Part shown: positions 1 through 64,000 of the stretch, piece after piece
Position numbering within the stretch: position 1 is the first letter of the stretch
How the letters are laid out: each line of letters opens with the position of its first letter
NCBI RefSeq assembly: GCF_031085175.1
Contig: NZ_JAVHUY010000004.1
Coordinates: forward strand, 124,001-188,000
DNA length: 64,000 nucleotides
Direction of reading: 5' to 3'
Source: Phytohabitans maris
GTDB taxonomy: Bacteria; Actinomycetota; Actinomycetes; Mycobacteriales; Micromonosporaceae
Notes under the pieces: model-generated
What the model was told of the DNA's origin: nothing
Databases searched by the model: none
The model's input: only the letters and a program-made list of their open reading frames with translations
Program-made: the position numbers and the translations under genes

Positions 1-713
1 CGGAGCAGGTCGCGCAGCGCGGTGCGGCGCTCCTCGCCGAGCGAGACCGTGTACGCCGGGGCGGCTCCCTGCCCGCCCAGAAACGGCTCCCAGTAGTCGG
101 CGAAGCCGGTGAACACCGTCGGGACGTCGATCGCCTCGACGGAGACGTCCACCAGGCCCGCGTCCGTCCACAGTGCACGCAGCGGGCCGGGGCGGCAGAT
201 CGGGAAGCGGCGGCCCTCGTCGAGTTCCGCGCCGCCCGGGTCGAGCGCGGCGGCGGCGTCCCAGAAGTGGCGCATCAGCCCCATGCCCTCGGCGTAGTCC
301 CACACGTACGCGGCGACGACCGCGCCGGGCGCGGCCACCCGCGCGAACTCGGCGGCCGCCTGAGCCGGCTCGGGTACGAAGTTGAGCGCCAACCCGCTCA
401 CCACCGCGTCGAAGCGGGCGGCCGGCAGCGGCAGGGCCCGCGCGTCACCGGACACAAAGGACACCCGCGGGTCGGCGACCTGCGCGTGGGCCGTGGCGAG
501 GAACCCGCCGGACGGGTCGACGCCGGTCACCTCGGCCGGCTCGGTCAGCGTCAGCACGGTCGCGCTGAGCGCGCCGGTGCCGCAGCCCACGTCGAGCCAC
601 CGCCGCCCCGCCGGCACATCCAGCCACCGCACGAACCGGGCGGCCACCCGCCGGCTCCACCGCCCGACGTACGCCTCGTACGCGTCTCCGCGCGCCCACA
701 CCTCGTGTGCCAC
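1..713 (-). CDS. class I SAM-dependent methyltransferase, 3' end outside window
   Basis: About 237 codons are visible, starting at a GTG (713) and running off the left edge. Residues 40-48 read LDVGCGTGA, the glycine-rich SAM-binding motif I of class I methyltransferases. An acidic residue in GVDPS follows about 20 residues later, then SGDARALP (motif II region) and VVSGLALNFV (motif III-like), in the usual order of the Methyltransf_11/25 families. These enzymes transfer a methyl group from SAM to small molecules in the cytoplasm; the substrate cannot be read from sequence. Relatives are about 260-270 aa, so only a short C-terminus should be missing. It is divergent from the NACHT gene across a 135-nt gap that could hold both promoters. 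Confidence 0.85.
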   Translation of the reverse strand, partial: MAHEVWARGDAYEAYVGRWSRRVAARFVRWLDVPAGRRWLDVGCGTGALSATVLTLTEPAEVTGVDPSGGFLATAHAQVADPRVSFVSGDARALPLPAARFDAVVSGLALNFVPEPAQAAAEFARVAAPGAVVAAYVWDYAEGMGLMRHFWDAAAALDPGGAELDEGRRFPICRPGPLRALWTDAGLVDVSVEAIDVPTVFTGFADYWEPFLGGQGAAPAYTVSLGEERRTALRDLL

Positions 714-848
714 GCCACCACCCTATGCGCGTAACGGCCCGGCCATCGCCAGGTCGCGGCGGACGCCGTCGGGCATCACCCTCTGGACCGCATCCGGTGT
801 CGGGAAGGCGACCGGCCGCGACGAGCGGCGGCATGGTATCCCGGATCG

Positions 849-3800
849 GTGACCGACCCCATCATCGCGGTGGTCCGCGCCCTCCAGGGTGCGGCCGCCG
901 GACCGGCGAAGAAGCGCGCGCTGCGCAGCCCCGACGTCGTCGGGCTGCTCTCGAAGCTCGGCCTGGCCGGCGAGGTGCCGCCGGCCGACTTCCGCGGCGT
1001 GTACGCGCGGGCGCTGGTCGAGCACTGCGCCGGCAAGCCGAGGTCCGTGGTGCGGCTGCTGGCCGACGAGTGGGTGCGGAGCGCGTTCGAGCGGTCGTTC
1101 GCCGGCGGCGACTGGGACCGGGTCCGGGCCGAGCTGCGCGACGCGGTCGAGCGTAACCGGGAGACGGGCGAGTTCGGCCACCTGCACAACCGGGACGTCG
1201 ACGAGATCGACGGCTTCATCGCGGTGTTCGAGCGCCTCGTCGCGGCGACCCGCGACCCGGCGCACGTCGCCACCGACCGCAAGCTGGACATCGCCGACCG
1301 CAAACTCGACAGGGCCGACCGCAAGCTGGACAGCGCCGATCGCAAGCTCGACAGCGCCGATCGCAAGCTCGACAGGGCCGACCGCAAGCTCGACCGGATG
1401 GCCGAGGAGTTCCGGGCCGGGCTGGGCCGGATCGAGCAGGTCCGGCAGAACGAGGAGGAGGCCCGGCAGGCGCGGGAGCCGGAGCGGCGCGAGGCCACGC
1501 CGCTGGAGCGGCTCGAGTCCGACATCGCCGACTGGCTCGCCGCCGTGAACCACCCGGTGCTCGTCCGGCTCGACCCCGGCGAACGCGCGGTCGGCTGGGT
1601 GGTCCGGGCCCCGGTCACCCCGGGCCGGTACGCCCGGGTGGTGCTGGTCGGAGTCGACGGTGAGCTGCTGGCCGGCCAGGTGAAGCGGGCGCTGGAGGAG
1701 AAGGAGCGGCAGGGCGCGCAGGGCGTGTGGCTGGTCGCCCGGCGCCGGATCAGCACCGCCGCCGAGGAGGCCGCGGCGACGGACGGCTCCGTGCTCTGCC
1801 TTACCTTCGAGGACCTGGTCGACATGGCGGCCGACTTCGAGCCGTACGTCGAATGGCTGGACCGGGAGGTGGAGCGGCTCCAACTGCCCGCCCGCTACGT
1901 CCCGCTCTCCTGCCACCGCGACGACCCGGACGGCACGTCGAGCGAGTACCCGTGGCGGGACGGCGGCCTCGACCGGTACGCGGCGCGGTGGCTGGCCGAC
2001 ACGGCCCGGGAGCACCTCTCCGTGCTCGGCGAGTTCGGCAGTGGCAAGAGCTGGTTCAGCCTGCACCTGGCCTGGCAGCTGTCGAAGGCGTGGCGGGCGG
2101 CGCGCGAGGAGCGCGGCCCCCGGCCCCGGCTGCCGCTGCTGATCCCGCTGCGGGACTACGCGAAGGCCGCCGACGTGGGCGCGGTGGTCTACAAGTTCCT
2201 GTCCGAGCGCAACATCGCCCTGAACGAGCGCGTCTTCGACTACCTCAACCGCACCGGCCGCCTCCTGCTGATCTTCGACGGGTTCGACGAGATGGCCGCG
2301 CGGGTCGACCGGCAGACCATGGTCGCGAACTTCTGGGAGCTCGCCAAGGTCACCCACCCGGGTACCAAGGTGCTGCTGAGCGGCCGCACCGAGCACTTCC
2401 CGGACGCCGACGAGACCCGCCGCCTGCTCGGCGGCGAGGTGTACGCGGCGGTGGTCCCGCCCGAGGGCGAGACGCCCCGCTTCGACGTCGTGGAGATCTC
2501 GCCGCTGGACGACGAGCAGATCGGCCGGATGATCCGCGGGCGTACCGCCGACGAGGAGGTGGTCGCGTGGGTCACCGGCGACCCCGGCCTGCGTGACCTG
2601 CTGCGCCGGCCGGTCATGTCCGACCTGGTGCTCACCGCGCTGCCGGAGATCCAGGCCGGCGAACCGGTCGATTTGTCCCATGTGTACCTGTACGCGATCC
2701 GGCACAAGCTGGACGAGGACATCAAGGCCGAGCGGACGTTCACCAGCCGGGCGGACAAGCTGTACTTCCTCTGCGAACTGGCCTGGGAGATGGAGTCGAC
2801 CAGCGCGCTGAGCATGCACTACCGGCTGTTTCCGGAGCGGCTGCGCGCGTACTTCGGCGCGGCGGTCGCCGAGCGCGACCTCGACCACTGGGAGCACGAC
2901 ATGCGGGCCCAGACGCTGCTCAACCGCGACGCGGCCGGGGAGTACACGCCGGCGCACCGGTCCCTTCTGGAATGGTTCGTGGCGTACAAGTTCGCCGCCG
3001 AGCTCGGCGTGCTCGGCGGCGCGTTCCTCGACCTGCTGGGCACGGTCTCGGCGGCGGGCGCGCCGGCGCTCTGGTCGGAGTACTTCGCCGACCGGCGTCC
3101 GGACGGCACCCTGCCGCCGCTGTCCGGCTTCACCGCCGAGCCGATGCCCCGACTCGCGCGGACGTTCGGCAGGGGTGCCGGGGATCCCGCTGTCGCGGGG
3201 TTCCTGCGCTCGATGGTCGCGGCCCATCCAGAGGGTGCGGAGCGGCTGCTCGCGATCGCCCGGGCGACCGGCGCCGCCGGCGTCGAGACCGGGCTGGTCG
3301 GCGCCAACTGCGTCCTGGCCGCCCGGCTTCCGGGGGAGCGGCTCCGCCTCGCCGGCGCGAACCTGATCGGGCTGGTGGCGCGGAAGGACGAGCTCTCGCT
3401 GGCCGGCGCGGACCTGCGCGACACCGACCTGACGATGACCGTCCTGGGCGGGGTCGACCTGCGCGGGGCGAACCTGACCGGCGCGCGGCTGAACACGTCG
3501 CGGATCCTCGGCAGCGGCGTCACCGTGGACGGTGTCGTCGTCACCGACGGCGGCACGATCGTCGCGGACACCAGCGAGGCGCTGTACGCCTGGGACGGCG
3601 GCGACCTCGGCCGTCCACCCCGCCGGCTCGCCACGCCCGCCCGCGGCCTGATCCTGACGAAGTCGCGATCCATCCTCCCGCTCGGCGGCGACCGGTTCTA
3701 CGGCGGGCCCCGCTACCAGGCGATCGTGGACGCGGGCACCGGGCACATGACGCCCGTCGCCGCGCTCCGGGCCGCCTGGCCGATCCGGTGGCGGGGCGCC

Positions 3801-4490
3801 CCGGCCCTGCTGGTGGGCGATCCGTATGGCGATCTGGCCGTCCACAACCGGTCCGACCTGGCGGTGGAGGCGGCCCTGCCGTCGCCGTCGGTCACGCCGC
3901 GGAAGAGGCGCTTCGGTCACATCGCGTACGACGACTCGTACGGGGTCTGCCACGTGGCCCATGTCGACGGCGAGGTCGTCGTCGAGCGTTTCGACGAGGG
4001 CTCGGGCCGGTGGGAGGCGCTGGCCCGATGGCGCTTGGCGGGCGGGCGGCTGGGCTTTCTCCGCGACACCCTCTGGTGCCGAGCGGACGACGACACAGTG
4101 CTTCTGTGCGACCTGACCGGCACGCCGATCTGGCAGGCCGAGGGCTTCAGGTACTACCAGGAGCGGCCGGAGATCCTCGTCAGACCCGGCAAGGTGGTGC
4201 TCACCCGCGGGTCAGGGCGGATCGAGTGTTGGCCGCTGCCGGCGGGACCCGCGCGCTGGCAGGTAACCGCGCCGCTCGACGCGTACGCCCTCACCGCCCA
4301 TCCCGATGGCGAGTCGTTCCTCTACGCGACCGCCGCCGGCGAGTTCGTCCGGCGGCGGATCGAGAACGGGGAGCTCATGTCGCGGGCGATCCTGACCGCG
4401 CGGTTGCGGGGCGCGACCTTCTCCCGCGACTGCGGCCTCGACGAGGCCGCGCTCGACATGCTGGCGGCGAGCGGCGCCATCCTGGTCTGA
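849..4490 (+). CDS. NACHT-domain STAND NTPase with heptad-repeat N-terminus and pentapeptide/propeller-like C-terminus
   Basis: 1213 aa from a GTG. Residues 1-140 form an unassigned, probably helical domain. Residues 143-190 are six copies of DRKLDxA/M, a heptad predicted to form a charged coiled coil. Residues about 215-335 may be a restriction-endonuclease-like fold: Q277-V278-K279 sits where PD-(D/E)xK enzymes carry their (E/Q)xK, but this is weak. The NTPase follows, with Walker A GEFGSGKS (394-401), Walker B LLLIFDGFDE ending at E481 (the DGFDE form typical of NACHT) and a sensor-like SGRTEHF. Residues about 834-890 show pentapeptide repeats (AGADL, RGANL, TGARL), and the last 320 residues are beta-rich and propeller-like. 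STAND NTPases are signal-sensing switches, many in antiphage or conflict systems. Sensing by the C-terminus and output by the N-terminus are inferred. No effector or transposase partner is adjacent. Confidence 0.85.
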   Translation: MTDPIIAVVRALQGAAAGPAKKRALRSPDVVGLLSKLGLAGEVPPADFRGVYARALVEHCAGKPRSVVRLLADEWVRSAFERSFAGGDWDRVRAELRDAVERNRETGEFGHLHNRDVDEIDGFIAVFERLVAATRDPAHVATDRKLDIADRKLDRADRKLDSADRKLDSADRKLDRADRKLDRMAEEFRAGLGRIEQVRQNEEEARQAREPERREATPLERLESDIADWLAAVNHPVLVRLDPGERAVGWVVRAPVTPGRYARVVLVGVDGELLAGQVKRALEEKERQGAQGVWLVARRRISTAAEEAAATDGSVLCLTFEDLVDMAADFEPYVEWLDREVERLQLPARYVPLSCHRDDPDGTSSEYPWRDGGLDRYAARWLADTAREHLSVLGEFGSGKSWFSLHLAWQLSKAWRAAREERGPRPRLPLLIPLRDYAKAADVGAVVYKFLSERNIALNERVFDYLNRTGRLLLIFDGFDEMAARVDRQTMVANFWELAKVTHPGTKVLLSGRTEHFPDADETRRLLGGEVYAAVVPPEGETPRFDVVEISPLDDEQIGRMIRGRTADEEVVAWVTGDPGLRDLLRRPVMSDLVLTALPEIQAGEPVDLSHVYLYAIRHKLDEDIKAERTFTSRADKLYFLCELAWEMESTSALSMHYRLFPERLRAYFGAAVAERDLDHWEHDMRAQTLLNRDAAGEYTPAHRSLLEWFVAYKFAAELGVLGGAFLDLLGTVSAAGAPALWSEYFADRRPDGTLPPLSGFTAEPMPRLARTFGRGAGDPAVAGFLRSMVAAHPEGAERLLAIARATGAAGVETGLVGANCVLAARLPGERLRLAGANLIGLVARKDELSLAGADLRDTDLTMTVLGGVDLRGANLTGARLNTSRILGSGVTVDGVVVTDGGTIVADTSEALYAWDGGDLGRPPRRLATPARGLILTKSRSILPLGGDRFYGGPRYQAIVDAGTGHMTPVAALRAAWPIRWRGAPALLVGDPYGDLAVHNRSDLAVEAALPSPSVTPRKRRFGHIAYDDSYGVCHVAHVDGEVVVERFDEGSGRWEALARWRLAGGRLGFLRDTLWCRADDDTVLLCDLTGTPIWQAEGFRYYQERPEILVRPGKVVLTRGSGRIECWPLPAGPARWQVTAPLDAYALTAHPDGESFLYATAAGEFVRRRIENGELMSRAILTARLRGATFSRDCGLDEAALDMLAASGAILV
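1275..1400 (+). repeat. 21-bp tandem repeat, six units, encoding DRKLDxA heptads
   Basis: Six in-frame 21-nt units within the NACHT gene each encode DRKLD followed by two variable residues (IA, RA, SA, SA, RA, RM). The third and fourth units are identical over nearly their whole length, suggesting recent expansion by slippage or unequal recombination. The period equals one coiled-coil heptad, so unit number sets the length of the linker between the N-terminal domain and the rest of the protein. Confidence 0.9.
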
Positions 4491-4512
4491 CCCCGGGATC
4501 CGCCGTCATCCG

Positions 4513-4911
4513 TCACTGCGAGGAGGAGCGGGCGCGCGACGCGGCCCGCGCCATCACCGTCGCACCGCTGGTCAGGGCGCGGCGCCACGGGGGTACGCCG
4601 TCGATCTCGATCTGCAGCGAAAAGCTGAGGAACGTCCGGATAAGCACGATCACACCGAGCACCGCGACGCTCTCCAGCGTCGGGCTCACCGCGACGGTGC
4701 GGATGAGGTCGGCGGCGACCAGCACCTCCAGGCCGAGCAGGAGCGCGCCGCCGAAGAGCTCGCGGAGCGCCTGGTACGCCCGGCGGCCGCTGGTGGCGCG
4801 CCACAGCCGCAGCGCCTGGACGACCGACCACACCAGACCGACCACCAGCACCGCGACGCCGATCACCTCGAAACCGCGCGCCACGTGCTCCATCAGGTCC
4901 TCGAACCCCAC
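4513..4911 (-). CDS. DUF1622 family membrane protein
   Basis: 132 aa from an ATG. The conserved core reads LEVLVAADLIRTVAVSPTL, then a VLGVIVLIRTFLSFSL stretch and an IEIDGVPPW tail, the recognisable signature of DUF1622. Three hydrophobic segments (about residues 15-35, 52-70 and 80-98) make it an integral membrane protein. The family has no established function. The gene converges on the NACHT gene, whose stop lies 22 nt away, so the two are not co-transcribed. Confidence 0.85.
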   Translation of the reverse strand: MGFEDLMEHVARGFEVIGVAVLVVGLVWSVVQALRLWRATSGRRAYQALRELFGGALLLGLEVLVAADLIRTVAVSPTLESVAVLGVIVLIRTFLSFSLQIEIDGVPPWRRALTSGATVMARAASRARSSSQ

Positions 4912-5098
4912 GCCGGCACGCTACCAACAAAGCCGACAATCCGGGCTGGCGCGTCGGGGCGGCAAAGCGACAATCCGGGCCCGATCGGCGCGCGGGCCCG
5001 GCGGACGGCGCGAAACAAGCCTGTCACCTTGACGTTTCCGCAGATCGGCCGGCTTGGTAGCTTGATGACGTGCGGTCGAGGTGGCGAGAGGACGTGCG

Positions 5099-7177
5099 GT
5101 GACGAGCCGTCCGGCCACGTCGCTTCCGCTGCTCGGCTGGGTCTTCCTGGGAGTGCTGTACGTCGCGACGGTGTACGTGACGATCGTGACCCGGGTGCAG
5201 TGGGGGCCGGACACGGCGTTCCACCTGGCCTGGACGTTCCGCCTGCTCGGCGACTCCGAGCCGGAGGCGGTGCGGCGCACGGTCGAGTTCCTGGCCGACA
5301 AGGACGGCATCGACTGCGCCACCTCCAGCCTCCCGTGGTGCCACGCCGAGAACTACCAGATGTACTTCGCCGGCGACTACGCCGCGACCGTCGGCCCGCG
5401 GGTGATGACCCGGCTGCTCTCCGCCCCGTTCGTCGCGGTCTTCGGTCCGTGGTCGATGGTGGCGGTCTCCGTCGTCGCGTACGCGGCGGGCGTCGCCTGC
5501 CTCGCCGTCCTCGCCGCCCGCATGTTCGGGCCGCGGTGGGGGCTGCTGGCCGGTGCGCTCGCGATCACCCCGTGGCTCGCCGCCAACTGGGCCGTGCACG
5601 CCAACACCGAGGCGCTCGCGATGGCGTTCACCACCGCGGCGATGCTCGCGCTGCCGCTGCGCCGCCGGGCCGGCTGGCGCGACGTGGTGGCGTTCGCGGT
5701 GCTGCTCGGGCTCGGGCTGTTCACCCGGCAGTTCGCGGTGTCGGTGACCGTGGGCACGGTCCTGGCCTGGCTGGTCGTCGCGGTCCGCGACCGGCAGGTG
5801 AAGAACGCCTGGGCGCCGTTCGCCGCGGCCGGCGCCGCCGCCACCGCCGTGATCGTCTGGGTCCAGGGGCAGATGACCGCCTCGTACGCGGGCGGCTTCT
5901 CCACCATCGCCACCTACGAGAACAACACCGGCACGCACGGCCTCGCCGAGGTGGTGGCGTCGGTGCCGGCGACCGCCGCGCGCATCGTCGCCGGCGACTG
6001 GGACCACATCCGCACCGACCTGGTGCTCACCGCCGTGCTGCTGGCGGCGGCGCTGAGCGTGGCGTGGCGCTTCCGCAGCGAGCTCTCCGCGCTGGTCGTG
6101 GGCATGATCGGCACCACGCTCGCGCTCAACCTGATCGTCAACGACGACTCGATCTTCCGGTACCACACCCCGAACTACCCGGTGTACGTCCTCGCCGCCG
6201 TCGCCCTCCTCGCCGACCTCGCGGCCGGTCGCCGCCCGTCCGCGACCACCGAGTCGCCGACGCCGCCGGGTCCGCGGGCCGCACCGCCGTCGCGCGTGCC
6301 GGTCGCCGCCTGGGGCGCTCTCGGCATCGGGTACGTGGTACTGGCGCTCGTCATCCGCAACGTCAACGTCGGCAAGGCCTCGGTCGGCAGCGGCCCCGCC
6401 CTGCCCGACCCGACCGTGGCGAGCTGGCCGGAGAGCGTGACGCCGATCCTCGCGTACGGCGCGGCGGTGGCGCTCGTCGCCTGGCAGGGCAGCCGGCTGT
6501 GGGGGCGGTCGGGGCTGGTCGCCGCCGCGCTGATGCTGGTGCCGTCGGTGATGGTGCCGCTCGCCCGGGCGGAGTTCCTCGAACCGTTCGCCGCCCTCGC
6601 GGTCGCCGCCGCCCTCTGCGCGCTGCCCTGGCGGGGTGGAGCGCCGCGCGGTGGGCCGCTCTGGTTCGGCGCCGGGGTGCTGCTGGCCACCGCGATGGAC
6701 CCGTTCGCCGGGGTGGTCGCCGCCGGTACCCTCGTCGCCTGGGCCACCCGCCTGGAGCCCCGCAACCCGTGGGCGCCGTACCCCCTCGTGGGTGCCGCCG
6801 CAGTGGCCGCCGCGCTCGGCGTGCGCGCCGCCTCCGGGCGCGACCTGGTCGGCACCGCCGCGGGCGACCCGGCGGTGGTCGTCGACTGGATACCGGTCGG
6901 CTCCGACTTCATGCTGATCGCCGTGGCCGCGCTGGTCGCCGTCGTGGGCGTGCGCGCCTGGCGGGACGAGCCGGCCGTACCGCTCGCGCTCGGTGCCATG
7001 GCCGCCGCCCTCGCGCTCTGCGCGACCGTCGACGCGGTCACCGGCCTGCGCCCGGTGACCGCGCTGATGCCGGTGCTCGCCCTGGCCGGCGCGGCCGCCG
7101 TGGCCCGCCCGCTCGGGCGCCGGCAGCGGGTCTCCGTGGCGGCCCGCAGCGCCGAGCCGGCCGACGCCAGCGCTTGA
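5099..7177 (+). CDS. polytopic membrane protein, GT-C glycosyltransferase-like
   Basis: 692 aa with a dozen or more hydrophobic segments. The GTG at 5099 is preferred over one at 5081 because GAGAGGA lies about 6 nt upstream of it. After the first membrane segment the predicted external loop carries WGPDTAFHL (Asp38), resembling the first-loop acidic motif of GT-C enzymes that use polyprenyl-phosphate sugars. A cysteine pair (IDCATSSLPWCH) follows and could form a disulfide. GT-C proteins of this type add sugars to lipids or cell-wall polymers outside the membrane; the donor and acceptor here are unknown. No assigned family is recognised with certainty, and a non-enzymatic membrane protein remains possible. 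Confidence 0.55.
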   Translation: MTSRPATSLPLLGWVFLGVLYVATVYVTIVTRVQWGPDTAFHLAWTFRLLGDSEPEAVRRTVEFLADKDGIDCATSSLPWCHAENYQMYFAGDYAATVGPRVMTRLLSAPFVAVFGPWSMVAVSVVAYAAGVACLAVLAARMFGPRWGLLAGALAITPWLAANWAVHANTEALAMAFTTAAMLALPLRRRAGWRDVVAFAVLLGLGLFTRQFAVSVTVGTVLAWLVVAVRDRQVKNAWAPFAAAGAAATAVIVWVQGQMTASYAGGFSTIATYENNTGTHGLAEVVASVPATAARIVAGDWDHIRTDLVLTAVLLAAALSVAWRFRSELSALVVGMIGTTLALNLIVNDDSIFRYHTPNYPVYVLAAVALLADLAAGRRPSATTESPTPPGPRAAPPSRVPVAAWGALGIGYVVLALVIRNVNVGKASVGSGPALPDPTVASWPESVTPILAYGAAVALVAWQGSRLWGRSGLVAAALMLVPSVMVPLARAEFLEPFAALAVAAALCALPWRGGAPRGGPLWFGAGVLLATAMDPFAGVVAAGTLVAWATRLEPRNPWAPYPLVGAAAVAAALGVRAASGRDLVGTAAGDPAVVVDWIPVGSDFMLIAVAALVAVVGVRAWRDEPAVPLALGAMAAALALCATVDAVTGLRPVTALMPVLALAGAAAVARPLGRRQRVSVAARSAEPADASA

Positions 7178-7204
7178 CTTCGAGCCCGCTCGAAGACGTA
7201 ACGT
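7174..7204 (+). promoter_or_regulatory. MerR-type operator/promoter, probably leaderless
   Basis: A -35-like TTGACT (7174-7179) and a -10-like TAACGT (7199-7204) are separated by 19 bp. The spacer holds the perfect dyad CTTCGAGC-CC-GCTCGAAG. The long spacer with a central dyad is the hallmark of promoters remodelled by MerR-family activators (AdhR/NmlR class). The ATG of the aldo/keto reductase lies 7 nt after the -10, so the transcript is probably leaderless. The element overlaps the stop codon of the upstream gene. No merR gene is in the window. Confidence 0.7.
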
Positions 7205-7211
7205 CCCGACC

Positions 7212-8276
7212 ATGCGTTACCGCGTACTCGGGGGCACCGGTATCCAGGTGAGTGTCCACTGTCTCGGCGCCATGATGTTCGGTTCGGCGGGCAACCCCGA
7301 CCACGACGACTCCGCGCGCATCATCCACGCCGCACTCGACCGCGGCGTCAACTTCGTCGACACCGCGGACGCCTACTCGGGGGGCGAGTCCGAGGAGATC
7401 GTCGGCAAGGCCCTCGACGGGCGGCGCGACGACGTCGTACTGGCGACCAAGGTGCACTTCCCGATGGGCGAGGGCCCCAACATGGGCGGCAACTCGCGCC
7501 GCTGGATCGTCCGCGAGGTCGAGGCGAGCCTGCGCCGGCTGCGCACCGACTGGATCGACCTGTACCAGATCCACCGCCCCGACCACACGACCGACGTCGA
7601 GGAGACCCTCTCCGTCCTGACCGACCTGGTGCGGGCCGGCAAGATCCGGGCGTTCGGCTGCTCGACCTTCCCCGCCGACGAGATCGTCGAGGCGCACCAG
7701 GTGGCCGAGCGGCGCGGGCTGGGCCGGTTCCGCACCGAGCAGCCGCCGTACTCGCTCCTGGCCCGCGGCGTCGAGGCGGCCCTGCTGCCGGTCGCCCAGC
7801 GGTACGGCATGGGCGTGCTCACCTGGAGCCCGCTCGCCGCCGGCTTCCTGTCCGGCAACGTCCGTAAAGACCGGCCGGTCGACCTGACCACCGGCCGCGC
7901 CCGGCTCAACCCCGGCCGCTTCGACCAGTCGATACCGGCGAACGCCGCCAAGTTCGAGGCCCTGGAACAGCTCGTCGCGCTCGCCGGTGAGCTGGGCTGC
8001 ACGCTGCCCCAGCTCGCCGTCGCGTTCCCCGCCGCCCACCCGGCGGTCACCTCCGTGATCATCGGCCCGCGCACGATGGAGCAGCTGGACGGGCTGCTCG
8101 AGGGGGCGCCGCTGGTGCTCGACGACGCCACGCTGGACCGGATCGACGAGATCGTCCCGCCGGGCACCGACCTGTACCGGGCGGACGGTGGCTGGCAGAC
8201 CCCGTACCTGGCCGAGGCGGCCCGGCGCCGCCGCCCCTTGGACGACCGCGCCGCCGCCTACCCCCCACGTTGGTGA
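7212..8276 (+). CDS. aldo/keto reductase
   Basis: 354 aa from an ATG. The catalytic tetrad of the superfamily is visible: Asp50 and Tyr55 in NFVDTADAYS, Lys80 in LATKVHF and His121 in YQIHRPD. The C-terminal half carries the GCSTF, WSPLAAGFLSG and SVIIGPR segments of the NADPH-binding (alpha/beta)8 barrel. It should reduce aldehydes or ketones with NADPH in the cytoplasm. The MerR-type promoter suggests induction by an electrophile or aldehyde. The TGA stop is formed by the first bases of a dispersed palindrome (8273-8326). Confidence 0.92.
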   Translation: MRYRVLGGTGIQVSVHCLGAMMFGSAGNPDHDDSARIIHAALDRGVNFVDTADAYSGGESEEIVGKALDGRRDDVVLATKVHFPMGEGPNMGGNSRRWIVREVEASLRRLRTDWIDLYQIHRPDHTTDVEETLSVLTDLVRAGKIRAFGCSTFPADEIVEAHQVAERRGLGRFRTEQPPYSLLARGVEAALLPVAQRYGMGVLTWSPLAAGFLSGNVRKDRPVDLTTGRARLNPGRFDQSIPANAAKFEALEQLVALAGELGCTLPQLAVAFPAAHPAVTSVIIGPRTMEQLDGLLEGAPLVLDDATLDRIDEIVPPGTDLYRADGGWQTPYLAEAARRRRPLDDRAAAYPPRW

Positions 8277-8326
8277 TCGAAGCTCCCGTCAAGTCGTTCT
8301 AGCGACGTGAAGGGAGCTTCGATCAC
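8273..8326. repeat. dispersed palindrome family A, copy 1
   Basis: A 54-bp element bounded by GTGATCGAAGCTCCC and its exact reverse complement, giving a 15-bp perfect stem; the inner bases continue the pairing with mismatches around a TTCTAG loop. Near-identical copies occur at 19480-19533 and 45306-45359. This copy supplies the TGA of the aldo/keto reductase and is placed to act as a terminator hairpin. There is no U-tract. Confidence 0.9.
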
Positions 8327-8385
8327 GCTGACCCTGGACGGTCTCCAGCTCGGCGATGTACGGGGGGACGCCGCTCTGACAGGCT

Positions 8386-9126
8386 GTGCCCGTGCGCGAA
8401 CGGCGCCTCCTGCTGGCGGAGGGCGAGCGGCTGGGGGGCGGGGCGGGCGCGGGGGGGGGGGGGGCCGGGGGGGGCGGGGGCGAGAGGGCGGCCGGCCGCG
8501 CCCGGGGACTGCTGGCCGAGGTGCCGGTCGCCCGCTGCCCGTTCACCGACGCGCTGGTCTGCTGGCCGATCGACACGGCGGGCCTGGACGGGTGGTTCTG
8601 GGAGTACCCGAGTGGGGTCCGCCGCGACCCGCGCGACCTCCCGCCGTCCTGGGTGGCGATGACCGGGGCGATGCGGCTGGCCGAGCCGGTGGAGCACACC
8701 CCGTTCCCGGTGGCGCCCGGCCCCGGGGCGCCGTTCGTGGTGCCGCGCATCCTGGGGGCGGCGCCGGAGGTGCGGGGCGTGATCGCGCAGGTGCCGGTCG
8801 GGCGGCACACCGGCTGGGCGATCAGCTACTTCGGGCGGCCGGCGGCGGGGACCCGGCTTGTGGACATCTGGGGCACCGACTCCCACCCGCTCGTGGAGGG
8901 CGGCCGGTGGACGGGGCGGGCGCGGGAGGAGCCGGAGGCGGCGCGGTACGACTTCGACCTGGAGCCGTGGGTGGGGACCGGTGCCCTCCTGTGGATAACT
9001 CCGGGGGACGAGTCGGCGACGCTGCGTAAGGGTGTGGACGGCTGCCCCTACCTCGGCCTGCCCGGGAGGCGCGCGCTCGCCGTCGTCGAACGGGGCCGGG
9101 TGCGGTACACCGCGCGGCTGGGATGA
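8386..9126 (+). CDS. hypothetical protein with a G-tract of doubtful quality
   Basis: About 246 aa, with start GTG at 8386 or 8392. No family is recognised. The middle and C-terminus look like a real soluble protein, with aromatic-rich segments such as GLDGWFWEYPSG, HTGWAISYFG and DFDLEPWVGTGALLW. Residues about 17-33 are almost pure Gly/Ala because the DNA there is a run of G (8431-8481), including 14 consecutive Gs. Such a tract is unlike the rest of the gene and is a likely place for a sequencing or assembly error, so the N-terminus should not be trusted. It lies in the same direction as the aldo/keto reductase but after a palindrome, so co-transcription is doubtful. Confidence 0.5.
   Translation: MPVRERRLLLAEGERLGGGAGAGGGGAGGGGGERAAGRARGLLAEVPVARCPFTDALVCWPIDTAGLDGWFWEYPSGVRRDPRDLPPSWVAMTGAMRLAEPVEHTPFPVAPGPGAPFVVPRILGAAPEVRGVIAQVPVGRHTGWAISYFGRPAAGTRLVDIWGTDSHPLVEGGRWTGRAREEPEAARYDFDLEPWVGTGALLWITPGDESATLRKGVDGCPYLGLPGRRALAVVERGRVRYTARLG
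8431..8481. other. extreme G-rich low-complexity tract
   Basis: Runs of 14, 8 and 5 guanines are separated by CC or C. Most of the window, though GC-rich, avoids such homopolymers. A similar tract lies at 18179-18256, inside an obvious local duplication. Both are best treated as suspect sequence until reread. Confidence 0.7.
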
Positions 9127-9356
9127 GAGTCCACATCGGACGATCCGTGGATCGACGGTCTACAAGGGACTGATCGGGTAGGGACCCTTAACCAGATCGG
9201 GCGCGGATAAACGCGACACGGCCAGATTGTCACGGGTGTGACTCGCCACAACGGCCGCGAAATGCGGGACGGCCGGCCCTGTCCTATCGTCGGGAACGGT
9301 ATGCACCACATCGGGGCGAACGTCGTTCTGAGACCGAAAACCCAGATGGGAAGCCC
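9127..9356. other. 230-nt intergenic region upstream of the GT2 remnant
   Basis: No gene is seen. It contains a short dyad CGATCC-GT-GGATCG near 9139-9152 and an unusually AT-containing stretch around 9185-9240 that could hold the promoter of the downstream cluster. No riboswitch class could be matched with confidence. Confidence 0.4.
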
Positions 9357-10046
9357 ATGCCGACCACCGCACCGTCCGGCCGGACGCGCGGCGCGAACAG
9401 GCGCCTGGCCTGGCGGCCGCTGCAGAGATCGACCCGGGTGGCGATCCTCGGAGCCTTGCTCGCCACCATCTTCTACCAGGTCTTCCTGCTCAACCCGGCC
9501 TACCGGGGTCCACTGTGGCTCTGAAGCGCGATGCTGCTCGCCGAGGGGCTGACCGCGCTGCACGTGGTCGGTACCTGGTGGACGATCCTGGCCAACGACG
9601 ACCGCCCCGAGCCGGTCGGCGCCACGGTCTGGCGCGAGCGGCTGCGCGCCGGCGCCACCCCGCCGACCATGGACGTGTTCGTCACCGCGTACGGGGAGCC
9701 GCCCGAGCTCGTCCGCCGCACGGTGGTCGCCGCGCGCGACATGGAGCTGCCGCACCAGACCTGGGTGCTGGACGACGGCGACAGCGACGAGCTGGCCCGG
9801 GTGTGCGCGGAGGAGGGCGTCGGCTACCTGCGCCGGGCCGAGCGCGCGCACGCCAAGGCCGGCAACGTCAACGCCGCGCTGGCCCGCACCACCGGCGAGT
9901 ACGTGGTGATCCTCGACGCCGACCACGTGCCCGAGCCGAACTTCCTCATCGAGGTCCTGCCGCACTTCCAGGACCCGGACGTGGCGTTCGTGCAGTCACC
10001 GCAATACTTCGTCAACCGGGTCAACCTCGTCGCGCGCGGCTCGGCC
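9357..10046 (+). pseudogene. GT2 (cellulose-synthase-like) glycosyltransferase, nonsense-interrupted and truncated
   Basis: From ATG 9357 the frame reads an N-terminal TM segment (VAILGALLATIFYQVFLL), then hits TGA at 9522-9524. The same frame continues with LAEGLTALHVVGTWWTILAND, then DVFVTAYGEPPELV, WVLDDGDSDEL and VILDADHVPEP. These are the GT2 nucleotide-sugar DD and DxD motifs. Changing the TGA to TGG would restore an uninterrupted protein. Homology stops near VQSPQYFVNRVNLVARGSA (about 10046), before the expected TED and QxxRW motifs and the remaining membrane segments. The next bases belong to an HlyD-like gene in another frame. Such proteins polymerise a beta-glucan or related polysaccharide at the membrane; this copy cannot. 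Translation could restart at ATG 9531. Real decay and assembly error are both possible. Confidence 0.75.
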
Positions 10047-10047
10047 G

Positions 10048-10824
10048 ACCACCGACGTCAAGACGACCGAGATCCCGCTGCCCCGGCCGCCGGCGCGCAG
10101 CGAGCAGACGTACGCGGCCGCCTCGCGCCGCCGCCCACCGGCCCGGCTGCGGCTGCGCGCCTTCCTGCGCGGGCTGCGCACCACCGTCGTGGTGCTGGTC
10201 CTGCTGGGCGTGGCGATCGCCGGCGGCATCTACATCGCCCGCGACCGGCTGGCCGAGGGGAGGTACGTCGAGTTGGGCCACGCGGTGCTGACCGCGCGGC
10301 CGGTACCGGTGGGCAGTGCCGCCGCCGGCACGGTGAAGAGCGTGAAGGCGGCGCCGCAGACCGAGGCGTCGGCCGGCGACGAGCTGGCCCGGGTGACGGT
10401 CACCGCGCCGGACGGCGACCCGGAGGAGAAGGTGCTGCGCGCGCCGATCGACGGCATCGTGTCCGATGTGGACGCGGCGGCCGGCGGGGTGGCGGGCCCG
10501 GGACAGCCGGTCGTCACGCTCTACGACCCGGCCAAGCTCACGTTCAACGCCGACGCCTCGGTCGAGGAGCTGCGCCGGCTCCGGCTGGACATGGCGGCGA
10601 GCATCACGGCGAAGGGGCTCGACGACCCGATCGCGGCGCGCCTCGACCGCGTCGTCCCGCGGGTCGGCGACACCCGGGCCAGCGAGGCGTTCACCGTGGT
10701 CCTGGTGCCGGACCAGGGCGAGCGCGGCACCGTCCGGAAACTGGTGCCGGGACTGCCGTTCACCGTGCGGATCGACACCCGGACGGCCGCCGGGGGCACC
10801 CCCGCGGTCAACAGCGGGAGGTGA
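10048..10824 (+). pseudogene. HlyD-like membrane-anchored protein, 5' end missing
   Basis: The frame reads a cytoplasmic leader (TTEIPLPRPPARSEQTYAAA), a basic stretch and a single TM segment (VVVLVLLGVAIAGGIYIA). An extracytoplasmic beta-rich domain follows with biotinyl-lipoyl-like half motifs (VGSAAAGTVKSV and LRAPIDGIVSDV) of the membrane-fusion-protein type. No start codon exists upstream in frame before the GT2 homology begins, so the initiator is lost at the same junction that truncates the GT2 gene. An internal GTG (10189) would remove part of the anchor. In actinomycetes this kind of protein is found beside GT2 synthases and may help export polysaccharide; that role is inferred from context. 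Confidence 0.65.
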
Positions 10825-10830
10825 GCGGCG

Positions 10831-13061
10831 ATGCGGCATCCCCGTACGGCGCTGGCCGTGCTCCTGCTCGTCACCGTCGCGGCCTGCGACTCCGGCGAGG
10901 ACCGACCACCGGCGGATCCGGCCGCCGCGCCGGCCGCCGAGGCCGCCGCCCGCACCCGGATCGCGCCCCCCGACCCGGGCGGGAAAGGCAGCTTCGCCAC
11001 GGGTACGCCGCTGGCGGCCACGCCCGGCAAGGCACCCGCCCAGGCCGGCGGTGACCTGAAGGGCCGGCCCTGCCGACGAACCAGTGGTGGAGCTCGGCGC
11101 TGACCGGGCCGCTCACCCAGCAGATCTGGGCCCGCCCGCTCGCGGTGCGCGCCGCCGACGGCGGGCTGCTGGTCAGCTCCGCGCCGCCGACCGCCTCCGC
11201 GAACGCGGTCGTCACGCCGTTCGTGCCGGCGGTCACCGCGGGCGGGCCGCTGCGCGGCGTGGAGGTCGTCGGGTACGGGGCGTTCCACGTGGTCCTGCGC
11301 GCCACGCTGCGCGACGGCGGCTCGGTGGAGGCGACCGTGGTGCAGGGCAGCCCGCTGCTGTACCTGCGTTTCGAGGGCACCGACCCGGTGCTCACCGCCG
11401 CCGGCGAGTCCTCTGTGGACGGTGCGGCGGCCCGCCTCACCGTGGCCGGCCAGCGCTGGGACCTGCTCGCCAGCGGCGGCGGGTGGCGGCAGGACGGGAC
11501 GCGGTTCACCGCCACCGGCGCGGCGCGGGGGCGGGTCGCGGTGGCCCGGGTGCCGGACGGCGCCGACCAGGGCGCCTGGGACGCCGCCGCCGCGGACGCC
11601 GCCGCCCGCCCGGTGCTGGCGACCCGCGCCGCGACCGGGTACGACCCGGCGGCCGGCACGGTCACCCAGACGCTCACCGCCGACCGCGGCGACGGCCGGC
11701 CCGGCCTCTGGGCGCTGCTGCCGCACCAGCAACGCTTCGCCGCCGGAACGCCGCGCGAGCTGGCCGGCGCGTACCGGGACGCGCTCGGCACACTGTCCAT
11801 CGTGGAGGCCGGCGAGATCCGGGTACGGGTGCCGATGCCCGGCCTGCTCACCGCCGCACCCCAGGTCGCCGGCGCCGACCGTACCCGCGTCGTGGCCGAC
11901 CTCGACCGCGACCTGGCCGACGAGCCGGGCGCCGGCGGCAGCTACTTCGGCCTGAAGGAGCTGGGCCGGCTGGCCACGATCGCCCAGGTGGCACAGGGCG
12001 TGGGCGCCCAGGACCGGCGGCGGGCGGCGCTCGACCGGCTCCGCCCCCAGCTGGTCGACTGGTTGACCCACGGCGGCGGGGACGACGCCCGCTACTTCGC
12101 CTACGACCGGACCTGGGGCGGGCTCGTCGCGGTACCGGCCGAGTTCGGCAGCCAGGACTACAACGACCACCACCTCCAGTACGGGTACCTGGTGCGCGCG
12201 GCGGCCGTCCTCGCCGCGGCGGACCAGGAGTTCCTGCGCGACTACGGCGGCGCGGTCGACCTCGTCGCGCGCGAGTACAGCGGGGGCGGCGAGGGCTTCC
12301 CGCCGTTCCGGGTCTTCAACCCCTACCTGGGGCACAGCGCCGCCTCCGGGTTCGCCCCGTTCGCCGACGGCAACAACCAGGAGTCGTCCAGCGAGGCGGC
12401 GGCCGCCTGGGAGGCGGTGGCGGCGTGGGGCCAGGTCCGTGGCCGCGCCGACCTCGTCGCGTACGGCGTCACCCACTACGCGCTGGAGACCGCGACCGCC
12501 CGGATGTACTGGCTGGGGGAGGGGCTCGCGCGCCCGGCCGGGTACGCGCACCGGGTCGCCGGCATCGTCTGGGACGCGAAGATCGACTACGCCACGTTCT
12601 TCGATCCCAAACCGGAGTCGGTGGAAGGGATCCAGCTGCTGCCGCTGACGTTCGGCTCGCTGTACCGGGCCGACCCGGCCGCCGCCGAGTCCCGGGTGGC
12701 CGCCCTGGACAAGGTCACCGGCGGGCAGCCGCGGGTCTGGGGCGACCTGTTCGCCGCCGACCTCGCCGCGGCCGACCCGGACGCGGCGCTGCGCCGGCTC
12801 GACGGCGGGCCACCGCGGGAGGAGAGCACCAGCCGGGCCATGGTCCGGTACTACGCCTCGTCGCTGGCCGCGTTCGGCCCGCCGCGGGAGGAGGTGACCG
12901 CGGACGCGCCGTACGGGATGGCGTTCGGCGACGCCCGCCGCCCCACGCTCGCCGTGGTCAACCCGACCGGCGAGCCGCGCACGGTCACGTTCCGCCGGGC
13001 CGGTGAGGTGGTGGCCCGCGTCGACGTGGCGCCGGGCCAGGCCGTCACCCGTACGCCCTGA
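10831..13061 (+). pseudogene. GH81 endo-beta-1,3-glucanase lipoprotein with a -1 frameshift
   Basis: The ATG at 10831 begins a lipoprotein signal (LLLVTVAAC, Cys19). The frame is lost near 11068-11070, where GGCCCTG would need one more C to continue into PLPTNQWWSSAL, the canonical GH81 N-terminus. From there the second frame is intact to 13061 and contains SQDYNDHHLQYGY and GNNQESSSEA, which hold the catalytic acid/base and nucleophile region of GH81. The enzyme would cut beta-1,3-glucan outside the cell. The lesion sits in a short C homopolymer, so a miscalled base is as likely as a mutation. It is the third damaged gene in a row in what should be a glucan synthesis/processing operon. Confidence 0.8.
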
Positions 13062-13180
13062 CGCCGCCTTGCGTGATAGCGCAACGAAGTTCGCCGCGGA
13101 CCCGGTTCGCGGAAGACAGTGACGGGTCGCTGTGCTTGGATTGGAACACCAGTTCGGCCGCGTCATGGGGGAGGTCGCGC

Positions 13181-13705
13181 GTGGCAGGCAGCGGTTCGGT
13201 GGTCCGAGCTCTCGTGGCGTTGATGGCCGTCACGGTCGGGGTGCTCACGCCCGCGCCGGCGATGGCCGCGGATCCGGTGTGGCACCGGGCGGCGTGCTTC
13301 TCCGGGACGGTCGACACGGTCGAGGTGACCGAGCGGGGGCAGGCGTTCCTGCGGATCCAGGGGCACCTCGACTGCGCCGTCCAGGACAAGGCGGCCCGGT
13401 TCGGCTACGCCCGGTACGACCTGGCCAGCGAGTGGGGCCAGGTGCGCGCCGGCGACCTGCGGCGCTACCGGGCCGGCGAGCCGACCCCGTTCGCCGAAGG
13501 GCGGTACGTCGCGGAGGGTCCGGCCGACTTCGCGGTCTGCGTGGTCACCGACTACGACGCACCGGTCGACTGCGTCCGGGTGTACCGGGCCGACCCGGCG
13601 TCGGCGCTCGACGTGGCGCCGCTGCCGCGCAAGGACGCCACCTACAGCCGCCCGGTCCGGTTCGCCGACGGCGACTACCGTCCCGCCTGCGGCGGCTGCT
13701 GGTGA
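13181..13705 (+). CDS. secreted protein of unknown function
   Basis: 174 aa from a GTG with GGGGAGGT about 7 nt upstream. A Sec signal peptide is clear: hydrophobic LVALMAVTVGVL followed by PAPAMA, with cleavage likely before ADPVWHR. The mature part, about 145 aa, has six cysteines (ACF, DCA, VCV, DCV, ACGGCW), consistent with disulfides in an extracellular fold. No family is recognised. It follows the GH81 gene by 119 nt and could have its own promoter. Confidence 0.75.
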   Translation: MAGSGSVVRALVALMAVTVGVLTPAPAMAADPVWHRAACFSGTVDTVEVTERGQAFLRIQGHLDCAVQDKAARFGYARYDLASEWGQVRAGDLRRYRAGEPTPFAEGRYVAEGPADFAVCVVTDYDAPVDCVRVYRADPASALDVAPLPRKDATYSRPVRFADGDYRPACGGCW

Positions 13706-14033
13706 GCGCGCCGTGGACGTCCACAGTGGTCAGTCGTAGTCGACGTCCGGGCCGGCCGAGGCCGCGTACCCGGTGATCTCGGGTCGTCCCGGCGGGCCGG
13801 CCGCGGGTGGCGGCGGGCCCGGCGGTGGGTCGGACCGTCCGCCCGCGGATGCGCGTTTGTGGCCCGCGCCGAGAGCCCGGCGGCCCGCGGCCTGTACCGC
13901 GGCCTGGGCTGGACGCCCGGCGACGAGTACCGCGACTCCGACGGCGTGCCGTGGGCCCGCTACACGCGGGATCTGCGACGGCTGAGCGCGGCGGGCCTTC
14001 CGGCCGGGGGCACCGCGCTGCGAGAATGCCGGC
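13706..14033. other. gene-poor stretch with a possible deletion scar
   Basis: No intact gene is seen. The minus strand ends a frame at 13730 with a plausible C-terminus (PEITGYAASAGPDVDYD), but upstream of about 13800 that frame turns into Pro/Gly/Arg low complexity. The plus strand from about 13859 resembles the C-terminal end of a GNAT protein. The GC-rich run at about 13785-13850 lies between the two, as if two gene ends had been joined. Confidence 0.4.
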
Positions 14034-14047
14034 ATGGACGACACTGA
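13859..14047 (+). pseudogene. possible C-terminal fragment of a GNAT acetyltransferase
   Basis: The frame contains SPAARGLYRGLGWTPGD followed by SDGVPWARYTRDL. This resembles the last alpha-helix and strand of GNAT enzymes, where an N-x-x-A-x-x-LY-x-x-LGF pattern precedes the C-terminus. The acetyl-CoA-binding Q/RxxGxG/A segment that should come earlier is absent, and no start region is seen. It overlaps the start of the next small gene by 14 nt. The assignment rests on about 35 residues. Confidence 0.4.
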
Positions 14048-14213
14048 GCGAGGCTCGGCGGACCATCCGCGGGCGGGCGCCGTGATGGGCCGGCGCGCCT
14101 TCTTCGGCCGTACGCTGCTGGCCACCGGCGCGGTGGCCGCCCTGGCGGGGCTGACCGGCTGCCCCGGCGGCGACGGTGACGACGACGATGACGACGAGGA
14201 CGACGACGACTAG
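14034..14213 (+). CDS. 59-aa Tat/lipoprotein-like peptide with acidic tail
   Basis: ATG at 14034. The N-terminal 18 residues are polar. A twin-arginine-like motif GRRAFFGRT precedes a hydrophobic stretch (LLATGAVAALAGLTGC) ending in a lipobox-like LTGC. The protein then ends in an almost purely Asp/Glu tail of about 13 residues. Its coding sequence stops on TAG at 14211-14213, overlapping the TAG of the convergent GH4 gene in the shared tetranucleotide CTAG. A surface-anchored acidic peptide that binds cations is conceivable but unproven. A second ATG (14082), just before the arginines, may be the true start. Confidence 0.55.
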   Translation: MDDTERGSADHPRAGAVMGRRAFFGRTLLATGAVAALAGLTGCPGGDGDDDDDDEDDDD

Positions 14214-15562
14214 GGAGCGCGCCGCGGACTCAGGTAGGACAGTTGCGGGTGGTGCCGGGTGTAGGCGTCGAGGAGGCGGCGGGCGACCGTGACCGAGTCG
14301 ACCAGCGGGTGCAGCGCGATCGCCTTGAGCGCCGCTGACCGTGACCCGGTGACCGCGGCCTCGATCGCCGCCCGCTCCACCGCCTTGACGGCGCAGACCA
14401 GCCCGGCCGCGTGCTCGGGCAGCGGGTCGGCGGGGAGCGGGCGGGCGCCGGTGGCGTCGACCGCGCAGGGCACCTCGACCACCGCCTCGGCGTCGAGGAT
14501 GCCGAGCGTGCCGCGGTTGCGGACGTTGAGGACGAGGGTGGCCGGCTCGTCGTGGGCGATCGCGCGCATCAGGGCGAGCGCCACCTGCTCGTACCCGCCG
14601 CCGTCGAGGTCGGCGGCGTCCCGCGGGCCGGCGCCGGTGGCGGCCCGGCCCTCCGCGCCGTACGTCCGCTCGCGTTCCAGGCGGGCGTCCTCCCAGGCGG
14701 CCAGCGCCGAGCCGGGGCCGGCGGCGGCCGCGTAGAAGCGTCGCTGCTGCTCCAGCAGCAGGGCGCCGCGGGTCCGGCCGCCGGTGCGGGCGGCGGCCAC
14801 CGCCTCCCGCGTGTAGTAATAGTGGTGCAGGTACTCGTTGGGCACCGCGCCGAGGGCGCGCAGCCAGCCGGCGCCGAAGAGCCGCCCCTCCTCGAACGAC
14901 GCGAGTGCCTCCCGGTCGGCCAGCAGCCGGGGCAGGTGGTCGGTGCCGCTGGCGTGCACGCCGCGCAGCCAGCCCAGGTGGTTGAGGCCGGCGTAGTCGA
15001 ACCGGACGGCGGCCGGGTCCAGGCGCAGCGCCCGGGCCACCCGGCGCCCCAGCCCGACCGGCGAGTCGCAGATGCCGATGACCCGGTCGCCGAGGTGGGC
15101 GGCCATCGCCTCGGTGACCGTGCCGGCCGGGTTGGTGAAGTTGACGACCCAGGCACCCGGTGCCAGCGCGGCGACCCGGCGGGCCACGTGGCGGGCGACC
15201 GGCAGAGTGCGCAGCGCGTACGAGACGCCGCCGGCGCCGACCGTCTCCTGCCCGAGCACCCCCTCGTCCAGCGCGATCCGCTCGTCGGCCGCCCGCCCGG
15301 CCATGCCGCCGACCCGCATCGCGGAGAAGACGAAGTCGGTGCCGCGGACGGCCTCGTCGAGGTCGGTGGTGGCGGTGACGCGGGGCGGGTCGGGGATGCC
15401 CGCGGCCTGCTCGGCGAGGACCCGCCGGATCGCCGCCAGCCGGTCGGCGGCCACGTCGTGCAGGACCACGTCGGTGACCCGGCCGGGCCGGCGGTCGGCG
15501 AGGAGGGCCCGGTACACCAGCGGCACGCGGAAGCCGCCACCGCCGAGGATGGTCAGCCGCAT
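14210..15562 (-). CDS. family 4 glycoside hydrolase (6-phospho-beta-glucosidase type)
   Basis: 450 aa from an ATG. It opens with MRLTILGGGGFR, the NAD-binding Rossmann motif of GH4, followed by VVNFTNPAGTVTEA and IGICDSPVGLGRR, the conserved segments around the metal and substrate site. LNHLGW and EYLHHYYY are also family-typical. GH4 enzymes cleave glycosides by an NAD- and Mn-dependent redox-elimination mechanism in the cytoplasm, usually on 6-phosphorylated disaccharides. No PTS or sugar ABC operon is adjacent, so the sugar is unknown. Longer upstream in-frame sequence lacks family homology, so the start at 15562 is chosen. Confidence 0.88.
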   Translation of the reverse strand: MRLTILGGGGFRVPLVYRALLADRRPGRVTDVVLHDVAADRLAAIRRVLAEQAAGIPDPPRVTATTDLDEAVRGTDFVFSAMRVGGMAGRAADERIALDEGVLGQETVGAGGVSYALRTLPVARHVARRVAALAPGAWVVNFTNPAGTVTEAMAAHLGDRVIGICDSPVGLGRRVARALRLDPAAVRFDYAGLNHLGWLRGVHASGTDHLPRLLADREALASFEEGRLFGAGWLRALGAVPNEYLHHYYYTREAVAAARTGGRTRGALLLEQQRRFYAAAAGPGSALAAWEDARLERERTYGAEGRAATGAGPRDAADLDGGGYEQVALALMRAIAHDEPATLVLNVRNRGTLGILDAEAVVEVPCAVDATGARPLPADPLPEHAAGLVCAVKAVERAAIEAAVTGSRSAALKAIALHPLVDSVTVARRLLDAYTRHHPQLSYLSPRRAP

Positions 15563-15667
15563 GCCGTCTCCACGCCGGAAAGTATCCGCCACCCCGGGCG
15601 GTGACCGGGTCGCGATGTCGTTCAGGTGGCGGATCTCTCGGACGGCCGGTGCGACGAGCCTGTGGGC

Positions 15668-15907
15668 ATGAGCGTTATGCATCGCGGCGACGAGCACCTG
15701 CACTACAGCGACAACTCGCACCGGTGGATCGCCCCGCCGGACGTGGAGCAGGCCATCTGGGAGGCCGGGCTGCGGGCGCACATGGCGCAGCACCGCGCGA
15801 CGATGGGCGGCCCGTTCAACATCGACGAGCTCATCGAGGTGCCGAAGGCGCGGGTACCGCAGCGGCCGGCCGCCGTCCCGCAGCAGCAGCGGCGCCGCGC
15901 GGCCTGA
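15668..15907 (+). CDS. small hypothetical protein
   Basis: 79 aa from ATG 15668 (a second Met is at residue 4). The sequence is soluble and His/Trp-containing at the start (MHRGDEHLHYSDNSHRW), followed by a helix-like PPDVEQAIWEAGLRAHMAQH. A Pro/Gln/Arg tail ends in QQQRRRAA. It has no signal peptide or membrane segment. Base composition and amino-acid makeup look coding. Family unknown. It stands divergent from the GH4 gene. Confidence 0.5.
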   Translation: MSVMHRGDEHLHYSDNSHRWIAPPDVEQAIWEAGLRAHMAQHRATMGGPFNIDELIEVPKARVPQRPAAVPQQQRRRAA

Positions 15908-15919
15908 GCCAGGGGCGCC

Positions 15920-16375
15920 CTACAGGGCGATCTTGGCGCGGGCGGCGGCCAACCGGCGGGCGCCCGGCATGTGCGAGGTGAACAGCCACGACCGCGCGGC
16001 GCAGCGCCGGCAGGCGCGGGCCGTCCCGACCCGCTGCCGGTGCCCGTGGGGGTCGACGTACAGCAGGTGGTGGCGCTCCTCGAGCGGATGTCCGCAGCGC
16101 CGGCAGAGGCCGACGTCGACGTGGCTGGTGGTGTAGGCGTAGTGCCGCTCCGCGTACCGGACCTGCTCGGGGGTGACGCCCTTGACCTTCAGCTGCGGGT
16201 TGCGCGGCGCCCCGCCGAACATGCCACCGAGCACCGAGTGGGAGACCGCGTCGGCGCCGCCGGCGAGGGGGTGGAACACCCGGCGGATCCGGGAGAACGC
16301 GTCGGAGGAGTGTGCGGCCAGCCACTGGTCGTCGGCCTCCGTCCGCCACGGCTCCCAGCCGTCCCAGGTGACCAC
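15920..16375 (-). CDS. hypothetical protein with four-cysteine zinc-binding site
   Basis: 151 aa from a GTG (VTWDGWEPW). The C-terminal half carries CRRCGHPLEERHHLLYVD and then ARACRRCAAR, two CxxC pairs about 27 residues apart that would bind a structural zinc, as in treble-clef or zinc-ribbon proteins. The N-terminal half has FSRIRRVFHPLAGG. No enzyme family is recognised. It converges on the small gene at 15668-15907 with 12 nt between the stops. Confidence 0.6.
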   Translation of the reverse strand: MVTWDGWEPWRTEADDQWLAAHSSDAFSRIRRVFHPLAGGADAVSHSVLGGMFGGAPRNPQLKVKGVTPEQVRYAERHYAYTTSHVDVGLCRRCGHPLEERHHLLYVDPHGHRQRVGTARACRRCAARSWLFTSHMPGARRLAAARAKIAL

Positions 16376-16396
16376 CCCTACGACGATACGCGGGTG

Positions 16397-17542
16397 TCAG
16401 GCGGCCGGCGCCGGGTGAAGCAGGACCTTGGTCCAGCCGTCCTCGCGCTTGTCGAAGTGCTGGTACGCCTCCGGCGCCCGCTCCAGCGGGAGCTCGTGCG
16501 AGACGACCTTCGACGGCTGCGCCCGGTCGTGGACGATCAGGTCGCGCAGGTGCCGGTTGTACCGCTTGACCGGACACTGCCCGGTGCCGAAGCTCAGGCC
16601 CTTGTGCCAGGCCGTGCCGAACTCGAACGGGATCCGCCCGGCCCGGGCCGGCTCCTCGGGGGAGTTCGGGTCCCGGGGCACGTACACGCCGACCACGCCG
16701 ATCCGGCCGGTGTCGCGGACGACCTCGATCACCCGGTCCAGCGCGAGCTCGGGATGCTCCCGCTCGGTCGCGTCCCGCGCCTGGAAGCCGACCGCGTCGA
16801 TGCCGCAGTCCACACCGGACCCGCCGGTCGCGTCCAGGATGTACCCGGTCGGTTCGGTCCTGGTGAAGTCGACCGGCGTGGCGCCGAACTCGTCGGCCAG
16901 GACCAGGCGGTCCTGTTCCTTGTCGACGACGAAGACCCGCGCGGCGCCGCGCAGCATCGCGCTGTGCGCGGCCATCAGGCCGACCGGTCCGGCTCCGAAG
17001 ATCGCCACGGTCCGGCCCGGCGCCACCCCGGCCAGCTCGGTGCCGTGGTAGCCGGTCGGGAAGATGTCGGACAGCAGCGCGAAGTCGCTCTCCCGCTCCT
17101 CGCCGGCGGGCAGCTCCAGCAGGTTGAAGTCGGCCCACGGCACGTTCATCCGCTCGGCCTGCCCGCCGCGGTAGGGGCCCATCCCGGGGTACCCGTAGCC
17201 GGCGCCCGGCTGCCCGGAGGGGTTGGCGCGCAGGCACGCCGAGGTGAAGCCCTCCTCGCAGTTGCGGCAGGAACCGCAGGCGACGTTGAACGGCACCGAG
17301 ACCCGGTCGCCCACCTTGACCCGGTCGACGCCCGGCCCGATCTCCTCGACGATGCCCATGTTCTCGTGGCCGAGCACCGTACCCGGCTCCATGGCCTCCC
17401 GCCCCTCGTACGGGTGCAGGTCGGAGCCGCAGATGTTGGTCGTGGTGATCCGGATGATCGCGTCGCGCGGCTCCTCGATCCTCGGGTCCTCGACGTCCTC
17501 GACCGCCACCTCGTACGGCGCGCGGTAGACAACGGCCTTCAC
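16397..17542 (-). CDS. zinc-dependent alcohol dehydrogenase, glutathione-independent formaldehyde dehydrogenase-like
   Basis: 381 aa. The GTG at 17542 is chosen because GAAGGGAGCG lies just upstream. Catalytic zinc ligands are visible in ICGSDLHPYEG and VLGHENMG. The structural-zinc loop ACGSCRNCEEGFTSAC has the four cysteines. GAGPVGLMAAHS is the NAD(P) Rossmann turn. The long insert at about residues 130-160 and the YHG segment after it match the FdhA/formaldehyde dismutase branch rather than AdhP. It probably oxidises formaldehyde or a related small aldehyde or alcohol; the exact substrate is inferred from subfamily likeness. Confidence 0.85.
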   Translation of the reverse strand: MKAVVYRAPYEVAVEDVEDPRIEEPRDAIIRITTTNICGSDLHPYEGREAMEPGTVLGHENMGIVEEIGPGVDRVKVGDRVSVPFNVACGSCRNCEEGFTSACLRANPSGQPGAGYGYPGMGPYRGGQAERMNVPWADFNLLELPAGEERESDFALLSDIFPTGYHGTELAGVAPGRTVAIFGAGPVGLMAAHSAMLRGAARVFVVDKEQDRLVLADEFGATPVDFTRTEPTGYILDATGGSGVDCGIDAVGFQARDATEREHPELALDRVIEVVRDTGRIGVVGVYVPRDPNSPEEPARAGRIPFEFGTAWHKGLSFGTGQCPVKRYNRHLRDLIVHDRAQPSKVVSHELPLERAPEAYQHFDKREDGWTKVLLHPAPAA

Positions 17543-17707
17543 GTTCGCGCTCCCTTCCTGAGGTCCATCAAGTTGGGCATACCCAGACAAGACGGGCTAC
17601 ACCCGCCGGAGTCCGTGCGGATTACCGAGGTTTCCGGGTGATGGTTGTCCGGATACGCGCGAGCCGTTCGTCAGGGTGGTGAGATCCAGACGAGAAGGAG
17701 CGCTGAG

Positions 17708-18040
17708 ATGAAGTACATGATGTTCGTCTGCACCGACACCGAACCGGACACCGACAAGACCCCCGAGCCGGACATCGAGGCCTGGGTGACCGAGAACGAC
17801 GCGAACGGTCGCCGCCTCGACGGGCACGAGCTCGCGCCGGTCAGCGCCGCGACGACGGTCCGGGTGCGCGGCGGCGAGCTGCTGGTGTCGGACGGGCCGT
17901 TCGCCGAGACCAAGGAGGTCGTCGTCGGCTTCGACCTGCTGGAGTGCGCCGACCTCGACGAGGCGATCGAGGTGGCGCGGACCCACCCGATGGCGCGGGC
18001 GGGGCGGATCGAGCTGCGCCCGTTCGCGGACCTTGGCTGA
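17708..18040 (+). CDS. YCII/DGPF-domain protein, ECF42 partner
   Basis: 110 aa from an ATG preceded by AGAAGGAG. The motif SDGPFAETKEVVVGF is the signature of the DGPF branch of the YCII-like family, which has a ferredoxin-like fold. Genes of this family are characteristically found next to ECF42 sigma factors in actinobacteria, as here. Their molecular role is not established, and an enzymatic or sensing role is only supposed. The stop overlaps the putative TTG start of the sigma gene by 8 nt, implying translational coupling. Confidence 0.88.
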   Translation: MKYMMFVCTDTEPDTDKTPEPDIEAWVTENDANGRRLDGHELAPVSAATTVRVRGGELLVSDGPFAETKEVVVGFDLLECADLDEAIEVARTHPMARAGRIELRPFADLG

Positions 18041-19442
18041 GGCCCGCCGGCCCTCGGTCGCCGGGCCGGGGGCGGCCGGCGGTGGTGGGGAAGCCGTGGC
18101 CTCGGCGGCCGCCGAGGCCACGGCGCGGGCCTCCCGCGCCCCGATCGTGGCGCCGCTGGTCCGGGTGGCCGGGGACTCCCCCCGCCCGGGGGGGGCGGGG
18201 GGGGGGCGGGGGGGGGGGGGGGGCCCGCCGGGGCCGGGGGCCCCCCCCCCCCCCCCGGCGCGGGACTCCCGCGCCCAGATCGTGGCGACGCTGATCCGGG
18301 TGACCGGGGACTGGACGCTCGCCGAGGACTGCGCGCAGGAGGCGCTCGTGCAGGCGCTCCAGCGGTGGCCGGCGGAGGGCGTGCCGGCCAACCCGGCCGG
18401 CTGGCTGATGACCGTCGCCCGCAACCGGGCGACCGACGTGCTGCGCCGGGCCGCCGTCGAACGCCGCAAGCTGCACGAGTTGGCCGCTTACCCGCCCGCC
18501 GTCGCGGACCCGGGAGCACCGGACGGGGAGGAGGAGGTCGTGGACGACCGGCTGCGGCTCATCTTCACCTGCTGCCACCCCGCGCTCGCCCTCGAGGCCC
18601 GGGTGGCGCTCACCCTGCGTACGATCTGCGGGATCCCGACCGCCGACATCGCCCGCGCGTTCCTGGTCAGCGAGTCGACGATGACCCGCCGCCTCACCCG
18701 GGCCAAGACGAAGATCGCGGACGCCCGCATCCCGTACCGGGTGCCGTCCGGCCCGGCCCTCGCCGAGCGGCTGCCCGGCGTCCTGGCGGTGCTGTACCTG
18801 CTGTTCACCCGCGGGTACGACACGGACGGCGAACCGGCCTTCGCCGACGAGGCGATCCGGCTGGTACGGCTGCTGGACGCCCTGATGCCCGGCGAGTCCG
18901 AGATCTCGGCGCTGCTCGCCCTCTTCCTCTTCCAGCACTCGCGCCGTGCCGCGCGCCGTGACGCCGGTGGCGACCTGGTCCCGCTCGACCGGCAGGACCG
19001 CGCCCGCTGGGACCACGCCGCGATCGCCGAGGGCCGCGCCGTGCTGGGGCGGGTGCGGGAGGACGGGCCGTACGCGCTGCAGGCCCGCATCGCCGCCACC
19101 CACGCCGCCGCCACCTCGGTCGAGACCACCGACTGGCCGGCGATCGCCGCCTGGTACGACGCGCTCGCCGCCCGTACCCCGTCGCCGGTGGTGGCGCTGA
19201 ACCGCGCGGTGGCGCACGGCTACGCGTACGGGCCGGCGGCCGGGCTGGCCCTGCTCGCCGAGGCCCGCGCGGGTGGTGCGCTCGACGGGTACCCGCTCGC
19301 CCTCGCCGCCGAGGCCGACCTCACCGCCCGGGGCGGCGACCGGGAACGGGCGGCGGCCCTCTTCCGGCGGGCCGCCGCGCGAACCCACGCCGAGCCGGAA
19401 CGCCGCGCCCTCCTCGACCGCGCCGCCGACCTCGACCCGTAG
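18033..19442 (+). CDS. ECF42-type RNA polymerase sigma factor with C-terminal TPR-like extension
   Basis: About 469 aa from TTG 18033 (start uncertain). Region 2 is clear: GDWTLAEDCAQEALVQALQRW and GWLMTVARNRATDVLRR. Region 4 follows: LTLRTICGIPTADIARAFLVSE with a helix-turn-helix, then the long C-terminal helical extension (SKASE-type/DUF6596) that defines ECF42. Such sigmas recruit core polymerase without a classical anti-sigma factor; the extension is thought to modulate activity. The N-terminus is abnormal: the segment leading into region 2 is present twice (18120-18180 and 18257-18315) with a G/C homopolymer block between. This adds about 45 residues not expected in the family. Confidence 0.85.
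   Translation: MAEARRPSVAGPGAAGGGGEAVASAAAEATARASRAPIVAPLVRVAGDSPRPGGAGGGRGGGGGPPGPGAPPPPPARDSRAQIVATLIRVTGDWTLAEDCAQEALVQALQRWPAEGVPANPAGWLMTVARNRATDVLRRAAVERRKLHELAAYPPAVADPGAPDGEEEVVDDRLRLIFTCCHPALALEARVALTLRTICGIPTADIARAFLVSESTMTRRLTRAKTKIADARIPYRVPSGPALAERLPGVLAVLYLLFTRGYDTDGEPAFADEAIRLVRLLDALMPGESEISALLALFLFQHSRRAARRDAGGDLVPLDRQDRARWDHAAIAEGRAVLGRVREDGPYALQARIAATHAAATSVETTDWPAIAAWYDALAARTPSPVVALNRAVAHGYAYGPAAGLALLAEARAGGALDGYPLALAAEADLTARGGDRERAAALFRRAAARTHAEPERRALLDRAADLDP
18120..18315 (+). repeat. imperfect 59-bp direct duplication flanking a G/C homopolymer block
   Basis: Copy 1 (18120-18178) and copy 2 (18257-18315) both read GCGCGGG-C-CTCCCGCGCCC through CGGGTG-CCGGGGACT with about six substitutions. 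The 78 bases between are runs of G up to about 13 and of C up to about 16. Only one copy is expected in an ECF42 gene. The pattern suggests a corrupted read or consensus stitched to the correct one, although true duplication cannot be excluded. Confidence 0.75.
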
Positions 19443-19479
19443 GGCCGCTACACCGCTTTCGGTGTCGGGGTGATGCGCC

Positions 19480-19533
19480 GTGATCGAAGCTCCCCCCAAG
19501 CCGCTAGAACGACGTGACGGGAGCTTCGATCAC
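19480..19533. repeat. dispersed palindrome family A, copy 2
   Basis: A 54-bp element with the same 15-bp terminal stem GTGATCGAAGCTCCC as copy 1 and CTAGAA in the loop. It sits between the convergent ECF42 and DsbA-like genes and provides the TGA stop of the latter (19530-19532). Flanking bases extend the dyad: GCTTTCGG on the left pairs with CCGAAAGC on the right. The same left flank occurs at copy 3. A bidirectional terminator is likely. Confidence 0.9.
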
Positions 19534-20258
19534 AGACGTGACTCCGAAAGCTCGACGGCGGCGGTCAGGGCGGCGGCGGTCGGGGCGGGCAGGCGCTGGC
19601 CGTCGACGAGCACCGTGGGCGTGCCGTTGAAGCCGCTTCGGGCCATCTCGTCGGTCACGTGGGTGACCCAGCCGGCGTACCGCCCGTCGCTCAGGCACTG
19701 GGCGAACGGCTCGCGCGGGATGCCCGCGCCCGCGGCGAGGTCGGCGAGCCTGCCGTCGGTGTGGCCCGCGCCGCCCTCCGCCGGCTGGTCCGCGTAGAGG
19801 GCGTTCGTGTAGGCCGTCAGCCGGCCGGCGTCGGCGGCGCAGCCGGCCCCGGCCGCCGAGCGGGACGAGTACCGGTTGGTCGAGTAGTGGTCGAGGATCG
19901 CGACCGTGTGGTAGACGACGCTGATCCGCCCCTCGCCGACCAGGCGGTCGATCGTCGACCCGGCCTCCTGCTCGAAGGCGCGGCACGCGGGGCAGAGGTA
20001 GTCCAGGTATACCTCGACGGTCACCGGGCCGTCGCCGACGCGCAGGCCGGCGCGGTCGGCGGTGGCCGTGGCGGGCACCGCGAAGTCGCCGCCGCCGTCG
20101 TCCTGGGCGGCGTAGACGGCGTACCCGGTCGCCCCGGCAGCGAGCAGCACGGCGACCGCGGCCGCGGTGACCAGCCGGTTCCGCCGCCGGCGCCGCTGCC
20201 GGGCGATCAGCTCGCGGGCCGCGCGGGCGGCCTCCTTGCGGCTGGCGCGGCTGCTCAT
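19530..20258 (-). CDS. DsbA-like thioredoxin-fold protein, membrane-anchored
   Basis: 242 aa from an ATG that overlaps the PhoU stop (ATGA). A basic N-terminus (IARQRRRRRNR) is followed by a TM anchor (VTAAAVAVLLAAGATGYAVYA). The extracytoplasmic domain has the redox motif CPAC in YLDYLCPACRAFEQ and the cis-Pro region FNGTPTVLVDGQ. This is the Thioredoxin_4/DsbA-like family, which introduces or isomerises disulfides in exported proteins. It is probably co-transcribed with phoU. Its stop lies inside palindrome copy A2. Confidence 0.87.
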   Translation of the reverse strand: MSSRASRKEAARAARELIARQRRRRRNRLVTAAAVAVLLAAGATGYAVYAAQDDGGGDFAVPATATADRAGLRVGDGPVTVEVYLDYLCPACRAFEQEAGSTIDRLVGEGRISVVYHTVAILDHYSTNRYSSRSAAGAGCAADAGRLTAYTNALYADQPAEGGAGHTDGRLADLAAGAGIPREPFAQCLSDGRYAGWVTHVTDEMARSGFNGTPTVLVDGQRLPAPTAAALTAAVELSESRL

Positions 20259-20896
20259 GCCGCGCGCTCCCGCTCCGCGGACACCAGGAACGCCACCCGC
20301 CGGCCGGCGTTGACCGCGTGGTCGGCGTACCGCTCGTAGAAGCGGCCGAGCAGGGCGGCGTCGATCGCCGCCTGCGTGCCGTACGACCAGCTCGGGTGGA
20401 ACAGCCGGGCCAGCAGGTCGCGGTGCAGCGCGTCCATCGCGTTGTCGTCCTGGGCGAGTTCGGTGGCCCGGGCGGCGTCGGGCTCGGAGAGCACCCGGAC
20501 CAGCTTGGCGGCCATCCGGTCGGCGACGCCCGCCATCTGCCCGAAGAGCGGGGCGACCTCGGCCGGCTGCGGCTCCCCGTGCGCGGCGGTCCGCGCCACG
20601 TGCTTGGCCAGGTCGCCCATCCGCTCCAGGTCGGCCGCGACGTACACCGCCGAGAACAGCGCCCGCAGGTCGGTGGCGACCGGCGCCTGGCGGGCCATGG
20701 TGTCGCGGACCCGGTCCTCGATCCGCCAGCAGAGGTCGTTGATCTTCTCGTCGCCGGCGATCGCCGACTCGGCGGCCGCGCGGTCGGCGGCCAGCAGGGC
20801 CGCCGTGGCCCCGCCGATCGCCGTCCGGACCGCCTCTCCGGCCGCCACCAGCATCTGCTTGACCAGGTCCAGCTCGGCCTGAAGCTCCGTACGCAC
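20255..20896 (-). CDS. phoU: PhoU-like phosphate regulator
   Basis: 213 aa. It shows the two-repeat helical PhoU pattern with acidic metal-binding motifs ERMGDLAKH in the first half and ERYADHAVNAGRR in the second. PhoU proteins link phosphate transport (PstSCAB) to the PhoR/PhoP two-component system and bind metal clusters. No pst gene is nearby; instead it sits between cydB (73 nt upstream) and the DsbA-like gene. The N-terminal MRTELQAELD matches the usual start. Confidence 0.88.
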   Translation of the reverse strand: MRTELQAELDLVKQMLVAAGEAVRTAIGGATAALLAADRAAAESAIAGDEKINDLCWRIEDRVRDTMARQAPVATDLRALFSAVYVAADLERMGDLAKHVARTAAHGEPQPAEVAPLFGQMAGVADRMAAKLVRVLSEPDAARATELAQDDNAMDALHRDLLARLFHPSWSYGTQAAIDAALLGRFYERYADHAVNAGRRVAFLVSAERERAA

Positions 20897-20969
20897 GGGG
20901 TCCTCCTCGTGTCTCGTCCCGTCGCGACCAGCGTCCGGCGCCGCGCGACCCCGGCACCAGGGCCGGAAG

Positions 20970-21971
20970 TCACGCGTCCGGGATGTCCCGGACCCCGATC
21001 CGGCGGCGGAACACCCAGTACGTCCAGCCCTGGTAGAGCAGCACGATCGGGGTGAAGACGACGGCCACCCAGGTCATGATCTTCAGGGTGTACGGGGTGG
21101 AGGAGGCGTTGTCGACGGTGAGGCTGTTCGCGCTGTCCAGTGTGGACGGCAGTACATCCGGGAACAGCGCGCTGAAGAGGGTGGCGACGGCGAGCGCGAT
21201 CGCCGCCGCCGTCCCGAGGAACGCCCAGCCCTCGCGCCCGGCCCGGTTGGCGGCCAGCCCGCCGAGCAGCGCGGCGGCGGCGAGCACGGCGAACACGACC
21301 GCGGCCGCGCCGCCCCGGACGCCGACCAGGGTCCAGGCGAGGAACACCACGGCCAGCACGGCGGCGACCAGGCCGGCGCGGGCGGCGATCGCGTTGGCGC
21401 GTACCCGGATGTCGCCGGTCGTCTTGAGTGCCAGGAACACCGCGCCGTGCGTGACGAAGAGGCTGAGCGTGACCAGGCCGGCCAGGAGCGCGTACGGGTT
21501 GAGCAGGTGCCAGAACCCACCCGCGTACTCGTGGTCGGCGTCCAGGCGTACGCCGCGCACGATGTTGCCGAAGGCGACGCCCCAGAGCAGGGCCGGCACG
21601 AGCGAGCCGGCGAAGATGGCCTTGTCCCAGCGCGCCTTCCACTGTGGATCCGAGCGCTTGCCGCGGTACTCGAACGCGACACCGCGCAGGATCAGCGCGG
21701 CGAGGATGAGCAGCAGCGGCAGGTAGAAGCCGGAGAAGAGGGTGGCGTACCACTCGGGGAACGCGGCGAACATCGCGCCGCCCGCGGTCAGCACCCAGAC
21801 CTCGTTGCCGTCCCAGACGGGGCCGATGGTGTTGATGACCACGCGGCGCTCGCGCTCGTCGCGGCCGAGGACCGGCAGCAGGACGCCGACGCCGAAGTCG
21901 AAGCCCTCCAGGACGAAGTAGCCGGTGAAGAGGACCGCGATGAGCAGGAACCAGAGGGTGGACAGGTCCAT
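20970..21971 (-). CDS. cydB: cytochrome bd oxidase subunit II
   Basis: 333 aa from an ATG with eight or more hydrophobic segments. It begins with the family hallmark WFLLIAVLFTGYFVLEGFDFGVG and contains GPVWDGNEVWVLTAGGAMFAAFP. CydB supports the haem-bearing CydA in quinol oxidation and high-affinity O2 reduction at the membrane. It follows cydA by 12 nt, so the two form one operon. No cydDC genes are visible in this window. Confidence 0.95.
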   Translation of the reverse strand: MDLSTLWFLLIAVLFTGYFVLEGFDFGVGVLLPVLGRDERERRVVINTIGPVWDGNEVWVLTAGGAMFAAFPEWYATLFSGFYLPLLLILAALILRGVAFEYRGKRSDPQWKARWDKAIFAGSLVPALLWGVAFGNIVRGVRLDADHEYAGGFWHLLNPYALLAGLVTLSLFVTHGAVFLALKTTGDIRVRANAIAARAGLVAAVLAVVFLAWTLVGVRGGAAAVVFAVLAAAALLGGLAANRAGREGWAFLGTAAAIALAVATLFSALFPDVLPSTLDSANSLTVDNASSTPYTLKIMTWVAVVFTPIVLLYQGWTYWVFRRRIGVRDIPDA

Positions 21972-21983
21972 CGTGGACGCTCC

Positions 21984-23396
21984 TCAGTAGGCGAAGGAGA
22001 GCGGGCGGTCCTCGGTGTCGTCCGCGCCCGAGTCGGTGGGGGGTGGTGGCTCAGGCAGGCCGGCCTTGGCGAAGCGGAGCAGCAGGCCGACCTCGATGAC
22101 GGCGAGCAGGCCGTACAGGAGGGTGAACCCGGCCAGCGACGTGACCACCTCGCCGGTGGAGACGGTGCGGGAGACCCCGTCCCGGGTGAGCATCTCGCTG
22201 AACACGATCCAGGGCTGGCGCCCCATCTCGGTGAAGATCCAGCCGAACGCGTTCGCGGCGAGCGGCAGCAGGGGCAGGACCAGCGCGGTGCGCAGAAGCC
22301 ACCTGGACGCCGGGGCGCGGCCGCGGCGCAGTGTCCACAGTGCCCAGACGGCGGCGAGCGCGGCGAGCATGCCGAAGCCGATCATCAGCCGGAAGCTCCA
22401 GTAGGTGACCGGGATGACCGGCGTGTACGAGCCGGGCCCGAACTCGGCCACGTACTGGTCCTGGATGTCGTTGATGCCCTTGACCTCGCCGTCGAAGTCG
22501 CCGGTGGCGAGCCAGGAGAGCAGGTCGGGGACCTTCAGCGAGTAGACCTCGCGGCTGCCGTCGAGGGTGCCGATCGTGAAGATGGAGAAGGCGGCCGGCT
22601 GCTCGGTCTCGTACAGCGCCTCCGCGGCGGCCATCTTCATCGGCTGTACATCCGTCATGATCTTGCCCTGGATGTCGCCGGTCACCAGCGTGGCGACGGC
22701 CGCGACCACGGTGACCCAGGCGCCGAGCTTCGCGGCGCCGCGGAAGGCGGAGGTCTGGTCGGTGCCGGGGCGGCGGATCAGGTGCCAGAGGGCGACCGCG
22801 AGCACGAGCGCCCCGGCGGTCAGGAAGCAGCCGGCGAGCGTGTGCGGGAACGTGACCAGGGTGACCTTGTTGGTCAGCACGGCGCCGAAGTCGGTGAGCT
22901 CGGCCCGGCCGGTCTCCGGGTTGAAGTGGTAGCCGACCGGGTGCTGCATCCACGAGTTGGCGGCGAGGATGAAGTACGCCGACAGGATCGTGCCGATCGA
23001 CACCGCCCAGATGGTGGCCAGGTGTACGCGCCGGGGGAGCCGGTCCCAGCCGAAGATCCAGAGGCCGAGGAACGTCGACTCCAGGAAGAACGCGAGCAGC
23101 GCCTCGATGGCCAACGGAGCGCCGAAGATGTCACCGACGAAGCGGGAGTAGTCGCTCCAGTTCATGCCGAACTGGAACTCCTGCACGATGCCGGTCACCA
23201 CGCCCATCGCGAAGTTGATCAGCAGCAGCTTGCCGTAGAACTTCGTCAACCGCAGCCACCGCTCGTCGCCGCTGCGCACCCAGACCGTCTGCATGACCGC
23301 GACCAGGAACGACAGGCCGATCGTGATCGGCACGAACAAGAAGTGGTAGACGGTGGTGACCCCGAACTGCCACCGCGCCAGATCCAGAGCGTCCAC
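21984..23396 (-). CDS. cydA: cytochrome bd oxidase subunit I
   Basis: 470 aa from an ATG. It opens MDALDLARWQFGVTTVYHF with His18, a haem ligand position. It carries the GWDRLPRRVHL loop, the conserved GRQPWIVF segment and DGVSRTV. CydA binds three haems and oxidises quinol in the membrane, and bd oxidases work at low oxygen. A DosR-like element lies 122-148 nt upstream (23518-23544), which would fit hypoxic induction; this regulation is inferred. Confidence 0.95.
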   Translation of the reverse strand: MDALDLARWQFGVTTVYHFLFVPITIGLSFLVAVMQTVWVRSGDERWLRLTKFYGKLLLINFAMGVVTGIVQEFQFGMNWSDYSRFVGDIFGAPLAIEALLAFFLESTFLGLWIFGWDRLPRRVHLATIWAVSIGTILSAYFILAANSWMQHPVGYHFNPETGRAELTDFGAVLTNKVTLVTFPHTLAGCFLTAGALVLAVALWHLIRRPGTDQTSAFRGAAKLGAWVTVVAAVATLVTGDIQGKIMTDVQPMKMAAAEALYETEQPAAFSIFTIGTLDGSREVYSLKVPDLLSWLATGDFDGEVKGINDIQDQYVAEFGPGSYTPVIPVTYWSFRLMIGFGMLAALAAVWALWTLRRGRAPASRWLLRTALVLPLLPLAANAFGWIFTEMGRQPWIVFSEMLTRDGVSRTVSTGEVVTSLAGFTLLYGLLAVIEVGLLLRFAKAGLPEPPPPTDSGADDTEDRPLSFAY

Positions 23397-23517
23397 GGAC
23401 TGTCCCCTTTCAGCCGCTATGCCCCAGTATGTCGCTGGGCGCTCCGCGATGCGGCGTTCTTGGAGAGAATCCGTTTCGACCAGGGCCGCCGAGAAGGGCC
23501 GGAGGGCCCTACCCGGC

Positions 23518-23544
23518 GGGACCTGTAGGCGGGACCTGTGGCCC
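23518..23544. promoter_or_regulatory. DosR-like box pair upstream of cydA
   Basis: GGGACCTGTGGCCC (23531-23544) matches the GGGAC-N4-GGCCC core of the DosR/DevR box. A half-match, GGGACCTGTAGGCG, lies immediately beside it at 23518-23531. The pair sits between cydA (minus, start 23396) and the end of the nitroreductase gene, so cydA is the likely target. Confidence 0.6.
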
Positions 23545-23582
23545 AGGCCCCGGCACGGCCGGTGAGAGCCGCGACCCGCGGG

Positions 23583-24569
23583 TCAGCCCGCGGCCACCTC
23601 GATGGTCTGCTCGACCGGCAGGCGCGGGGTGTGCGGCGGGCCGGCGGTGTCCGGGTCGGCGGTGCCGAGGCGGAGCACCAGGTACGGGTAGCCGATGCCG
23701 CTGATCACACCGCGCAGCGTCTGCCGGGTGGCGGGCAGCTCGATCACCGAGCTGAACGGCAGCACGGTGACCCCGAGCTCGGTCGCGACCAGCCAGCCGG
23801 CGGAGAGCGCCTGCCCGGCCCGGAGCCAGTCGGCCGGCTCGTCGCCCGGGCCGTACAGCACCGCGTAGGCGGCCGCCTTGTCGTGCCCCGGGCCGACCGT
23901 GAGCGTGCCGGCGCGTACGAAGTCACGGCCGGGCACGGTCGTCTCCGGCGCCTGGCTCGGGATCGCCGTGTCCGGGATGCCGCTGCCCTCGGGCCGGTCG
24001 CCGCCGATCCAGTACGCCAGCTCGGTGCGCTGGTCGTCGTCCTCGGTCTCCACCTTGTCGGCGTGCGAGGCGGCCGCCGCGAGCTCCAGGATCTGGTCCC
24101 GGGTGAGCAGGTGCAGCTCCAGCCCCTCGCCCTGGACCGCCGCGTCGATCGCGTCGATCGCCGCCGCGCCGGCCGCGGTGTCGCTGACCGGCCGCCGGTC
24201 GGTGTGGCGCACCCGCACCGCCTGGAACAGCCGCATGGCCTCCGGCGTGACCCCGGTGCGGCCGGTGAGGGTGACCCGGGCCAGCAGGTCCGGGTCGGCC
24301 GGCTCGGGGAGCCGGGTCACGTGCGCCGCCCAGCCCGCCGCCGAGAGCGCGACCAGGGCGTGGTGCAGCGCGGTGCCGCAGCTGACGGTCAGCAGCCGCC
24401 CCTCCGGGTCGGCCACCCGCAGCTGGCGCTCCCGGACGGCGTACAGGTCCAGCGCCGCGTCCGTGACCCGCCACCGCCAGGGCTGTGTGTTGTGTACGGA
24501 CGGCGCGTAACCGGCGGCCGCGGCCGCCTCGGCCAGGGCAGCGGCGGTCGGGCGTTCGGCGTCGCTCAT
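23583..24569 (-). CDS. Acg-family nitroreductase-like flavoprotein 1
   Basis: 328 aa from an ATG. The N-terminal APSVHNTQPWRWRV is the hallmark of the Acg/Rv2032-Rv3131 family of duplicated nitroreductase folds, and VRVRHTDRRPV follows as in those proteins. In mycobacteria the family belongs to the DosR dormancy regulon. Some members sequester rather than turn over FMN, so enzyme activity is uncertain. A weak DosR-like sequence lies 35-48 nt upstream (24604-24617). The gene is downstream of the ABC ATPase. Confidence 0.88.
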   Translation of the reverse strand: MSDAERPTAAALAEAAAAAGYAPSVHNTQPWRWRVTDAALDLYAVRERQLRVADPEGRLLTVSCGTALHHALVALSAAGWAAHVTRLPEPADPDLLARVTLTGRTGVTPEAMRLFQAVRVRHTDRRPVSDTAAGAAAIDAIDAAVQGEGLELHLLTRDQILELAAAASHADKVETEDDDQRTELAYWIGGDRPEGSGIPDTAIPSQAPETTVPGRDFVRAGTLTVGPGHDKAAAYAVLYGPGDEPADWLRAGQALSAGWLVATELGVTVLPFSSVIELPATRQTLRGVISGIGYPYLVLRLGTADPDTAGPPHTPRLPVEQTIEVAAG

Positions 24570-24634
24570 ATCGGTTCCTCCTTCTGTCGCCCCCATCCTT
24601 CCCTGGCCGAGGTGCCCGATGCGTGTCGACCGGC

Positions 24635-25814
<1,180 letters not shown>

Positions 25815-25822
<8 letters not shown>

Positions 25823-28346
25823 CAGTGGTCCCTCTCTTCTTCAGCCCCGCCAACCAGACCGCCAGGCCCGGCAGCGTCGCCGCGGCGGCGCACGCGGCGA
25901 TCTCGGCCGCGGACAGGTACTCGGTGCCGAGCAGGTCGCGCAGCTGCGGCAGCAGCACCCCGGCCAGCTGCAGCAGCGCCGACAGCGCCACCGCCGCGGT
26001 CAGGGCGTGGTTGCGCCCACCGCCGGGGCGGCGCGGCGCGCGTACGGCCAGGGCGATGCCGAGCTGCCCCAGGCCCAGCACGACGAACGCGATCGACTGC
26101 CACGGCCGGTCCAGCGCGTGGGCGGCGACACCCGCGCCCAGTACGACGGCGGCCAGCAGCGTGCCGGCCAGCAGCACCCCGCGCAGCAGCCCGCCACCCA
26201 GGACCGACTCCTGCGGCGACCGCGGCGGCCGGCGCATGGTGCCCGGCTCGGCCGGCTCGGCGCCGAGCGCGACCCCCGGTACGCCGTGGGTGAGCAGGTT
26301 GACCCAGAGGATCTGGGCCGGCAGCAGCGGCACGGCGAGCCCGAGGAACGGGCCGACCAGCATCACGAGCACCTCCGCGGCACCGCCGGCGAGCGCGTAC
26401 CGCAGGAAGCGGCGGATGTTGTCGTAGATGCGGCGGCCCTCGGCGACCGCGGCGGCGACCGTACCGAGGTTGTCGTCGACGAGCACCAGGTCCGCCGCCT
26501 GCCGGGCGACCTCGGTCCCACCGCCCATGGCGATGCCGATGTCGGCCCGGCGCAGCGCCGGCGCGTCGTTGACCCCGTCGCCGGTCATCGCGACGACGTG
26601 CCCGCGCTCCTGCAGCGCGGCGATGATGTCCAGCTTCTGCTCCGGCTGGATGCGGGCGAAGACCCGGCGGTCGCCGGCGCCGTACGCGGTGACGCCGCCC
26701 TCGTCGCCCCGGACCACCCCGTCGCCGCCGCGCCAGATGCCCAGCTGGCCGCCGATCGCGGCCGCGGTCGCCGGGTGGTCGCCGGTGATCAGCACCAGGT
26801 GGATGCCGGCCTGGTCGAAGGCGGCGGCGATCCCCGGGGCCTCGGCGCGGAGCGGGTCGCCGATCGCGACCAGGCCGGTCGGGCGCAGGTCCCGGACGGT
26901 CCGCGGGTCCGGCGGCGCGTCGTACGTCGCGGTGGCCACGGCGAGCACGCGCAGCCCGCCGGCGGCCAGCCGGTACGCGTCGGCGAGCAGGCCGGGCGGC
27001 GTGCCGGTCACGAGCGGGGTGGCCAGTACCGCCTCCGGCGCGCCCTTGCACACCGCCAGGTACCCGCCGCCGGGCCGCCGGTGCACGGTGACCATGCGCC
27101 GGGTCTCCTGGTCGAACGGAAGCTCCGCGGCGCGCGGCCAGGCGGCGCGCTCGGCGTCCGGGTCCAGCCCGCACCGGCCGGCGAACGCGACCAGCGCCGC
27201 CTCCAGCGGGTCGCCGACCGGTGTCCACCGTGGACGTTCGGCGTCCGGCGGGGCCAGGGTGGCGTCGTTGCACAGCAGCACGGCCCGGGCCAGGTCCGCC
27301 AGGGCCCCGGCGGCGCCCGCCCCGCTCAGGATCTCGCCCGACGGCTCGTACCCGCTGCCCCGGACCTGGTACCCGGCGCCGCCGGCGGGCACCGCCCGCT
27401 GCACGGCCATCCGCCCCTCGGTCAGGGTCCCGGTCTTGTCCGACGCGACGACGGTGACCGAGCCGAGCGTCTCCACCGCGTGCAGCCGGCGCGGGATGGC
27501 CCGGGCGCCGGCCATGCGGCGGGCGCCGAGGGCCAGGGCGAGGGTGACCACGGCGGGCAGCGACTCCGGCACCGCGGCGACGACCAGGCTGACCGCGGTG
27601 ATCGCCATGTCGACCAGGGGGCGCCCGCCGACCACGCCGATCACCAGCACGACGCCGGAGAGCACCACCGCGGTCACGCCCAGCGCCCGGCCCAGCCCGG
27701 CCAGCCGCCGTTGCAGCGGGGTGGGGCCGGGCCGGGTCGTGGCGACCAGCGTGGCGATCCGCCCGAGGGCGCTGGCCGGACCGGTCCGGACCACCGTGCC
27801 GGCGGCCCGGCCGGTCACCACGACCGTGCCGGCGTACACCTCGGTGCCGTGGTCCCGGGCCACCGGCACCGACTCGCCGGTCAGGGCGGCCTCGTCCACC
27901 TGGAACCGGTGCGCCTCGTCGAGCCGGAGGTCGGCCGGTACGACGTCGCCGGGCTCCAGGTGCACGAGGTCGCCCCGGACCACCTCGGCGGCCGGCACGA
28001 CCAGGTGGCGGCCGTCGCGGACCACCCGTGCGGTGGGTGCGGTCATCCGGTCCAGCGCCGCGATGGCCGTGTCCGCCCGGACCTCCTGCGACACGCCGAT
28101 CACCGTGTTGACGACCACGACCAGCAGGATGACCGCGGTGTCCGCCCGGTCGCCCAGCAGCGTGGTCACCACGGCGGCGGCGATCAGCAGCGCGACGAGC
28201 GGGTCGGTCAGCTGGTGCAGGATCCGGCTGTACAGGTGCCGGCGGGGCGGCGTGGCGACGGTGTTCGGCCCGTCGGCCCGCAGCCGGCTCGCGGCGGCCC
28301 GCGCGGTGAGCCCGACGGTGGTCTCCGGCGCTGTGGTCGCCCCCAT
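25815..28346 (-). CDS. P2-type cation-transporting ATPase, CtpF-like
   Basis: 843 aa from ATG 28346, chosen because it begins the cation-ATPase N-domain ([17 protein letters not shown]). The phosphorylation motif DKTGTLTE has Asp303. TM4 reads [13 protein letters not shown], typical of P2 ATPases that move Ca2+ or related cations. TGDHPAT and [12 protein letters not shown] are the hinge motifs. CtpF is a DosR-regulon member in M. tuberculosis, and here a near-palindromic box (28404-28417) lies 58 nt upstream. The ion is not determined by sequence. It is transcribed with the downstream ABC ATPase. Confidence 0.92.
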
Positions 28347-28396
28347 GCTTCCAGCCTGCTCGCGGGCGGGCCGGGCGGGCAGGGCCGGCGTCCTGG

Positions 28397-29434
28397 TCAC
28401 TCCGGGACCTTGGACCCCTCGGTGACCTCGCCGTTACCGGCGGTGGCGACCACCACCTCGTCCAGCCCCCGCCGGCCGGACGCCGCGCTGAACGGCCCGT
28501 AGCCGAACCGCAGGACGGCCTGGGCGGCGTACCCGTCGGCGGCGTCCCGCAGCAGCGCCCGCAGGTGCGGCACCTCCACCGGCTGCGTCATGATCGTCGA
28601 GGCCAGGCCGCGGACGGTGGCGGTCAGCAGGACCCGTTCCAGCGCCTGCCCGCCGCGCAGCCACTCCGCCGGGGTGTCGTCCCGGGTGTAGAGCACGGCG
28701 ATCGTGGGCGCCCGTTCGAACGGGGCGGGCTTGCGCCGCCGGGCCGGGCGGACCACGCTGAAGTCGCGGATCGGCACCGTCTCCAGCGCGTCCCACGGGC
28801 CGAACGCCTCCGGCGGCACCCCGTCGTGGCGCTCCGGCCCCGACCGGGTCCACTCGCTCAGCTCCCGCCAGTACGCCGGGTCGTGCCGGCGCCGCTGCTC
28901 GGCGATGCGCACCACGTCGAGCACCGCGTCCCGGGCCACGGCGTCGGTGACGACGAGGCGGGCCCGTTCGGCGTCCGCGGCGGCGGTCAGGTCGGCGAGC
29001 GCCTCGGCCGGTACCGGGATCTCGGTGAACGGCTGGCGGTTGGTGTGCCGGCGCGGGATCGCGTCGGCCAGCATGATCGCCGTCGCCGGCGGCCGGGTCG
29101 GCGGCCCGACGGTGACCCGGGCGACCAGGTCGGGCTCGGCGGGCTCCGGCAGCAGCCGCAGCACCGGCACCCGGCCGCGGGCCAGCATCGACGCGCGCAG
29201 GTTGAAGACCGCGGCGCCGAGGCTGACGAACAGCTCGCGGCCCTGCGGGTCGAGTACGTCGAGGCGGCGCGACCGGTCCGCCAGGATCTCGACGGTGCCG
29301 CCGTACACCCGGAACCGCCACGGCTGGGTGTTGTGTACCGACGGTGCGGCGACGGCGTCCTCCAGGCACGCGCGCAGCGCGCCGTCCGGCACCCCGTCCG
29401 GGCCGGCCGTCCAGCCGCCGGTGATCGCTTTCAT
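28397..29434 (-). CDS. Acg-family nitroreductase-like flavoprotein 2
   Basis: 345 aa from an ATG. It is a paralogue of the protein at 23583-24569, sharing APSVHNTQPWRFRV and IPRRHTNRQPF. Internal and C-terminal segments (PAEWLRGGQALERVLL; ALLRDAADGYAAQAVLRFGYG) align with the family. Two DosR-like boxes lie 100-154 nt upstream in the divergent promoter region shared with the PNPOx-like gene. As with other Acg proteins, FMN sequestration during dormancy is as likely as nitro-reduction. Confidence 0.88.
   Translation of the reverse strand: MKAITGGWTAGPDGVPDGALRACLEDAVAAPSVHNTQPWRFRVYGGTVEILADRSRRLDVLDPQGRELFVSLGAAVFNLRASMLARGRVPVLRLLPEPAEPDLVARVTVGPPTRPPATAIMLADAIPRRHTNRQPFTEIPVPAEALADLTAAADAERARLVVTDAVARDAVLDVVRIAEQRRRHDPAYWRELSEWTRSGPERHDGVPPEAFGPWDALETVPIRDFSVVRPARRRKPAPFERAPTIAVLYTRDDTPAEWLRGGQALERVLLTATVRGLASTIMTQPVEVPHLRALLRDAADGYAAQAVLRFGYGPFSAASGRRGLDEVVVATAGNGEVTEGSKVPE
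28404..28417. promoter_or_regulatory. DosR-like box upstream of the P-type ATPase, inside the 3' end of a nitroreductase gene
   Basis: GGGACCTTGGACCC is 58 nt upstream of the ATPase start on the minus strand. It overlaps codons for the last residues (SKVPE region) of the upstream nitroreductase gene, so the box also carries a coding constraint. Confidence 0.65.
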
Positions 29435-29533
29435 GGTGCCCTCCGATGTATGCGCTCCCGAACGGTGGGAGCCTGTGACCTGACCCTGCCGGCGGTCGGG
29501 TAGCCGTTCCAGGGGCTTTCTCCCGTCGGGCCC

Positions 29534-29588
29534 GGGACCTTCGGCGGCGAGGGGCCGGTCGGCAGGCCAGACTCGGGACCTTCGGCCC
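29534..29588. promoter_or_regulatory. two DosR-like boxes in a divergent promoter
   Basis: GGGACCTTCGGCGG (29534-29547) and GGGACCTTCGGCCC (29575-29588) lie 41 bp apart, centre to centre, about four helical turns. They sit between the nitroreductase (minus, 29434) and the PNPOx-like gene (plus, 29625). Paired boxes on one helix face are the usual arrangement at strongly induced DosR promoters. Confidence 0.72.
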
Positions 29589-29624
29589 TGTCCGGAACGT
29601 CGGAGCCGACCCACGATCGTCACC

Positions 29625-30122
29625 ATGTCGCGACGCGTGCTGGAGCCCATGGGTGTCGCGGATTGCCTGGAGCTGCTGGCGGGCGTGTCGCTCGGTCGGA
29701 TCGTGTACACGGAGAAGGCGCTGCCGGCGATCCGCCCGGTCAACCATGTCGTGGATGGCGGTGCCGTGGTCATCCGCAGCCATCTGGGCGGTGCCCTGGC
29801 CACCGCGGTCGGCTCCGGACGGGGGACCGTGGTGGCATACGAGGCGGACGCCATCGACCCGGTCGAGCACCTCGGCTGGAGCGTCGTCGTCACCGGCGTG
29901 GCGCACCTGGTCGCGGACTCCCGGGAGGTGTCCCGCTACCAGGGGCTGCTGCGGCCCTGGGTCGACATCGCCATGGACTGCGTCATCCGCGTCGAACCGC
30001 ACCTGGTCACCGGCTACCGCCTCGTCGAGGCACCGCGGCCGGACGGCGGTGTCGAGAAGGCGGTCCCGTCAGTAGACGGTGAGGCCGCGGTCGCGGAACT
30101 GGCCGCGCACCCGCTCCAGTAG
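29625..30122 (+). CDS. pyridoxamine 5'-phosphate oxidase-like flavin/F420-binding protein
   Basis: 165 aa from an ATG. The split-barrel pattern is visible: CLELLAGVSLGRIVYTEKALPAI, then PVNHVVDGGAVVIRS and TVVAYEADAID, then a WSVVVTGVAHLV strand. Small proteins of this kind (for example Rv3129 and Rv0080) belong to the mycobacterial hypoxia/DosR set. They may bind FMN, F420 or haem; substrate unknown. The 3' end overlaps the convergent pflA gene by 54 nt. It is preceded at 37 nt by a DosR-like box. Confidence 0.82.
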   Translation: MSRRVLEPMGVADCLELLAGVSLGRIVYTEKALPAIRPVNHVVDGGAVVIRSHLGGALATAVGSGRGTVVAYEADAIDPVEHLGWSVVVTGVAHLVADSREVSRYQGLLRPWVDIAMDCVIRVEPHLVTGYRLVEAPRPDGGVEKAVPSVDGEAAVAELAAHPLQ

Positions 30123-30818
30123 GGCGGCGTCCGGCGGCGGCGTCCGCGCGAGCGGAAACCGCAACCCCAGCGCCGCGTACTTCTCCGCGCCGAGCCGGTG
30201 GAACGGCAGCACCTCCACCCGTTCCACAGTCGACAGTGACGCGGCATGGCGGGCGACCGCGTCCACATTGGCCGGTGCGTCGGTGAGGCCGGGTACCAGC
30301 ACGAAGCGGATCCACATCGGAACGTCGCGCTCGGCCAGCCGGCGGCCGAACCGCAGGGTGGGCGCGAGGTCGCCGCCGGTCACCCGGCGAAACGTGTCGG
30401 GGTCGCCGGACTTGATGTCCAGCAGCACCAGGCTGGTGGCGTCGAGCAGCCGGTCGCCGGCCCGGTCACCGAGCACGCCGGAGGTGTCCAGGGCGGTGTG
30501 CAGGCCGGCCTCGCGGGCGCGGACCAGCAGCGCCTCGGCGAACGCCGGCTGCAGCAGCGGCTCGCCGCCGCTGACCGTCAGGCCGCCGCCGGCCACCCGG
30601 ATGAACCGCGTGTACCCGGACACGATCGTCCACAGTGTCTCCAGGTCGGTCCGCTGGGCGCGCCGCATCCGCCAGGTGTCCGGGTTCTGGCAGTAGAGGC
30701 AGCGCAGCGGGCAGCCGCCGAGGAACACGACGAACCTCGTGCCGGGGCCGTCCACTCCTGTGGAGACGTCCCAGGAGTGGACCGCCCCGGCGATCGCGGC
30801 GAGCTGGGGGCTGCTCAC
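30069..30818 (-). CDS. pflA: pyruvate formate-lyase-activating enzyme
   Basis: 249 aa from a GTG overlapping the pflB stop (GTGA). The radical-SAM cluster motif is CPLRCLYC in [16 protein letters not shown], followed by the [17 protein letters not shown]-contact segment and the LLDIKS strand. The enzyme uses a [4Fe-4S] cluster and SAM to generate the glycyl radical on PflB under anoxia. It is the second gene of the pflB-pflA operon. Confidence 0.95.
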
Positions 30819-33049
30819 AGCGATCCATGGAAGGTTCGGGAGATGACGTCCCGCTGCTGCTCCGGGGTCAGGCGGACGAAGTTGACCGCGTAGCCGGAGA
30901 CCCGGATCGTCAGCTGCGGGTACCGCTCGGGGTGGGCCATCGCGTCCTGCAGCACGGCCCGGTCGAGCACGTTGACGTTCATGTGGTAGCCGCCGGCGTC
31001 GGTGTACCCGTCGAGGACGCCGGCCAGGTTGGTGACCTGCTCCTCGCGGGTGCGGCCGAGCCCGCCCGGCGTGATCGTGCTGGTCAGCGAGATCCCGTCG
31101 CGGGCGCTCTCGTACGGCAGCTTCGCCACCGACAGGGCCGAGGCGACCAGCCCGTGCCGGTCGCGGCCGTTGCCCGGGTTGGCGCCCGGCGCGAACGGCT
31201 CACCGGCCCGGCGCCCGTCCGGGGTGTTGCCGGTGTGCTTGCCGTAGACCACATTGGACGTGATGGTGAGCACCGACAGCGTCGGCTCGGCGCCGCGGTA
31301 GGTGGGCTGGCGGCGCACCCGGTCCATGAACGCCTCGACCAGCCACACCGCGATCGCGTCGGCGCGGTCGTCGTGGTTGCCGTAGCAGGGGAAGTCGCCC
31401 TCCACGCCGTAGTCGACGGCCAGGCCGGTCTCGTCGCGCAGCACCTTCACCGTGGCGTACTTGATCGCCGACAGGCTGTCCACCGCGACCGAGAGCCCGG
31501 CGATGCCGGTGGCCATGAAGCGGTGCACCGGGTAGTCGTGCAGCGCCATCTCCAGCCGCTCGTACGCGTACTTGTCGTGCATGTAGTGGATCACGTTGAG
31601 CGCGTCGACGTAGGTGGCCACCAGCCAGTCCAGCGTCCGCTCGAACGCGGCCACGACCTCGTCGTAGTCGAGCACCTCGCCGCCGACCGGCGCGGTCACC
31701 GGGGCGACCTGCTCGCCGGTGATCTCGTCGCGGCCGCCGTTGATCGCGTACAGCAGCGCCTTGGCGACGTTGGCCCGGGCGCCGAAGAACTGCATGTCGC
31801 GGCCGACCCGCATCGCCGACACGCAGCAGGCGATCGCCGTGTCCGCGCCGTACGCGGGGCGCAGCAGCTCGTCGTTCTCGTACTGCACGGCGCTGGTGTC
31901 CAGCGACACCTGGGCGCAGAACCGCTTGAACCCCTCCGGCAGAGCCGGCGACCAGAGCACGGTCAGGTTGGGCTCCGGCGCGGGACCGAGGTCGTACAGC
32001 GTCTGCAGGAACCGGAACGTCGTGCGGGTGACCAGCGTCCGGCCGTCGCGCCCCATGCCGCCCAGCGCCTCGGTGACCCAGGTGGGGTCGCCGGAGAAGA
32101 GCTGGTCGTACTCGGGGGTGCGCAGGAACCGGATGATCCGCAGCTTGATGACCAGGTCGTCGACGAGCTCCTGGGCCCGCTGCTCGGTGAGCCGCTCCTC
32201 GGCGATGTCCCGCTGCAGGTAGATGTCCAGGAAGGTGGCGGTGCGGCCGAGCGACATCGCCGCGCCGTTCTGCTCCTTGGCGGCGGCCAGGTAGGCGAAG
32301 TACAGCCACTGGATCGCCTCCTGGCCGGTGGTCGCCGGGCCGGAGACGTCGTACCCGTAGCCGTCCGCCATCCGCTTCAGCTCGCCCAGCGCCCGCACCT
32401 GCTCGGCCAGCTCCTCGCGGTCGCGGATGACCGTGGGGGAGGAGGGGAACTCGTCGAGGCGGTCCTTGTCGGCCAGCCGCTCGGCGATCAGGTGGTCCAC
32501 GCCGTAGAGGGGGACGCGCCGGTAGTCGCCGATGATCCGGCCGCGGCCGTACGCGTCGGGCAGGCCGGTGACGATGTGCGAGCGGCGCGCCTTGCGGACC
32601 GCCTCCGGGTACGCGTCGAACACGCCGTCGTTGTGCGTCTTGCGGTACTCGGTGAACGTCTGCTTGACCCGCGGGTCGAGGGTGTAGCCGTAGGCGGCCA
32701 GCCCGCTCTCGACCATCCGGATCCCGCCGTTCGGCATGATCGAGCGGCGCAGCGGCGCGTCCGTCTGCAGCCCGACGATCAGCTCCCGCTCCCGGTCGAT
32801 GTAGCCCGGCCCGTGCGAGGTGATGCTCGACGGCGTACGAGTGTCCACATCGTACACACCGCGGCGGCGCTCCTCGGCGAACAGCGGCCCGAGCCCGTCC
32901 CACAGGGCGGTGGTCCGCTCGGTCGGCCCGGTCAGGAACGCGCAGTCACCCTCGTAGTGCGTGTAGTTCTGGCGGATGAACGCGGCCACGTCGATCCGGT
33001 GCCGCCAGCTGTCGCCCACGAATCCGCGCCAGGCGTCGAGCGTCGTCAT
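30815..33049 (-). CDS. pflB: formate acetyltransferase (pyruvate formate-lyase)
   Basis: 744 aa from ATG 33049, with GGAGGAGA just upstream. The catalytic cysteine pair is Cys408-Cys409 in [11 protein letters not shown]. The glycyl-radical site is Gly719 in [12 protein letters not shown]. Length and motifs match true PFL. It converts pyruvate and CoA to acetyl-CoA and formate and is oxygen-sensitive, so expression only makes sense at very low oxygen. A DosR-like box (33156-33169) lies 107 nt upstream. PFL is uncommon in aerobic actinomycetes and supports a fermentative survival mode. Confidence 0.96.
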
Positions 33050-33091
33050 TGTCTCCTCCAGCGAGATGGGCCCCGCCGTTGTGGGGCCGCC

Positions 33092-33129
33092 CTTCCGGGC
33101 CATCTCCAGCCTTCCGGGCCATCTCCAGC
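33092..33129. repeat. 19-bp tandem duplication in the pflB leader
   Basis: CTTCCGGGCCATCTCCAGC occurs twice back to back, between the DosR-like box and the pflB start codon. On the mRNA-sense strand this duplicates a GGAGATGGCCCGGAAG segment containing a Shine-Dalgarno-like GGAG. Confidence 0.85.
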
Positions 33130-33155
33130 CTTCGCCCTCGCCGGCCGGGCAGGCA

Positions 33156-33169
33156 GGGCCACAAGTCCC
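33156..33169. promoter_or_regulatory. DosR-like box upstream of pflB
   Basis: On the minus strand it reads GGGACTTGTGGCCC, the closest match in the window to the mycobacterial core GGGACTT-N2-G-N-CCC. It is 107 nt upstream of the pflB start codon. Confidence 0.72.
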
Positions 33170-33184
33170 GTCGGCCGTGGACCG

Positions 33185-33250
33185 TCAGCCCACACCGCGG
33201 GTGGCGTCGGGAGTGCCGTCGAAGCCCACCACGACCGGCCGGGTCGGCAT
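33185..33250 (-). pseudogene. remnant of a universal stress protein gene
   Basis: An ATG at 33250 begins MPTRPVVVGFDGTPDATRG and stops after 21 codons. The RPVVVGFDGTPDA stretch is the first beta-strand and loop of a UspA domain. The remaining 120 or more residues, including the GxxG-9x-GS/T ATP motif, are missing. The fragment starts 11 nt after the acyl-CoA synthetase gene, as an operon partner would. USPs are common in dormancy regulons, so a once-complete gene here is plausible. Confidence 0.65.
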
Positions 33251-33261
33251 GGCGTCCCTCC

Positions 33262-35946
33262 TCACCCAGGCTGGCGCAGGCGGCGCAGCAACGCGTCCGG
33301 CTCCTGCCCCACCGGGGCGAGCCGGAGCCTGGCGTCGACCGCGACCGGCCCGCCGGGACCGACCAGGACCGGGTTGAGGTCCAGCTCGGCGATCTCCGGG
33401 ATGTCCTCGGCGAGCCGGCCGAGGCGCAGTACCAGGTCCTCGACGGCCGCGGTGTCGACCGGCGGCGCGCCCCGGTAGCCGGTCAGCAGCCGGGCGGCGC
33501 GCAGCGAACGCCACATCTGCCCGGCGTCCTGGACGGTCATCGGGACGAGCCGGAACGCGCGGTCGCCGAGCAGGTCGGTGTGCACCCCGCCGAGGCCGAG
33601 CATGATCAGCGAGCCGAAGAGGGGGTCGTGCACCACGCCGGCCACCAGCTCCACCTGCCCGTGCGCCATCGCCTGGACCAGCACCGGCGGCTCGGTGCGG
33701 CCGAGCGCGGCTCCGACGGCCCGGTACGCGGCCCGCACCGCGCCGGGCCCGTCGAGTCCGATGTGGACGGCGCCGATGTCGCTCTTGTGCACCAGGTCCG
33801 GGTCGGCGGCCTTCAGCACGACCGGGTACCCGACCGATCCGGCCGCCTCGATCGCCGCCCGCTCGCCGGCGACCTGCGCCGAGGCGAGCACGGGAATGCC
33901 GTACCGGCCCAGGATGTCGGCGATCCGCGGGTACGGCTGCCAGCCGCCCCCGCCGGCCAGCGCCGCCTCCACCACGCCCCGCGCCCCGGCCGTGTCCACA
34001 TCGGACAGAACCGGCCGCGCGCCGAGCGGTGCGCGCCGCCACCGGGCGTACCGGGTGGCGTGCGCGAGCGCCCGGACGGCCTGCTCGGGCAGGTCGTAGA
34101 CGGGGACGCGGCGCTCGCCCAGCGCGGCCGGCGGTCCGGCCGCGCCGATCAGCACGGCGGCGGCGGTGAGCCGCTCGTGCCGGTCCAGGACCGGGGTCAC
34201 CCGGGCCAGCACCGCGTCGACGTCGTTGGCCTTGCTCGCGGCCACCACCAGCAGCACCGAGTCGACCTCGCCGCTGGCCGCGTACGCGCCGAGGGCGGCG
34301 GCCAGCGCGTCCGGGGTGGCGCCGGCGCCGAGGTCGAGCGGGTTCTCCCCGCCCCGCACCGCCGCTACCCGCAGGCCGGCCGCCTCCGCGGCGTCGGCGG
34401 CGAGCACGTTCACGCCGCCGGCGTTGCCGAGGATGGCGAGGCGGTCGCCGGCCGGCAGCGGCTGCTCGGTCAGCAGCCGGGCCGCGTCCAGCAGCTCGCC
34501 GAGGGTGTCCACGCGGATCACGCCGGCCTGGGCGAACAGGGCGTCCACCGCCACGTCCGGCGCCGCCGCGGCGGCCGTGTGCGACGCCCCGGCCCGCCGC
34601 CCCGCTGCCGACCGGCCGCTCTTGACCGCCAGTACCGGCTTGCGCCGCCCCAGCGCCCGGACGAGGCGGGCGAACTTGCGCGGGTTGCCGAACGACTCCA
34701 GGTAGAGCGCGACGGCACGGGTGGCCGGGTCGTCGTACCAGTAGGCGAGCAGGTCGTTGCCGCTGACGTCGGCCTTGTTGCCGAGCGAGACGAACGTCGA
34801 GACGCCGCAGCCGGTCCGGGCGGCCTGGGCCAGCAGCGCGATGCCCACCGCGCCGGACTGCGAGGCGACGGCGAGCCCACCGGCCGGCGCGGCGGTCGGC
34901 GCGAACGTGGCGTTGAGCCGCACGGCGGGGTCGGTGTTGACGACGCCCAGGCAGTTCGGCCCGACCAGCCGCATGCCGTGCTCCCGGGCCAGCCGCACCA
35001 GCTCCGCCTGCGCTTTCCGGCCGTCCAGACCACCCTCGCCGGCCCGCTCGCCGGCCCGGGAACCCGACTCGGCGAAACCGGAGGTCAGGATGACCGCGGC
35101 CCGGACGCCGATCCGGGCGGCCTGCGCGACCACGTCCCGGACCGCGGGGCCGGGCACCGCCACGACGACCAGGTCGACCGGGCCGGGCAGGTCCGCCAGC
35201 GAGGGCACGGACGGGACGCCGGCGACCGCGCCGGCGTGCGGGTTCACCGCGTACACCGGGCCGGTGAAGCCCCCCTCCACGACCGCGCGGAGCGTCTCGT
35301 GGCCGATCCCGCCGGGACGCCGGCCGGCGCCGACGACCGCGACCGAACGCGGGGCGAGCATCGGGCGCAGCGCCTCGCGCTCGGCGGCCCGGTCCCGGGC
35401 GTCCACCGCCAGCAGCGTGGCGTCGTCGACCCCGGTGCCGACGTCGAGGTCCACGACCCCGTCGACCAGGTGCGCCGTCGTACGGCTGGTCAGGTCGCGG
35501 GCGACCCGGAGCATGCGGTGGTTGGCCGGCAGGACCTCGCCGGTGAGCGCGATGACACCGCGTTCCCGGGCCTGCGCGGCCAGGTGCTCCAGCAGCAGCG
35601 TGCCGATCCCGCGGCCGCGCTGCGCCTCGGCGACGAATACCGCGAACTCGGCCCGGGCCGGCGCCGGCTGGGTGCGCTCGTACGACGCCACGCCGACCAC
35701 GTCACCGGCGACCACGGCCACCGCGGCGGCGTGGTCACCGTCGGGCGGGCGGACCAGCCGGCGTACCTCGGTGTCGATGACGCAGTGGCCGGGCGTGGCG
35801 AAGAACCGCAGCCGCAGGCTCTCCGGCGACGCCTCGGCGAACAGCCGCTCCAGCGCCGCCGCGTCCGTACCGGCGGCGGGCCGGATGCGCACGATGCCGC
35901 CGTCCGCGGTCAGCGCGTCGCAGTCCTCCACCACGAACCCGGTCAC
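33262..35946 (-). CDS. GNAT-fused NDP-forming acyl/acetyl-CoA synthetase
   Basis: 894 aa from a GTG. Residues 1 to about 170 are a GNAT domain (VFVAEAQRGRGIGTLLLEHLA is the acetyl-CoA-binding motif). A CoA-binding Rossmann domain follows (SVAVVGAGRRPGGIG), then the ligase domains (VGPNCLGVVNTD, VASQSGAVGIALL, GASHTAA) and a C-terminal ATP-grasp domain (YPVVLKAADPDLVHKSD). ADP-forming acyl-CoA synthetases make ATP from acetyl-CoA. Fusions with GNAT, as in Pat proteins, can instead acetylate lysines. Both roles are possible. Beside pflB, substrate-level ATP recovery is attractive. It probably shares an operon with the HPF gene 28 nt upstream. Confidence 0.9.
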   Translation of the reverse strand: MTGFVVEDCDALTADGGIVRIRPAAGTDAAALERLFAEASPESLRLRFFATPGHCVIDTEVRRLVRPPDGDHAAAVAVVAGDVVGVASYERTQPAPARAEFAVFVAEAQRGRGIGTLLLEHLAAQARERGVIALTGEVLPANHRMLRVARDLTSRTTAHLVDGVVDLDVGTGVDDATLLAVDARDRAAEREALRPMLAPRSVAVVGAGRRPGGIGHETLRAVVEGGFTGPVYAVNPHAGAVAGVPSVPSLADLPGPVDLVVVAVPGPAVRDVVAQAARIGVRAAVILTSGFAESGSRAGERAGEGGLDGRKAQAELVRLAREHGMRLVGPNCLGVVNTDPAVRLNATFAPTAAPAGGLAVASQSGAVGIALLAQAARTGCGVSTFVSLGNKADVSGNDLLAYWYDDPATRAVALYLESFGNPRKFARLVRALGRRKPVLAVKSGRSAAGRRAGASHTAAAAAPDVAVDALFAQAGVIRVDTLGELLDAARLLTEQPLPAGDRLAILGNAGGVNVLAADAAEAAGLRVAAVRGGENPLDLGAGATPDALAAALGAYAASGEVDSVLLVVAASKANDVDAVLARVTPVLDRHERLTAAAVLIGAAGPPAALGERRVPVYDLPEQAVRALAHATRYARWRRAPLGARPVLSDVDTAGARGVVEAALAGGGGWQPYPRIADILGRYGIPVLASAQVAGERAAIEAAGSVGYPVVLKAADPDLVHKSDIGAVHIGLDGPGAVRAAYRAVGAALGRTEPPVLVQAMAHGQVELVAGVVHDPLFGSLIMLGLGGVHTDLLGDRAFRLVPMTVQDAGQMWRSLRAARLLTGYRGAPPVDTAAVEDLVLRLGRLAEDIPEIAELDLNPVLVGPGGPVAVDARLRLAPVGQEPDALLRRLRQPG

Positions 35947-35974
35947 GACCCGTTCCTCCCGTCCGCCGCGGCCG

Positions 35975-36289
35975 TCAACGCCACCGGTCCGCCCGGCTCA
36001 GCCGCGCGTTGAGCTTGCGCTGCGCCAGGTCGACCGCCTCGGTGAAGGTGGGCGCGGCCGCCGACACGTGGATGTCCACACCGGACACGTCGGCGTGCAC
36101 CGCAACGGTGTACGGCCGCGGCGTGCCGGCAGCCCCGGCCCGGCCGAGGTTCAGCTTCACGAACAGCACCGGCCGTGGCGCGTGCTCCAGCGCGGCGGTC
36201 ACCTTCCGGCGGGCGTACTCCACGAGACCGGGCCGGATCGGGCCGTGCACGTACACCTGGGGCTGTGCCGGCGCGACAACTCTGCTCAT
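35975..36289 (-). CDS. short HPF/RaiA-like ribosome hibernation factor
   Basis: 104 aa from an ATG. It shows the S30AE/HPF N-domain pattern: an alpha-helical LVEYARRKVTAALEHA, the strand VLFVKLNLGR, VAVHADVSGVDIHVSAAAPTFTEAVDLAQRKLNARL and a basic end. It lacks the C-terminal dimerisation domain of long HPFs, so it would bind single 30S/70S particles. In mycobacteria a DosR-regulated ribosome-associated factor serves stasis. It is the first gene of the HPF/acyl-CoA-synthetase unit, under two DosR-like boxes. Confidence 0.82.
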   Translation of the reverse strand: MSRVVAPAQPQVYVHGPIRPGLVEYARRKVTAALEHAPRPVLFVKLNLGRAGAAGTPRPYTVAVHADVSGVDIHVSAAAPTFTEAVDLAQRKLNARLSRADRWR

Positions 36290-36358
36290 CGCGGATCCCC
36301 TTCCCAAGCCGAAGATCGTCTGTGCGACCACCATCGCCCGAAGCGCGCGACCCGCCCA

Positions 36359-36394
36359 GGGCCGCCCGTCCCGGCCGCCACGGTCGTTGGTCCC
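36359..36394. promoter_or_regulatory. two DosR-like boxes between HPF and CBS-BON genes
   Basis: On the minus strand, GGGACGGGCGGCCC (36359-36372) and GGGACCAACGACCG (36381-36394) are 22 bp apart, two helical turns. They lie 70 and 92 nt upstream of the HPF start and 97-119 nt upstream of the CBS-BON start, so both divergent genes may respond. Confidence 0.62.
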
Positions 36395-36490
36395 AGGGGG
36401 CGCGGTAGGTCGGCTCTGACCCGTCGGCACGACCCGGTCGTACGGTCGGACCGAGGGACGAAGTGTGACGGACGGAAAGCGAGGCGGACG

Positions 36491-37171
36491 ATGAAGCTGT
36501 GGACGGTGGCCGATGTCATGACCACGGACGTCGCCACGGTGAAGGAAGGCACGCCCTACCGGGACATCGTCGACATCCTGACCGCGCGGCAGGTCAGCGC
36601 GGTACCGGTGGTCGACGACTTCGAACGGGTGCTCGGCGTGGTGTCGGAGGCGGACCTCCTGCACAAGATCGAGACCGAGGGGCATCCGGCGACGCGCCGG
36701 GTGTTCGAGGGCCGGCGCCGCCGCGCCGCCCGGACCAAGGCGACCGCCCTGGTCGCCCGCGACCTGATGACCGTGCCCGCGGTCACCGCCGTGCCGCACA
36801 CCCTGATCCCGGCCGCCGCCCGGCGCATGGACACCGAGCACGTCAAGCGGCTGCCGGTCATCAACGACCTGGGCCGGCTGGTCGGCATCGTCACCCGCGG
36901 CGACCTGCTCAAGGTCCACCTGCGCCCGGACGCCGACATCCGCCGCGACGTCGTCGAGGGGGTGCTGCACCGGGTGCTCGCCATCCGCGACGGCATCGTC
37001 CGGGTCGAGGTGCACGACGGCGTGGTCACGCTGGCCGGCGAACTCGACCGGCACAGCGCCACCGTCACCGCCGTGCGACTGGCACAGGCCGTGGCCGGCG
37101 TGGTCTCCGTCGAGGACCGGCTGACCTTCCTCTTCGACGACACCACCCTGGCCAACACCGGCGTCGCCTAG
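36491..37171 (+). CDS. CBS-pair and BON-domain protein
   Basis: 226 aa from an ATG. Two CBS motifs are present (VADVMTTDVATVKEG and VARDLMTVPAVTAVPH, about residues 6-60 and 92-145). A BON domain (about 150-215: VLHRVLAIRDGIVRVEVHDGVVTLAGELD) follows. CBS pairs bind adenine nucleotides, and BON domains bind phospholipid or partner proteins. CBS proteins such as Hrp1 belong to the DosR regulon. It may be an energy sensor at the membrane; partner unknown. Confidence 0.9.
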   Translation: MKLWTVADVMTTDVATVKEGTPYRDIVDILTARQVSAVPVVDDFERVLGVVSEADLLHKIETEGHPATRRVFEGRRRRAARTKATALVARDLMTVPAVTAVPHTLIPAAARRMDTEHVKRLPVINDLGRLVGIVTRGDLLKVHLRPDADIRRDVVEGVLHRVLAIRDGIVRVEVHDGVVTLAGELDRHSATVTAVRLAQAVAGVVSVEDRLTFLFDDTTLANTGVA

Positions 37172-37494
37172 CGAATCCGTTCCAAGCGGACATGGGCTGC
37201 GACGTCCGTCGTGGTCCGGACCGTCGCGCGGGGGTGCGTTCCCGCGGCCTCACCCTCCGCGGTAGGCAACGTTTGTCCGGCCGTCGCGAGATCCGGGACC
37301 GGGGTGCGCGGCGGATCGTGGTACGGATCCGCCCAGCGAGGGGCGGATCCGTACCACGATCTTTGCCGAGCGCCGCCGTAGGTGGCTTCCGGTGGGGAGT
37401 GCCCGCGGGAGCGAACGGTCCGCGGGCGGCCGCTATCCGGGCGAGGCCCGCCGGGGGTCCGGGCGGGGTCGGCAACCCCCGCCCGGACCCGCTC
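37172..37494. other. 323-nt convergent intergenic region with repeat family B
   Basis: No gene is seen between the CBS-BON and phosphoketolase stops. It contains palindrome B1 (37314-37361) and, upstream, the sequence CCCGCGGCCTCACCCTCCGC (37241-37260) that recurs at 45877-45896 with one change. A further GC-rich dyad around 37438-37490 (GGGTCCGGGCGGGG versus CCCCGCCCGGACCC) is a likely terminator for phosphoketolase. Confidence 0.7.
37314..37361. repeat. dispersed palindrome family B, copy 1
   Basis: A perfect 21-bp inverted repeat (GATCGTGGTACGGATCCGCCC and its complement) has a 6-nt AGCGAG loop. It shares the terminal GATCGTGGTA/TACCACGATC with copies at 45767-45814 and 45952-45999. Placed between convergent genes, it could terminate transcription from both sides. 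Confidence 0.9.
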
Positions 37495-39888
37495 TCACGG
37501 GTTGGTCACGGACTCCGGGTGCACCCAGCGCCACTCGGTGATCTCGGGCGCGTCCTCGCCGTACCGCCGGGTGTAGTCGCGGCAGCGCTGCCGGGCGTCG
37601 ACCATCGCCTGCCGCAGGTGGGCGGCCCGGGTGCCCAGGCCCGGTACCCGGTCGATGACGTCGATGACCAGGTGGAAGCGGTCGAGGTCGTTGAGCATCA
37701 CCATGTCGAACGGCGTGGTCGTGGTCCCCTCCTCCTTGTACCCGCGCACGTGCAGGTTGCGGTGGTTGGCGCGCCGGTAGGTGAGGCGGTGGATGAGCCA
37801 CGGGTAGCCGTGGTAGGCGAAGATGATCGGCTTGTCGGTGGTGAAGACCGTGTCGAACTGCCGGTCGGCCAGCCCGTGCGGGTGCTCGCTCTCCGGCTGC
37901 AGCCGCATCAGGTCGACCACGTTGACCACCCGGACCTTGAGGTCGGGCAGGTGCTGGCGGAGCAGGTCGGCGGCGGCGAGCGTCTCCAGGGTGGGTACGT
38001 CGCCGGCGCAGGCCAGCACCACGTCCGGCTCCTGGCCGTTGTCGCTGCTGGCCCAGTCCCAGATGCCCAGCCCGCGGGTGCAGTGCAGCACGGCCTCGTC
38101 CATCGACAGCCAGTTCGGCGAGGACTGCTTGCCGGCCACCACCACGTTGATGTAGTGCCGGCTGCGCAGGCAGTGGTCCATCGTGGAGAGCAGCGTGTTG
38201 GCGTCCGGCGGCAGGTACACCCGGACGACCTCGGCCTTCTTGTTGACGACGTGGTCGATGAAGCCGGGGTCCTGGTGCGAGAAGCCGTTGTGGTCCTGCC
38301 GCCACACGTGCGACGAGAGCAGGTAGTTGAGCGAGGCGATCGGCCGCCGCCAGGGGATGTGCCGGGTCACCTTGAGCCACTTGGCGTGCTGGTTGAGCAT
38401 CGCGTCGACGATGTGGATGAACGCCTCGTAGCTGGTGAAGATGCCGTGCCGGCCGGTGAGCAGGTAGCCCTCGAGCCAGCCCTGGCACAGGTGCTCGGAG
38501 AGCACCTCCATCACCCGGCCGTCCGGGCCGAGGTGGTCGTCGCCGTCGTACCGCGCGCCGAGGAAGACCCGGTCGGTCACCTCGAACGCGGCGCCGAGCC
38601 GGTTGGAGGCGACCTCGTCGGGGCCGAAGAGCCGGAACCGGTCCGGGTTGGCGCGGACCACGTCGCGGACCCAGCCGCCGAGCACCCGGGCCGCCTCGGC
38701 GGTGGAGCCGCCCGGCTCGTCGACCTCGACCGCGTACTCGCGGAAGTCGGGCAGGACCAGGTCGCGCAGGACCACACCACCGTTGGCGTGCGGGTTGGCG
38801 CTCATCCGCCGCTCACCGGCCGGCGGCAGCGCGGTGAGCTCCGCGACCGGGGCGCCGGTCGGGTCGAAGAGCTCCTCCGGCCGGTACGAGCGCAGCCACT
38901 GCTCCAGCTCGACCAGGTGGGCGGGGTTGTCCCGGACCCCGGCGAGCGGCACCTGGTGGGCCCGGAACGTCCCCTCCACCTGCTGGCCGTCCACCGTGGA
39001 CGGCCCGGTCCAGCCCTTCGGGGTACGCAGGACGATCATCGGCCAGCGCGGCCGGGTCGTGTCGCCGGTGGTGCGGGCGTGCCGCTGGATCGCGGCGATC
39101 TCGTCCAGCGCCCGGTCGAGGGTGGCGGCCAGGAGCTGGTGCACGGCGGCCGGCTCGTCCCCCTCGACGATGTACGGCTCGTAGCCGTACCCGCGCATCA
39201 GCGAGGCCAGGTCGTCGCGGGGGATCCGGTCGAGCACCGTCGGATTGGCGATCTTGTACCCGTTGAGGTGCAGGATCGGCAGCACCGCGCCGTCGCGGGC
39301 CGGGTTGAGGAAGACATTGGAGAGCCAGCTCGTGGCGAGCGGCCCGGTCTCCGCCTCGCCGTCGCCGATCACGCAGGCGACGAGCAGGTCAGGGTTGTCG
39401 AACGCGGCGCCGTACGCGTGCATCAGCGAGTACCCGAGCTCGCCCCCCTCGTGGATCGAGCCGGGCACCTCCGGCGCCACGTGGCTGGGGATGCCGCCGG
39501 GGAACGAGAACTGCCGGAACAGCCGCGCCATGCCGGCCTCGTCGCGGGACACCGACGGGTAGAGTTCGCTGTACGTGCCCTCCAGCCAGGTGTTGGCCAC
39601 GATGGCCGGGCCGCCGTGGCCGGGGCCGGTGACGTAGATCGCGTTGAGGTCACGCGCCACGATCGTGCGGTTGAGGTGGGCGTAGAGCAGGCTCAGGCCG
39701 GGGCTGGTGCCCCAGTGCCCGAGCAGCCGGGGTTTGATGTGCTCCGGGCGCAGCGGCTCGCGCAGGAGCGGGTTGTCGAGCAGGTAGATCTGGCCGACGG
39801 TGAGGTAGTTCGCCGCCCGCCAGTACGCGTCGAGGCGCGCGAGCTCCGCCTCGCTCAGCGGCGCCGCCGTTTCCAGCGTGGTCTCCAT
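37495..39888 (-). CDS. xfp: xylulose-5-phosphate/fructose-6-phosphate phosphoketolase
   Basis: 797 aa from ATG 39888, matching the usual 790-800 aa. The N-terminal [14 protein letters not shown], the ThDP-binding [14 protein letters not shown] and the [10 protein letters not shown] and [18 protein letters not shown] segments are phosphoketolase signatures. It uses ThDP and phosphate to cleave xylulose-5-P or fructose-6-P, giving acetyl-phosphate without redox cost. A DosR-like box is 74 nt upstream. A longer in-frame extension upstream has no homology. Confidence 0.95.
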
Positions 39889-39961
39889 GGGTGCAAGCCT
39901 CTCGCAGGTTGGGGTCGTCAAGGCCGCAATTAGCCTGATCGAGAGGGAGCCAAACCGCACA

Positions 39962-39975
39962 GGGCCATTGGTCCC
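39962..39975. promoter_or_regulatory. DosR-like box upstream of phosphoketolase
   Basis: On the minus strand it reads GGGACCAATGGCCC, a full match to the GGGAC-N4-GGCCC core, 74 nt upstream of the xfp ATG. Confidence 0.7.
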
Positions 39976-40024
39976 GGCCCGAGCGTGCCGCAAGCCCGGG
40001 CCGGTTCACGACGCCACCAGGCGA

Positions 40025-41035
40025 TCAGGGCTGGAGGACCAGGCGGGCCGGGACGCGGCTGGCGAGGACGTCCTCGATCGCGGTGTTGATCTCGTCCAGC
40101 TTGCGGACCTCGTAGATGACCTTGGTACGGCCGGCGGCGTGCAGCGCGAAGACCTCGGCCAGGTCGTCGCGGGTACCCACGATGGAGCCGACCACGGTGA
40201 TGCCCTTGAGCACGGTCTCGAAGATCGGCAGCCGCATCACGTTCTCCTTGGGCAGCGAGACCAGCACGAGCCGGCCACCGCGGCGCAGGGAGGCGTGCGC
40301 CTGCTCCAGCACCTTCGGGTTGGCGGCCACGACCACGGCCACGTCGACGCCGCCGAGCGCGCCGATCGCGGCGACCGGGTCGGTCGCGGCCGCGTTCACC
40401 ACGTCGGTGGCGCCGAGGGAGGCGGCGAGCCGGAGCTTCTCCCCGGTCACGTCGACCGCGACGGTCTGCCCGCCGAAGACCTGGGCGTACTGCAGGGCCA
40501 GGTGCCCGAGCCCGCCGATGCCGAAGATCCCGACCCGGTCACCGGGGTGCACCCGGGCGACCTTGATCGCCTTGTACGTCGTGACGCCGGCGCAGGTCAG
40601 CGGCGCCGCCTCGACCGGGTCGACCCCGTCCGGTACGCGCACGGCGTAGCGGGCCGCGGCGACCGCGTACTCGGCGTGGCCGCCGTCGATCGAGTAGCCG
40701 GTGTTCTGCTGCGCCTCGCAGAGCGTCTCCCAGCCGCTGACGCAGTAGTGGCAGGTGCCGCAGGCGTAGCCGAGCCAGGGCAGGGCCACCCGGTCGCCGA
40801 CCGCGTGCTCGGTGACGCCGTCGCCGAGCTTCTCCACGATGCCGACACCCTCGTGACCGGGGATGAGCGGCAGGGTGGGCTTGACCGGCCAGTCGCCCCG
40901 CGCGGCGTGGATGTCGGTGTGGCACAGGCCGCTCGCCTCGATCCGGACCAGCAGCTGGCCGGGGCCGGGCGCCGGTACCGGGATGTCCTTGATCTCCAGT
41001 GGCTTGTCGAAGCTGGTTACGACGGACGCGCGCAT
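40025..41035 (-). CDS. adhP: AdhP-type zinc alcohol dehydrogenase
   Basis: 336 aa from ATG 41035, with AAGGAGAAGAAG upstream. Catalytic zinc ligands are in SGLCHTDIHAA and IPGHEGVG. The structural-zinc loop ACGTCHYCVSGWETLC and the NAD Rossmann motif GIGGLGHLALQ are clear. It interconverts ethanol and acetaldehyde with NAD(H) and could reoxidise NADH during fermentation. It is the last gene of the ppdK unit; its start region overlaps the preceding small gene by 19 nt. Confidence 0.94.
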   Translation of the reverse strand: MRASVVTSFDKPLEIKDIPVPAPGPGQLLVRIEASGLCHTDIHAARGDWPVKPTLPLIPGHEGVGIVEKLGDGVTEHAVGDRVALPWLGYACGTCHYCVSGWETLCEAQQNTGYSIDGGHAEYAVAAARYAVRVPDGVDPVEAAPLTCAGVTTYKAIKVARVHPGDRVGIFGIGGLGHLALQYAQVFGGQTVAVDVTGEKLRLAASLGATDVVNAAATDPVAAIGALGGVDVAVVVAANPKVLEQAHASLRRGGRLVLVSLPKENVMRLPIFETVLKGITVVGSIVGTRDDLAEVFALHAAGRTKVIYEVRKLDEINTAIEDVLASRVPARLVLQP

Positions 41036-41433
41036 CTTCTTCTCCTTGTGCGGGTGGGTGTTTCGAGGACCAGCCGCCGGGCCCGCAGGAGGCGGGCCCA
41101 CCACGGCCGGTCGGCGGTGAGGGCCGGCGCGGGTACGCCCTTGAGGCTCACCCACCCGCCGGGTCCCATGTGGACGGCGCCGATCGCCGGGCGGCGCCGG
41201 CGGGTGAACGCGACCGCGGCGGCCACGACCGCGACGGCCGCGAGGACCTCCCGCAGGTCGTACGCGGGCCGGTAGTGGACGTTCCCGCGGGCGATGACGT
41301 ACGCGCCGATCGGGCGGGCGTAGCCGCGCAGCACCGGTACCAGCGTGACCGGCTCGGAGCCGGCGAGCGCGACCGGCGGTCCCACCGGTTCGGTCGCCGG
41401 ACCCTGGTCCGGGCGGACGATCGTGTCGAGCAT
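41017..41433 (-). CDS. small membrane-associated hypothetical protein
   Basis: 138 aa from an ATG 10 nt after the ppdK stop. It has one convincing hydrophobic segment (VLAAVAVVAAAVAF, about residues 63-77) and a Pro- and Arg-rich C-terminus. The segment RPIGAYVIARGNVHYRPAYDL precedes the membrane helix. No family is recognised. The 3' end overlaps the adhP start by 19 nt, so it is embedded in the same operon. Confidence 0.5.
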   Translation of the reverse strand: MLDTIVRPDQGPATEPVGPPVALAGSEPVTLVPVLRGYARPIGAYVIARGNVHYRPAYDLREVLAAVAVVAAAVAFTRRRRPAIGAVHMGPGGWVSLKGVPAPALTADRPWWARLLRARRLVLETPTRTRRRRCARPS

Positions 41434-41443
41434 GGCGTGTCTC

Positions 41444-44134
41444 CTAACGGCTGTCGGACCCGGCCGCCGCCGACGCGACCGCGGCGCGGCCGGCCTCCAG
41501 GCGGGCCACCGGCACCCGGAACGGGGAGCAGGAGACGTAGTCCAGGCCGATCGCGTGGAAGAAGTGGATCGAGTCCGGGTCGCCGCCGTGCTCGCCGCAG
41601 ACGCCGATCTTCAGGTCCGGGCGGGCCGCCCAGCCCTCGTCGGCGGCCATCCGCACGAGCCGGCCCACGCCGGGCACGTCCAGCGACTCGAACGGCGAGA
41701 CGCCGAAGATGCCCATCCCCAGGTAGCGCGGGAAGAACGTGCCCTCCACGTCGTCCCGGGAGAAGCCCCAGCCGAGCTGGGTCAGGTCGTTCGTGCCGAA
41801 CGAGAAGAACTCCGCCGCACCCGCGATCTCGCCGGCGGTGACCGCCGCCCGGGGCACCTCGATCATCGTGCCGATCCGCACGTGCGGCAGGCCGCCGATC
41901 TCGTCGAGGATGCGTTCCGCCTCGGCGCGCACGGCCTCGAGCTCCTGCACGGCCGCGACCAGCGGCACCATGATCTCCGGCCGGGGGGAGCGGCCGCGGG
42001 CGGCGCAGTCGGCGGCCGCCTCGGCGATCGCCCGCACCTGCATGGCGAAGAGGCCGGGCACGACCAGGCCGAGCCGCACGCCGCGCAGCCCCAGCATCGG
42101 GTTCTGCTCGTGCATCCGCCGCACCGCGCCGAGCAGGGCGCCGTCCCGCCCCGGGTCCTGGCCGAGCGCCTCGGCCCGGGCCACCTTCGCGGTCAGCTCC
42201 TCCAGCGGGGGCAGGAACTCGTGCAGCGGCGGGTCGATCAGCCGCACGGTGACCGGCAGCCCGTCCATCGCCTCGAAGATCTCCACGAAGTCGGCCCGCT
42301 GCAAGGGAAGCAGCGCGGCCAGCGCCGCCTCCCGCTCGCCGTCCGCGTCGGCCGCGGTCTCGGCCAGGATGAGGCGCTCCACCAGGGCGCGGCGCTCGCC
42401 GAGGAACATGTGCTCGGTGCGGCACAGGCCGATCCCCTCGGCCCCGAACCGCCGCGCCCGCGCCGCGTCGCCACCGGTGTCGGCGTTCGCCCGGACCTCC
42501 ATCCGCCGCGACCGGTCGGCGTGCAGCATCAGCCGGTGAACGGCGTCGAGCAGCGCGTCCTGCCCGGCCGGCTCCTCGCCCTCGAAGTAGCGGGCGACGG
42601 GGGAGGGGTGCACCGGCACCTCGCCGAGGAAGACCTCGCCGGTGGCGCCGTCGATCGAGACGACGTCCCCTTCGGACACGACCGTACCGTCCACAGTGAA
42701 CCGTGCACTGTCGGTGTCCACGTCGAGCGCGTCCGCGCCGCAGACGCAGGTCTTGCCCATGCCCCGGGCCACCACGGCGGCGTGCGACGTCTTGCCGCCG
42801 CGCGAGGTGAGGATGCCCTGCGCGGCGATCATGCCGGGCAGGTCGTCCGGGTTGGTCTCCCGCCGGACCAGGATGACCTTGTCGCCGGCGGTGGCGCGCT
42901 CGGCCGCGCGGGCCGCGTCGAACACCACCCGGCCGCTGGCCGCGCCGGGGGAGGCCGGCACGCCGACCGCGAGCGGCTCGGGTGCGGCCGCGCGGTCGAA
43001 GCGGGGGAACATCAGCTGGGCCAGCTGCGCGCCGGTGACCCGGCGCAGCGCCTCGTCCAGGTCGATGACGCCCTCGTCGACGAGCTGGGCGGCGATCGTG
43101 AACGCGGCGGCCGGGGTGCGCTTGCCCACCCGGGTCTGCAGCATCCACAGCTTGCCCCGCTCGATGGTGAACTCGATGTCGCACAGGTCGCGGTAGTGGT
43201 GCTCCAGCTTGTCCATGATGGACAGCAGCTGGTGGTGGCTGTGCCGGTCGATCCGTTCCAGCTCCTGCAGCGGCACGGTGTTGCGGATCCCGGCGACGAC
43301 GTCCTCGCCCTGCGCGTTGGCGAGGTAGTCGCCGTACACGCCGCGCACGCCGGTGGCCGGGTCGCGGGTGAACGCCACGCCGGTACCGGAGTCGGGGCCG
43401 AGGTTGCCGAAGACCATCGCCATCACGTTCACGGCGGTACCGAGGTCCTGCGGGATCCGCTCCTGCCGGCGGTACAGCACGGCCCGCTCGGTGTTCCACG
43501 ACTTGAAGACCGCCTCGATCGCCAGGTACAGCTGCTCGTGCGGCGCCTGCGGGAACTCGCGGCCGGTGTGGTCGTGGAAGACCTTCTTGTACGCGTCGAC
43601 GAGGTGCCGCAGGTCGGCGGTGCTGAGCTCGGCGTCCGTGGCGACGCCGGCGTGGCTCTTGTGCGCGTCGAGCTCGTGCTCGAACGCCTCGCCCGGCACC
43701 CCGCACACCGTCTTGCCGAACATGCCGATCAGCCGCCGGTACGAGTCCCACGCGAACCGCGGGTCGCCGCTCTGCGCGGCCAGGCCCTGCACGCTCACGT
43801 CGGTCAGCCCGATGTCCAGGACGGTGTCCATCATGCCGGGCATGGAAAACTTCCCGCCGGAGCGGACGGAGAGCAGCAGCGGGTTGGCCGGGTCGCCGAG
43901 CGCCTTCCCCAGCCGCTCCTCGACCAGCTGCAGGTGGGCGTTCACCTGGTCGAACAGCCCGTCCGGCACGGTGCCGCCGGCCAGGTAGGCGCGGCACGCC
44001 TCGGTGCTGATCGTGAACCCCGGTGGCACCGGCAGCCCCAGCCGGGTCATCTCGGCGAGGTTGGCGCCCTTGCCACCCAGCAGGTCCTTGAGGTCTTTTC
44101 CACCCTCCACGAAGTCGAACACGTACTTGGGCAT
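41444..44134 (-). CDS. ppdK: pyruvate, phosphate dikinase
   Basis: 896 aa from ATG 44134, preferred over the adjacent GTG because GAGAGGCGG lies 7 nt upstream. The ATP-grasp N-domain begins KYVFDFVEGGKDLKDLLGGKG. The phosphohistidine is His451 in TSRGGKTSHAAVVARGMGK. The C-terminal barrel contains GLCRTEHMF and VCGEHGGDP. It reversibly converts pyruvate, ATP and phosphate to PEP, AMP and PPi. In hypoxia it may regenerate PEP or gain energy from PPi. A perfect palindromic DosR-like box is 94 nt upstream. Confidence 0.96.
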   Translation of the reverse strand: MPKYVFDFVEGGKDLKDLLGGKGANLAEMTRLGLPVPPGFTISTEACRAYLAGGTVPDGLFDQVNAHLQLVEERLGKALGDPANPLLLSVRSGGKFSMPGMMDTVLDIGLTDVSVQGLAAQSGDPRFAWDSYRRLIGMFGKTVCGVPGEAFEHELDAHKSHAGVATDAELSTADLRHLVDAYKKVFHDHTGREFPQAPHEQLYLAIEAVFKSWNTERAVLYRRQERIPQDLGTAVNVMAMVFGNLGPDSGTGVAFTRDPATGVRGVYGDYLANAQGEDVVAGIRNTVPLQELERIDRHSHHQLLSIMDKLEHHYRDLCDIEFTIERGKLWMLQTRVGKRTPAAAFTIAAQLVDEGVIDLDEALRRVTGAQLAQLMFPRFDRAAAPEPLAVGVPASPGAASGRVVFDAARAAERATAGDKVILVRRETNPDDLPGMIAAQGILTSRGGKTSHAAVVARGMGKTCVCGADALDVDTDSARFTVDGTVVSEGDVVSIDGATGEVFLGEVPVHPSPVARYFEGEEPAGQDALLDAVHRLMLHADRSRRMEVRANADTGGDAARARRFGAEGIGLCRTEHMFLGERRALVERLILAETAADADGEREAALAALLPLQRADFVEIFEAMDGLPVTVRLIDPPLHEFLPPLEELTAKVARAEALGQDPGRDGALLGAVRRMHEQNPMLGLRGVRLGLVVPGLFAMQVRAIAEAAADCAARGRSPRPEIMVPLVAAVQELEAVRAEAERILDEIGGLPHVRIGTMIEVPRAAVTAGEIAGAAEFFSFGTNDLTQLGWGFSRDDVEGTFFPRYLGMGIFGVSPFESLDVPGVGRLVRMAADEGWAARPDLKIGVCGEHGGDPDSIHFFHAIGLDYVSCSPFRVPVARLEAGRAAVASAAAGSDSR

Positions 44135-44227
44135 CACCGGCCGCCTCTCGCTCGACGCAGGTCGTCACTTCCGGTGGTACCAAGGCGGAGGCGGCGTCTC
44201 CCAGTGCCGAAGGGAACCGACCAGCTC

Positions 44228-44241
44228 GGGACCTTGGTCCC
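44228..44241. promoter_or_regulatory. perfectly palindromic DosR-like box upstream of ppdK
   Basis: TCGGGACCTTGGTCCCGA is nearly an 18-bp perfect palindrome (core 44228-44241), matching the extended SGGGAC-N4-GTCCCS form of the DosR box, 94 nt upstream of ppdK. Confidence 0.72.
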
Positions 44242-44296
44242 GAGGCCGGCCGCGGCCGGGGTAATGTGGTCGGGACGACGCGATCCCGGCGTCGCG

Positions 44297-44390
44297 CGGC
44301 GGTGGGGCCCGCCGACCCCCCCGGGGGTAAACCGCGCCGACCGCCAACGGTCCCTACCGGCAAGCCGACCATGCGTGCTGGTAGGAGGAG
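44297..44390 (+). promoter_or_regulatory. probable fluoride (crcB) riboswitch with inserted hairpin and Shine-Dalgarno-pairing platform
   Basis: The leader can be aligned to the known crcB aptamer. CGGC (44297-44300) and GCCG (44311-44314) enclose GGTGGGGCCC. AAACCG follows at 44329-44334. GGTCCC (44349-44354) can pair with GGGGCC, and it is followed by TACCGG. An extra 14-nt self-complementary block of C and G (44315-44328) sits where the aptamer normally runs straight into the AAAC segment. Downstream, CCTACCGGC (44353-44361) is complementary to GCTGGTAGG (44377-44385), which overlaps the Shine-Dalgarno AGGAGG. Aptamer and sequestering helix are therefore mutually exclusive, as a translational switch requires. 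Position directly before two fluoride-channel genes supports the call. Confidence 0.72.
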
Positions 44391-44393
44391 CGC

Positions 44394-44918
44394 ATGACCG
44401 ACCCCGCCCGGAGCGTCGACCCGGACGTCGATCTCCACATCCCCGGCCAGCGGCGCGAGCTGAGCCCCAGCCCGTGGCCGGTGCTCGTGGCCGTCTCGGC
44501 CGGCGGCGTGCTCGGCGCCCTGGCCCGGTACGGGCTCGCCGAGGCGGTCCCGCGCCCGCCCGGCGGGTTCCCCTGGGCGACGTTCGCGGCGAACCTCTCC
44601 GGTTGCCTGCTCATCGGCGTCCTCATGGCCCTGGTCGACCAGGTGTGGAGCGGCCGGCGCCTGATCCGCCCGTTCCTCGGCGTCGGTGTGCTCGGCGGCT
44701 ACACGACCTTCTCCACGTACGTCGTCGACACCCAGCGCACCGTCGCCGACGGCGCCCCGGGCACCGCCCTGCTCTACCTGGCCGCGACGATGGCCGGCGC
44801 GCTGCTCGCGGTCTGGGCCGGCACCGCCGCGACCGGCGCCGCGCTCGCCCGCCGGTCCCGCCCCGCCGACCAGGAGCGCTACGCCGTCGCCGGCCAGGCC
44901 CGGGAGACCGGCCGGTGA
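44394..44918 (+). CDS. crcB: CrcB/Fluc fluoride channel subunit 1
   Basis: 174 aa from ATG 44394, 4 nt after AGGAGGAG. Four membrane segments are visible. Family motifs are GGVLGALARYGLA, FPWATFAANLSGC and GGYTTFSTYVVDT, the last holding the Phe/Thr/Ser residues that line the pore. Fluc channels are dual-topology dimers that leak fluoride out of the cell. Two unequal adjacent genes usually form a heterodimer. The 30-residue polar N-terminus and polar C-terminus are longer than average. Confidence 0.93.
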   Translation: MTDPARSVDPDVDLHIPGQRRELSPSPWPVLVAVSAGGVLGALARYGLAEAVPRPPGGFPWATFAANLSGCLLIGVLMALVDQVWSGRRLIRPFLGVGVLGGYTTFSTYVVDTQRTVADGAPGTALLYLAATMAGALLAVWAGTAATGAALARRSRPADQERYAVAGQARETGR

Positions 44919-45277
44919 CCGTACTGCTGGTCGTGCTCGGCGCCGCCCTGGGCGCCCCGGCGCGCTACCTGGTCGACCGGCTCGTCCAGGCCCGCCACGA
45001 CTCCGTCTTCCCGTGGGGCACCCTCGCCGTCAACGTCGCCGGCTCCGCCCTGCTCGGCTTCCTCGCCGCCCTCCCCGCCAGCCCCGCCGTGACGGCCGCC
45101 CTGGGGACCGGTTTCTGCGGCGCGCTGACCACGTACTCGACGTTCAGCTACGAGACCCTCCGCCTGGCCCAGGACGGCGCCCGCTTCTACGCCCTCGCCA
45201 ACATCACCGCCAGCCTCGCCGGCGGCCTCGGCGCCGCATACGTAGGCATGGTCGCCGCCACCGCCCTGACAACCTAG
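44915..45277 (+). CDS. crcB: CrcB/Fluc fluoride channel subunit 2
   Basis: 120 aa from a GTG overlapping the first crcB stop (GTGA). Motifs are GAALGAPARYLVDR, FPWGTLAVNVAGS and CGALTTYSTFSYET. It has the standard four-helix size of a Fluc subunit. Strong translational coupling with subunit 1 supports a heterodimer in equal amounts. Confidence 0.93.
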   Translation: MTVLLVVLGAALGAPARYLVDRLVQARHDSVFPWGTLAVNVAGSALLGFLAALPASPAVTAALGTGFCGALTTYSTFSYETLRLAQDGARFYALANITASLAGGLGAAYVGMVAATALTT

Positions 45278-45305
45278 ACCGCTTTCGGAGTCGGCCTGAT
45301 GGGCT

Positions 45306-45359
45306 GTGATCGAAGCTCCCCTCAAGTCGCTAGAACGACGTGAAGGGAGCTTCGATCAC
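45306..45359. repeat. dispersed palindrome family A, copy 3
   Basis: A 54-bp element with 15-bp terminal stem GTGATCGAAGCTCCC and loop CTAGAA, differing from copy 2 by only three bases. The bases to the left (CCGCTTTCGGAGTCGG...TGATG) also match the left flank of copy 2. It lies 29 nt after the crcB2 stop, placed to end the riboswitch-crcB transcript. Confidence 0.9.
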
Positions 45360-45766
45360 GGACCAGACAGATGTGCCCCGGTCCGCATCACCTGCGGACC
45401 GCACGCGCGGGGTCCCCGGGGAAACGTGGAGCGCAGCGGAGCGTTTTCTTGGGGGTGCTTTCCCGCGGGCACCGCTGCGGCCGGCGGCTCGCAGCGCTCG
45501 CCGACTTCCCCGGCCTCCGCTGCCACCTCCGCGCGGGCTTCACGCGCGCGTCCGCCGCCGGACCCGGGACGTGCGTGCGTGAAGCTCTGGAGCTGCCCGC
45601 GCAGACGGGGCAGCCCGGTAGCCGCCCGAAGAGACATGGACCGCTCGTGGGACGGCCGTCGGGGGCGAGCGCCCTCGCCGCTGGCGAGGAGGGGGACCGT
45701 GACCAGGCGCGGGAGCGACGGTCGGGGCACAATGCCACTCACGGTAGTTCGCCGGGCGGCGGTCGA

Positions 45767-45814
45767 GATCGTGGTACGAAGGTGCCCCCGGGGCGGCGGA
45801 TCCGTACCACGATC
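45767..45814. repeat. dispersed palindrome family B, copy 2
   Basis: GATCGTGGTACG at the left and its counterpart CGTACCACGATC at the right enclose 24 nt that pair only partly (GAAGGTGCCCCC/GGGGCGGCGGATC). The ends are conserved but the centre has diverged from copy 1. Confidence 0.85.
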
Positions 45815-45951
45815 TGCTGGGACGGCCCGCATTGATCAAGATCTAGGGCGAGTGGCACGGGGTCCGGATCGCCGCTCCCGCGGCCTCATCCTCCGCCGCT
45901 GGTCACCCCTCCTCCCGCCGGCCTAACCGGCGAGCACCGGGCGGTCGTTGA

Positions 45952-45999
45952 GATCGTGGTACCCAGGTGCCCGCAGAGGGGCACCGGAATACCACGATC
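45952..45999. repeat. dispersed palindrome family B, copy 3
   Basis: GATCGTGGTA and TACCACGATC ends enclose CCCAGGTGCCC/GGGGCACCGGA, which pair as GGTGCC with GGCACC. It lies 88 nt beyond the stop of the hyc-like large-subunit gene and could terminate that operon. Confidence 0.85.
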
Positions 46000-46086
46000 G
46001 CCGCGCCGACCGGTTTCGGGGTGCCCGACCGGCGTCGGGTCCTTCTCTTTCGTCGGAGGGGCGGTGGGGCGCGCGGTCCGGGCGGA

Positions 46087-47724
46087 CTACAGGTCGTTGC
46101 CGGCGTAGGAGAGGTTGAAGCTTTTGTTGGTGAGGGGGAAGTCGGGAACGATCGTGTTGGCCAGGGCCACGGGGAGTGCGGGCCAGTTGAGGAACGACGG
46201 GTCGACGACCTTGACGCGGGTGAGGGTGCCGTCGGGGCGTAGCTCGACGCGGTGGACGACGGTGCCGCGCCAGCCCTCGACGATGCCGACCCCGGACCGG
46301 GGGCCGTCGGCCGCGGACCCGGCCCCGGCTGCGGACCCGGACCCGGCCGTGGACCCGGACCCGGCCGTGGACCCGGACCCGGCCGTGGACCCGGACCCGG
46401 CCGTGGACCCGGACCCGGCCGTGGACCCGGACCCGGCCCCAGCCCCGGCCCCGGCCGCGGTCCGGCCGGCGGTGAGCGACGGTAGCAGGCTGGCCAGGAG
46501 CGCGGTCGACGCCTGTACCTCGTCGGCGCGGACCAGGAAGCGGGCGCGCACGTCGCCGTCCTCGTAGACCGGGACGGTCAGGCCGGCGAGGTCGGCGAGG
46601 TCGGTGTGCGGGTGGGCGACCCGGGCGTCGAGGGGCAGGCCGCTGGCGCGGGCGACGTACCCGAGGGTGCCGATGTCGGCGGCCTGGGTGGTGGTGAGCG
46701 TGGCGGTGCCGGTGAGCCGGTCGCGGACGATGGTGTTGCGCAGGGCGGTGGCCACCAGGTCGGCGAGGTCGGCGGCGATCGCCTGGACCGTGGCGGGGTC
46801 GGGCACCTCGGCGAGTTGGGTGCCGCCGGGGAAGACGGCGCCGCGCAGCAGGCGGTGGCCGGTGGTGCGCTGGTTGAGGCGGAGCAGCTGCTCGCGGATC
46901 CGCTGGGTGTGCGCGTGCGCGATGCCGTACCCGACGTCGTTGCAGATGGCGCCGATGTCGGCGGCGTGGTTGTGCAGGCGTTCGAGCTCCAGGAGGGCGG
47001 CGCGGGCCCGCTGCGCCCCGGCCGGTACCGGGATGTCGAGAGCGTCCTCGACGGCGAGGCTGTAGGCGAGGGCGTGGCCGACCGCGGTGTCGCCGCTGAT
47101 CCGTTCGGCGAGGCCGACGCGGGAGCCGGCGGGCTGCCCCTCGAAGAGCTTCTCGATTCCTTTGTGGACGTACCAGAGGCGGGCCTTGAGCTTGAGGATG
47201 GTCTCGCCGACCACGGAGAACCGGAAGTGGCCGGGCTCGATCAGCCCGGCGTGCACCGGGCCGACCGGGATCTCGTAGACGCCGGGGCCCTGGACGGTGA
47301 GGAACGGGAAGGGTTCGGTGGCGGCCAGCGGCGGGCGGGGTCCGGCGTCGGCGCGCATCGGGTGCCAGCCGTGCGGCCAGTGCGGGTGGCGGACCAGGCG
47401 GCGGGGGAGCGGATGGTCCTGCGGGTGCACGCCGTACAGGTCGTGCATCTCGCGCTCGAAGCGGCCGGCCGGGAACGACAGCGCGGCGAGGCTGGGCACG
47501 GTGGGGTGGTCGGGGTCGGTGCGCAGGTGCAGCTCGGTACGGCGGTCCGGCGGGCCGGCGGTGAACAGGTACACGACGCGGATGGCGGCCCCGCCGGGGT
47601 GGTCGGGCGGGTCGTGGTGGGCGGCCACGAGCGCGAGCCGGGCGCCGCCGTCCAGCAGCTTCCGGGCGTGGTCGGCGAGGGTGTCGGCGGTGACGTCGAC
47701 GACCTGGGTCGCGGTCACGGTCAC
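46087..47724 (-). CDS. hydrogenase-4/complex-I-like large subunit (NuoC-NuoD fusion) lacking NiFe ligands
   Basis: 545 aa from a GTG overlapping the previous stop. Residues 1 to about 160 are a 30-kDa NuoC-like domain (FPAGRFEREMHDLYGVHPQDHPLP); the rest is NuoD/HycE-like (VGPVHAGLIEPGHFRF, WYVHKGIEKLFEG, ERLHNHAADIGAICNDVGY). The positions that carry CxxC pairs in NiFe hydrogenases read ERISGDTAVGH and FPLTNKSFNLSYAGNDL, with no cysteines, so no Ni-Fe centre can form. Residues about 429-464 are a GSGSTA repeat linker encoded by an 18-bp tandem repeat, splitting the C-terminal domain. It corresponds to M. tuberculosis Rv0087 (HycE). It may be a quinone-binding or structural subunit. Confidence 0.85.
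   Translation of the reverse strand: MTVTATQVVDVTADTLADHARKLLDGGARLALVAAHHDPPDHPGGAAIRVVYLFTAGPPDRRTELHLRTDPDHPTVPSLAALSFPAGRFEREMHDLYGVHPQDHPLPRRLVRHPHWPHGWHPMRADAGPRPPLAATEPFPFLTVQGPGVYEIPVGPVHAGLIEPGHFRFSVVGETILKLKARLWYVHKGIEKLFEGQPAGSRVGLAERISGDTAVGHALAYSLAVEDALDIPVPAGAQRARAALLELERLHNHAADIGAICNDVGYGIAHAHTQRIREQLLRLNQRTTGHRLLRGAVFPGGTQLAEVPDPATVQAIAADLADLVATALRNTIVRDRLTGTATLTTTQAADIGTLGYVARASGLPLDARVAHPHTDLADLAGLTVPVYEDGDVRARFLVRADEVQASTALLASLLPSLTAGRTAAGAGAGAGSGSTAGSGSTAGSGSTAGSGSTAGSGSTAGSGSAAGAGSAADGPRSGVGIVEGWRGTVVHRVELRPDGTLTRVKVVDPSFLNWPALPVALANTIVPDFPLTNKSFNLSYAGNDL
46333..46440. repeat. 18-bp tandem repeat, six units, inside the hyc-like large subunit gene
   Basis: GGACCCGGACCCGGCCGT is repeated five times perfectly, followed by one variant unit. 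On the coding strand each encodes GSGSTA or a close variant. The number is a multiple of three bases, so copy-number change keeps the frame. Confidence 0.95.
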
Positions 47725-49175
47725 CGCCCCCCGGTCACGGTGGTGGCGGCCGTGTGCAGCAGGTCCTGCAGCGGGCCGAGGCTGATGCCGAGCACCGCGG
47801 CGGCCGCGAGGCCGAGGGCGAGGGGCACGACGGCGGCGGCCCCGGGCCGGGCCTCGCCCGCCGGGAGCGAGCCGGGCGGGCCGAGCAGCATCGCGGTGCC
47901 GTTTCGGGCCAGGGCCGCGAAAGCGACCAGGACCAGCGTGAACGCGGCCGCGACCGCCCACCCCTGCCCGGCGGCCAGGCCGGCGCGGGCGATGGCGAGC
48001 TCGGAGGCGAAGAGGCTGAACGGCGGCAGGCCGAGCAGCGCGACCACGGCCAGGCCGAGGCAGGCGGCCAGGCCGGGGCGCTGGGCGGCGAGGCCCCGCA
48101 CGGCGGCGATGCGGGAGCTGCCGGAGAGCCGCAGCAGGTGGCCGGCGCCGCAGAACGCGACCGCCTTGCTCAGCCCGTGGCCGAGCACGTGCAGCAGGGT
48201 GGCGGTGATGGCCAGCCGGCTGCCGGTGGCGGTACCGAGGGCGATCAGTCCCATGTGCTCGATCGAGGAGTACGCGAGCATGCGCTTGTAGTCCTGCTGG
48301 GCGATGAGCAGCCCGGCCGCGACGGCGAGCGAGGCGAGGGCCGCGACCAGCAGCAGGACGCGCAGGTACCCGGGGCCGAGGACGGCGTCGGCGATCGGCT
48401 TGTACCGCCAGATCGCGTAGAAGGCGACCGACAGCAGGACGCCGGACATGAGCGCGGAGACCGGTGCCGGTGCCTGGCTGTGCGCGTCGGGCAGCCAGGC
48501 GTGCATGGGGGCCAGCCCGGCCTTGGTGCCGAAGCCGAGCAGGAGCAGACCGGTGGCGAGCCGGATCAGGTCGGGCTCCAGGGCGCCGGCGTGCCCGGTC
48601 AGGTGGGTCCAGTTGAGGGCGGCGGTGCCGTGCAGGTCGGCCGCGACCGCGGCGGCGTACACGCAGGCGGTGCCGAGGAACGCGATCGCGATGCCGACCG
48701 AGCAGAGCACCACGTACTTCCAGGCGGCCTCCACGCTGGCCCGGCTGCGCCGGTGGCCGACCAGGAACGCGGTGACGATCGTGGTCGCCTCGACCGCGAC
48801 CCAGAGCACGCCGAGGTTGTCGGCGAGCACGGCCAGGCTCATCGCGGCCAGGAAGAGCTGGACCAGGATCAGGTACCGGCGGGCGGCGGCCGGGGTCTCC
48901 GCGTTGTCGGCGAGCTGGTGGACGCCGGCCCAGCAGGCGATGGTGGCGACCGCCCCGATGACGATCAGCATGAACGCGGTCAGCGCGTCGGCCCGCAGCA
49001 GCCCGGCGCTCACCGCCGCCGAGCCGTTGGTGGCGAGGGCGACGCCGGCGGCGAGGATGGCGGCGGCGGCGCCGACCCCGGCCCAGGCGCCGGTCCGGCG
49101 GCCGGCCGCCACCGTGGTCAGGGCGGCGGCGAGGGGTGCGGCCAGGGGGACGAACAGGGGGAGGGTGGAGGTCAT
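47721..49175 (-). CDS. HyfF/HycQ-like proton-pumping membrane subunit
   Basis: 484 aa from an ATG overlapping the upstream stop (ATGA), with about 13-14 membrane segments. It has the NuoL/M/N antiporter-like core: VEATTIVTAFLVGH, GTKAGLAPMHAWLPDAHSQAPAPVSALMSG, the discontinuous-helix Lys/His residues, and YSSIEHMGL. It corresponds in order to Rv0086 (HycQ). Expected role is proton or cation translocation as part of a membrane-bound oxidoreductase. Confidence 0.88.
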   Translation of the reverse strand: MTSTLPLFVPLAAPLAAALTTVAAGRRTGAWAGVGAAAAILAAGVALATNGSAAVSAGLLRADALTAFMLIVIGAVATIACWAGVHQLADNAETPAAARRYLILVQLFLAAMSLAVLADNLGVLWVAVEATTIVTAFLVGHRRSRASVEAAWKYVVLCSVGIAIAFLGTACVYAAAVAADLHGTAALNWTHLTGHAGALEPDLIRLATGLLLLGFGTKAGLAPMHAWLPDAHSQAPAPVSALMSGVLLSVAFYAIWRYKPIADAVLGPGYLRVLLLVAALASLAVAAGLLIAQQDYKRMLAYSSIEHMGLIALGTATGSRLAITATLLHVLGHGLSKAVAFCGAGHLLRLSGSSRIAAVRGLAAQRPGLAACLGLAVVALLGLPPFSLFASELAIARAGLAAGQGWAVAAAFTLVLVAFAALARNGTAMLLGPPGSLPAGEARPGAAAVVPLALGLAAAAVLGISLGPLQDLLHTAATTVTGGR

Positions 49176-49822
49176 CGGTCGCGTAGCTCTCGTAGGTCGT
49201 CCAGGTCGGTGTCGCCGAACGCCGCCTGCAGCCGGGTGGTCAGCACCTGCAGCACGAGTACGGCCAGGAGCAGGTCGGCGGAGACGCCGAGCTCGACGAC
49301 GAGCGGTACCCCGCCGGTGGCCAGGAACGCCACCGCGGCGATGCCGTTGTCGACCAGCAGCAGGCCGACGATCTGCGACACCGCGCGGCGGCGGGTGGCG
49401 GCCAGGAAGAAGCCGATCAGCACCACGGCGAGGCCGACCGGCGCGGCCCGGGCGGTGGCGGCGGGCGCCAGGTCGACCAGCGGCCGGGCGGCGGCGTACG
49501 CCAGCAGGGTCATCGCGGCCGCCGCCAGCAGGGACGCGGCGACGTTGACCAGCGGCGCGGTCTCGCGCGCGGCCGGCACCCGGGCCAGGATCCGGCGCAG
49601 CAGCCAGGGCAGGACACCGGCCTTGAGCACGCCGACGGCGACCGCGACGGCGAGGGCCTCCGGGTGCGGGTCGTCGAGGGCGAGGAGCACCGCGATGCCG
49701 GCGAGCGCGGCGCCCTGCAGGGTGAGCAGGCCGATCAGGGCGGTCAGCTCCCGGCGCCAGAGCACGCCGACCGCGCAGAGCAGGAACAGCCCGCAGGCGA
49801 GGCTGAGCAGCTGGTCGTTCAC
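49172..49822 (-). CDS. HyfE/HycP-like membrane subunit
   Basis: 216 aa from GTG 49822; an ATG two codons earlier (49828) is possible, but GGAAGGG is then too close, whereas it is 6 nt from the GTG. About six TM segments are present. NuoK-like features include LLVDNGIAAVAFLATGG and an acidic residue in a membrane segment (VELGVSADLLLAVLVLQVL). It ends with a charged DTDLDDLRELRDR. It matches the position of Rv0085 (HycP). Confidence 0.85.
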   Translation of the reverse strand: MNDQLLSLACGLFLLCAVGVLWRRELTALIGLLTLQGAALAGIAVLLALDDPHPEALAVAVAVGVLKAGVLPWLLRRILARVPAARETAPLVNVAASLLAAAAMTLLAYAAARPLVDLAPAATARAAPVGLAVVLIGFFLAATRRRAVSQIVGLLLVDNGIAAVAFLATGGVPLVVELGVSADLLLAVLVLQVLTTRLQAAFGDTDLDDLRELRDR

Positions 49823-49838
49823 CGGCATCCCTTCCCGG

Positions 49839-50780
49839 TCACGCCAGCACGCTGGCGGTGAGGACCGCCAGCAGGCCCAGGACGAAGGAGCCGGCCAGCA
49901 GCTCCGGGACCCGGAACAGGCGCACCTTGGCCAGGAACACCTCACCGGCGGCGAGCAGCCCGCCGAGCGCGAAGACCTTCACCGCGAACAGCGCGGTGGC
50001 GCCGGCGAGCGCGGCCGGGTGCAGGCTGGTCGCCACGCCCCAGGGCAGGAAGAGGGTGGCCAGCAGGCCGAGCAGGATGCTGAGCCGCATCGCCGCGGCC
50101 CACTCGACGAGTGCCAGGTCGCGGCCGGCGTACTCGAGCACCATGGCCTCGTGCACCATGGTCAGCTCCAGGTGGGTGCTCGGGTTGTCCACCGGCAGCC
50201 GGCCGGACTCGGCGAGCACGGCGACGGCCAGCGCGGCGGCGGCGAGCGCGCCCACCGGGCTGATCACCCGGGCCGGGTCGGCGGCGCCGGCGGCGACGAT
50301 CGCGGCGAGGTCGGTCGAACCGACCCGGGTGGAGAGCGCGAAGACGGCCAGCAGCAGCGTCGGCTCGACCAGCGCGGCGATGGTCATCTCGCGGCTGGCC
50401 CCCATGCCGCCGAACGCGGTGCCGGTGTCCAGCCCGGCCAGCGCGAGCGCGACCGTGCCGAGCAGCAGCAGCCCGACCACCACGACCAGGTCGGCGACGC
50501 CGGAGAGCGGGCCGCGGGTGGAGACGTACGGGGCGGCGCCGGCGATCAGCAGGCTGGTGGCCATCAGGACCGGTGGCGCCGCCACGAAGAACACGCCCGC
50601 GTCGGCCGGGGTGATCGGCTCCTTGCGCAGCTGCTTGCGCAGGTCCCGCCACGGCTGCCCGAACCGCCCGCCGGCGCGCCCCTCCAGCCGGGCCCGCACC
50701 GCGCGCATCCATCCGAGCAGCCACGGTGCGAGGGCCGCGACCAGGACGGCCTGCCCGGCGGCGACGGCGTACGCGGCCAT
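49839..50780 (-). CDS. HyfC/HycD (NuoH-like) membrane subunit
   Basis: 313 aa from an ATG overlapping the upstream stop by one base pair of codons. It shows WRDLRKQLRKEPITPADAG, GGMGASREMTIAALVEPTLLL and the acidic loop HEAMVLEYAGRDLALVEW, characteristic of NuoH/HycD proteins at the quinone-side interface. About eight TM segments. It matches Rv0084 (HycD). Confidence 0.92.
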   Translation of the reverse strand: MAAYAVAAGQAVLVAALAPWLLGWMRAVRARLEGRAGGRFGQPWRDLRKQLRKEPITPADAGVFFVAAPPVLMATSLLIAGAAPYVSTRGPLSGVADLVVVVGLLLLGTVALALAGLDTGTAFGGMGASREMTIAALVEPTLLLAVFALSTRVGSTDLAAIVAAGAADPARVISPVGALAAAALAVAVLAESGRLPVDNPSTHLELTMVHEAMVLEYAGRDLALVEWAAAMRLSILLGLLATLFLPWGVATSLHPAALAGATALFAVKVFALGGLLAAGEVFLAKVRLFRVPELLAGSFVLGLLAVLTASVLA

Positions 50781-52798
50781 CACCGCACCGCCGCGGCGAA
50801 CAGGACGAGGATCAGGGCGGCGAGCATGTAGGCCAGGTACCGGTGCACGCTGCCGGTGGCGAGGCCGCGGGCGGCCCGGCCGGCCACCTCGACCGCGGCG
50901 ATCAGCGGCCGGTACAGCCGGGCCTCGATCCGGTCCGGGAGCCGCCGCCGGTACTGCACCGAACGGACCAGGTACGCCGACTCGGCGGCCGGGGTCACGT
51001 CGACGTCCTGCTCCGGCGCGAGTACGTCGTCGAAGACCCGCTGCAGCGGCTCGGCGAACGAGGTCGCGGTGTACTCCATCCGGGCGGTCAGCGGCCCGTC
51101 CCCGCAGTCCCACGCGGCCGCCCGCCGCCGGGGCCGGCCGGCCAGGCGCGCCATCACCGCGGTCGCGACCGCCAGCCCCACCACGCCGGCCGCTATCCAC
51201 AGTGGAGCGATCGTGGAGCCGACGCCGGCCAGGCGCAGGTCGACGGCGCCGCCCTCGAACGGTCGGGGCCCGGCCCGGAGCCCGGCGGTGACCCGGTCCA
51301 GCGCCGGTCCGGCGAGCGCGGGCAGCACCGCCAGCGCGCAGCAGGCCGCGGCGGCCAGGACCATGCCGGCCACCATCGACGGCGGGGACTCGCGCGCGGC
51401 CGCCGCCTCCTCGCCGCGCGGCCGGGCCAGGAAGCCGGTCCCGACCACCTTGACGAACGTCGCCACGCCGACCCCGGCGGTCAGCGCGACCACCGCCACC
51501 GCCACCGGCGCCACGACCGTCCACAGTGTACCGGCGTCGGTCGCCTGGTGCAGCAGCGCCTGCAGCAGCAGCCACTCGGAGACGAACCCGTTGCCGAGCG
51601 GCAGTGCGGCCGCGCCGAGCGCGCCGACGCAGACCAGCGCGGTGGTGGCCGGCATCCGCCGGGACAGGCCGCCGAGCCGGTCCAGGTCGCGGACCCCGGT
51701 GCCGCGCAGCACCGAGCCGGCGCCGCAGAACAGCAACGCCTTGAACCCGGCGTGGTTGGCGGCGTGCAGCAGCGCGGCGGCCAGCGCCACGGCGGCCACG
51801 GCCGGCTGCCCGGCGCTGGCCAGCAGTCCCGCGGCGGCCAGGCCGAGCAGGATCAGGCCGACGTTCTCGCTCGTGGAGAACGCCAGCAGCTTCTTGAGGT
51901 CGGTGGCGACCGCCGCCTGCAGGATGCCGTACAGGGCGGAGAGCATGCCCACCGCGCCGAGCGCCAGCCACCACCACCGCGGCCCGCCGCCGAGCAGGTC
52001 GAAGCCGAGCCGCACGATGCCGTACACGCCGAGCTTGACCATGGCGGCGCTCATCAACGCCGACACGTGCGCCGGCGCCTCGGCGTGGGCACGGGGCAGC
52101 CACGGGTGCAGCGGTACCGCGCCCGCCTTCGCGGCGAACCCGGCCACGCAGAGCACGAACACCCCGCCGCGGACCGGCCCGGACAGGCCTCCCGCGGCGT
52201 CCTGGATCGCCGCGAACGACGGGTCGCCGGCCGCCGCGGCCAGCCACACCAGGCCGATCAGGATGGTGACGAAGCCGGCCTGCGTCATCACCGCGTACCA
52301 GAGTCCGGCCGGCAGCACCGCCGGGCCGTGCCGGTGCTCGACGAGGACCAGCAGCAGCGAGGTGACCGCGGTCAGCTCCCAGGCGAGCAGGAACGTCGGT
52401 ACGTCGGCGGCGGCCGGCACCAGCAGCATGGCGGCCACGAAGACCGGCAGCAGGGCGAGTGGCCCGCGCGCGCCGGGGCCGTGCCCGCCCCGCCCGGCGT
52501 ACCCGATGGCGTAGACGCCGACCACCACCGCGACCGCGCCGGTCAGCAGCAGGAACCAGCCGGCGAGCGGGTCCACCGCGAGGCTGACCCCGGCCAGCGG
52601 CAGCACGTCGGGGTACTCCGCGCGCCAGCCGTGGCCGGAGACCGCCGCGACGCCGGCCGCCGCGCCGGCCGCGCCGACCCCGGCGGTGGCGACGCCGACC
52701 GCAGCCGACCGCCACCGCGCCGGCAGCACCAGGGCCACGGCCGCGCCGGTCGCGGCCAGCACGCCCGCGGCGGCCAACCCGGTCGGGACCGGGTTCAC
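50780..52798 (-). CDS. HyfB (NuoL/N-like) antiporter-type membrane subunit
   Basis: 672 aa from a GTG overlapping the NuoB-like stop (GTGA). The pump core contains FLLAWELTAVTSLLLVLVEH, HPWLPRAHAEAPAHVSALMS and KLLAFSTSENVGLILLG, with the conserved Glu, Lys and His of proton channels. About 15-16 TM segments. The C-terminal soluble part and last TM (about residues 560-672) are as in HyfB. It corresponds to Rv0083. Confidence 0.9.
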   Translation of the reverse strand: MNPVPTGLAAAGVLAATGAAVALVLPARWRSAAVGVATAGVGAAGAAAGVAAVSGHGWRAEYPDVLPLAGVSLAVDPLAGWFLLLTGAVAVVVGVYAIGYAGRGGHGPGARGPLALLPVFVAAMLLVPAAADVPTFLLAWELTAVTSLLLVLVEHRHGPAVLPAGLWYAVMTQAGFVTILIGLVWLAAAAGDPSFAAIQDAAGGLSGPVRGGVFVLCVAGFAAKAGAVPLHPWLPRAHAEAPAHVSALMSAAMVKLGVYGIVRLGFDLLGGGPRWWWLALGAVGMLSALYGILQAAVATDLKKLLAFSTSENVGLILLGLAAAGLLASAGQPAVAAVALAAALLHAANHAGFKALLFCGAGSVLRGTGVRDLDRLGGLSRRMPATTALVCVGALGAAALPLGNGFVSEWLLLQALLHQATDAGTLWTVVAPVAVAVVALTAGVGVATFVKVVGTGFLARPRGEEAAAARESPPSMVAGMVLAAAACCALAVLPALAGPALDRVTAGLRAGPRPFEGGAVDLRLAGVGSTIAPLWIAAGVVGLAVATAVMARLAGRPRRRAAAWDCGDGPLTARMEYTATSFAEPLQRVFDDVLAPEQDVDVTPAAESAYLVRSVQYRRRLPDRIEARLYRPLIAAVEVAGRAARGLATGSVHRYLAYMLAALILVLFAAAVR

Positions 52799-53271
52799 CG
52801 GCCGGACACGCCGCGCAGCGCGGCCACGATCGCCGCCGGCTCCGGCGGGCAGCCGGGCACCAGCACATCCACGGGTACGACGTCGCCGACCGGCCCGAGC
52901 ACGCCGGGGCCGCCGGCGAACATGCCGCAGTCGCGGGCGCAGTCGCCCACCGCCACCACCATCCGCGGCCGGGGCATCGCCTCGTACGTGGTCCGCAGCG
53001 GCCCGGCCATGTTGACCGTCACCGGGCCGGTCACCGTCAGCACGTCCGCGTGGCGGGGCGAGGCGACCAGCCGCACGCCGTGGCGCTCGGCGTCGTACAC
53101 CGGGCCGAACGCCTGGCCCACCTCGATCTCGCAGCCGTTGCACGAGCCCGCGTCGACGTGGCGTACCTGCACCGACCCGGCCAGCCCGGCGGCGGCCGGC
53201 AACGGCTCCGGACGGGGCGTCGCGGGCTGCGCCACCCGCCCCCGCTCGCGGATCCTCCTGACCAGCCCCAC
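52795..53271 (-). CDS. NuoB/HycG-like small subunit with [4Fe-4S] site
   Basis: 158 aa from GTG 53271, with GGAAGGG 8 nt upstream. Cysteines are arranged as in the N2-cluster subunit: SCNGCEIE, VGDCARDCG and LVPGCPPEP. It would take electrons to or from quinone next to the NuoD-like subunit. It is the first gene of the six-gene operon and matches Rv0082. The upstream palindrome (53296-53315) probably controls it. Confidence 0.88.
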   Translation of the reverse strand: MGLVRRIRERGRVAQPATPRPEPLPAAAGLAGSVQVRHVDAGSCNGCEIEVGQAFGPVYDAERHGVRLVASPRHADVLTVTGPVTVNMAGPLRTTYEAMPRPRMVVAVGDCARDCGMFAGGPGVLGPVGDVVPVDVLVPGCPPEPAAIVAALRGVSGR

Positions 53272-53295
53272 GCCTACACCCTTCCTGACTTCACG

Positions 53296-53315
53296 AGTTG
53301 CGAAGTTTAGCAACT
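53296..53315. promoter_or_regulatory. AT-rich palindromic operator candidate upstream of the hyc-like operon
   Basis: AGTTGCGAAGTTTAGCAACT is a 20-bp dyad (AGTTGC/GCAACT arms, with inner AA and TT also symmetric). It stands out in 73% GC surroundings and starts 25 nt upstream of the first gene's start codon. Shape and position fit a winged-helix (ArsR/SmtB or similar) repressor. In M. tuberculosis the ArsR-type Rv0081 is encoded next to the equivalent operon; no such regulator gene is seen here. Confidence 0.6.
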
Positions 53316-53398
53316 GGTTATAACCGCAGCGGAGCCAGGGGCGGCGTTGTGAGGCGGTCGTACAGTGGCGTGGCCGGAGGTACGGGAAGGGATGGGCC

Positions 53399-54007
53399 AT
53401 GGGTCTGTTCGATCGGTTCAAGCGGATCTCGGATCCGGTCGAGGGCTCGGCCCGCGTGGTGTCCGCCACCGGGGCGCCGGACGGCCAGGGTTCGGCGGCG
53501 TGCGGCATGCATCTGGTGGTGACCGTGCCGGGCGTGCCCGCGTTCGTCGTCCAGGGGACCTACCTGGTGAAGATGGCCAAGTGGCCGTGGCCGGGCCAGG
53601 TCCTGCCGATCGTGGCGTCCCGCTCGGAGCCGGCCCGGTTCAAGATCCGGTGGGACCTGGTCCCGACCGGCAGCCAGGCCGCCGCCGAGCGGGCCGCCCG
53701 GCTCGCCGAGTCGCTCAACTCACCCACCCCCGCCCCGGTCTGGCCGGCGCCGGAGGGGCAGCAGCCCCGCCCCGACGTCGGCGTCGCCGGGCCGGTCTTC
53801 GTCAACGGGCGCCCCGCCACCGCCGCCGAGGCCGACCAGATCGCCGCCATGCTCGGCGCCGGCCTGCGCGGTGACGGCGGCGCACCCGCGGGCGGGCAGG
53901 ACCGGCTCGAGCGGCTGGAGCGGCTGGCCGCGCTGCACCGGTCCGGCGCGATCTCCGCCGCCGAGTACGAGCGCCTCAAGGCGGAGATCCTCGATGGCCG
54001 GGGATGA
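53399..54007 (+). CDS. SHOCT-domain protein
   Basis: 202 aa from an ATG with GGAAGGGATGG upstream. The C-terminal 30 residues (RLERLAALHRSGAISAAEYERLKAEIL) are a SHOCT domain, a short helical oligomerisation motif. The N-terminal 105 residues form a beta-rich domain (VPGVPAFVVQGTYLVKMAKWPWPGQVLPIV) linked by a Pro-rich spacer. Function unknown. It is divergent from the hyc-like operon. Confidence 0.82.
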   Translation: MGLFDRFKRISDPVEGSARVVSATGAPDGQGSAACGMHLVVTVPGVPAFVVQGTYLVKMAKWPWPGQVLPIVASRSEPARFKIRWDLVPTGSQAAAERAARLAESLNSPTPAPVWPAPEGQQPRPDVGVAGPVFVNGRPATAAEADQIAAMLGAGLRGDGGAPAGGQDRLERLERLAALHRSGAISAAEYERLKAEILDGRG

Positions 54008-54103
54008 CGGCCGGGGATAACGCCACCGCCGCGGTGTTTGGACCGCGAAGCCCGGGGAATGCCGCATCGCCGTAGCGGAGCGGATGTGCCGGGGGTGGTT
54101 TGC

Positions 54104-55867
54104 GTGACGAGGATCGAGCCGCGTCCGAGCCCGATGGTGGCCCGCCCGTGGCCGGTACGGGAGGAGGTCCGCGGCTCCTTCCTGGGCCGTACGCTCCGCT
54201 CGACGGACGCGAAGCACATCGGCGTCATGTACGGGGTCACCGCGTTCGCGTTCTTCGCGGTCGGCGGCCTGCTGGCGCTGCTGATGCGGGCCGAGCTGGC
54301 CCGGCCGGGCATGCAGTTCCTCTCCCCGGAGCAGTACAACCAGTTCTTCACCATCCACGGCACGATCATGCTGCTGCTGTTCGCGACGCCGATCGTGTTC
54401 GCGTTCGCCAACTTCGTGGTCCCGATCCAGATCGGCGCGCCGGACGTGGCCTTCCCCCGGCTCAACGCGCTGGCCTACTGGCTGTTCGCGTTCGGCGGCA
54501 CGCTCGTCCTGGCCGGCTTCATCACGCCGGGCGGGGCCGCCGACTTCGGCTGGACCGGCTACGCGCCGCTGTCGACCGAGGTCCATTCGCCGGGCGTGGG
54601 CGGCAACATGTGGATCATCGGGCTGGTGCTCTCCGGGCTCGGCACGATCCTCGGCGCGGTCAACATCATCACCACGATCCTCACGCTCCGGGCGCCGGGC
54701 ATGACCCCGTTCCGGATGCCGATCCTCACCTGGAACATCCTGCTCACCAGCGTCATGGTGCTCATGGTGTTTCCGCTGCTGGCCGCCACGCTGCTGGCGC
54801 TGCTCGCGGACCGCATGCTGGGCGCGCACGTCTACGACGCGACGAGCGGCGGGGCGCTGCTGTGGCAGCACCTGTTCTGGTTCTTCGGGCACCCCGAGGT
54901 GTACATCGTCGCGCTGCCGTTCTTCGGCATCATCAGCGAGGTCATCCCGGTCTTCGCCCGCCGGCCGATCTTCGGCTACAAGGGGCTGGTCGCGGCGACG
55001 ATCGCGATCACGCTGCTGTCGATGAGCGTGTGGGCGCACCACATGTTCGCCACCGGCCAGGTGCTGCTGCCGTTCTTCAGCTTCCTGAGCTTCCTGATCG
55101 CGGTGCCGACCGGCATCAAGTTCTTCAACTGGATCGGGACCATGTGGCGGGGGCAGATCACGTTCGAGACGCCGATGCTCTTCGCGATCGGGTTCCTGCT
55201 GACCTTCCTGCTCGGCGGCCTCTCCGGGGTGCTGCTCGCCTCGCCGCCGGTCGACTTCCACGTCACCGACACGTACTTCGTCGTGGCCCACTTCCACTAC
55301 GTGCTCTTCGGCACGATCGTCTTCGCGGTGTACGCCGGCGTGTACTTCTGGTTTCCCAAGATCACTGGACGGATGATGGACGAGCGGCTCGGCCGGGTGC
55401 ACTTCTGGCTGACGTTCATCGGGTTCCACACCACGTTCCTGGTGCAGCACTGGCTCGGCGCCGAGGGCTTCCCCCGCCGGTACGCCGACTACCTGCCCAC
55501 CGACGGCTTCACCACGCTCAACACGGTCTCCACGATCGGCTCGTTCGTGCTCGGCGCGTCCTCGCTGCCGTTCGTCTACAACCTGTGGCGCTCGTACCGG
55601 GCCGGCGAGGTGGTGACCGCGGACGACCCGTGGGGGTACGGCAACTCCCTCGAGTGGGCCACGAGCTGCCCGCCACCGCTGCGCAACTTCGACCGGATGC
55701 CCCGGATCCGCTCCGAGCGCCCGGCCTTCGACCTCAAGTTCCCGCACCTGGCGGCGGGCGGGCAGGCGGCGGCCGGCCCGCCCGCCGGTGGCGCCAAGCC
55801 GCTGACCCAGGAGACCCGCGGCGGCGCCGCCTACCAGGAGGACACCTCCGGCGAGATCGACCGCTGA
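54104..55867 (+). CDS. ctaD: cytochrome c oxidase subunit I (aa3-type)
   Basis: 587 aa from GTG 54104 (start chosen because homology begins shortly after). It has 12 TM segments. The haem a ligand is in [13 protein letters not shown]. The CuB/His-Tyr site is [14 protein letters not shown], then WAHHMFATG, and haem a/a3 ligands are in [11 protein letters not shown]. It is the catalytic subunit reducing O2 and pumping protons. The other subunits (ctaC, ctaE) are not in the window, so this is an orphan or duplicate ctaD, as is common in actinomycetes. Confidence 0.95.
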
Positions 55868-55877
55868 GCGCCGCGGG

Positions 55878-56639
55878 CTACCGTTGCCGTCCCGGCGTCG
55901 TACCCGTGGTCGGGATCCCGCTCGGGTCGCGCGGCGTCCGGGCGCGCGGGTCGTCGGAGGTACGGGCCCGCGCGGCGGCGTCGGTCCAGTCCTGCGAGGT
56001 CGGCGCCGACACCTCCGGGTCGAGGCGGGCGTGCATGTCGTCCGCGGTCAGGTCCGCGGTGAACACCGGCGAGCCGGGCTGCTGGCGGCGGCCGCCGTGG
56101 GCCAGGTCGCCGGCGTCCACCGGCGCGAAGCCCAACTGTTCCACCAGGTCCTCGACCTCGCGCTTGGCGTGCGCGTCGTCGCCGGAGACCGGCATGCCGT
56201 ACCGGGTGAGGGAACCGCCGGTACGCCCGTAGTCGCGCAGGTGGTCCCAGCGCATCGTGTTGAACGCCTTGACCACCGTGGCCTGGGGCAGATGCCGTTG
56301 CAGCAGCTCGCTGGAGGTGGTGCGGTCGTCGTCGAGGTCGGCGATGTGGCCGTCCCGGTCGGGGTCGTAGTTGCTGGTGTCGACCACGGTCTTGCCGGCC
56401 GTCCCGGCCACCGGCAGCTCGGTGTAGTGGCCGAACGGGACCGACACGAAGACCACGTCCCCGAACGCGGCCGCCTGCTCGGCGGTGACCGCGCGGCCGT
56501 GGTCGCCGAGCTGGCTCTCCATCCGCCGCAGCGTGTCCGGCCCCCGCGAGTTGGCGATGGCCACGTTGTGGCCGGCCTCGGTGAGATGTTTGGCGAGGGT
56601 GCCGCCGACATGTCCGGCACCGATGATGGCGATGTTCAT
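55878..56639 (-). CDS. F420/NADP oxidoreductase-like NAD(P)-binding protein
   Basis: 253 aa from an ATG. It begins with the Rossmann motif IAIIGAGHVGGTLAKHL and the NADP-specific ANSRGPDTL, as in NADPH:F420 reductases and related NAD-binding proteins. SVPFGHYTELP and VVKAFNTMRWDHL are conserved further on. It may pass hydride between NADPH and F420, which fits an F420-using actinomycete. The C-terminal 40 residues are Pro/Arg-rich and unlike the family, so the end may be altered. It converges on ctaD with 10 nt between the stops. Confidence 0.82.
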   Translation of the reverse strand: MNIAIIGAGHVGGTLAKHLTEAGHNVAIANSRGPDTLRRMESQLGDHGRAVTAEQAAAFGDVVFVSVPFGHYTELPVAGTAGKTVVDTSNYDPDRDGHIADLDDDRTTSSELLQRHLPQATVVKAFNTMRWDHLRDYGRTGGSLTRYGMPVSGDDAHAKREVEDLVEQLGFAPVDAGDLAHGGRRQQPGSPVFTADLTADDMHARLDPEVSAPTSQDWTDAAARARTSDDPRARTPRDPSGIPTTGTTPGRQR

Positions 56640-56730
56640 GACCTACGCGTACCCGCGCCGGGCCCGGACTAACGGTTTCGGCGGGGTGGCCGCGGCGGCG
56701 AGGAAGCCCGAAGCGCCCGCGGTCACCCTG

Positions 56731-57029
56731 TCAACGGCGTGCGACGTACGGGATCGTCTGGGGGCCTTCGGGGAGGACGCAGACGGTGGCGTCCGGGCGG
56801 TGGGCGGCGACCGCGGCCGGGTGCCGTCGCAGGCGGAGATCGCCACCGTCTGGCCGCGCCGCACCCGTTCCCGCAGCGGCGGTCCGGCGACCGGGTGCCG
56901 CAACGCCCGGCGCAGCTCCGCCCGCTCGTCGGCGGCTGCCGGCCGCGCGTGCGGGGTGATGACGGTGGTGCGCCGGTCGGGCAGTTCGACCACCAGTCCG
57001 GCACTGCCGTAGGCCAGCTCGACAAGCAT
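56731..57029 (-). pseudogene. larA (lactate racemase-like) remnant with internal deletion
   Basis: From ATG 57029 the frame reads VELAYGSAGLVVELPD through RHPVAGPPLRERVRRGQTVAISACDGTRP, the N-terminus of LarA-family nickel-pincer lactate racemases. In a different frame the last codons before the stop at 56731 read RPDATVCVLPEGPQTIPYV, the LarA C-terminus. About 300 residues between, including the histidines and the lysine of the active site, are missing. The two ends are joined near 56815 out of frame. A deletion in the organism or a collapsed assembly would give the same picture. Confidence 0.7.
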
Positions 57030-57329
57030 GATCCATTATCGCCGCCGCCGGAGACGCACCGCAATGATCATCGAGGCTCGTGGAAAGTCGCGCCGAACGG
57101 CACCGGCTCACCTCTTGACGCGCCGAGCGCAAGCGGTGCACGATCCCCTGTAACAATAGTGAAATCCTCTTTTCAAATATCGGACACCTTCGAGAGCGCT
57201 GAAGACGCCGCCGAACCCACCCGGCGGCCGCGGCACGGTGCGCGGTGACCTCACGCGCGCGGACCCAACCCGCATGGACACGACCCCCACGGAACAGAAG
57301 GCGTACGACACAGAACGGAGGTGCGCTCC
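57030..57329. promoter_or_regulatory. 300-nt upstream region of the solute-binding protein gene
   Basis: No gene is seen. TTGACG at 57115-57120 could be a -35 element. An unusually AT-rich stretch (about 57151-57183, with TGAAA...TTTTCA symmetry) follows and may be an operator or the -10 and leader region. The assignment of individual elements is tentative. Confidence 0.4.
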
Positions 57330-58862
57330 GTGGCGACGAAGACTCTCCGCCGGGCCGCCGCGACCCTCGCCATCGGGCTGGTCGCCGGGTGCGGCGGTAC
57401 GTCCGGCGGCGACACCCCGGCCGGCGCCGGGGCCGACCAGACGGCGATCTTCAAGTACGGCATCCCGGGCAACCCGACCTCGCTCGACCCCCGCCGGTCC
57501 GGGCCGCTGGACCCGATCTTCCTCAACAACTTCTACGACTCCCTCGTGCGGCGCATGCCGAACGGCGACCTGAAGCCGGGCCTGGCCACCGAGTGGACGT
57601 TCACGCCGGACGCCAAGGCGCTCGAGTTCACGCTCCGCACCGGCGTCACGTTCCAGGACGGCACGCCGTTCGACGCCGGCGCGGTGAAGGCCAACATCGA
57701 GGCCGCCAAGCAGCCGCCGAGCGTGCTGGTCGGCGCGCTCTCCGCGGTGAGCTCGGTGGACGTGGTCAGCCCGACCCGGGTGCGGCTCAACCTCTCGGTG
57801 CCCGGCGGCCACCTCGTCAACACCCTCGCCGGCGAGGCCGGCATGATGATCAGCCCGGCCAAGCTGGCCAGCGACGACCTCAAGGCCAACCCGGCCGGCA
57901 CCGGGCCGTACAAGCTGGCCGGCATCGCGGACGGCAAGCTCAGCCTCCGCCCCTGGGAGGGCTACTGGAACAAGGGCGCCGTCAAGAACGGCGGCATCGA
58001 CATGACCGTGTACAGCGACGAGAGCACCCGCCTGCGCGCGCTGCGGTCCGGCCAGTCCGACGGTACGACGATCACGCCGGCCCAGATCGCCGAGGCGAAG
58101 AGCGCCGGGCTGACCATCATCACCGGCCCCAACACGACGTTCAACGGCATCCTGCTCAACACCAAGCAGTCCGAGTTCGGCAACCCGAAGGTGCGCCAGG
58201 CGATCTCGTACGCGATCGACCGCAAGGCGATCAGCGACAGCCTGTACGCCGGCGCGTGCGTCCCCTCGGTGCAGCCGTACCAGAAGAACTTCTGGGCCTA
58301 CAACCCGGCGCTGGAGTACAAGGACTCGTACTACGACGAGGCGAAGGCGAAGGCGCTGCTGGCCGAGGCGGGGCTGCCGAACGGGTTCGAGTTCGAGATG
58401 CTGGTCGGCCCCAACACCTCGTACCAGCAGCTCGGCCAGGCCATCCAGGGGCAGCTGGAGAAGGTGGGCATCCGGATGAAGCTCACGGTCGTGGAGTTCA
58501 CCCAGATGACCAGCGTCCGGCGGACCGGGAAGTTCGCCGCGACGGTCGCGCTGGTGCAGGCCGGCCGCCCCGACCCGAGCCAGTTCATCGCCGACTTCTA
58601 CACCACCGGCGGGCTCTACAACCCGGGCAACTTCAGCACGCCGGGCGTGAGCGAGCTGCTCACCGAGTCGCGCCGGACCGACGACCCGGCGTCCCGCGCC
58701 AAGCCCACCCAGGAGATCGTCGCCAAGGTGCTGGAGGCCGGCCCGCCGGTGATCCCGGTCTGCGGCGTGGCGTACGTGGCCGCGTTCCGGTCGGGCGTGT
58801 CCGGCCTGGAGGTGCCGATCAACGGCGACTACGACTTCTCCAGCGTGACGATCGGCAGGTGA
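57330..58862 (+). CDS. family 5 (peptide/nickel-type) ABC solute-binding lipoprotein
   Basis: 510 aa from GTG 57330, with GGAGG about 8 nt upstream. The lipobox IGLVAGC predicts a lipid anchor. SBP_bac_5 features include NPTSLDPRRSGPLDPIF, TGVTFQDGTPFDAGAVKANIE and VRQAISYAIDRKAI. Such proteins capture oligopeptides, nickel chelates or similar ligands for an ABC importer. No permease genes follow. The next gene is an exported amidase, suggesting the ligand or its breakdown product may be an amide; this is inference. Confidence 0.9.
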   Translation: MATKTLRRAAATLAIGLVAGCGGTSGGDTPAGAGADQTAIFKYGIPGNPTSLDPRRSGPLDPIFLNNFYDSLVRRMPNGDLKPGLATEWTFTPDAKALEFTLRTGVTFQDGTPFDAGAVKANIEAAKQPPSVLVGALSAVSSVDVVSPTRVRLNLSVPGGHLVNTLAGEAGMMISPAKLASDDLKANPAGTGPYKLAGIADGKLSLRPWEGYWNKGAVKNGGIDMTVYSDESTRLRALRSGQSDGTTITPAQIAEAKSAGLTIITGPNTTFNGILLNTKQSEFGNPKVRQAISYAIDRKAISDSLYAGACVPSVQPYQKNFWAYNPALEYKDSYYDEAKAKALLAEAGLPNGFEFEMLVGPNTSYQQLGQAIQGQLEKVGIRMKLTVVEFTQMTSVRRTGKFAATVALVQAGRPDPSQFIADFYTTGGLYNPGNFSTPGVSELLTESRRTDDPASRAKPTQEIVAKVLEAGPPVIPVCGVAYVAAFRSGVSGLEVPINGDYDFSSVTIGR

Positions 58863-59023
58863 CCCCGGGCGGTTCTCGATTGGGGGCACGGCGGATTTGC
58901 CGGATCGTGACGTGCCCGAAACACCTCGCGGACACGGTGTACCAACCCCTTGATCATCGGAAGGGACGCGCGCGGGTGCCCACGTCCGGGCCCCGCCGCG
59001 TCTTGCAGCGATGGGAGTTGAGC

Positions 59024-60292
59024 GTGTCCACGAACCACTGGAGCTCGGCCAGCCGGCGCGGCGTGCTGGCCGCCGGGCTGGCCGCGACGTTCGCGGCCGG
59101 TACGGCCGGAGCGGTCGGCATCGCCGCCCCGGCCCAGGCGTCGGGCCGCAAAGGCGGCGGATCCAAGCGTCCCAAGTGGGACCACCACCTCAAGTCCACA
59201 CCGGACAACCTGCACTGGGGCGGCTTCCCGATCGGCTGGGAGCCCGGCGTCACCATGCGCTCGGGGCAGACCGTCCGGGTCGACACCCTCTCCCAGCAGG
59301 GCCTGACGAACTCGTCGATCAGCCCGCGCGACTACTTCGGCGCGTTCGGCGTCAGGCCGCACGAGGTGCTGCCGGACGCGATGGCGTTCTGGGACACCCT
59401 GCCCGAGCGCCAGGCCACCGGCCGGCAGTACGGCGGGCACGTCCTGACCGGCCCGATCTACGTCCGGGGCGCCGAGCCGGGCGACACCGTCGCGATCGAC
59501 ATCCTCGACATCGACACCCGGGTCCCCTACGGGTTCAACAACACCGCGCCGACCGGCGGCGTCATGGCCACCTTCTACCCCGGCTGGCGCGAGGGGGACG
59601 TGGGACTCGACATCCCCGCGCAGATCCCGCCCGGCCTGCCGGCCGGCGTCTGGCCCGACGTCCGCACCCACATGTACCGGGTCGGCATGTACCAGGGGAA
59701 GGAGGTCGTCTTCTTCGCCGACGGCATCCGGATCCCGACCCAGAAGTTCATGGGGATCATCGCGGTGGCGTCGCCGACCGGCGAGTTCATCGGCAACACG
59801 GAGGACGCCCCGCCGCCCGCCACCGGCGTGCAGAACTCGACGCCGCCGGGCAAGTTCGGCGGCAACATGGACTGCCGCGACCTCTGCGCCGGCACCACGC
59901 TCTACCTGCCGGTGTTCCAGCCCGGCGCGCAGATCTTCATCGGCGACCCGCACAGCTGCCAGGGCGACGGCGAGGTCAGCGGCACCGCCGTCGAGCACTC
60001 GCTCGCCGGCACGTTCCGGATCACGCTCGTCAAGAACGTGCGGACCGAGCTTCCCTGGGCCGAGAACGACGACCACTGGATCATGATGGGCATCCACTGG
60101 GACCTCGACCGGGCGATGCGGATCGCGGTCGAGAAGACGGTCGACTTCCTGGTCACCACCCAGGGCCTGACCGTCCCCAAGGCCTACTCGTTCGCCTCGA
60201 TCGCGGTGAACTACCACAACGCCGAGGTCGTCGACCGCACCCAGGTCGTGACCGGGTACATCCCGAAGGACGTCTTCAAGCGCCGCCGCTGA
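59024..60292 (+). CDS. Tat-exported acetamidase/formamidase family protein
   Basis: 422 aa from GTG 59024. The N-terminus SASRRGVLAAGLAATF is a twin-arginine signal, with PAQA-S cleavage likely near residue 40. The mature part matches FmdA/AmdA: GGNMDCRDLCAGTTLYLPV, PGAQIFIGDPHSCQGDGEV and SGTAVEH, including the acidic and His residues of the active site. Known members hydrolyse formamide or acetamide in the cytoplasm, so an exported version is uncommon. It lies 161 nt after the solute-binding protein gene. Confidence 0.87.
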   Translation: MSTNHWSSASRRGVLAAGLAATFAAGTAGAVGIAAPAQASGRKGGGSKRPKWDHHLKSTPDNLHWGGFPIGWEPGVTMRSGQTVRVDTLSQQGLTNSSISPRDYFGAFGVRPHEVLPDAMAFWDTLPERQATGRQYGGHVLTGPIYVRGAEPGDTVAIDILDIDTRVPYGFNNTAPTGGVMATFYPGWREGDVGLDIPAQIPPGLPAGVWPDVRTHMYRVGMYQGKEVVFFADGIRIPTQKFMGIIAVASPTGEFIGNTEDAPPPATGVQNSTPPGKFGGNMDCRDLCAGTTLYLPVFQPGAQIFIGDPHSCQGDGEVSGTAVEHSLAGTFRITLVKNVRTELPWAENDDHWIMMGIHWDLDRAMRIAVEKTVDFLVTTQGLTVPKAYSFASIAVNYHNAEVVDRTQVVTGYIPKDVFKRRR

Positions 60293-60368
60293 CCGGTCGG
60301 CCCGGCGCGGGCTCCGGTCCGCGCCGGGACCGCGAATCCCTCGGCGGGCCCCGACTCGTATTACCGGC

Positions 60369-60935
60369 ATGGCTACTGTCGCGTCGGTCCCGGCGCCAGG
60401 CGGCGTCATCGCCTCGCTCAACGGCCGATACCACCGGGTGGCGCTCAACACGTTCATGCTGATCGTGCTCGCCCACTGGGCCGAGCACCTGGTGCAGGCG
60501 TACCAGATCTGGGTGCTGGGCCGGCCCCGCCCGGAGGCGCGCGGCGTCCTGGGCCAGTTCTTTCCCGTGCTGGTGACCCAGGAGTGGCTGCACTACGGCT
60601 ACGCCCTCGTCATGCTCGCCGGGCTGTGGCTGCTGCTGCCCGGCTTCCGGGGCCGGGCGAAGGCCTGGTGGGCGGTGGCGCTCGCGCTCCAGTTCTGGCA
60701 CCACATCGAGCACCTCCTGCTGTTCATCCAGGCCCAGTCCGGGCAGTTCCTCTTCGGCAGGACGGTCCCGACGAGCATCGTGCAGCTCGTGGCACCCCGG
60801 GTCGAGCTGCACCTGTTCTACAACTCGGTCGTGTTCATCCCGATGGTCGTCGCGATGTACCTGCACCTGCGCCCGAACGAGGCGGAGCGGCGCACGGTGG
60901 CGTGCGCCTGCGCGGGCCACGAGCGCACGACCTGA
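60369..60935 (+). CDS. conserved His-rich polytopic membrane protein
   Basis: 188 aa from an ATG with four or five TM segments. Histidines occur in regular motifs within or next to the helices: LAHWAEHLVQAYQ, EWLHYGYAL, FWHHIEHLLLF, VELHLFYNSVV and MYLHLRP. The repeated HxxEH/HHxEH pattern recalls di-metal membrane enzymes, but no named family is certain. The following gene is CopC-like, so a role with copper or another metal is possible. C-terminal cysteines (ACACAGH) add a further potential metal site. Confidence 0.6.
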   Translation: MATVASVPAPGGVIASLNGRYHRVALNTFMLIVLAHWAEHLVQAYQIWVLGRPRPEARGVLGQFFPVLVTQEWLHYGYALVMLAGLWLLLPGFRGRAKAWWAVALALQFWHHIEHLLLFIQAQSGQFLFGRTVPTSIVQLVAPRVELHLFYNSVVFIPMVVAMYLHLRPNEAERRTVACACAGHERTT

Positions 60936-60939
60936 CCGG

Positions 60940-61461
60940 ATGGCCCGGAGGTACCGCCTCGCCGTGGCCGCCGTGGCGCTGACGGCGGCCGGCGTGGCGG
61001 CGCTGTTCGCCCTGGCCCCGGCCGGGCCAGCGGTCACCTCGGCGACGCCGCCGGAGGGGACCGCGCTCGCGGTGCCGCCGGACGCCGTCGAGCTCGCGGT
61101 GTCGAAGCGCCCGGACGTCGGCCGCTCCCACGTGTCCGTTGTGGACGGTTCGGGGTCGCCGGTGCGCGCGGGCCCGCTGGCCGCGGTCGGCGCGGACCGC
61201 CTGCGGCTGCCGGTGGCGATCGTGGGGCGGGGGACCTTCACCGTCGCGTACCACGTCGAGCTGGCGGGCGGCGGCGAGCTGGCCGGCTCGTGGCGCTTCG
61301 GGATCGGCGCCACTCCGGCCGGCCCGGCGCCGGAGCAGGAGGCCGCGCACGCGCACGGCGTCGACCCGATCGGCGCGACCCTGCTGGTCGTCGACGGCCT
61401 CGTCGTCCTGGGCGTCGCCGTCCTGCTGCTGCGCCGCCGCCCAGCCCGGGTCCGGCGCTGA
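60940..61461 (+). CDS. CopC-like domain protein with C-terminal membrane anchor
   Basis: 173 aa from an ATG 4 nt after the upstream stop. A signal segment (LAVAAVALTAAGVAALFAL) leads into a CopC-type beta-sandwich: SATPPEGTALAVPPDAVELAVSK, and FTVAYHVELAGGGELAGSWRFGIG. A HAHG motif and a TM helix end the protein. CopC proteins bind copper outside the membrane. The first His of the usual Cu(II) site is absent (AVTSATP rather than HAxLxxSxP), so copper binding is uncertain. Confidence 0.75.
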   Translation: MARRYRLAVAAVALTAAGVAALFALAPAGPAVTSATPPEGTALAVPPDAVELAVSKRPDVGRSHVSVVDGSGSPVRAGPLAAVGADRLRLPVAIVGRGTFTVAYHVELAGGGELAGSWRFGIGATPAGPAPEQEAAHAHGVDPIGATLLVVDGLVVLGVAVLLLRRRPARVRR

Positions 61462-61509
61462 CCCGACCATCGGGACCGGGCCCGGCGCCCTGACTCGCGG
61501 GAGGCGGGA

Positions 61510-62898
61510 TTGTCCACTGTGTTCCCCGGTCCGGTGCTGGCCGCGCTCCGTGCCGCGCCGGACCGGCCGGCGTTCGAGGCCGGCACCCGGGTCGTCACCC
61601 GCGGCGAGCTGCTCGCGCTGGTCGGCCGGTGCGTGTCCGGCCTGCGCGCCGCCGGGCTCGGCCCGGGCAGCGGCGTCGGGATGGCGCTGCCGTCCACGCC
61701 CGAGGCGTACGCGGCGCACCTGGCCGCGCACGCCCTCGGCTGCCGGGTCGCGGCGATGCGGCCGGGGTGGAGCCCGGAGCAGCGCGACCACGCCCGCGCG
61801 GACGTCGACGTGCTGGTCGGGGAGGAGGAGCTCGACCGGCTGGCCGCCGGCCCGGAGGCCCCGGTGCCGGCGCTGGCCCGGCCGGACGGCGTCGCGCGGC
61901 TCACGTACACCAGCGGCAGCACCGGGCTCCCCAAGGCCTGCGCGCACACGTACGCGGCGATCAGCCTCGCGTACCGGCCGGACACCTGGGCACCGGCGCT
62001 GGCCGGGCTGATGGCCCGCTTCGACCGGTGCCTGGTCGCGGAAAACCTGGCCAGCCCGGTGATGTTCACGTACCTCGGGCGGTGCCTGGTGGTCGGCGGC
62101 ACGGTGGTCCTGCCGGACGGCCTCGGGTTGGCGGAGGCCGTCGAGCGGACCCGCCCCACGGCCACGATGATGCCGCCGGCCCGGCTCCACCAGGTGCTGG
62201 CGGAGGGGGCGGACCTGAGCGGCCTGCGCGCCGTCGTGCTCGGCGGGTCGCCGGCCAGCCCCGGCCTGCTGCGGGCGGCCGTCGACCGGCTCGGCCCGGT
62301 CGTCTGGCAGGGGTACGGGCAGGGCGAGGCGGGCGTGATCGCGATGCTCACCCCGGAGGACGTCGCCGCCGGTCACGAGGCGTCGGTGGGGCGGCCGCTG
62401 CCGGCGGTACGGGTGGAGATCCGGGACGGGGAGGTGTGGGTGCGCAGCCCGCACATGATGACCGGCTACTGGAACGACCCGGAGCGGACCGCCGAGGTGC
62501 TGCGCGACGGCTGGCTGCGCACCCGGGACCTGGGCCACCTCGACGGCGGCGGGATGCTGCACCTCACCGGCCGCGCCCGCGACGTGATCATGGTGAACGC
62601 CGAGGTCTGTTACGCCGGTGCGATCGAACGGGTGCTCGCCACGCATCCGGCCGTCGCGCAGGCGTACGTGGTCGGCGCCCCGGACCCGGTGACCGGCGAG
62701 GCGATCCACGCGTTCGTGGTGCCGGCGGGCGAGCACGAGCCCGACCGAGCGGCCCTTGTCGATCTCGTCGGCCGGCGGTTGAGCGCCAACAGTGTGCCCA
62801 GAACCGTCACGGTGATCCGAGAAGTGCCAATGAGCGCCAGTGGAAAACCGGACAAGACGGCGCTGCTACATCGAACCAGATCATCGTCCGATGCGTGA
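61510..62898 (+). CDS. AMP-forming acyl-CoA ligase family protein
   Basis: 462 aa from TTG 61510 with GGGAGG upstream; GTG 61519 is an alternative. The ATP/AMP motif is LTYTSGSTGLPKA. The A5 region reads VWQGYGQGEAG instead of the usual YGxTE. RTRDLGHLDGGGMLHLTGRARDVIMVNAE and MSASGKPDKTALL (catalytic Lys) follow. It activates a carboxylic acid with ATP and transfers it to CoA or a carrier. At 462 aa it is shorter than most members. The stop overlaps the ECF sigma start, so both may be one operon. Confidence 0.87.
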   Translation: MSTVFPGPVLAALRAAPDRPAFEAGTRVVTRGELLALVGRCVSGLRAAGLGPGSGVGMALPSTPEAYAAHLAAHALGCRVAAMRPGWSPEQRDHARADVDVLVGEEELDRLAAGPEAPVPALARPDGVARLTYTSGSTGLPKACAHTYAAISLAYRPDTWAPALAGLMARFDRCLVAENLASPVMFTYLGRCLVVGGTVVLPDGLGLAEAVERTRPTATMMPPARLHQVLAEGADLSGLRAVVLGGSPASPGLLRAAVDRLGPVVWQGYGQGEAGVIAMLTPEDVAAGHEASVGRPLPAVRVEIRDGEVWVRSPHMMTGYWNDPERTAEVLRDGWLRTRDLGHLDGGGMLHLTGRARDVIMVNAEVCYAGAIERVLATHPAVAQAYVVGAPDPVTGEAIHAFVVPAGEHEPDRAALVDLVGRRLSANSVPRTVTVIREVPMSASGKPDKTALLHRTRSSSDA

Positions 62899-63440
62899 CC
62901 TTCGCTGTGGCTCTCTCCGACGAGTCGCTCATTGTGGGGATGGCTCTGGGCGACACGGACGCGATGGCGGCTTTCGTCCGGCGGTTCCAGGCGCGCGTGT
63001 TCGGGCTCGCGCTGAGCGTCGTCGGCGATCCGGGACTGGCCGAGGAGGTGGCGCAGGACGCGTTCATGCGGGCGTGGCGGCACGCGGGCGACTACGACCC
63101 GCGGCGGGCGCGGGTGGTCACCTGGCTGTTGACGATCACCCGCAACCTCGCCGTGGACGCGATCCGGCTGCGCCGCGACCGCCCGGTCGATCCGCAGCGG
63201 TTGCTGGTGGCGCTCCGCGAGGAGATGGACGACCCCGGGTACGACGGGGCTGAGTGGCTGCGCGCGGGTCTGCGGGAGCTGCCGACCGACCAGGCGCGCC
63301 CGGTCGTGCTGGCCGTGGCCTACGGTTGGACGGCGAAAGAGATCGCGGAGCTGGAAGGGATCCCGCTCGGCACGGCCAAGACGCGGATCCGGCGTGGCCT
63401 GGCCCGGCTGCGCCAGGCATTGGGAGTGACGGATGGATGA
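62895..63440 (+). CDS. ECF RNA polymerase sigma factor
   Basis: 181 aa from a GTG overlapping the ligase stop (GTGA). Region 2: LALSVVGDPGLAEEVAQDAFMRAWRHAGDYDPRRARVVTWL and ITRNLAVDAIRLRR. Region 4: RPVVLAVAYGWTAKEIAELEGIPLGTAKTRIRRGLARLRQAL. It is overlapped by the anti-sigma gene, the classic ECF/zinc anti-sigma pair layout. Length and motifs suggest an oxidative or envelope stress type. Confidence 0.92.
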   Translation: MTFAVALSDESLIVGMALGDTDAMAAFVRRFQARVFGLALSVVGDPGLAEEVAQDAFMRAWRHAGDYDPRRARVVTWLLTITRNLAVDAIRLRRDRPVDPQRLLVALREEMDDPGYDGAEWLRAGLRELPTDQARPVVLAVAYGWTAKEIAELEGIPLGTAKTRIRRGLARLRQALGVTDG

Positions 63441-64000
63441 CCGATCCGGCTGCGCCGAGATCGGCGAGCTGCTGCCGGATGTGGCGGCCGGGGTGGCCGC
63501 CGGTGACGAGCGCGCCCGCGTCTTCGCACACCTGGGCGGGTGTCCCGCCTGCCGGCGGGAGCTGGCCGCGCTGTCCCATGTGGCCGACGAGCTGCTGACC
63601 CTCGCGCCCGCGGTCACCCCGCCGGCCGGGTTCGCGGCGTCCCTGATGCGCCGGCTCGCCCCGCCGCCGCGCCGCCGCCGCTGGTGGCCCGGGCGGGCGG
63701 CCCGGGTGGCACTGACCGTCCTGCTGGCCGCGGTCGCCGGGTCGGGCGCCACGATGCGGGCCACCGCCGACGACCGGCGGGAGGCCCACCACTGCCGGGA
63801 GCGCCCCCTGGCCGAGCGGGCGCTCGCCGCCGCGGACGGCACCGCGGGCGGGCGCGCGTTCGGCTACGGGGGCTCGCCGCCGTGGCTGTTCCTCACGGTG
63901 GCGCTCCCGGCGGCCGGCGGTGTGTACGACGTGCACCTGGTGACCCGCGACGGGCGCAGCCGCGCGATCGGGGCGGTGCCGGTGTCGGCGGGCGGTGGCT
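63433..64000 (+). CDS. anti-sigma factor with zinc-binding domain, 3' end outside window
   Basis: About 189 codons from ATG 63433, overlapping the sigma stop by 8 nt. The motif HLGGCPACRREL (H-x3-C-x2-C) is the zinc-binding anti-sigma signature. After a linker there is one TM helix (VALTVLLAAVAGSGATM) and an extracytoplasmic part beginning RATADDRREAHHC. It would hold the ECF sigma at the membrane until a signal changes the domain. The open frame continues beyond position 64000. Confidence 0.88.
   Translation, partial: MDDRSGCAEIGELLPDVAAGVAAGDERARVFAHLGGCPACRRELAALSHVADELLTLAPAVTPPAGFAASLMRRLAPPPRRRRWWPGRAARVALTVLLAAVAGSGATMRATADDRREAHHCRERPLAERALAAADGTAGGRAFGYGGSPPWLFLTVALPAAGGVYDVHLVTRDGRSRAIGAVPVSAGGG

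Follow-up and report, generated by a model that had tools for sequence, protein, structure and literature searches.

A probable fluoride riboswitch from an actinomycete variant group in front of a two-gene Fluc exporter in Phytohabitans maris

The window, i.e., the whole analysed stretch of 64,000 nucleotides from the Micromonosporaceae species Phytohabitans maris, carries two adjacent crcB genes on the forward strand, and the start of the second overlaps the stop of the first (44915 vs 44918). The GC content of the region is 76%, and a pyruvate phosphate dikinase gene lies on the opposite strand, pointing away from the crcB pair. An RNA resembling the fluoride aptamer was located upstream of both genes at 44297-44356. 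Its positions 6, 38-41, and 48 were numbered by colinearity with the aptamer of T. petrophila. The features of the locus are as follows:

44262-44267, + strand: TAATGT, -10-like element of a probable promoter (TANNNT at fixed spacing in homologues)
44276-44294, + strand: possible 5' leader hairpin CGACGC/GCGUCG between transcript start and P1 (from the sequence)
44297-44314, + strand: P1 stem-loop CGGCG-GU-GGGGCC-CGCCG (covariation at 1/19 and 5/14 in alignment A1; RF01734 alignment)
44304-44309, + strand: 5' strand of the pseudoknot PK1, GGGGCC, pairing with 44349-44354 (100% of cells paired, 45 sequences)
44315-44328, + strand: inserted 14-nt hairpin ACCCC-CCCG-GGGGU directly 3' of P1 (place kept, sequence covaries)
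44329-44332, + strand: conserved AAAC linker (RF01734 alignment, A1)
44334-44344, + strand: P3 stem-loop, only three pairs in the window (GCG/CGC; covariation in homologues)
44345-44348, + strand: C38 (partner of G6 at 44302), A39, A40 (partner of U48), and C41 (6.38 covariation)
44349-44355, + strand: 3' strand of PK1, GGUCCC (44349-44354), and the linchpin U48 (44355) (RF01734 alignment, A1)
44353-44360, + strand: anti-Shine-Dalgarno strand CCUACCGG, of which C44353, C44354, and U44355 also belong to the folded aptamer (97.8% of cells paired)
44378-44388, + strand: CUGGUAGGAGG, pairing partner and Shine-Dalgarno of crcB1 (covariation of the helix, spacing to the start codon)
44394-44918, + strand: crcB1, CrcB/Fluc fluoride exporter subunit of 174 aa (Pfam CRCB, 1.9e-27)
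44915-45277, + strand: crcB2, second CrcB/Fluc subunit of 120 aa (Pfam CRCB, 2.5e-30)

P1 is formed by CGGCG (44297-44301) and CGCCG (44310-44314), and its loop holds position 6 (G44302) together with the 5' pseudoknot strand. The window has all the structural elements of RF01734: P1, P3 (weak here), and a pseudoknot that joins the P1 loop to the 3' strand. The AAC linker between P1 and P3 is represented by AAAC. Both linchpin residues occur, as A44347 (A40) and U44355 (U48), and the two CRCB genes that follow provide the fluoride-resistance genes expected downstream of this riboswitch class. The pairings CGGC/GCCG and GGGGCC/GGUCCC and the AAAC that the sequence-only reading had placed here were recovered at the same positions, and the pairings covary among homologues. 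The folding energy of the leader in the window, taken as a single sequence, did not differ significantly from that of shuffled sequences (z of -1.16 and +0.32), and such folding does not recover the pseudoknot. Support for the element is therefore comparative. A competing hairpin, GACCG/CGGUC (44339-44352), appeared in the predicted fold of the window and was left out of the mechanism because most homologues do not form it.

Rfam at its gathering threshold returned nothing over the whole window. With permissive filters, RF01734 aligned at full length at 44289-44363, treating the insert as a 13-base insertion, so the proposed search with the fluoride model did yield an end-to-end alignment, but at 12.4 bits it lies far below the gathering cut-off of 34 bits. 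Relatives scored 19-24 bits with the same model, none of the 20 variant loci tested reached the cut-off, and an RF01734 search of the element's own genome gave no match. Scores above the cut-off were obtained in only 4 of 151 genomes of the family; the loose E-value matches in these 151 genomes were mostly noise and are uninformative below about 20 bits.

Homologous elements were collected from the leaders of crcB genes, and more than 45 could be aligned, coming from Micromonospora, Dactylosporangium, Actinoplanes, Nonomuraea, Microbispora, Actinomadura, Parafrankia, Frankia, Saccharopolyspora, and Streptomyces. A covariance model (R1) built from an alignment of 45 of them, the window being one of these training sequences, scored the window element with 74.7 bits (E 2e-12), followed by a next best value of 19.6 bits in the window. 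Over the whole genome of 9.9 Mb this element was the single match. The model found elements in 59 of the 395 class genomes, 38 of the 201 family genomes, and 13 of the 396 genomes in the phylum sample. Weak E-value matches of R1 in crcB loci lacking a recognisable element were scattered, stayed below 20 bits, and were taken as noise.

Across the actinomycete homologues, compensatory changes affect P1, P3, and the insert hairpin as well as the pseudoknot and the Shine-Dalgarno helix. For the ligand-bound pairing set, 94.9% of the cells in the alignment of 45 are standard pairs compared to 39-48% with slid partners, and nine pairs change on both sides. Three of five P3 pairs do so, with 86% of cells paired. 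In the insert hairpin, the first pair is U-A in 17, A-U in 7, and C-G in 6 sequences and the fifth is G-C in 17 and C-G in 15; compensatory changes of UA/AU/CG, CG/GC, and GC/CG are seen in this hairpin. The helix with the Shine-Dalgarno region reaches 97.8% standard cells compared to 27-57% in slid controls, and double changes occur at 77/125, 79/123, and 80/122, two of the three lying outside the Shine-Dalgarno core. A40.U48 was kept in 45 of 45 homologues. With this comparative evidence and the crcB pair downstream, the earlier assignment to a fluoride-type aptamer is upheld.

Of 85 homologous leaders, 81 carry a TANNNT motif upstream of P1, at a distance of about 36 nt or about 15 nt, the window belonging to those at -36. 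Given this fixed spacing of the -10 element, transcription probably begins at the aptamer or a little way 5' of it. Where the promoter is of the far class, the stretch before P1 often holds a small 5' hairpin, and these leaders fold better than shuffled sequences on average (mean z -1.6, n=47), with only -0.4 for the window.

The strand CCUACCGG (44353-44360) has its complement in CUGGUAGG (44378-44385), which reaches into the Shine-Dalgarno AGGAGG (44383-44388). AGGAGG ends 5 nt before the ATG at 44394, and the start codons of homologues mostly follow it by 4-6 nt. The pairing of the 3' aptamer strand with the ribosome binding region, proposed beforehand from the sequence, accordingly exists as a complementarity and covaries. 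As the last two C residues of PK1 and U48 also pair with the AGG of the Shine-Dalgarno, the bound aptamer and the full Shine-Dalgarno helix exclude each other. Sequence comparison establishes these helices and their overlap, as it does the gene context and the G6.C38 swap treated below. Isolated helix energies, a rough estimate that ignores tertiary contacts, amount to -9.8 kcal/mol for the pseudoknot and -13.3 kcal/mol for the Shine-Dalgarno helix; since the latter is stronger, the hidden state should predominate in the free RNA, and the ligand would be needed to tip the balance.

Without fluoride, CCUACCGG would thus pair with CUGGUAGG and hide the Shine-Dalgarno. With fluoride, bound as a Mg2+-F- cluster, P1, P3, PK1, and the A40.U48 linchpin would lock, and the locked aptamer would withdraw two pseudoknot C residues and U48 from the AGG, so that the helix loses its Shine-Dalgarno end. 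Ribosomes could then start crcB1, making the element a translational ON switch. Fluoride binding and the direction of switching, i.e., translation rising with fluoride, are what we infer from this arrangement. Constrained folding, in which positions 6-13 were kept unpaired along with the 3' pseudoknot region (44353-44356 included), raised the unpaired probability of the first Shine-Dalgarno base from 0.01 to 1.0; the second and third bases went from 0.02 and 0.20, respectively, to 0.33. As the rest of the helix, 44357-44360 with 44378-44381, can stay paired when the aptamer is bound, freeing of the Shine-Dalgarno may be partial.

Well-studied fluoride riboswitches such as that of B. cereus crcB are transcriptional (PMC8752731), and the same type of aptamer could act here by transcription termination or Rho instead of hiding the Shine-Dalgarno. 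This is improbable, since no intrinsic terminator was predicted at 44130-44420, no U-run follows the helix 3' in 47 homologues, whose start codon is mostly 4-6 nt away, and the conserved pairing partner is the Shine-Dalgarno itself. Rho-dependent effects may occur. We hold it very likely that the element senses fluoride as a riboswitch, belongs to a variant group of actinomycetes, and switches on translation of the two-gene Fluc exporter. Translational fluoride riboswitches have been named for Pseudomonas syringae and Burkholderia pseudomallei (PMC13273304), and by that description control of translation start by the aptamer is common to them and the window group. The comparison covers the control of translation start; a feature of the window group is that the Shine-Dalgarno is paired directly by the 3' strand of the pseudoknot.

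Among 58 variant elements (L131-L196), which were found genome-wide regardless of genes, include the window, and contain a few loci from the same or near-identical genomes, 56 lie just upstream of a CrcB gene. The two exceptions are L153, on a contig fragment, and L195, upstream of a putative enolase read from the sequence. Enolase is inhibited by fluoride and often stands under fluoride riboswitches (PMC11139923). Two further G6.C38 elements precede other frames than crcB: one (L063, 1206-1274, - strand) a frame resembling a PAS-domain protein, and one (L093, 3236-3304, - strand), with its own Shine-Dalgarno helix, a short frame. The element was absent from the five congeneric genomes searched (G031, G057, G077, G091, and G103), and crcB is present in four of the five congeneric genomes also searched for CrcB. 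CrcB of Phytohabitans suffuscus is 78-79% identical to that of the window; at its locus (L051), crcB1 shows about 79% identity and the start region AGGAGGAGCGCATGACCG has been retained, but the aptamer is gone, which suggests a recent loss or gain.

In canonical aptamers, A6.U38 forms a reversed Watson-Crick pair (PMC11586693) and A40.U48 the reverse Hoogsteen linchpin (PMC8752731). Correctly parsed aptamers fetched with RF01734 from outside the group carry A6.U38, nearly always with G39 and U41, whereas the window group carries G6.C38, C41, and mostly A39. The window accordingly lacks A6.U38 and has G6.C38, a two-sided change that keeps the pair. Over 41 distinct aptamers, from which the clear misparses L196 and L215 were left out, pair 6.38 was A.U in 26, G.C in 14, and G.U in 1, with no mismatch. 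The parser made no selection on 6.38 and required A40, U48, and pseudoknot complementarity, so that in this mixed set (A3) the invariance of A40.U48 and the PK1 complementarity are partly imposed by it. Judged from these sequences, the G.C for A.U at 6.38 with U41C and usually G39A is a larger departure than the inserted hairpin, and one that the sequence-only reading had passed over.

The window shares with RF01734 aptamers (T. petrophila, B. cereus) P1, P3, the six-pair pseudoknot from the P1 loop, the AAC linker, the A40.U48 linchpin, and the place upstream of crcB (of enolase in a relative). It differs from them by G6.C38, by C41 for U41, in a group with mostly A39, and by the 14-nt hairpin between P1 and AAAC, and it scores 12.4 bits against a cut-off of 34. 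Because of the score and the missing A6.U38, the element is, by its sequence, outside RF01734 as modelled now and a sister variant in which the tertiary pair is compensated. Short-form homologues (Streptomyces, Frankia AgB1.9, Actinacidiphila, and Planotetraspora) have the G6.C38 core and the Shine-Dalgarno helix as in the window, but no insert hairpin, with a short single-stranded linker before AAC and an often longer loop between the strands of the Shine-Dalgarno helix.

The C/G hairpin noted earlier at 44315-44328 is real and shows compensatory changes, but it is not a one-off, as 31 of the 58 variant aptamers carry one. Being present in about half of the variants, missing in Streptomyces-like forms, and found at the insert point of one canonical aptamer (L192), it is no hallmark of the group. 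On the aligned sequences it is best described as a peripheral stem, optional and placed where the aptamer tolerates it, presumably with a peripheral, structure-stabilising role.

That four positions near the ion pocket (6, 38, 39, and 41) differ together would also fit a group that binds another ligand or has lost binding, with a leader that constitutively represses crcB. We consider this very unlikely, given the fluoride exporters and enolase downstream, the compensatory nature of the 6.38 change, and genome G086, in which canonical and variant aptamers stand back to back within 300 bases (L001) in a fluoride-stress gene island. The close spacing of both kinds also speaks against lineage drift alone. 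Chance C/G-rich complementarity in a region of 76% GC with no regulatory RNA, which would agree with a folding energy no better than that of shuffled sequences, is refuted by the near-identical aptamer core and covarying stems in dozens of genera and by the single strong match in 9.9 Mb, and its probability is negligible. Within the reading as a fluoride riboswitch, it is a speculative and rather doubtful extension that the G6.C38/C41 group constitutes a structurally distinct fluoride aptamer subclass with the pair rebuilt beside the Mg2+-fluoride cluster and a different affinity or ion selectivity, regulating many actinomycete fluoride exporters and missed by the standard census.

The island of G086 lies on contig 6 (L227, L228) at about 117700-142800, holds about seven fluoride-aptamer matches, six of them above noise, and mixes the A6.U38 and G6.C38 kinds. 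Its genes include enolase, MutS-like, DUF58, dynamin-like, and hydrogenase-4/complex-I-like genes. Other actinobacterial contigs (L229-L231; G631:C89, G682:C39, and G679:C26) also carry several RF01734 matches close together.

A search of the open literature returned no description of the variant from actinomycetes or Streptomyces, and a paywalled or supplementary one is possible. The switch works on a known principle; neither the variant nor its hidden spread among actinomycetes appears to have been described in the open literature searched. A recent review puts the share of Fluc exporters under riboswitch control at only about 15%, and a passage of it on S. cattleya reports extensive riboswitch use (PMC11139923). 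If based on the standard model, the 15% figure would be too low for actinomycetes, because all 20 variant loci tested stay below the Rfam cut-off. The natural swap of A.U to G.C at a tertiary pair by the fluoride site amounts to a ready-made compensatory experiment on the architecture of the aptamer. With pseudoknot, linchpin, and Shine-Dalgarno overlapping directly, the element makes a very compact translational switch that could be used in GC-rich actinomycete hosts.

Just 3' of crcB2, a long inverted repeat (GTGATCGAAGCTCCC...GGGAGCTTCGATCAC) was observed at 45306-45360, possibly a terminator without U-run or the trace of a mobile element. Further downstream, a complex-I/hydrogenase-4-like cluster at 46087-53143 (- strand), convergent to crcB, encodes 49-kDa and 30-kDa type subunits and two Proton_antipo_M proteins. 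A similar cluster stands behind a canonical fluoride riboswitch in G086 (L001, minus strand), and this parallel hints at a fluoride-linked function of the cluster.

Follow-up and report, generated by a model that had tools for sequence, protein, structure and literature searches.

Ehr complexes have reportedly been described by Marreiros in 2013, and the locus Rv0081-Rv0087 of Mycobacterium tuberculosis is said to have been termed "formate hydrogenlyase-like" by He in 2011. Ehr are hydrogenase homologues which do not metabolise H2 and have been left out of HydDB (PMC5037454). Published representatives stem from Nitrospira, Margulisbacteria and relatives, some of them with suggested FDH partners, and possess antiporter-like membrane subunits next to a large subunit that is group-4-like but lacks the Cys motifs for Ni binding (PMC6349859; PMC10284858). 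In the literature searched, no biochemical activity was found for any bacterial Ehr. The homologous operon of M. tuberculosis is induced together with the dormancy programme and has been labelled a formate hydrogenlyase or a [NiFe] hydrogenase (PMC2799521, PMC6901956).

Here, an operon of this kind is described from Phytohabitans maris, within a window, i.e., the whole stretch of DNA analysed, of 64,000 nucleotides. Positions 46087-53271 hold six ORFs on the minus strand, whose start and stop codons overlap or nearly so. Beginning with the first gene, these are:

52795..53271, minus strand: NuoB / HycG / Rv0082-like small subunit, 158 aa
50780..52798, minus strand: HyfB/HycC-like antiporter subunit (Rv0083-like), 672 aa
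49839..50780, minus strand: HyfC/HycD/NuoH-like membrane anchor (hycD, Rv0084-like), PF00146 match
49172..49828, minus strand: HyfE-like membrane subunit (hycP, Rv0085-like), 218 aa
47721..49175, minus strand: HyfF-like antiporter subunit (hycQ, Rv0086-like), 484 aa
46087..47724, minus strand: fusion of a NuoC-like and a NuoD/HycE-like part, the large subunit (hycE, Rv0087-like), 545 aa

The small subunit gene has a GTG start and the ribosome-binding site AGGAAGG. The six proteins match Oxidored_q6, Proton_antipo_M (twice), NADHdh, a HyfE-type NCBIfam model and Complex1_30kDa plus Complex1_49kDa. Against the NCBIfam models of hydrogenase 4, the scores stay below the cut-offs for the HyfB-like subunit (533 bits, cut-off 667; PRK06521, hydrogenase 4 subunit B), the HyfE-like subunit (69 bits, cut-off 136; hydrogenase 4 membrane subunit) and the HyfF-like subunit (356 bits, cut-off 610; hydrogenase 4 subunit F). 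Among the relatives of solved structure, HycC is the best one for the HyfB-like subunit and HycD for the HyfC-like anchor. The gene order is identical to that annotated in M. tuberculosis, Rv0082 / Rv0083 / hycD / hycP / hycQ / hycE (PMC6901956). Family matches and gene order together bear out the sequence-only reading, which had described a complex-I/hydrogenase-4-like operon with six genes in the order of Rv0082-Rv0087. A complete set is present in 68 of 80 named actinobacterial loci, mycobacteria among them, and all 68 display the same order and strand. An identical six-gene set, likewise without HyfA/D/H/J, is found in Methylocalor and Rhizobium.

The formate hydrogenlyase (FHL) and hydrogenase 4 of E. 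coli (HycE, HyfG) share HyfB, C, E and F as well as the fused C-D large subunit with this operon. In contrast to them, the operon lacks the Ni ligands, the C-terminal extension, HyfA/D/H/J and HycB/F, and the gene of the small subunit comes first. HycE of FHL is the best solved relative of the large subunit by sequence and by fold, and the AlphaFold model of the latter (pTM 0.82) matches HycE with a Z of 40.9 (7z0s_E). When the large subunit is aligned to HycE, the ligands C241/C244/C531/C534 of HycE correspond to S210/T213/S539/G542, so that all four Ni ligands are replaced, and none of 81 actinobacterial homologues carries a Cys at these positions. That the large subunit lacks every Ni ligand had been claimed from its letters. 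Its C-terminus reads NKSFNLSYAGNDL-stop, has neither the DPCxxC ligands nor a cleaved tail, and coincides with the end of mature HycE. On the other hand, the residues E193, H284, R395, E437 and R478 of HycE, to which roles in the proton path have been assigned (PMC9474812), are kept as E163, H253, R359, E402 and R486. Furthermore, one feature within the gene has no part in the mechanism:

46308..46451, minus strand: 18-bp tandem repeat encoding a GSGSTA linker in the large subunit

This repeat is missing from the homologues compared, and the model of the large subunit has a pLDDT below 50 at residues 427-469.

The replacement follows one signature, S/A-G-D ... NKS-x-N-x-S/N-Y-A/S-G-N/H-DL, which extends from Actinobacteria to Proteobacteria and includes Azospirillum, Rhizobium, Cupriavidus, Paraburkholderia and Methylocalor. 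Because it is common to 81 of 81 actinobacterial homologues and to relatives in three proteobacterial classes, the loss of the Ni ligands is ancestral and not a sign of decay. A hydrogenase operon which is decaying or has been mis-sequenced might be suspected from an in-frame TGA in one relative and a broken frame in another; the overlapping ORFs are, however, intact here, and the conservation of the signature refutes this idea, leaving it a negligible probability.

Similarly, one might follow the way in which the M. tuberculosis homologue is annotated at present and assume a formate hydrogenlyase or [NiFe] hydrogenase whose ligands are unusual, since FHL is the nearest solved relative and rv0082-rv0087 is called a putative [NiFe]-hydrogenase in the literature (PMC6901956). 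This assumption is strongly disfavoured and highly improbable. Besides the four Cys lost in all 81 homologues and the missing C-terminal extension, no ferredoxin-type subunits were found near the 80 loci. Moreover, neither HypD nor a HycI-type protease nor any other PF00374 match was detected in the own genome, which is 97% complete, and this independently supports a complex without a NiFe site. In a second genome which harbors the operon (G020), HypD, HycI or a further NiFe large subunit were not found either. Since the ligands are replaced throughout the family and none of these genes is detectable in two operon-bearing genomes, the sequences argue that the label "formate hydrogenlyase" or "[NiFe] hydrogenase" is wrong for the Rv0082-Rv0087 family.

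In contrast to the lost Ni site, the remaining functional residues are retained. C44, C47, C111 and C141 of the small subunit are invariant in 48 of 48 sequences and probably ligate a proximal [4Fe-4S] cluster, in agreement with the earlier statement that the cluster cysteines are kept. The spacing of the CxxC motif (C44-x2-C47) is of the hydrogenase type; this motif aligns to MbhJ without gaps, and the protein has no tandem Cys as in NuoB. The pump subunits are intact, as had been stated as well: E141, K224 and K353 of the HyfB-like subunit, E194, E208, E214 and E219 of the HyfC-like anchor and E129, K218 and K337 of the HyfF-like subunit, which belong to the ion path, are invariant (at least 97%) across 73-79 loci.

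A large-subunit homologue without the Ni-binding Cys motifs next to antiporter-like subunits with intact ion-path residues is the combination found in Ehr. Therefore, the operon probably encodes an actinobacterial Ehr complex, a class assigned here by the published descriptions of Ehr features, and this complex is most likely a redox-driven ion pump that works with a remodelled pocket and the [4Fe-4S] cluster proximal to it. Ehr as a named kind of complex is already known, a point which was missing from the sequence-only reading. Different from the published Ehr are the six-gene actinobacterial form, the near-exclusive ArsR-type operator and the defined replacement signature; different from some of them, no FDH-type or ferredoxin genes were found near the operon.

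The phylogeny against group 4 hydrogenases, proposed earlier as a check, has been run. In a tree computed after removal of the ligand columns, the large subunits classed here as Ehr form a single clade (100/98), which adjoins HycE/HyfG and does not group with complex I, and the proteobacterial six-gene sets cluster with the large subunit of Phytohabitans. This placement also bears on the view of the operon as a menaquinone oxidoreductase, i.e., a stripped-down complex I in which menaquinone receives the electrons of a ferredoxin-like donor. The NuoH- and NuoD-like architecture of the chamber, the NuoD fold and the retained canopy Arg would fit to such an enzyme. However, both quinone head-group residues of complex I are changed (H38 and Y87 of Nqo4 correspond to I162 and G211), the canopy Asp is Asn537, and the tree groups the large subunit with the hydrogenases. 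Quinone as a carrier is thereby weakened, and we consider a menaquinone oxidoreductase improbable.

For the input of electrons, a scan for double-cluster motifs near the 80 loci and in the window revealed no ferredoxin-type or NuoI-type subunit and none of the HyfA/HyfH/HycB/HycF type. Clustering of the neighbourhoods around the loci yielded no electron-input gene either, with arsR as the sole strong recurrent neighbour. Formate has little support as a carrier, because the motif scan found no FDH electron-transfer subunits near the 80 loci or in the window. A link to formate via the pyruvate formate-lyase (PFL) of the window was rejected: four relatives examined do not keep PFL, phosphoketolase, ADH and PPDK next to the operon, and these genes occur in 0-2 of 80 loci. 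The earlier claim that another electron carrier (F420, quinone, formate or unknown) must serve the complex is thus too strong.

Since a single cluster without a ferredoxin subunit amounts to an incomplete electron path, a non-redox role has to be considered as well. Here, the complex would be a Mrp-like H+/cation antiporter for pH or ion homeostasis, with the hydrogenase-like arm as a structural or regulatory plug. The likeness of the antiporter subunits to MrpA/D and the lack of an electron-input subunit near the loci point in this direction. Nevertheless, this role is unlikely, because a mere plug needs neither the invariant cluster cysteines nor a pocket signature that has been retained in two phyla.

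For the favoured Ehr complex, the following mechanism is proposed. The ancestry of the six subunits would lie with the group 4 hydrogenases within the complex I superfamily, and the [NiFe] site would have been exchanged once, long ago, for a strictly conserved polar pocket, which the retained proton-path residues (E163, H253, R359, E402 and R486) surround. A soluble low-potential donor might feed electrons straight into the proximal [4Fe-4S] cluster; that this donor is a ferredoxin docked at the NuoI/HycF position is a tentative guess. The electrons would then reduce a protonatable acceptor inside the pocket, and this reaction may power ion pumping via HyfC into HyfB and HyfF. Alternatively, the complex could work in reverse, consuming the gradient. 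A precedent is the MBS sulfane reductase of P. furiosus (6u8y), a member of the complex I superfamily that performs redox at the proximal cluster (PMC7684303) and likewise has neither NiFe nor the quinone residues. However, MBS owns the ferredoxin-type MbsN and a 3-Cys proximal cluster with a shortened motif, whereas no such protein was found here; its chemistry is not simply transferable, because the proximal cluster is a 4-Cys one here, as judged from the sequence.

The regulation of the operon is suggested by a palindrome located about 27 bp upstream of the first gene:

53298..53313, minus strand: palindromic operator TTGCTAAACTTCGCAA, predicted ArsR site

The operator TTGCTAAnnTTnGCAA is common to the operon and to a Rv0081-like arsR gene, and the 9.87 Mb genome has no third site, so that no regulon beyond the operon and arsR was detected there. 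Among relatives, it is 63-fold enriched upstream of the operon; seven of their genomes carry the exact operator at the operon, and a single extra site lies in front of another arsR-like gene (G240). An arsR gene is situated upstream of the operon in 51 of 67 loci. M. tuberculosis Rv0081-Rv0087 shares the annotated six-gene order and has a regulator of the ArsR family upstream (PMC6901956), and the mycobacterial homologues among the 80 loci are alike in order and replaced ligands. Different from Rv0081-Rv0087, arsR has been relocated to a separate contig in Phytohabitans, with the operator retained at both places, which suggests that an ArsR-type repressor acts on the operon in trans. A DevR/DosR-type box (palindrome GGGAC-N5-GTCCC, two mismatches) was not found in the region 53272-53400 upstream of the operon, and within the window this pattern is not above chance.

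The near-exclusive palindromic operator is new here. It is conceivable, though still rather speculative, that the operon represents a single-cluster branch of the complex I superfamily free of a ferredoxin subunit, occurring from Actinobacteria to Proteobacteria, with a catalytic pocket of its own, a redox reaction unlike those with hydrogen, quinone or sulfane, and its own ArsR-type switch in Actinobacteria. The analysis supplies the residues and the operator which make this question testable. If the reaction is found, it would be new chemistry for the complex I superfamily and would explain a hypoxia-linked energy device of many actinomycetes.

The minus strand at 46087-53271 is filled by six open reading frames whose ends overlap or nearly do so. 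Domain searches identified an Oxidored_q6 small subunit, HyfB-like, NuoH/HyfC-like, HyfE-like and HyfF-like proteins as well as a fused NuoC-NuoD-like large subunit. The HyfB-, HyfE- and HyfF-like proteins score under their NCBIfam cut-offs and therefore count as relatives of the E. coli subunits so named. The sequence-only reading had recognized the order of Rv0082-Rv0087, and the annotated M. tuberculosis order (rv0082, rv0083, hycD, hycP, hycQ, hycE) is indeed identical (PMC6901956), as are order and strand in 68/68 loci with all six genes among 80 named actinobacterial loci, mycobacteria included. The Methylocalor and Rhizobium plasmid operons carry the same six-gene set; in Azospirillum thermophilum the HyfE position carries no annotation. 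The operon product is almost certainly an energy-converting hydrogenase-related (Ehr) complex. Such complexes are group-4-like, lack NiFe motifs and have no known function (PMC6349859, PMC10284858), HydDB leaves them out as hydrogenases (PMC5037454), and the already known M. tuberculosis operon is still labelled a putative hydrogenase (PMC2799521, PMC6901956).

The mobilizable plasmid pRZP3 of Rhodococcus sp. ZPP (L117) carries a complete six-gene Ehr operon amid IS elements. Its upstream region includes ctaD at a distance of a few kb; a ctaD-like gene also lies near the window operon. Candidatus Mycobacterium methanotrophicum has two Ehr operons in one genome (L036, L103), and the retrieved large-subunit sequence of L036 contains two stops. 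Two same-genus copies are interrupted, by an in-frame TGA close to the end (G004, L007) and by a broken reading frame (G005, L012), either of which could be an assembly error.

The central feature is the large subunit, which had been read as lacking every Ni ligand. Alignment with E. coli HycE bears this out: C241, C244, C531 and C534 are replaced by S210, T213, S539 and G542, and Cys occurs at none of the four positions in 81 actinobacterial sequences. Ser210 and Gly542 are present in 81/81, position 213 carries Thr in 75 sequences, Ser in 5 and Pro in 1, and position 539 carries Ser in 80 and Thr in 1. With small variations, the signature extends to more distant Actinobacteria and to Alpha-, Beta- and Gammaproteobacteria, with Ser210 changed to Ala in Paraburkholderia and N543 to His in proteobacterial rows (one distant sequence, L124, is partial and without the C-terminal part). 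In contrast, HycE/HyfG keep CGIC and DPCYSC, and NuoD proteins show complex I letters at these positions. The large subunit stops at what we take to be the end of mature HycE, leaving no tail for a maturation protease. An 18-bp tandem repeat (46308-46451) encodes GSGSTA units in its disordered linker and is absent from the other sequences shown in the alignment.

In a tree computed with the ligand columns left out, all 33 Ehr-type proteins form a single clade (support 100/98) adjoining HycE/HyfG, this joint group is separate from complex I (98/94), and MbhL sits on a long branch. The most economical interpretation is one ancient loss of the Ni site followed by strong constraint, rather than decay. 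A second, divergent NuoD gene on contig C10 of this genome (L002; letters ANRHDWL / MFFVVGDIDK), present in many relatives too, is part of a separate complex-I-like cluster.

The cluster cysteines and pump subunits, described earlier as intact, are likewise conserved. C44, C47, C111 and C141 of the small subunit, with hydrogenase-type spacing, are kept in 48/48, and E141, K224 and K353 (HyfB-like), E129, K218 and K337 (HyfF-like) and E194, E208, E214 and E219 (HyfC-like) are invariant at the 97% level. The HycE proton path includes E193, H284, R395, E437 and R478 (PMC9474812), retained here as E163, H253, R359, E402 and R486; the canopy Asp529 has become Asn537 and Asp192 Ile162. The AlphaFold model of the isolated large subunit (pTM 0.82; beta1-beta2 loop and C-terminal tail of low confidence) matches HycE best (Z 40.9 across 473 residues). 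I162 and G211 take the places of H38 and Y87, the quinone residues of complex I, so that a menaquinone reductase, one rival explanation, would have to work without the usual head-group residues. A redox-driven ion pump is the probable function, in which the proximal cluster would be the sole redox centre and the remodelled, protonatable pocket would be the reaction site.

A motif scan found no open reading frame with two [4Fe-4S] motifs near the 80 loci or within the 64 kb window, thus no counterpart of HyfA, HyfH, HycB, HycF or NuoI is seen nearby. The electron donor must come from outside the scanned loci, or none exists. The other rival is a non-redox antiporter. For the redox-driven pump, soluble ferredoxin is a conceivable, if somewhat doubtful, donor.

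Further genes of the window are:

20970-44137, minus strand: cydAB-like genes (by reading), cation P-type ATPase, nitroreductase, pyruvate formate-lyase activase (PflA) and pyruvate formate-lyase (PflB)
20970-44137, minus strand, continued: GNAT plus ADP-forming acyl-CoA synthetase, phosphoketolase, alcohol dehydrogenase, PPDK (by reading)
44394-45277, plus strand: two adjacent FluC/CrcB-like membrane proteins (reading of ORFs)

The stretch 20970-44137 resembles an island for fermentation or life at low oxygen. In four relatives none of its fermentation genes adjoins the operon, and they occur near it in 0-2 of 80 loci; being not conserved there, they are no evidence for a formate reaction. 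Exact GGGACYnnnGGnCCY sites, resembling a DevR/OsdR-type box, are present at 29575, 33155 and 39961, and two of them precede pflB and phosphoketolase by ~50-75 bp; with one mismatch, the motif is not above chance frequency across the window.

An Rv0081-like ArsR gene lies directly upstream in 51/67 testable loci, and the palindrome TTGC-N8-GCAA precedes the operon in 37/66, at 0.68 per kb compared to 0.011 per kb elsewhere in the same loci. The exact operator TTGCTAAnnTTnGCAA, to which ArsR presumably binds, occurs twice in the 9.87 Mb genome:

27 bp upstream of the operon's first gene: exact match
~120 bp in front of the single close ArsR homologue, on a different contig: exact match

Thus arsR has moved off while its predicted site stayed. 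The relocated gene (L107, ~7784-8125, contig C37; operator TTGCTAAATTTGGCAA) has a promoter stretch closely resembling the operon's own. Across seven relatives, exact copies of the operator are almost confined to the operon, and an extra site in G240 precedes another arsR-like gene.

The gene content of the genome speaks independently against a NiFe site. Neither HypD nor a HycI-type protease was matched in the assembly (97% complete, 95 contigs, with a small chance of a gap), whose only PF00374 match is the operon's large subunit, below cut-off. The relative G020 likewise has no HypD or HycI-type match, its sole PF00374 match being its own Ehr protein, above cut-off. G039 has NiFe large-subunit matches, yet no HypD match at E 0.001. 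As far as the cited literature shows, the clade-wide replacement signature, an operon-bearing genome without detectable maturation genes and the near-exclusive operator with a relocated regulator are new. Since other relatives with the operon possess HypD and true hydrogenases, the operon occurs both with and without them and is thus independent of the NiFe machinery.
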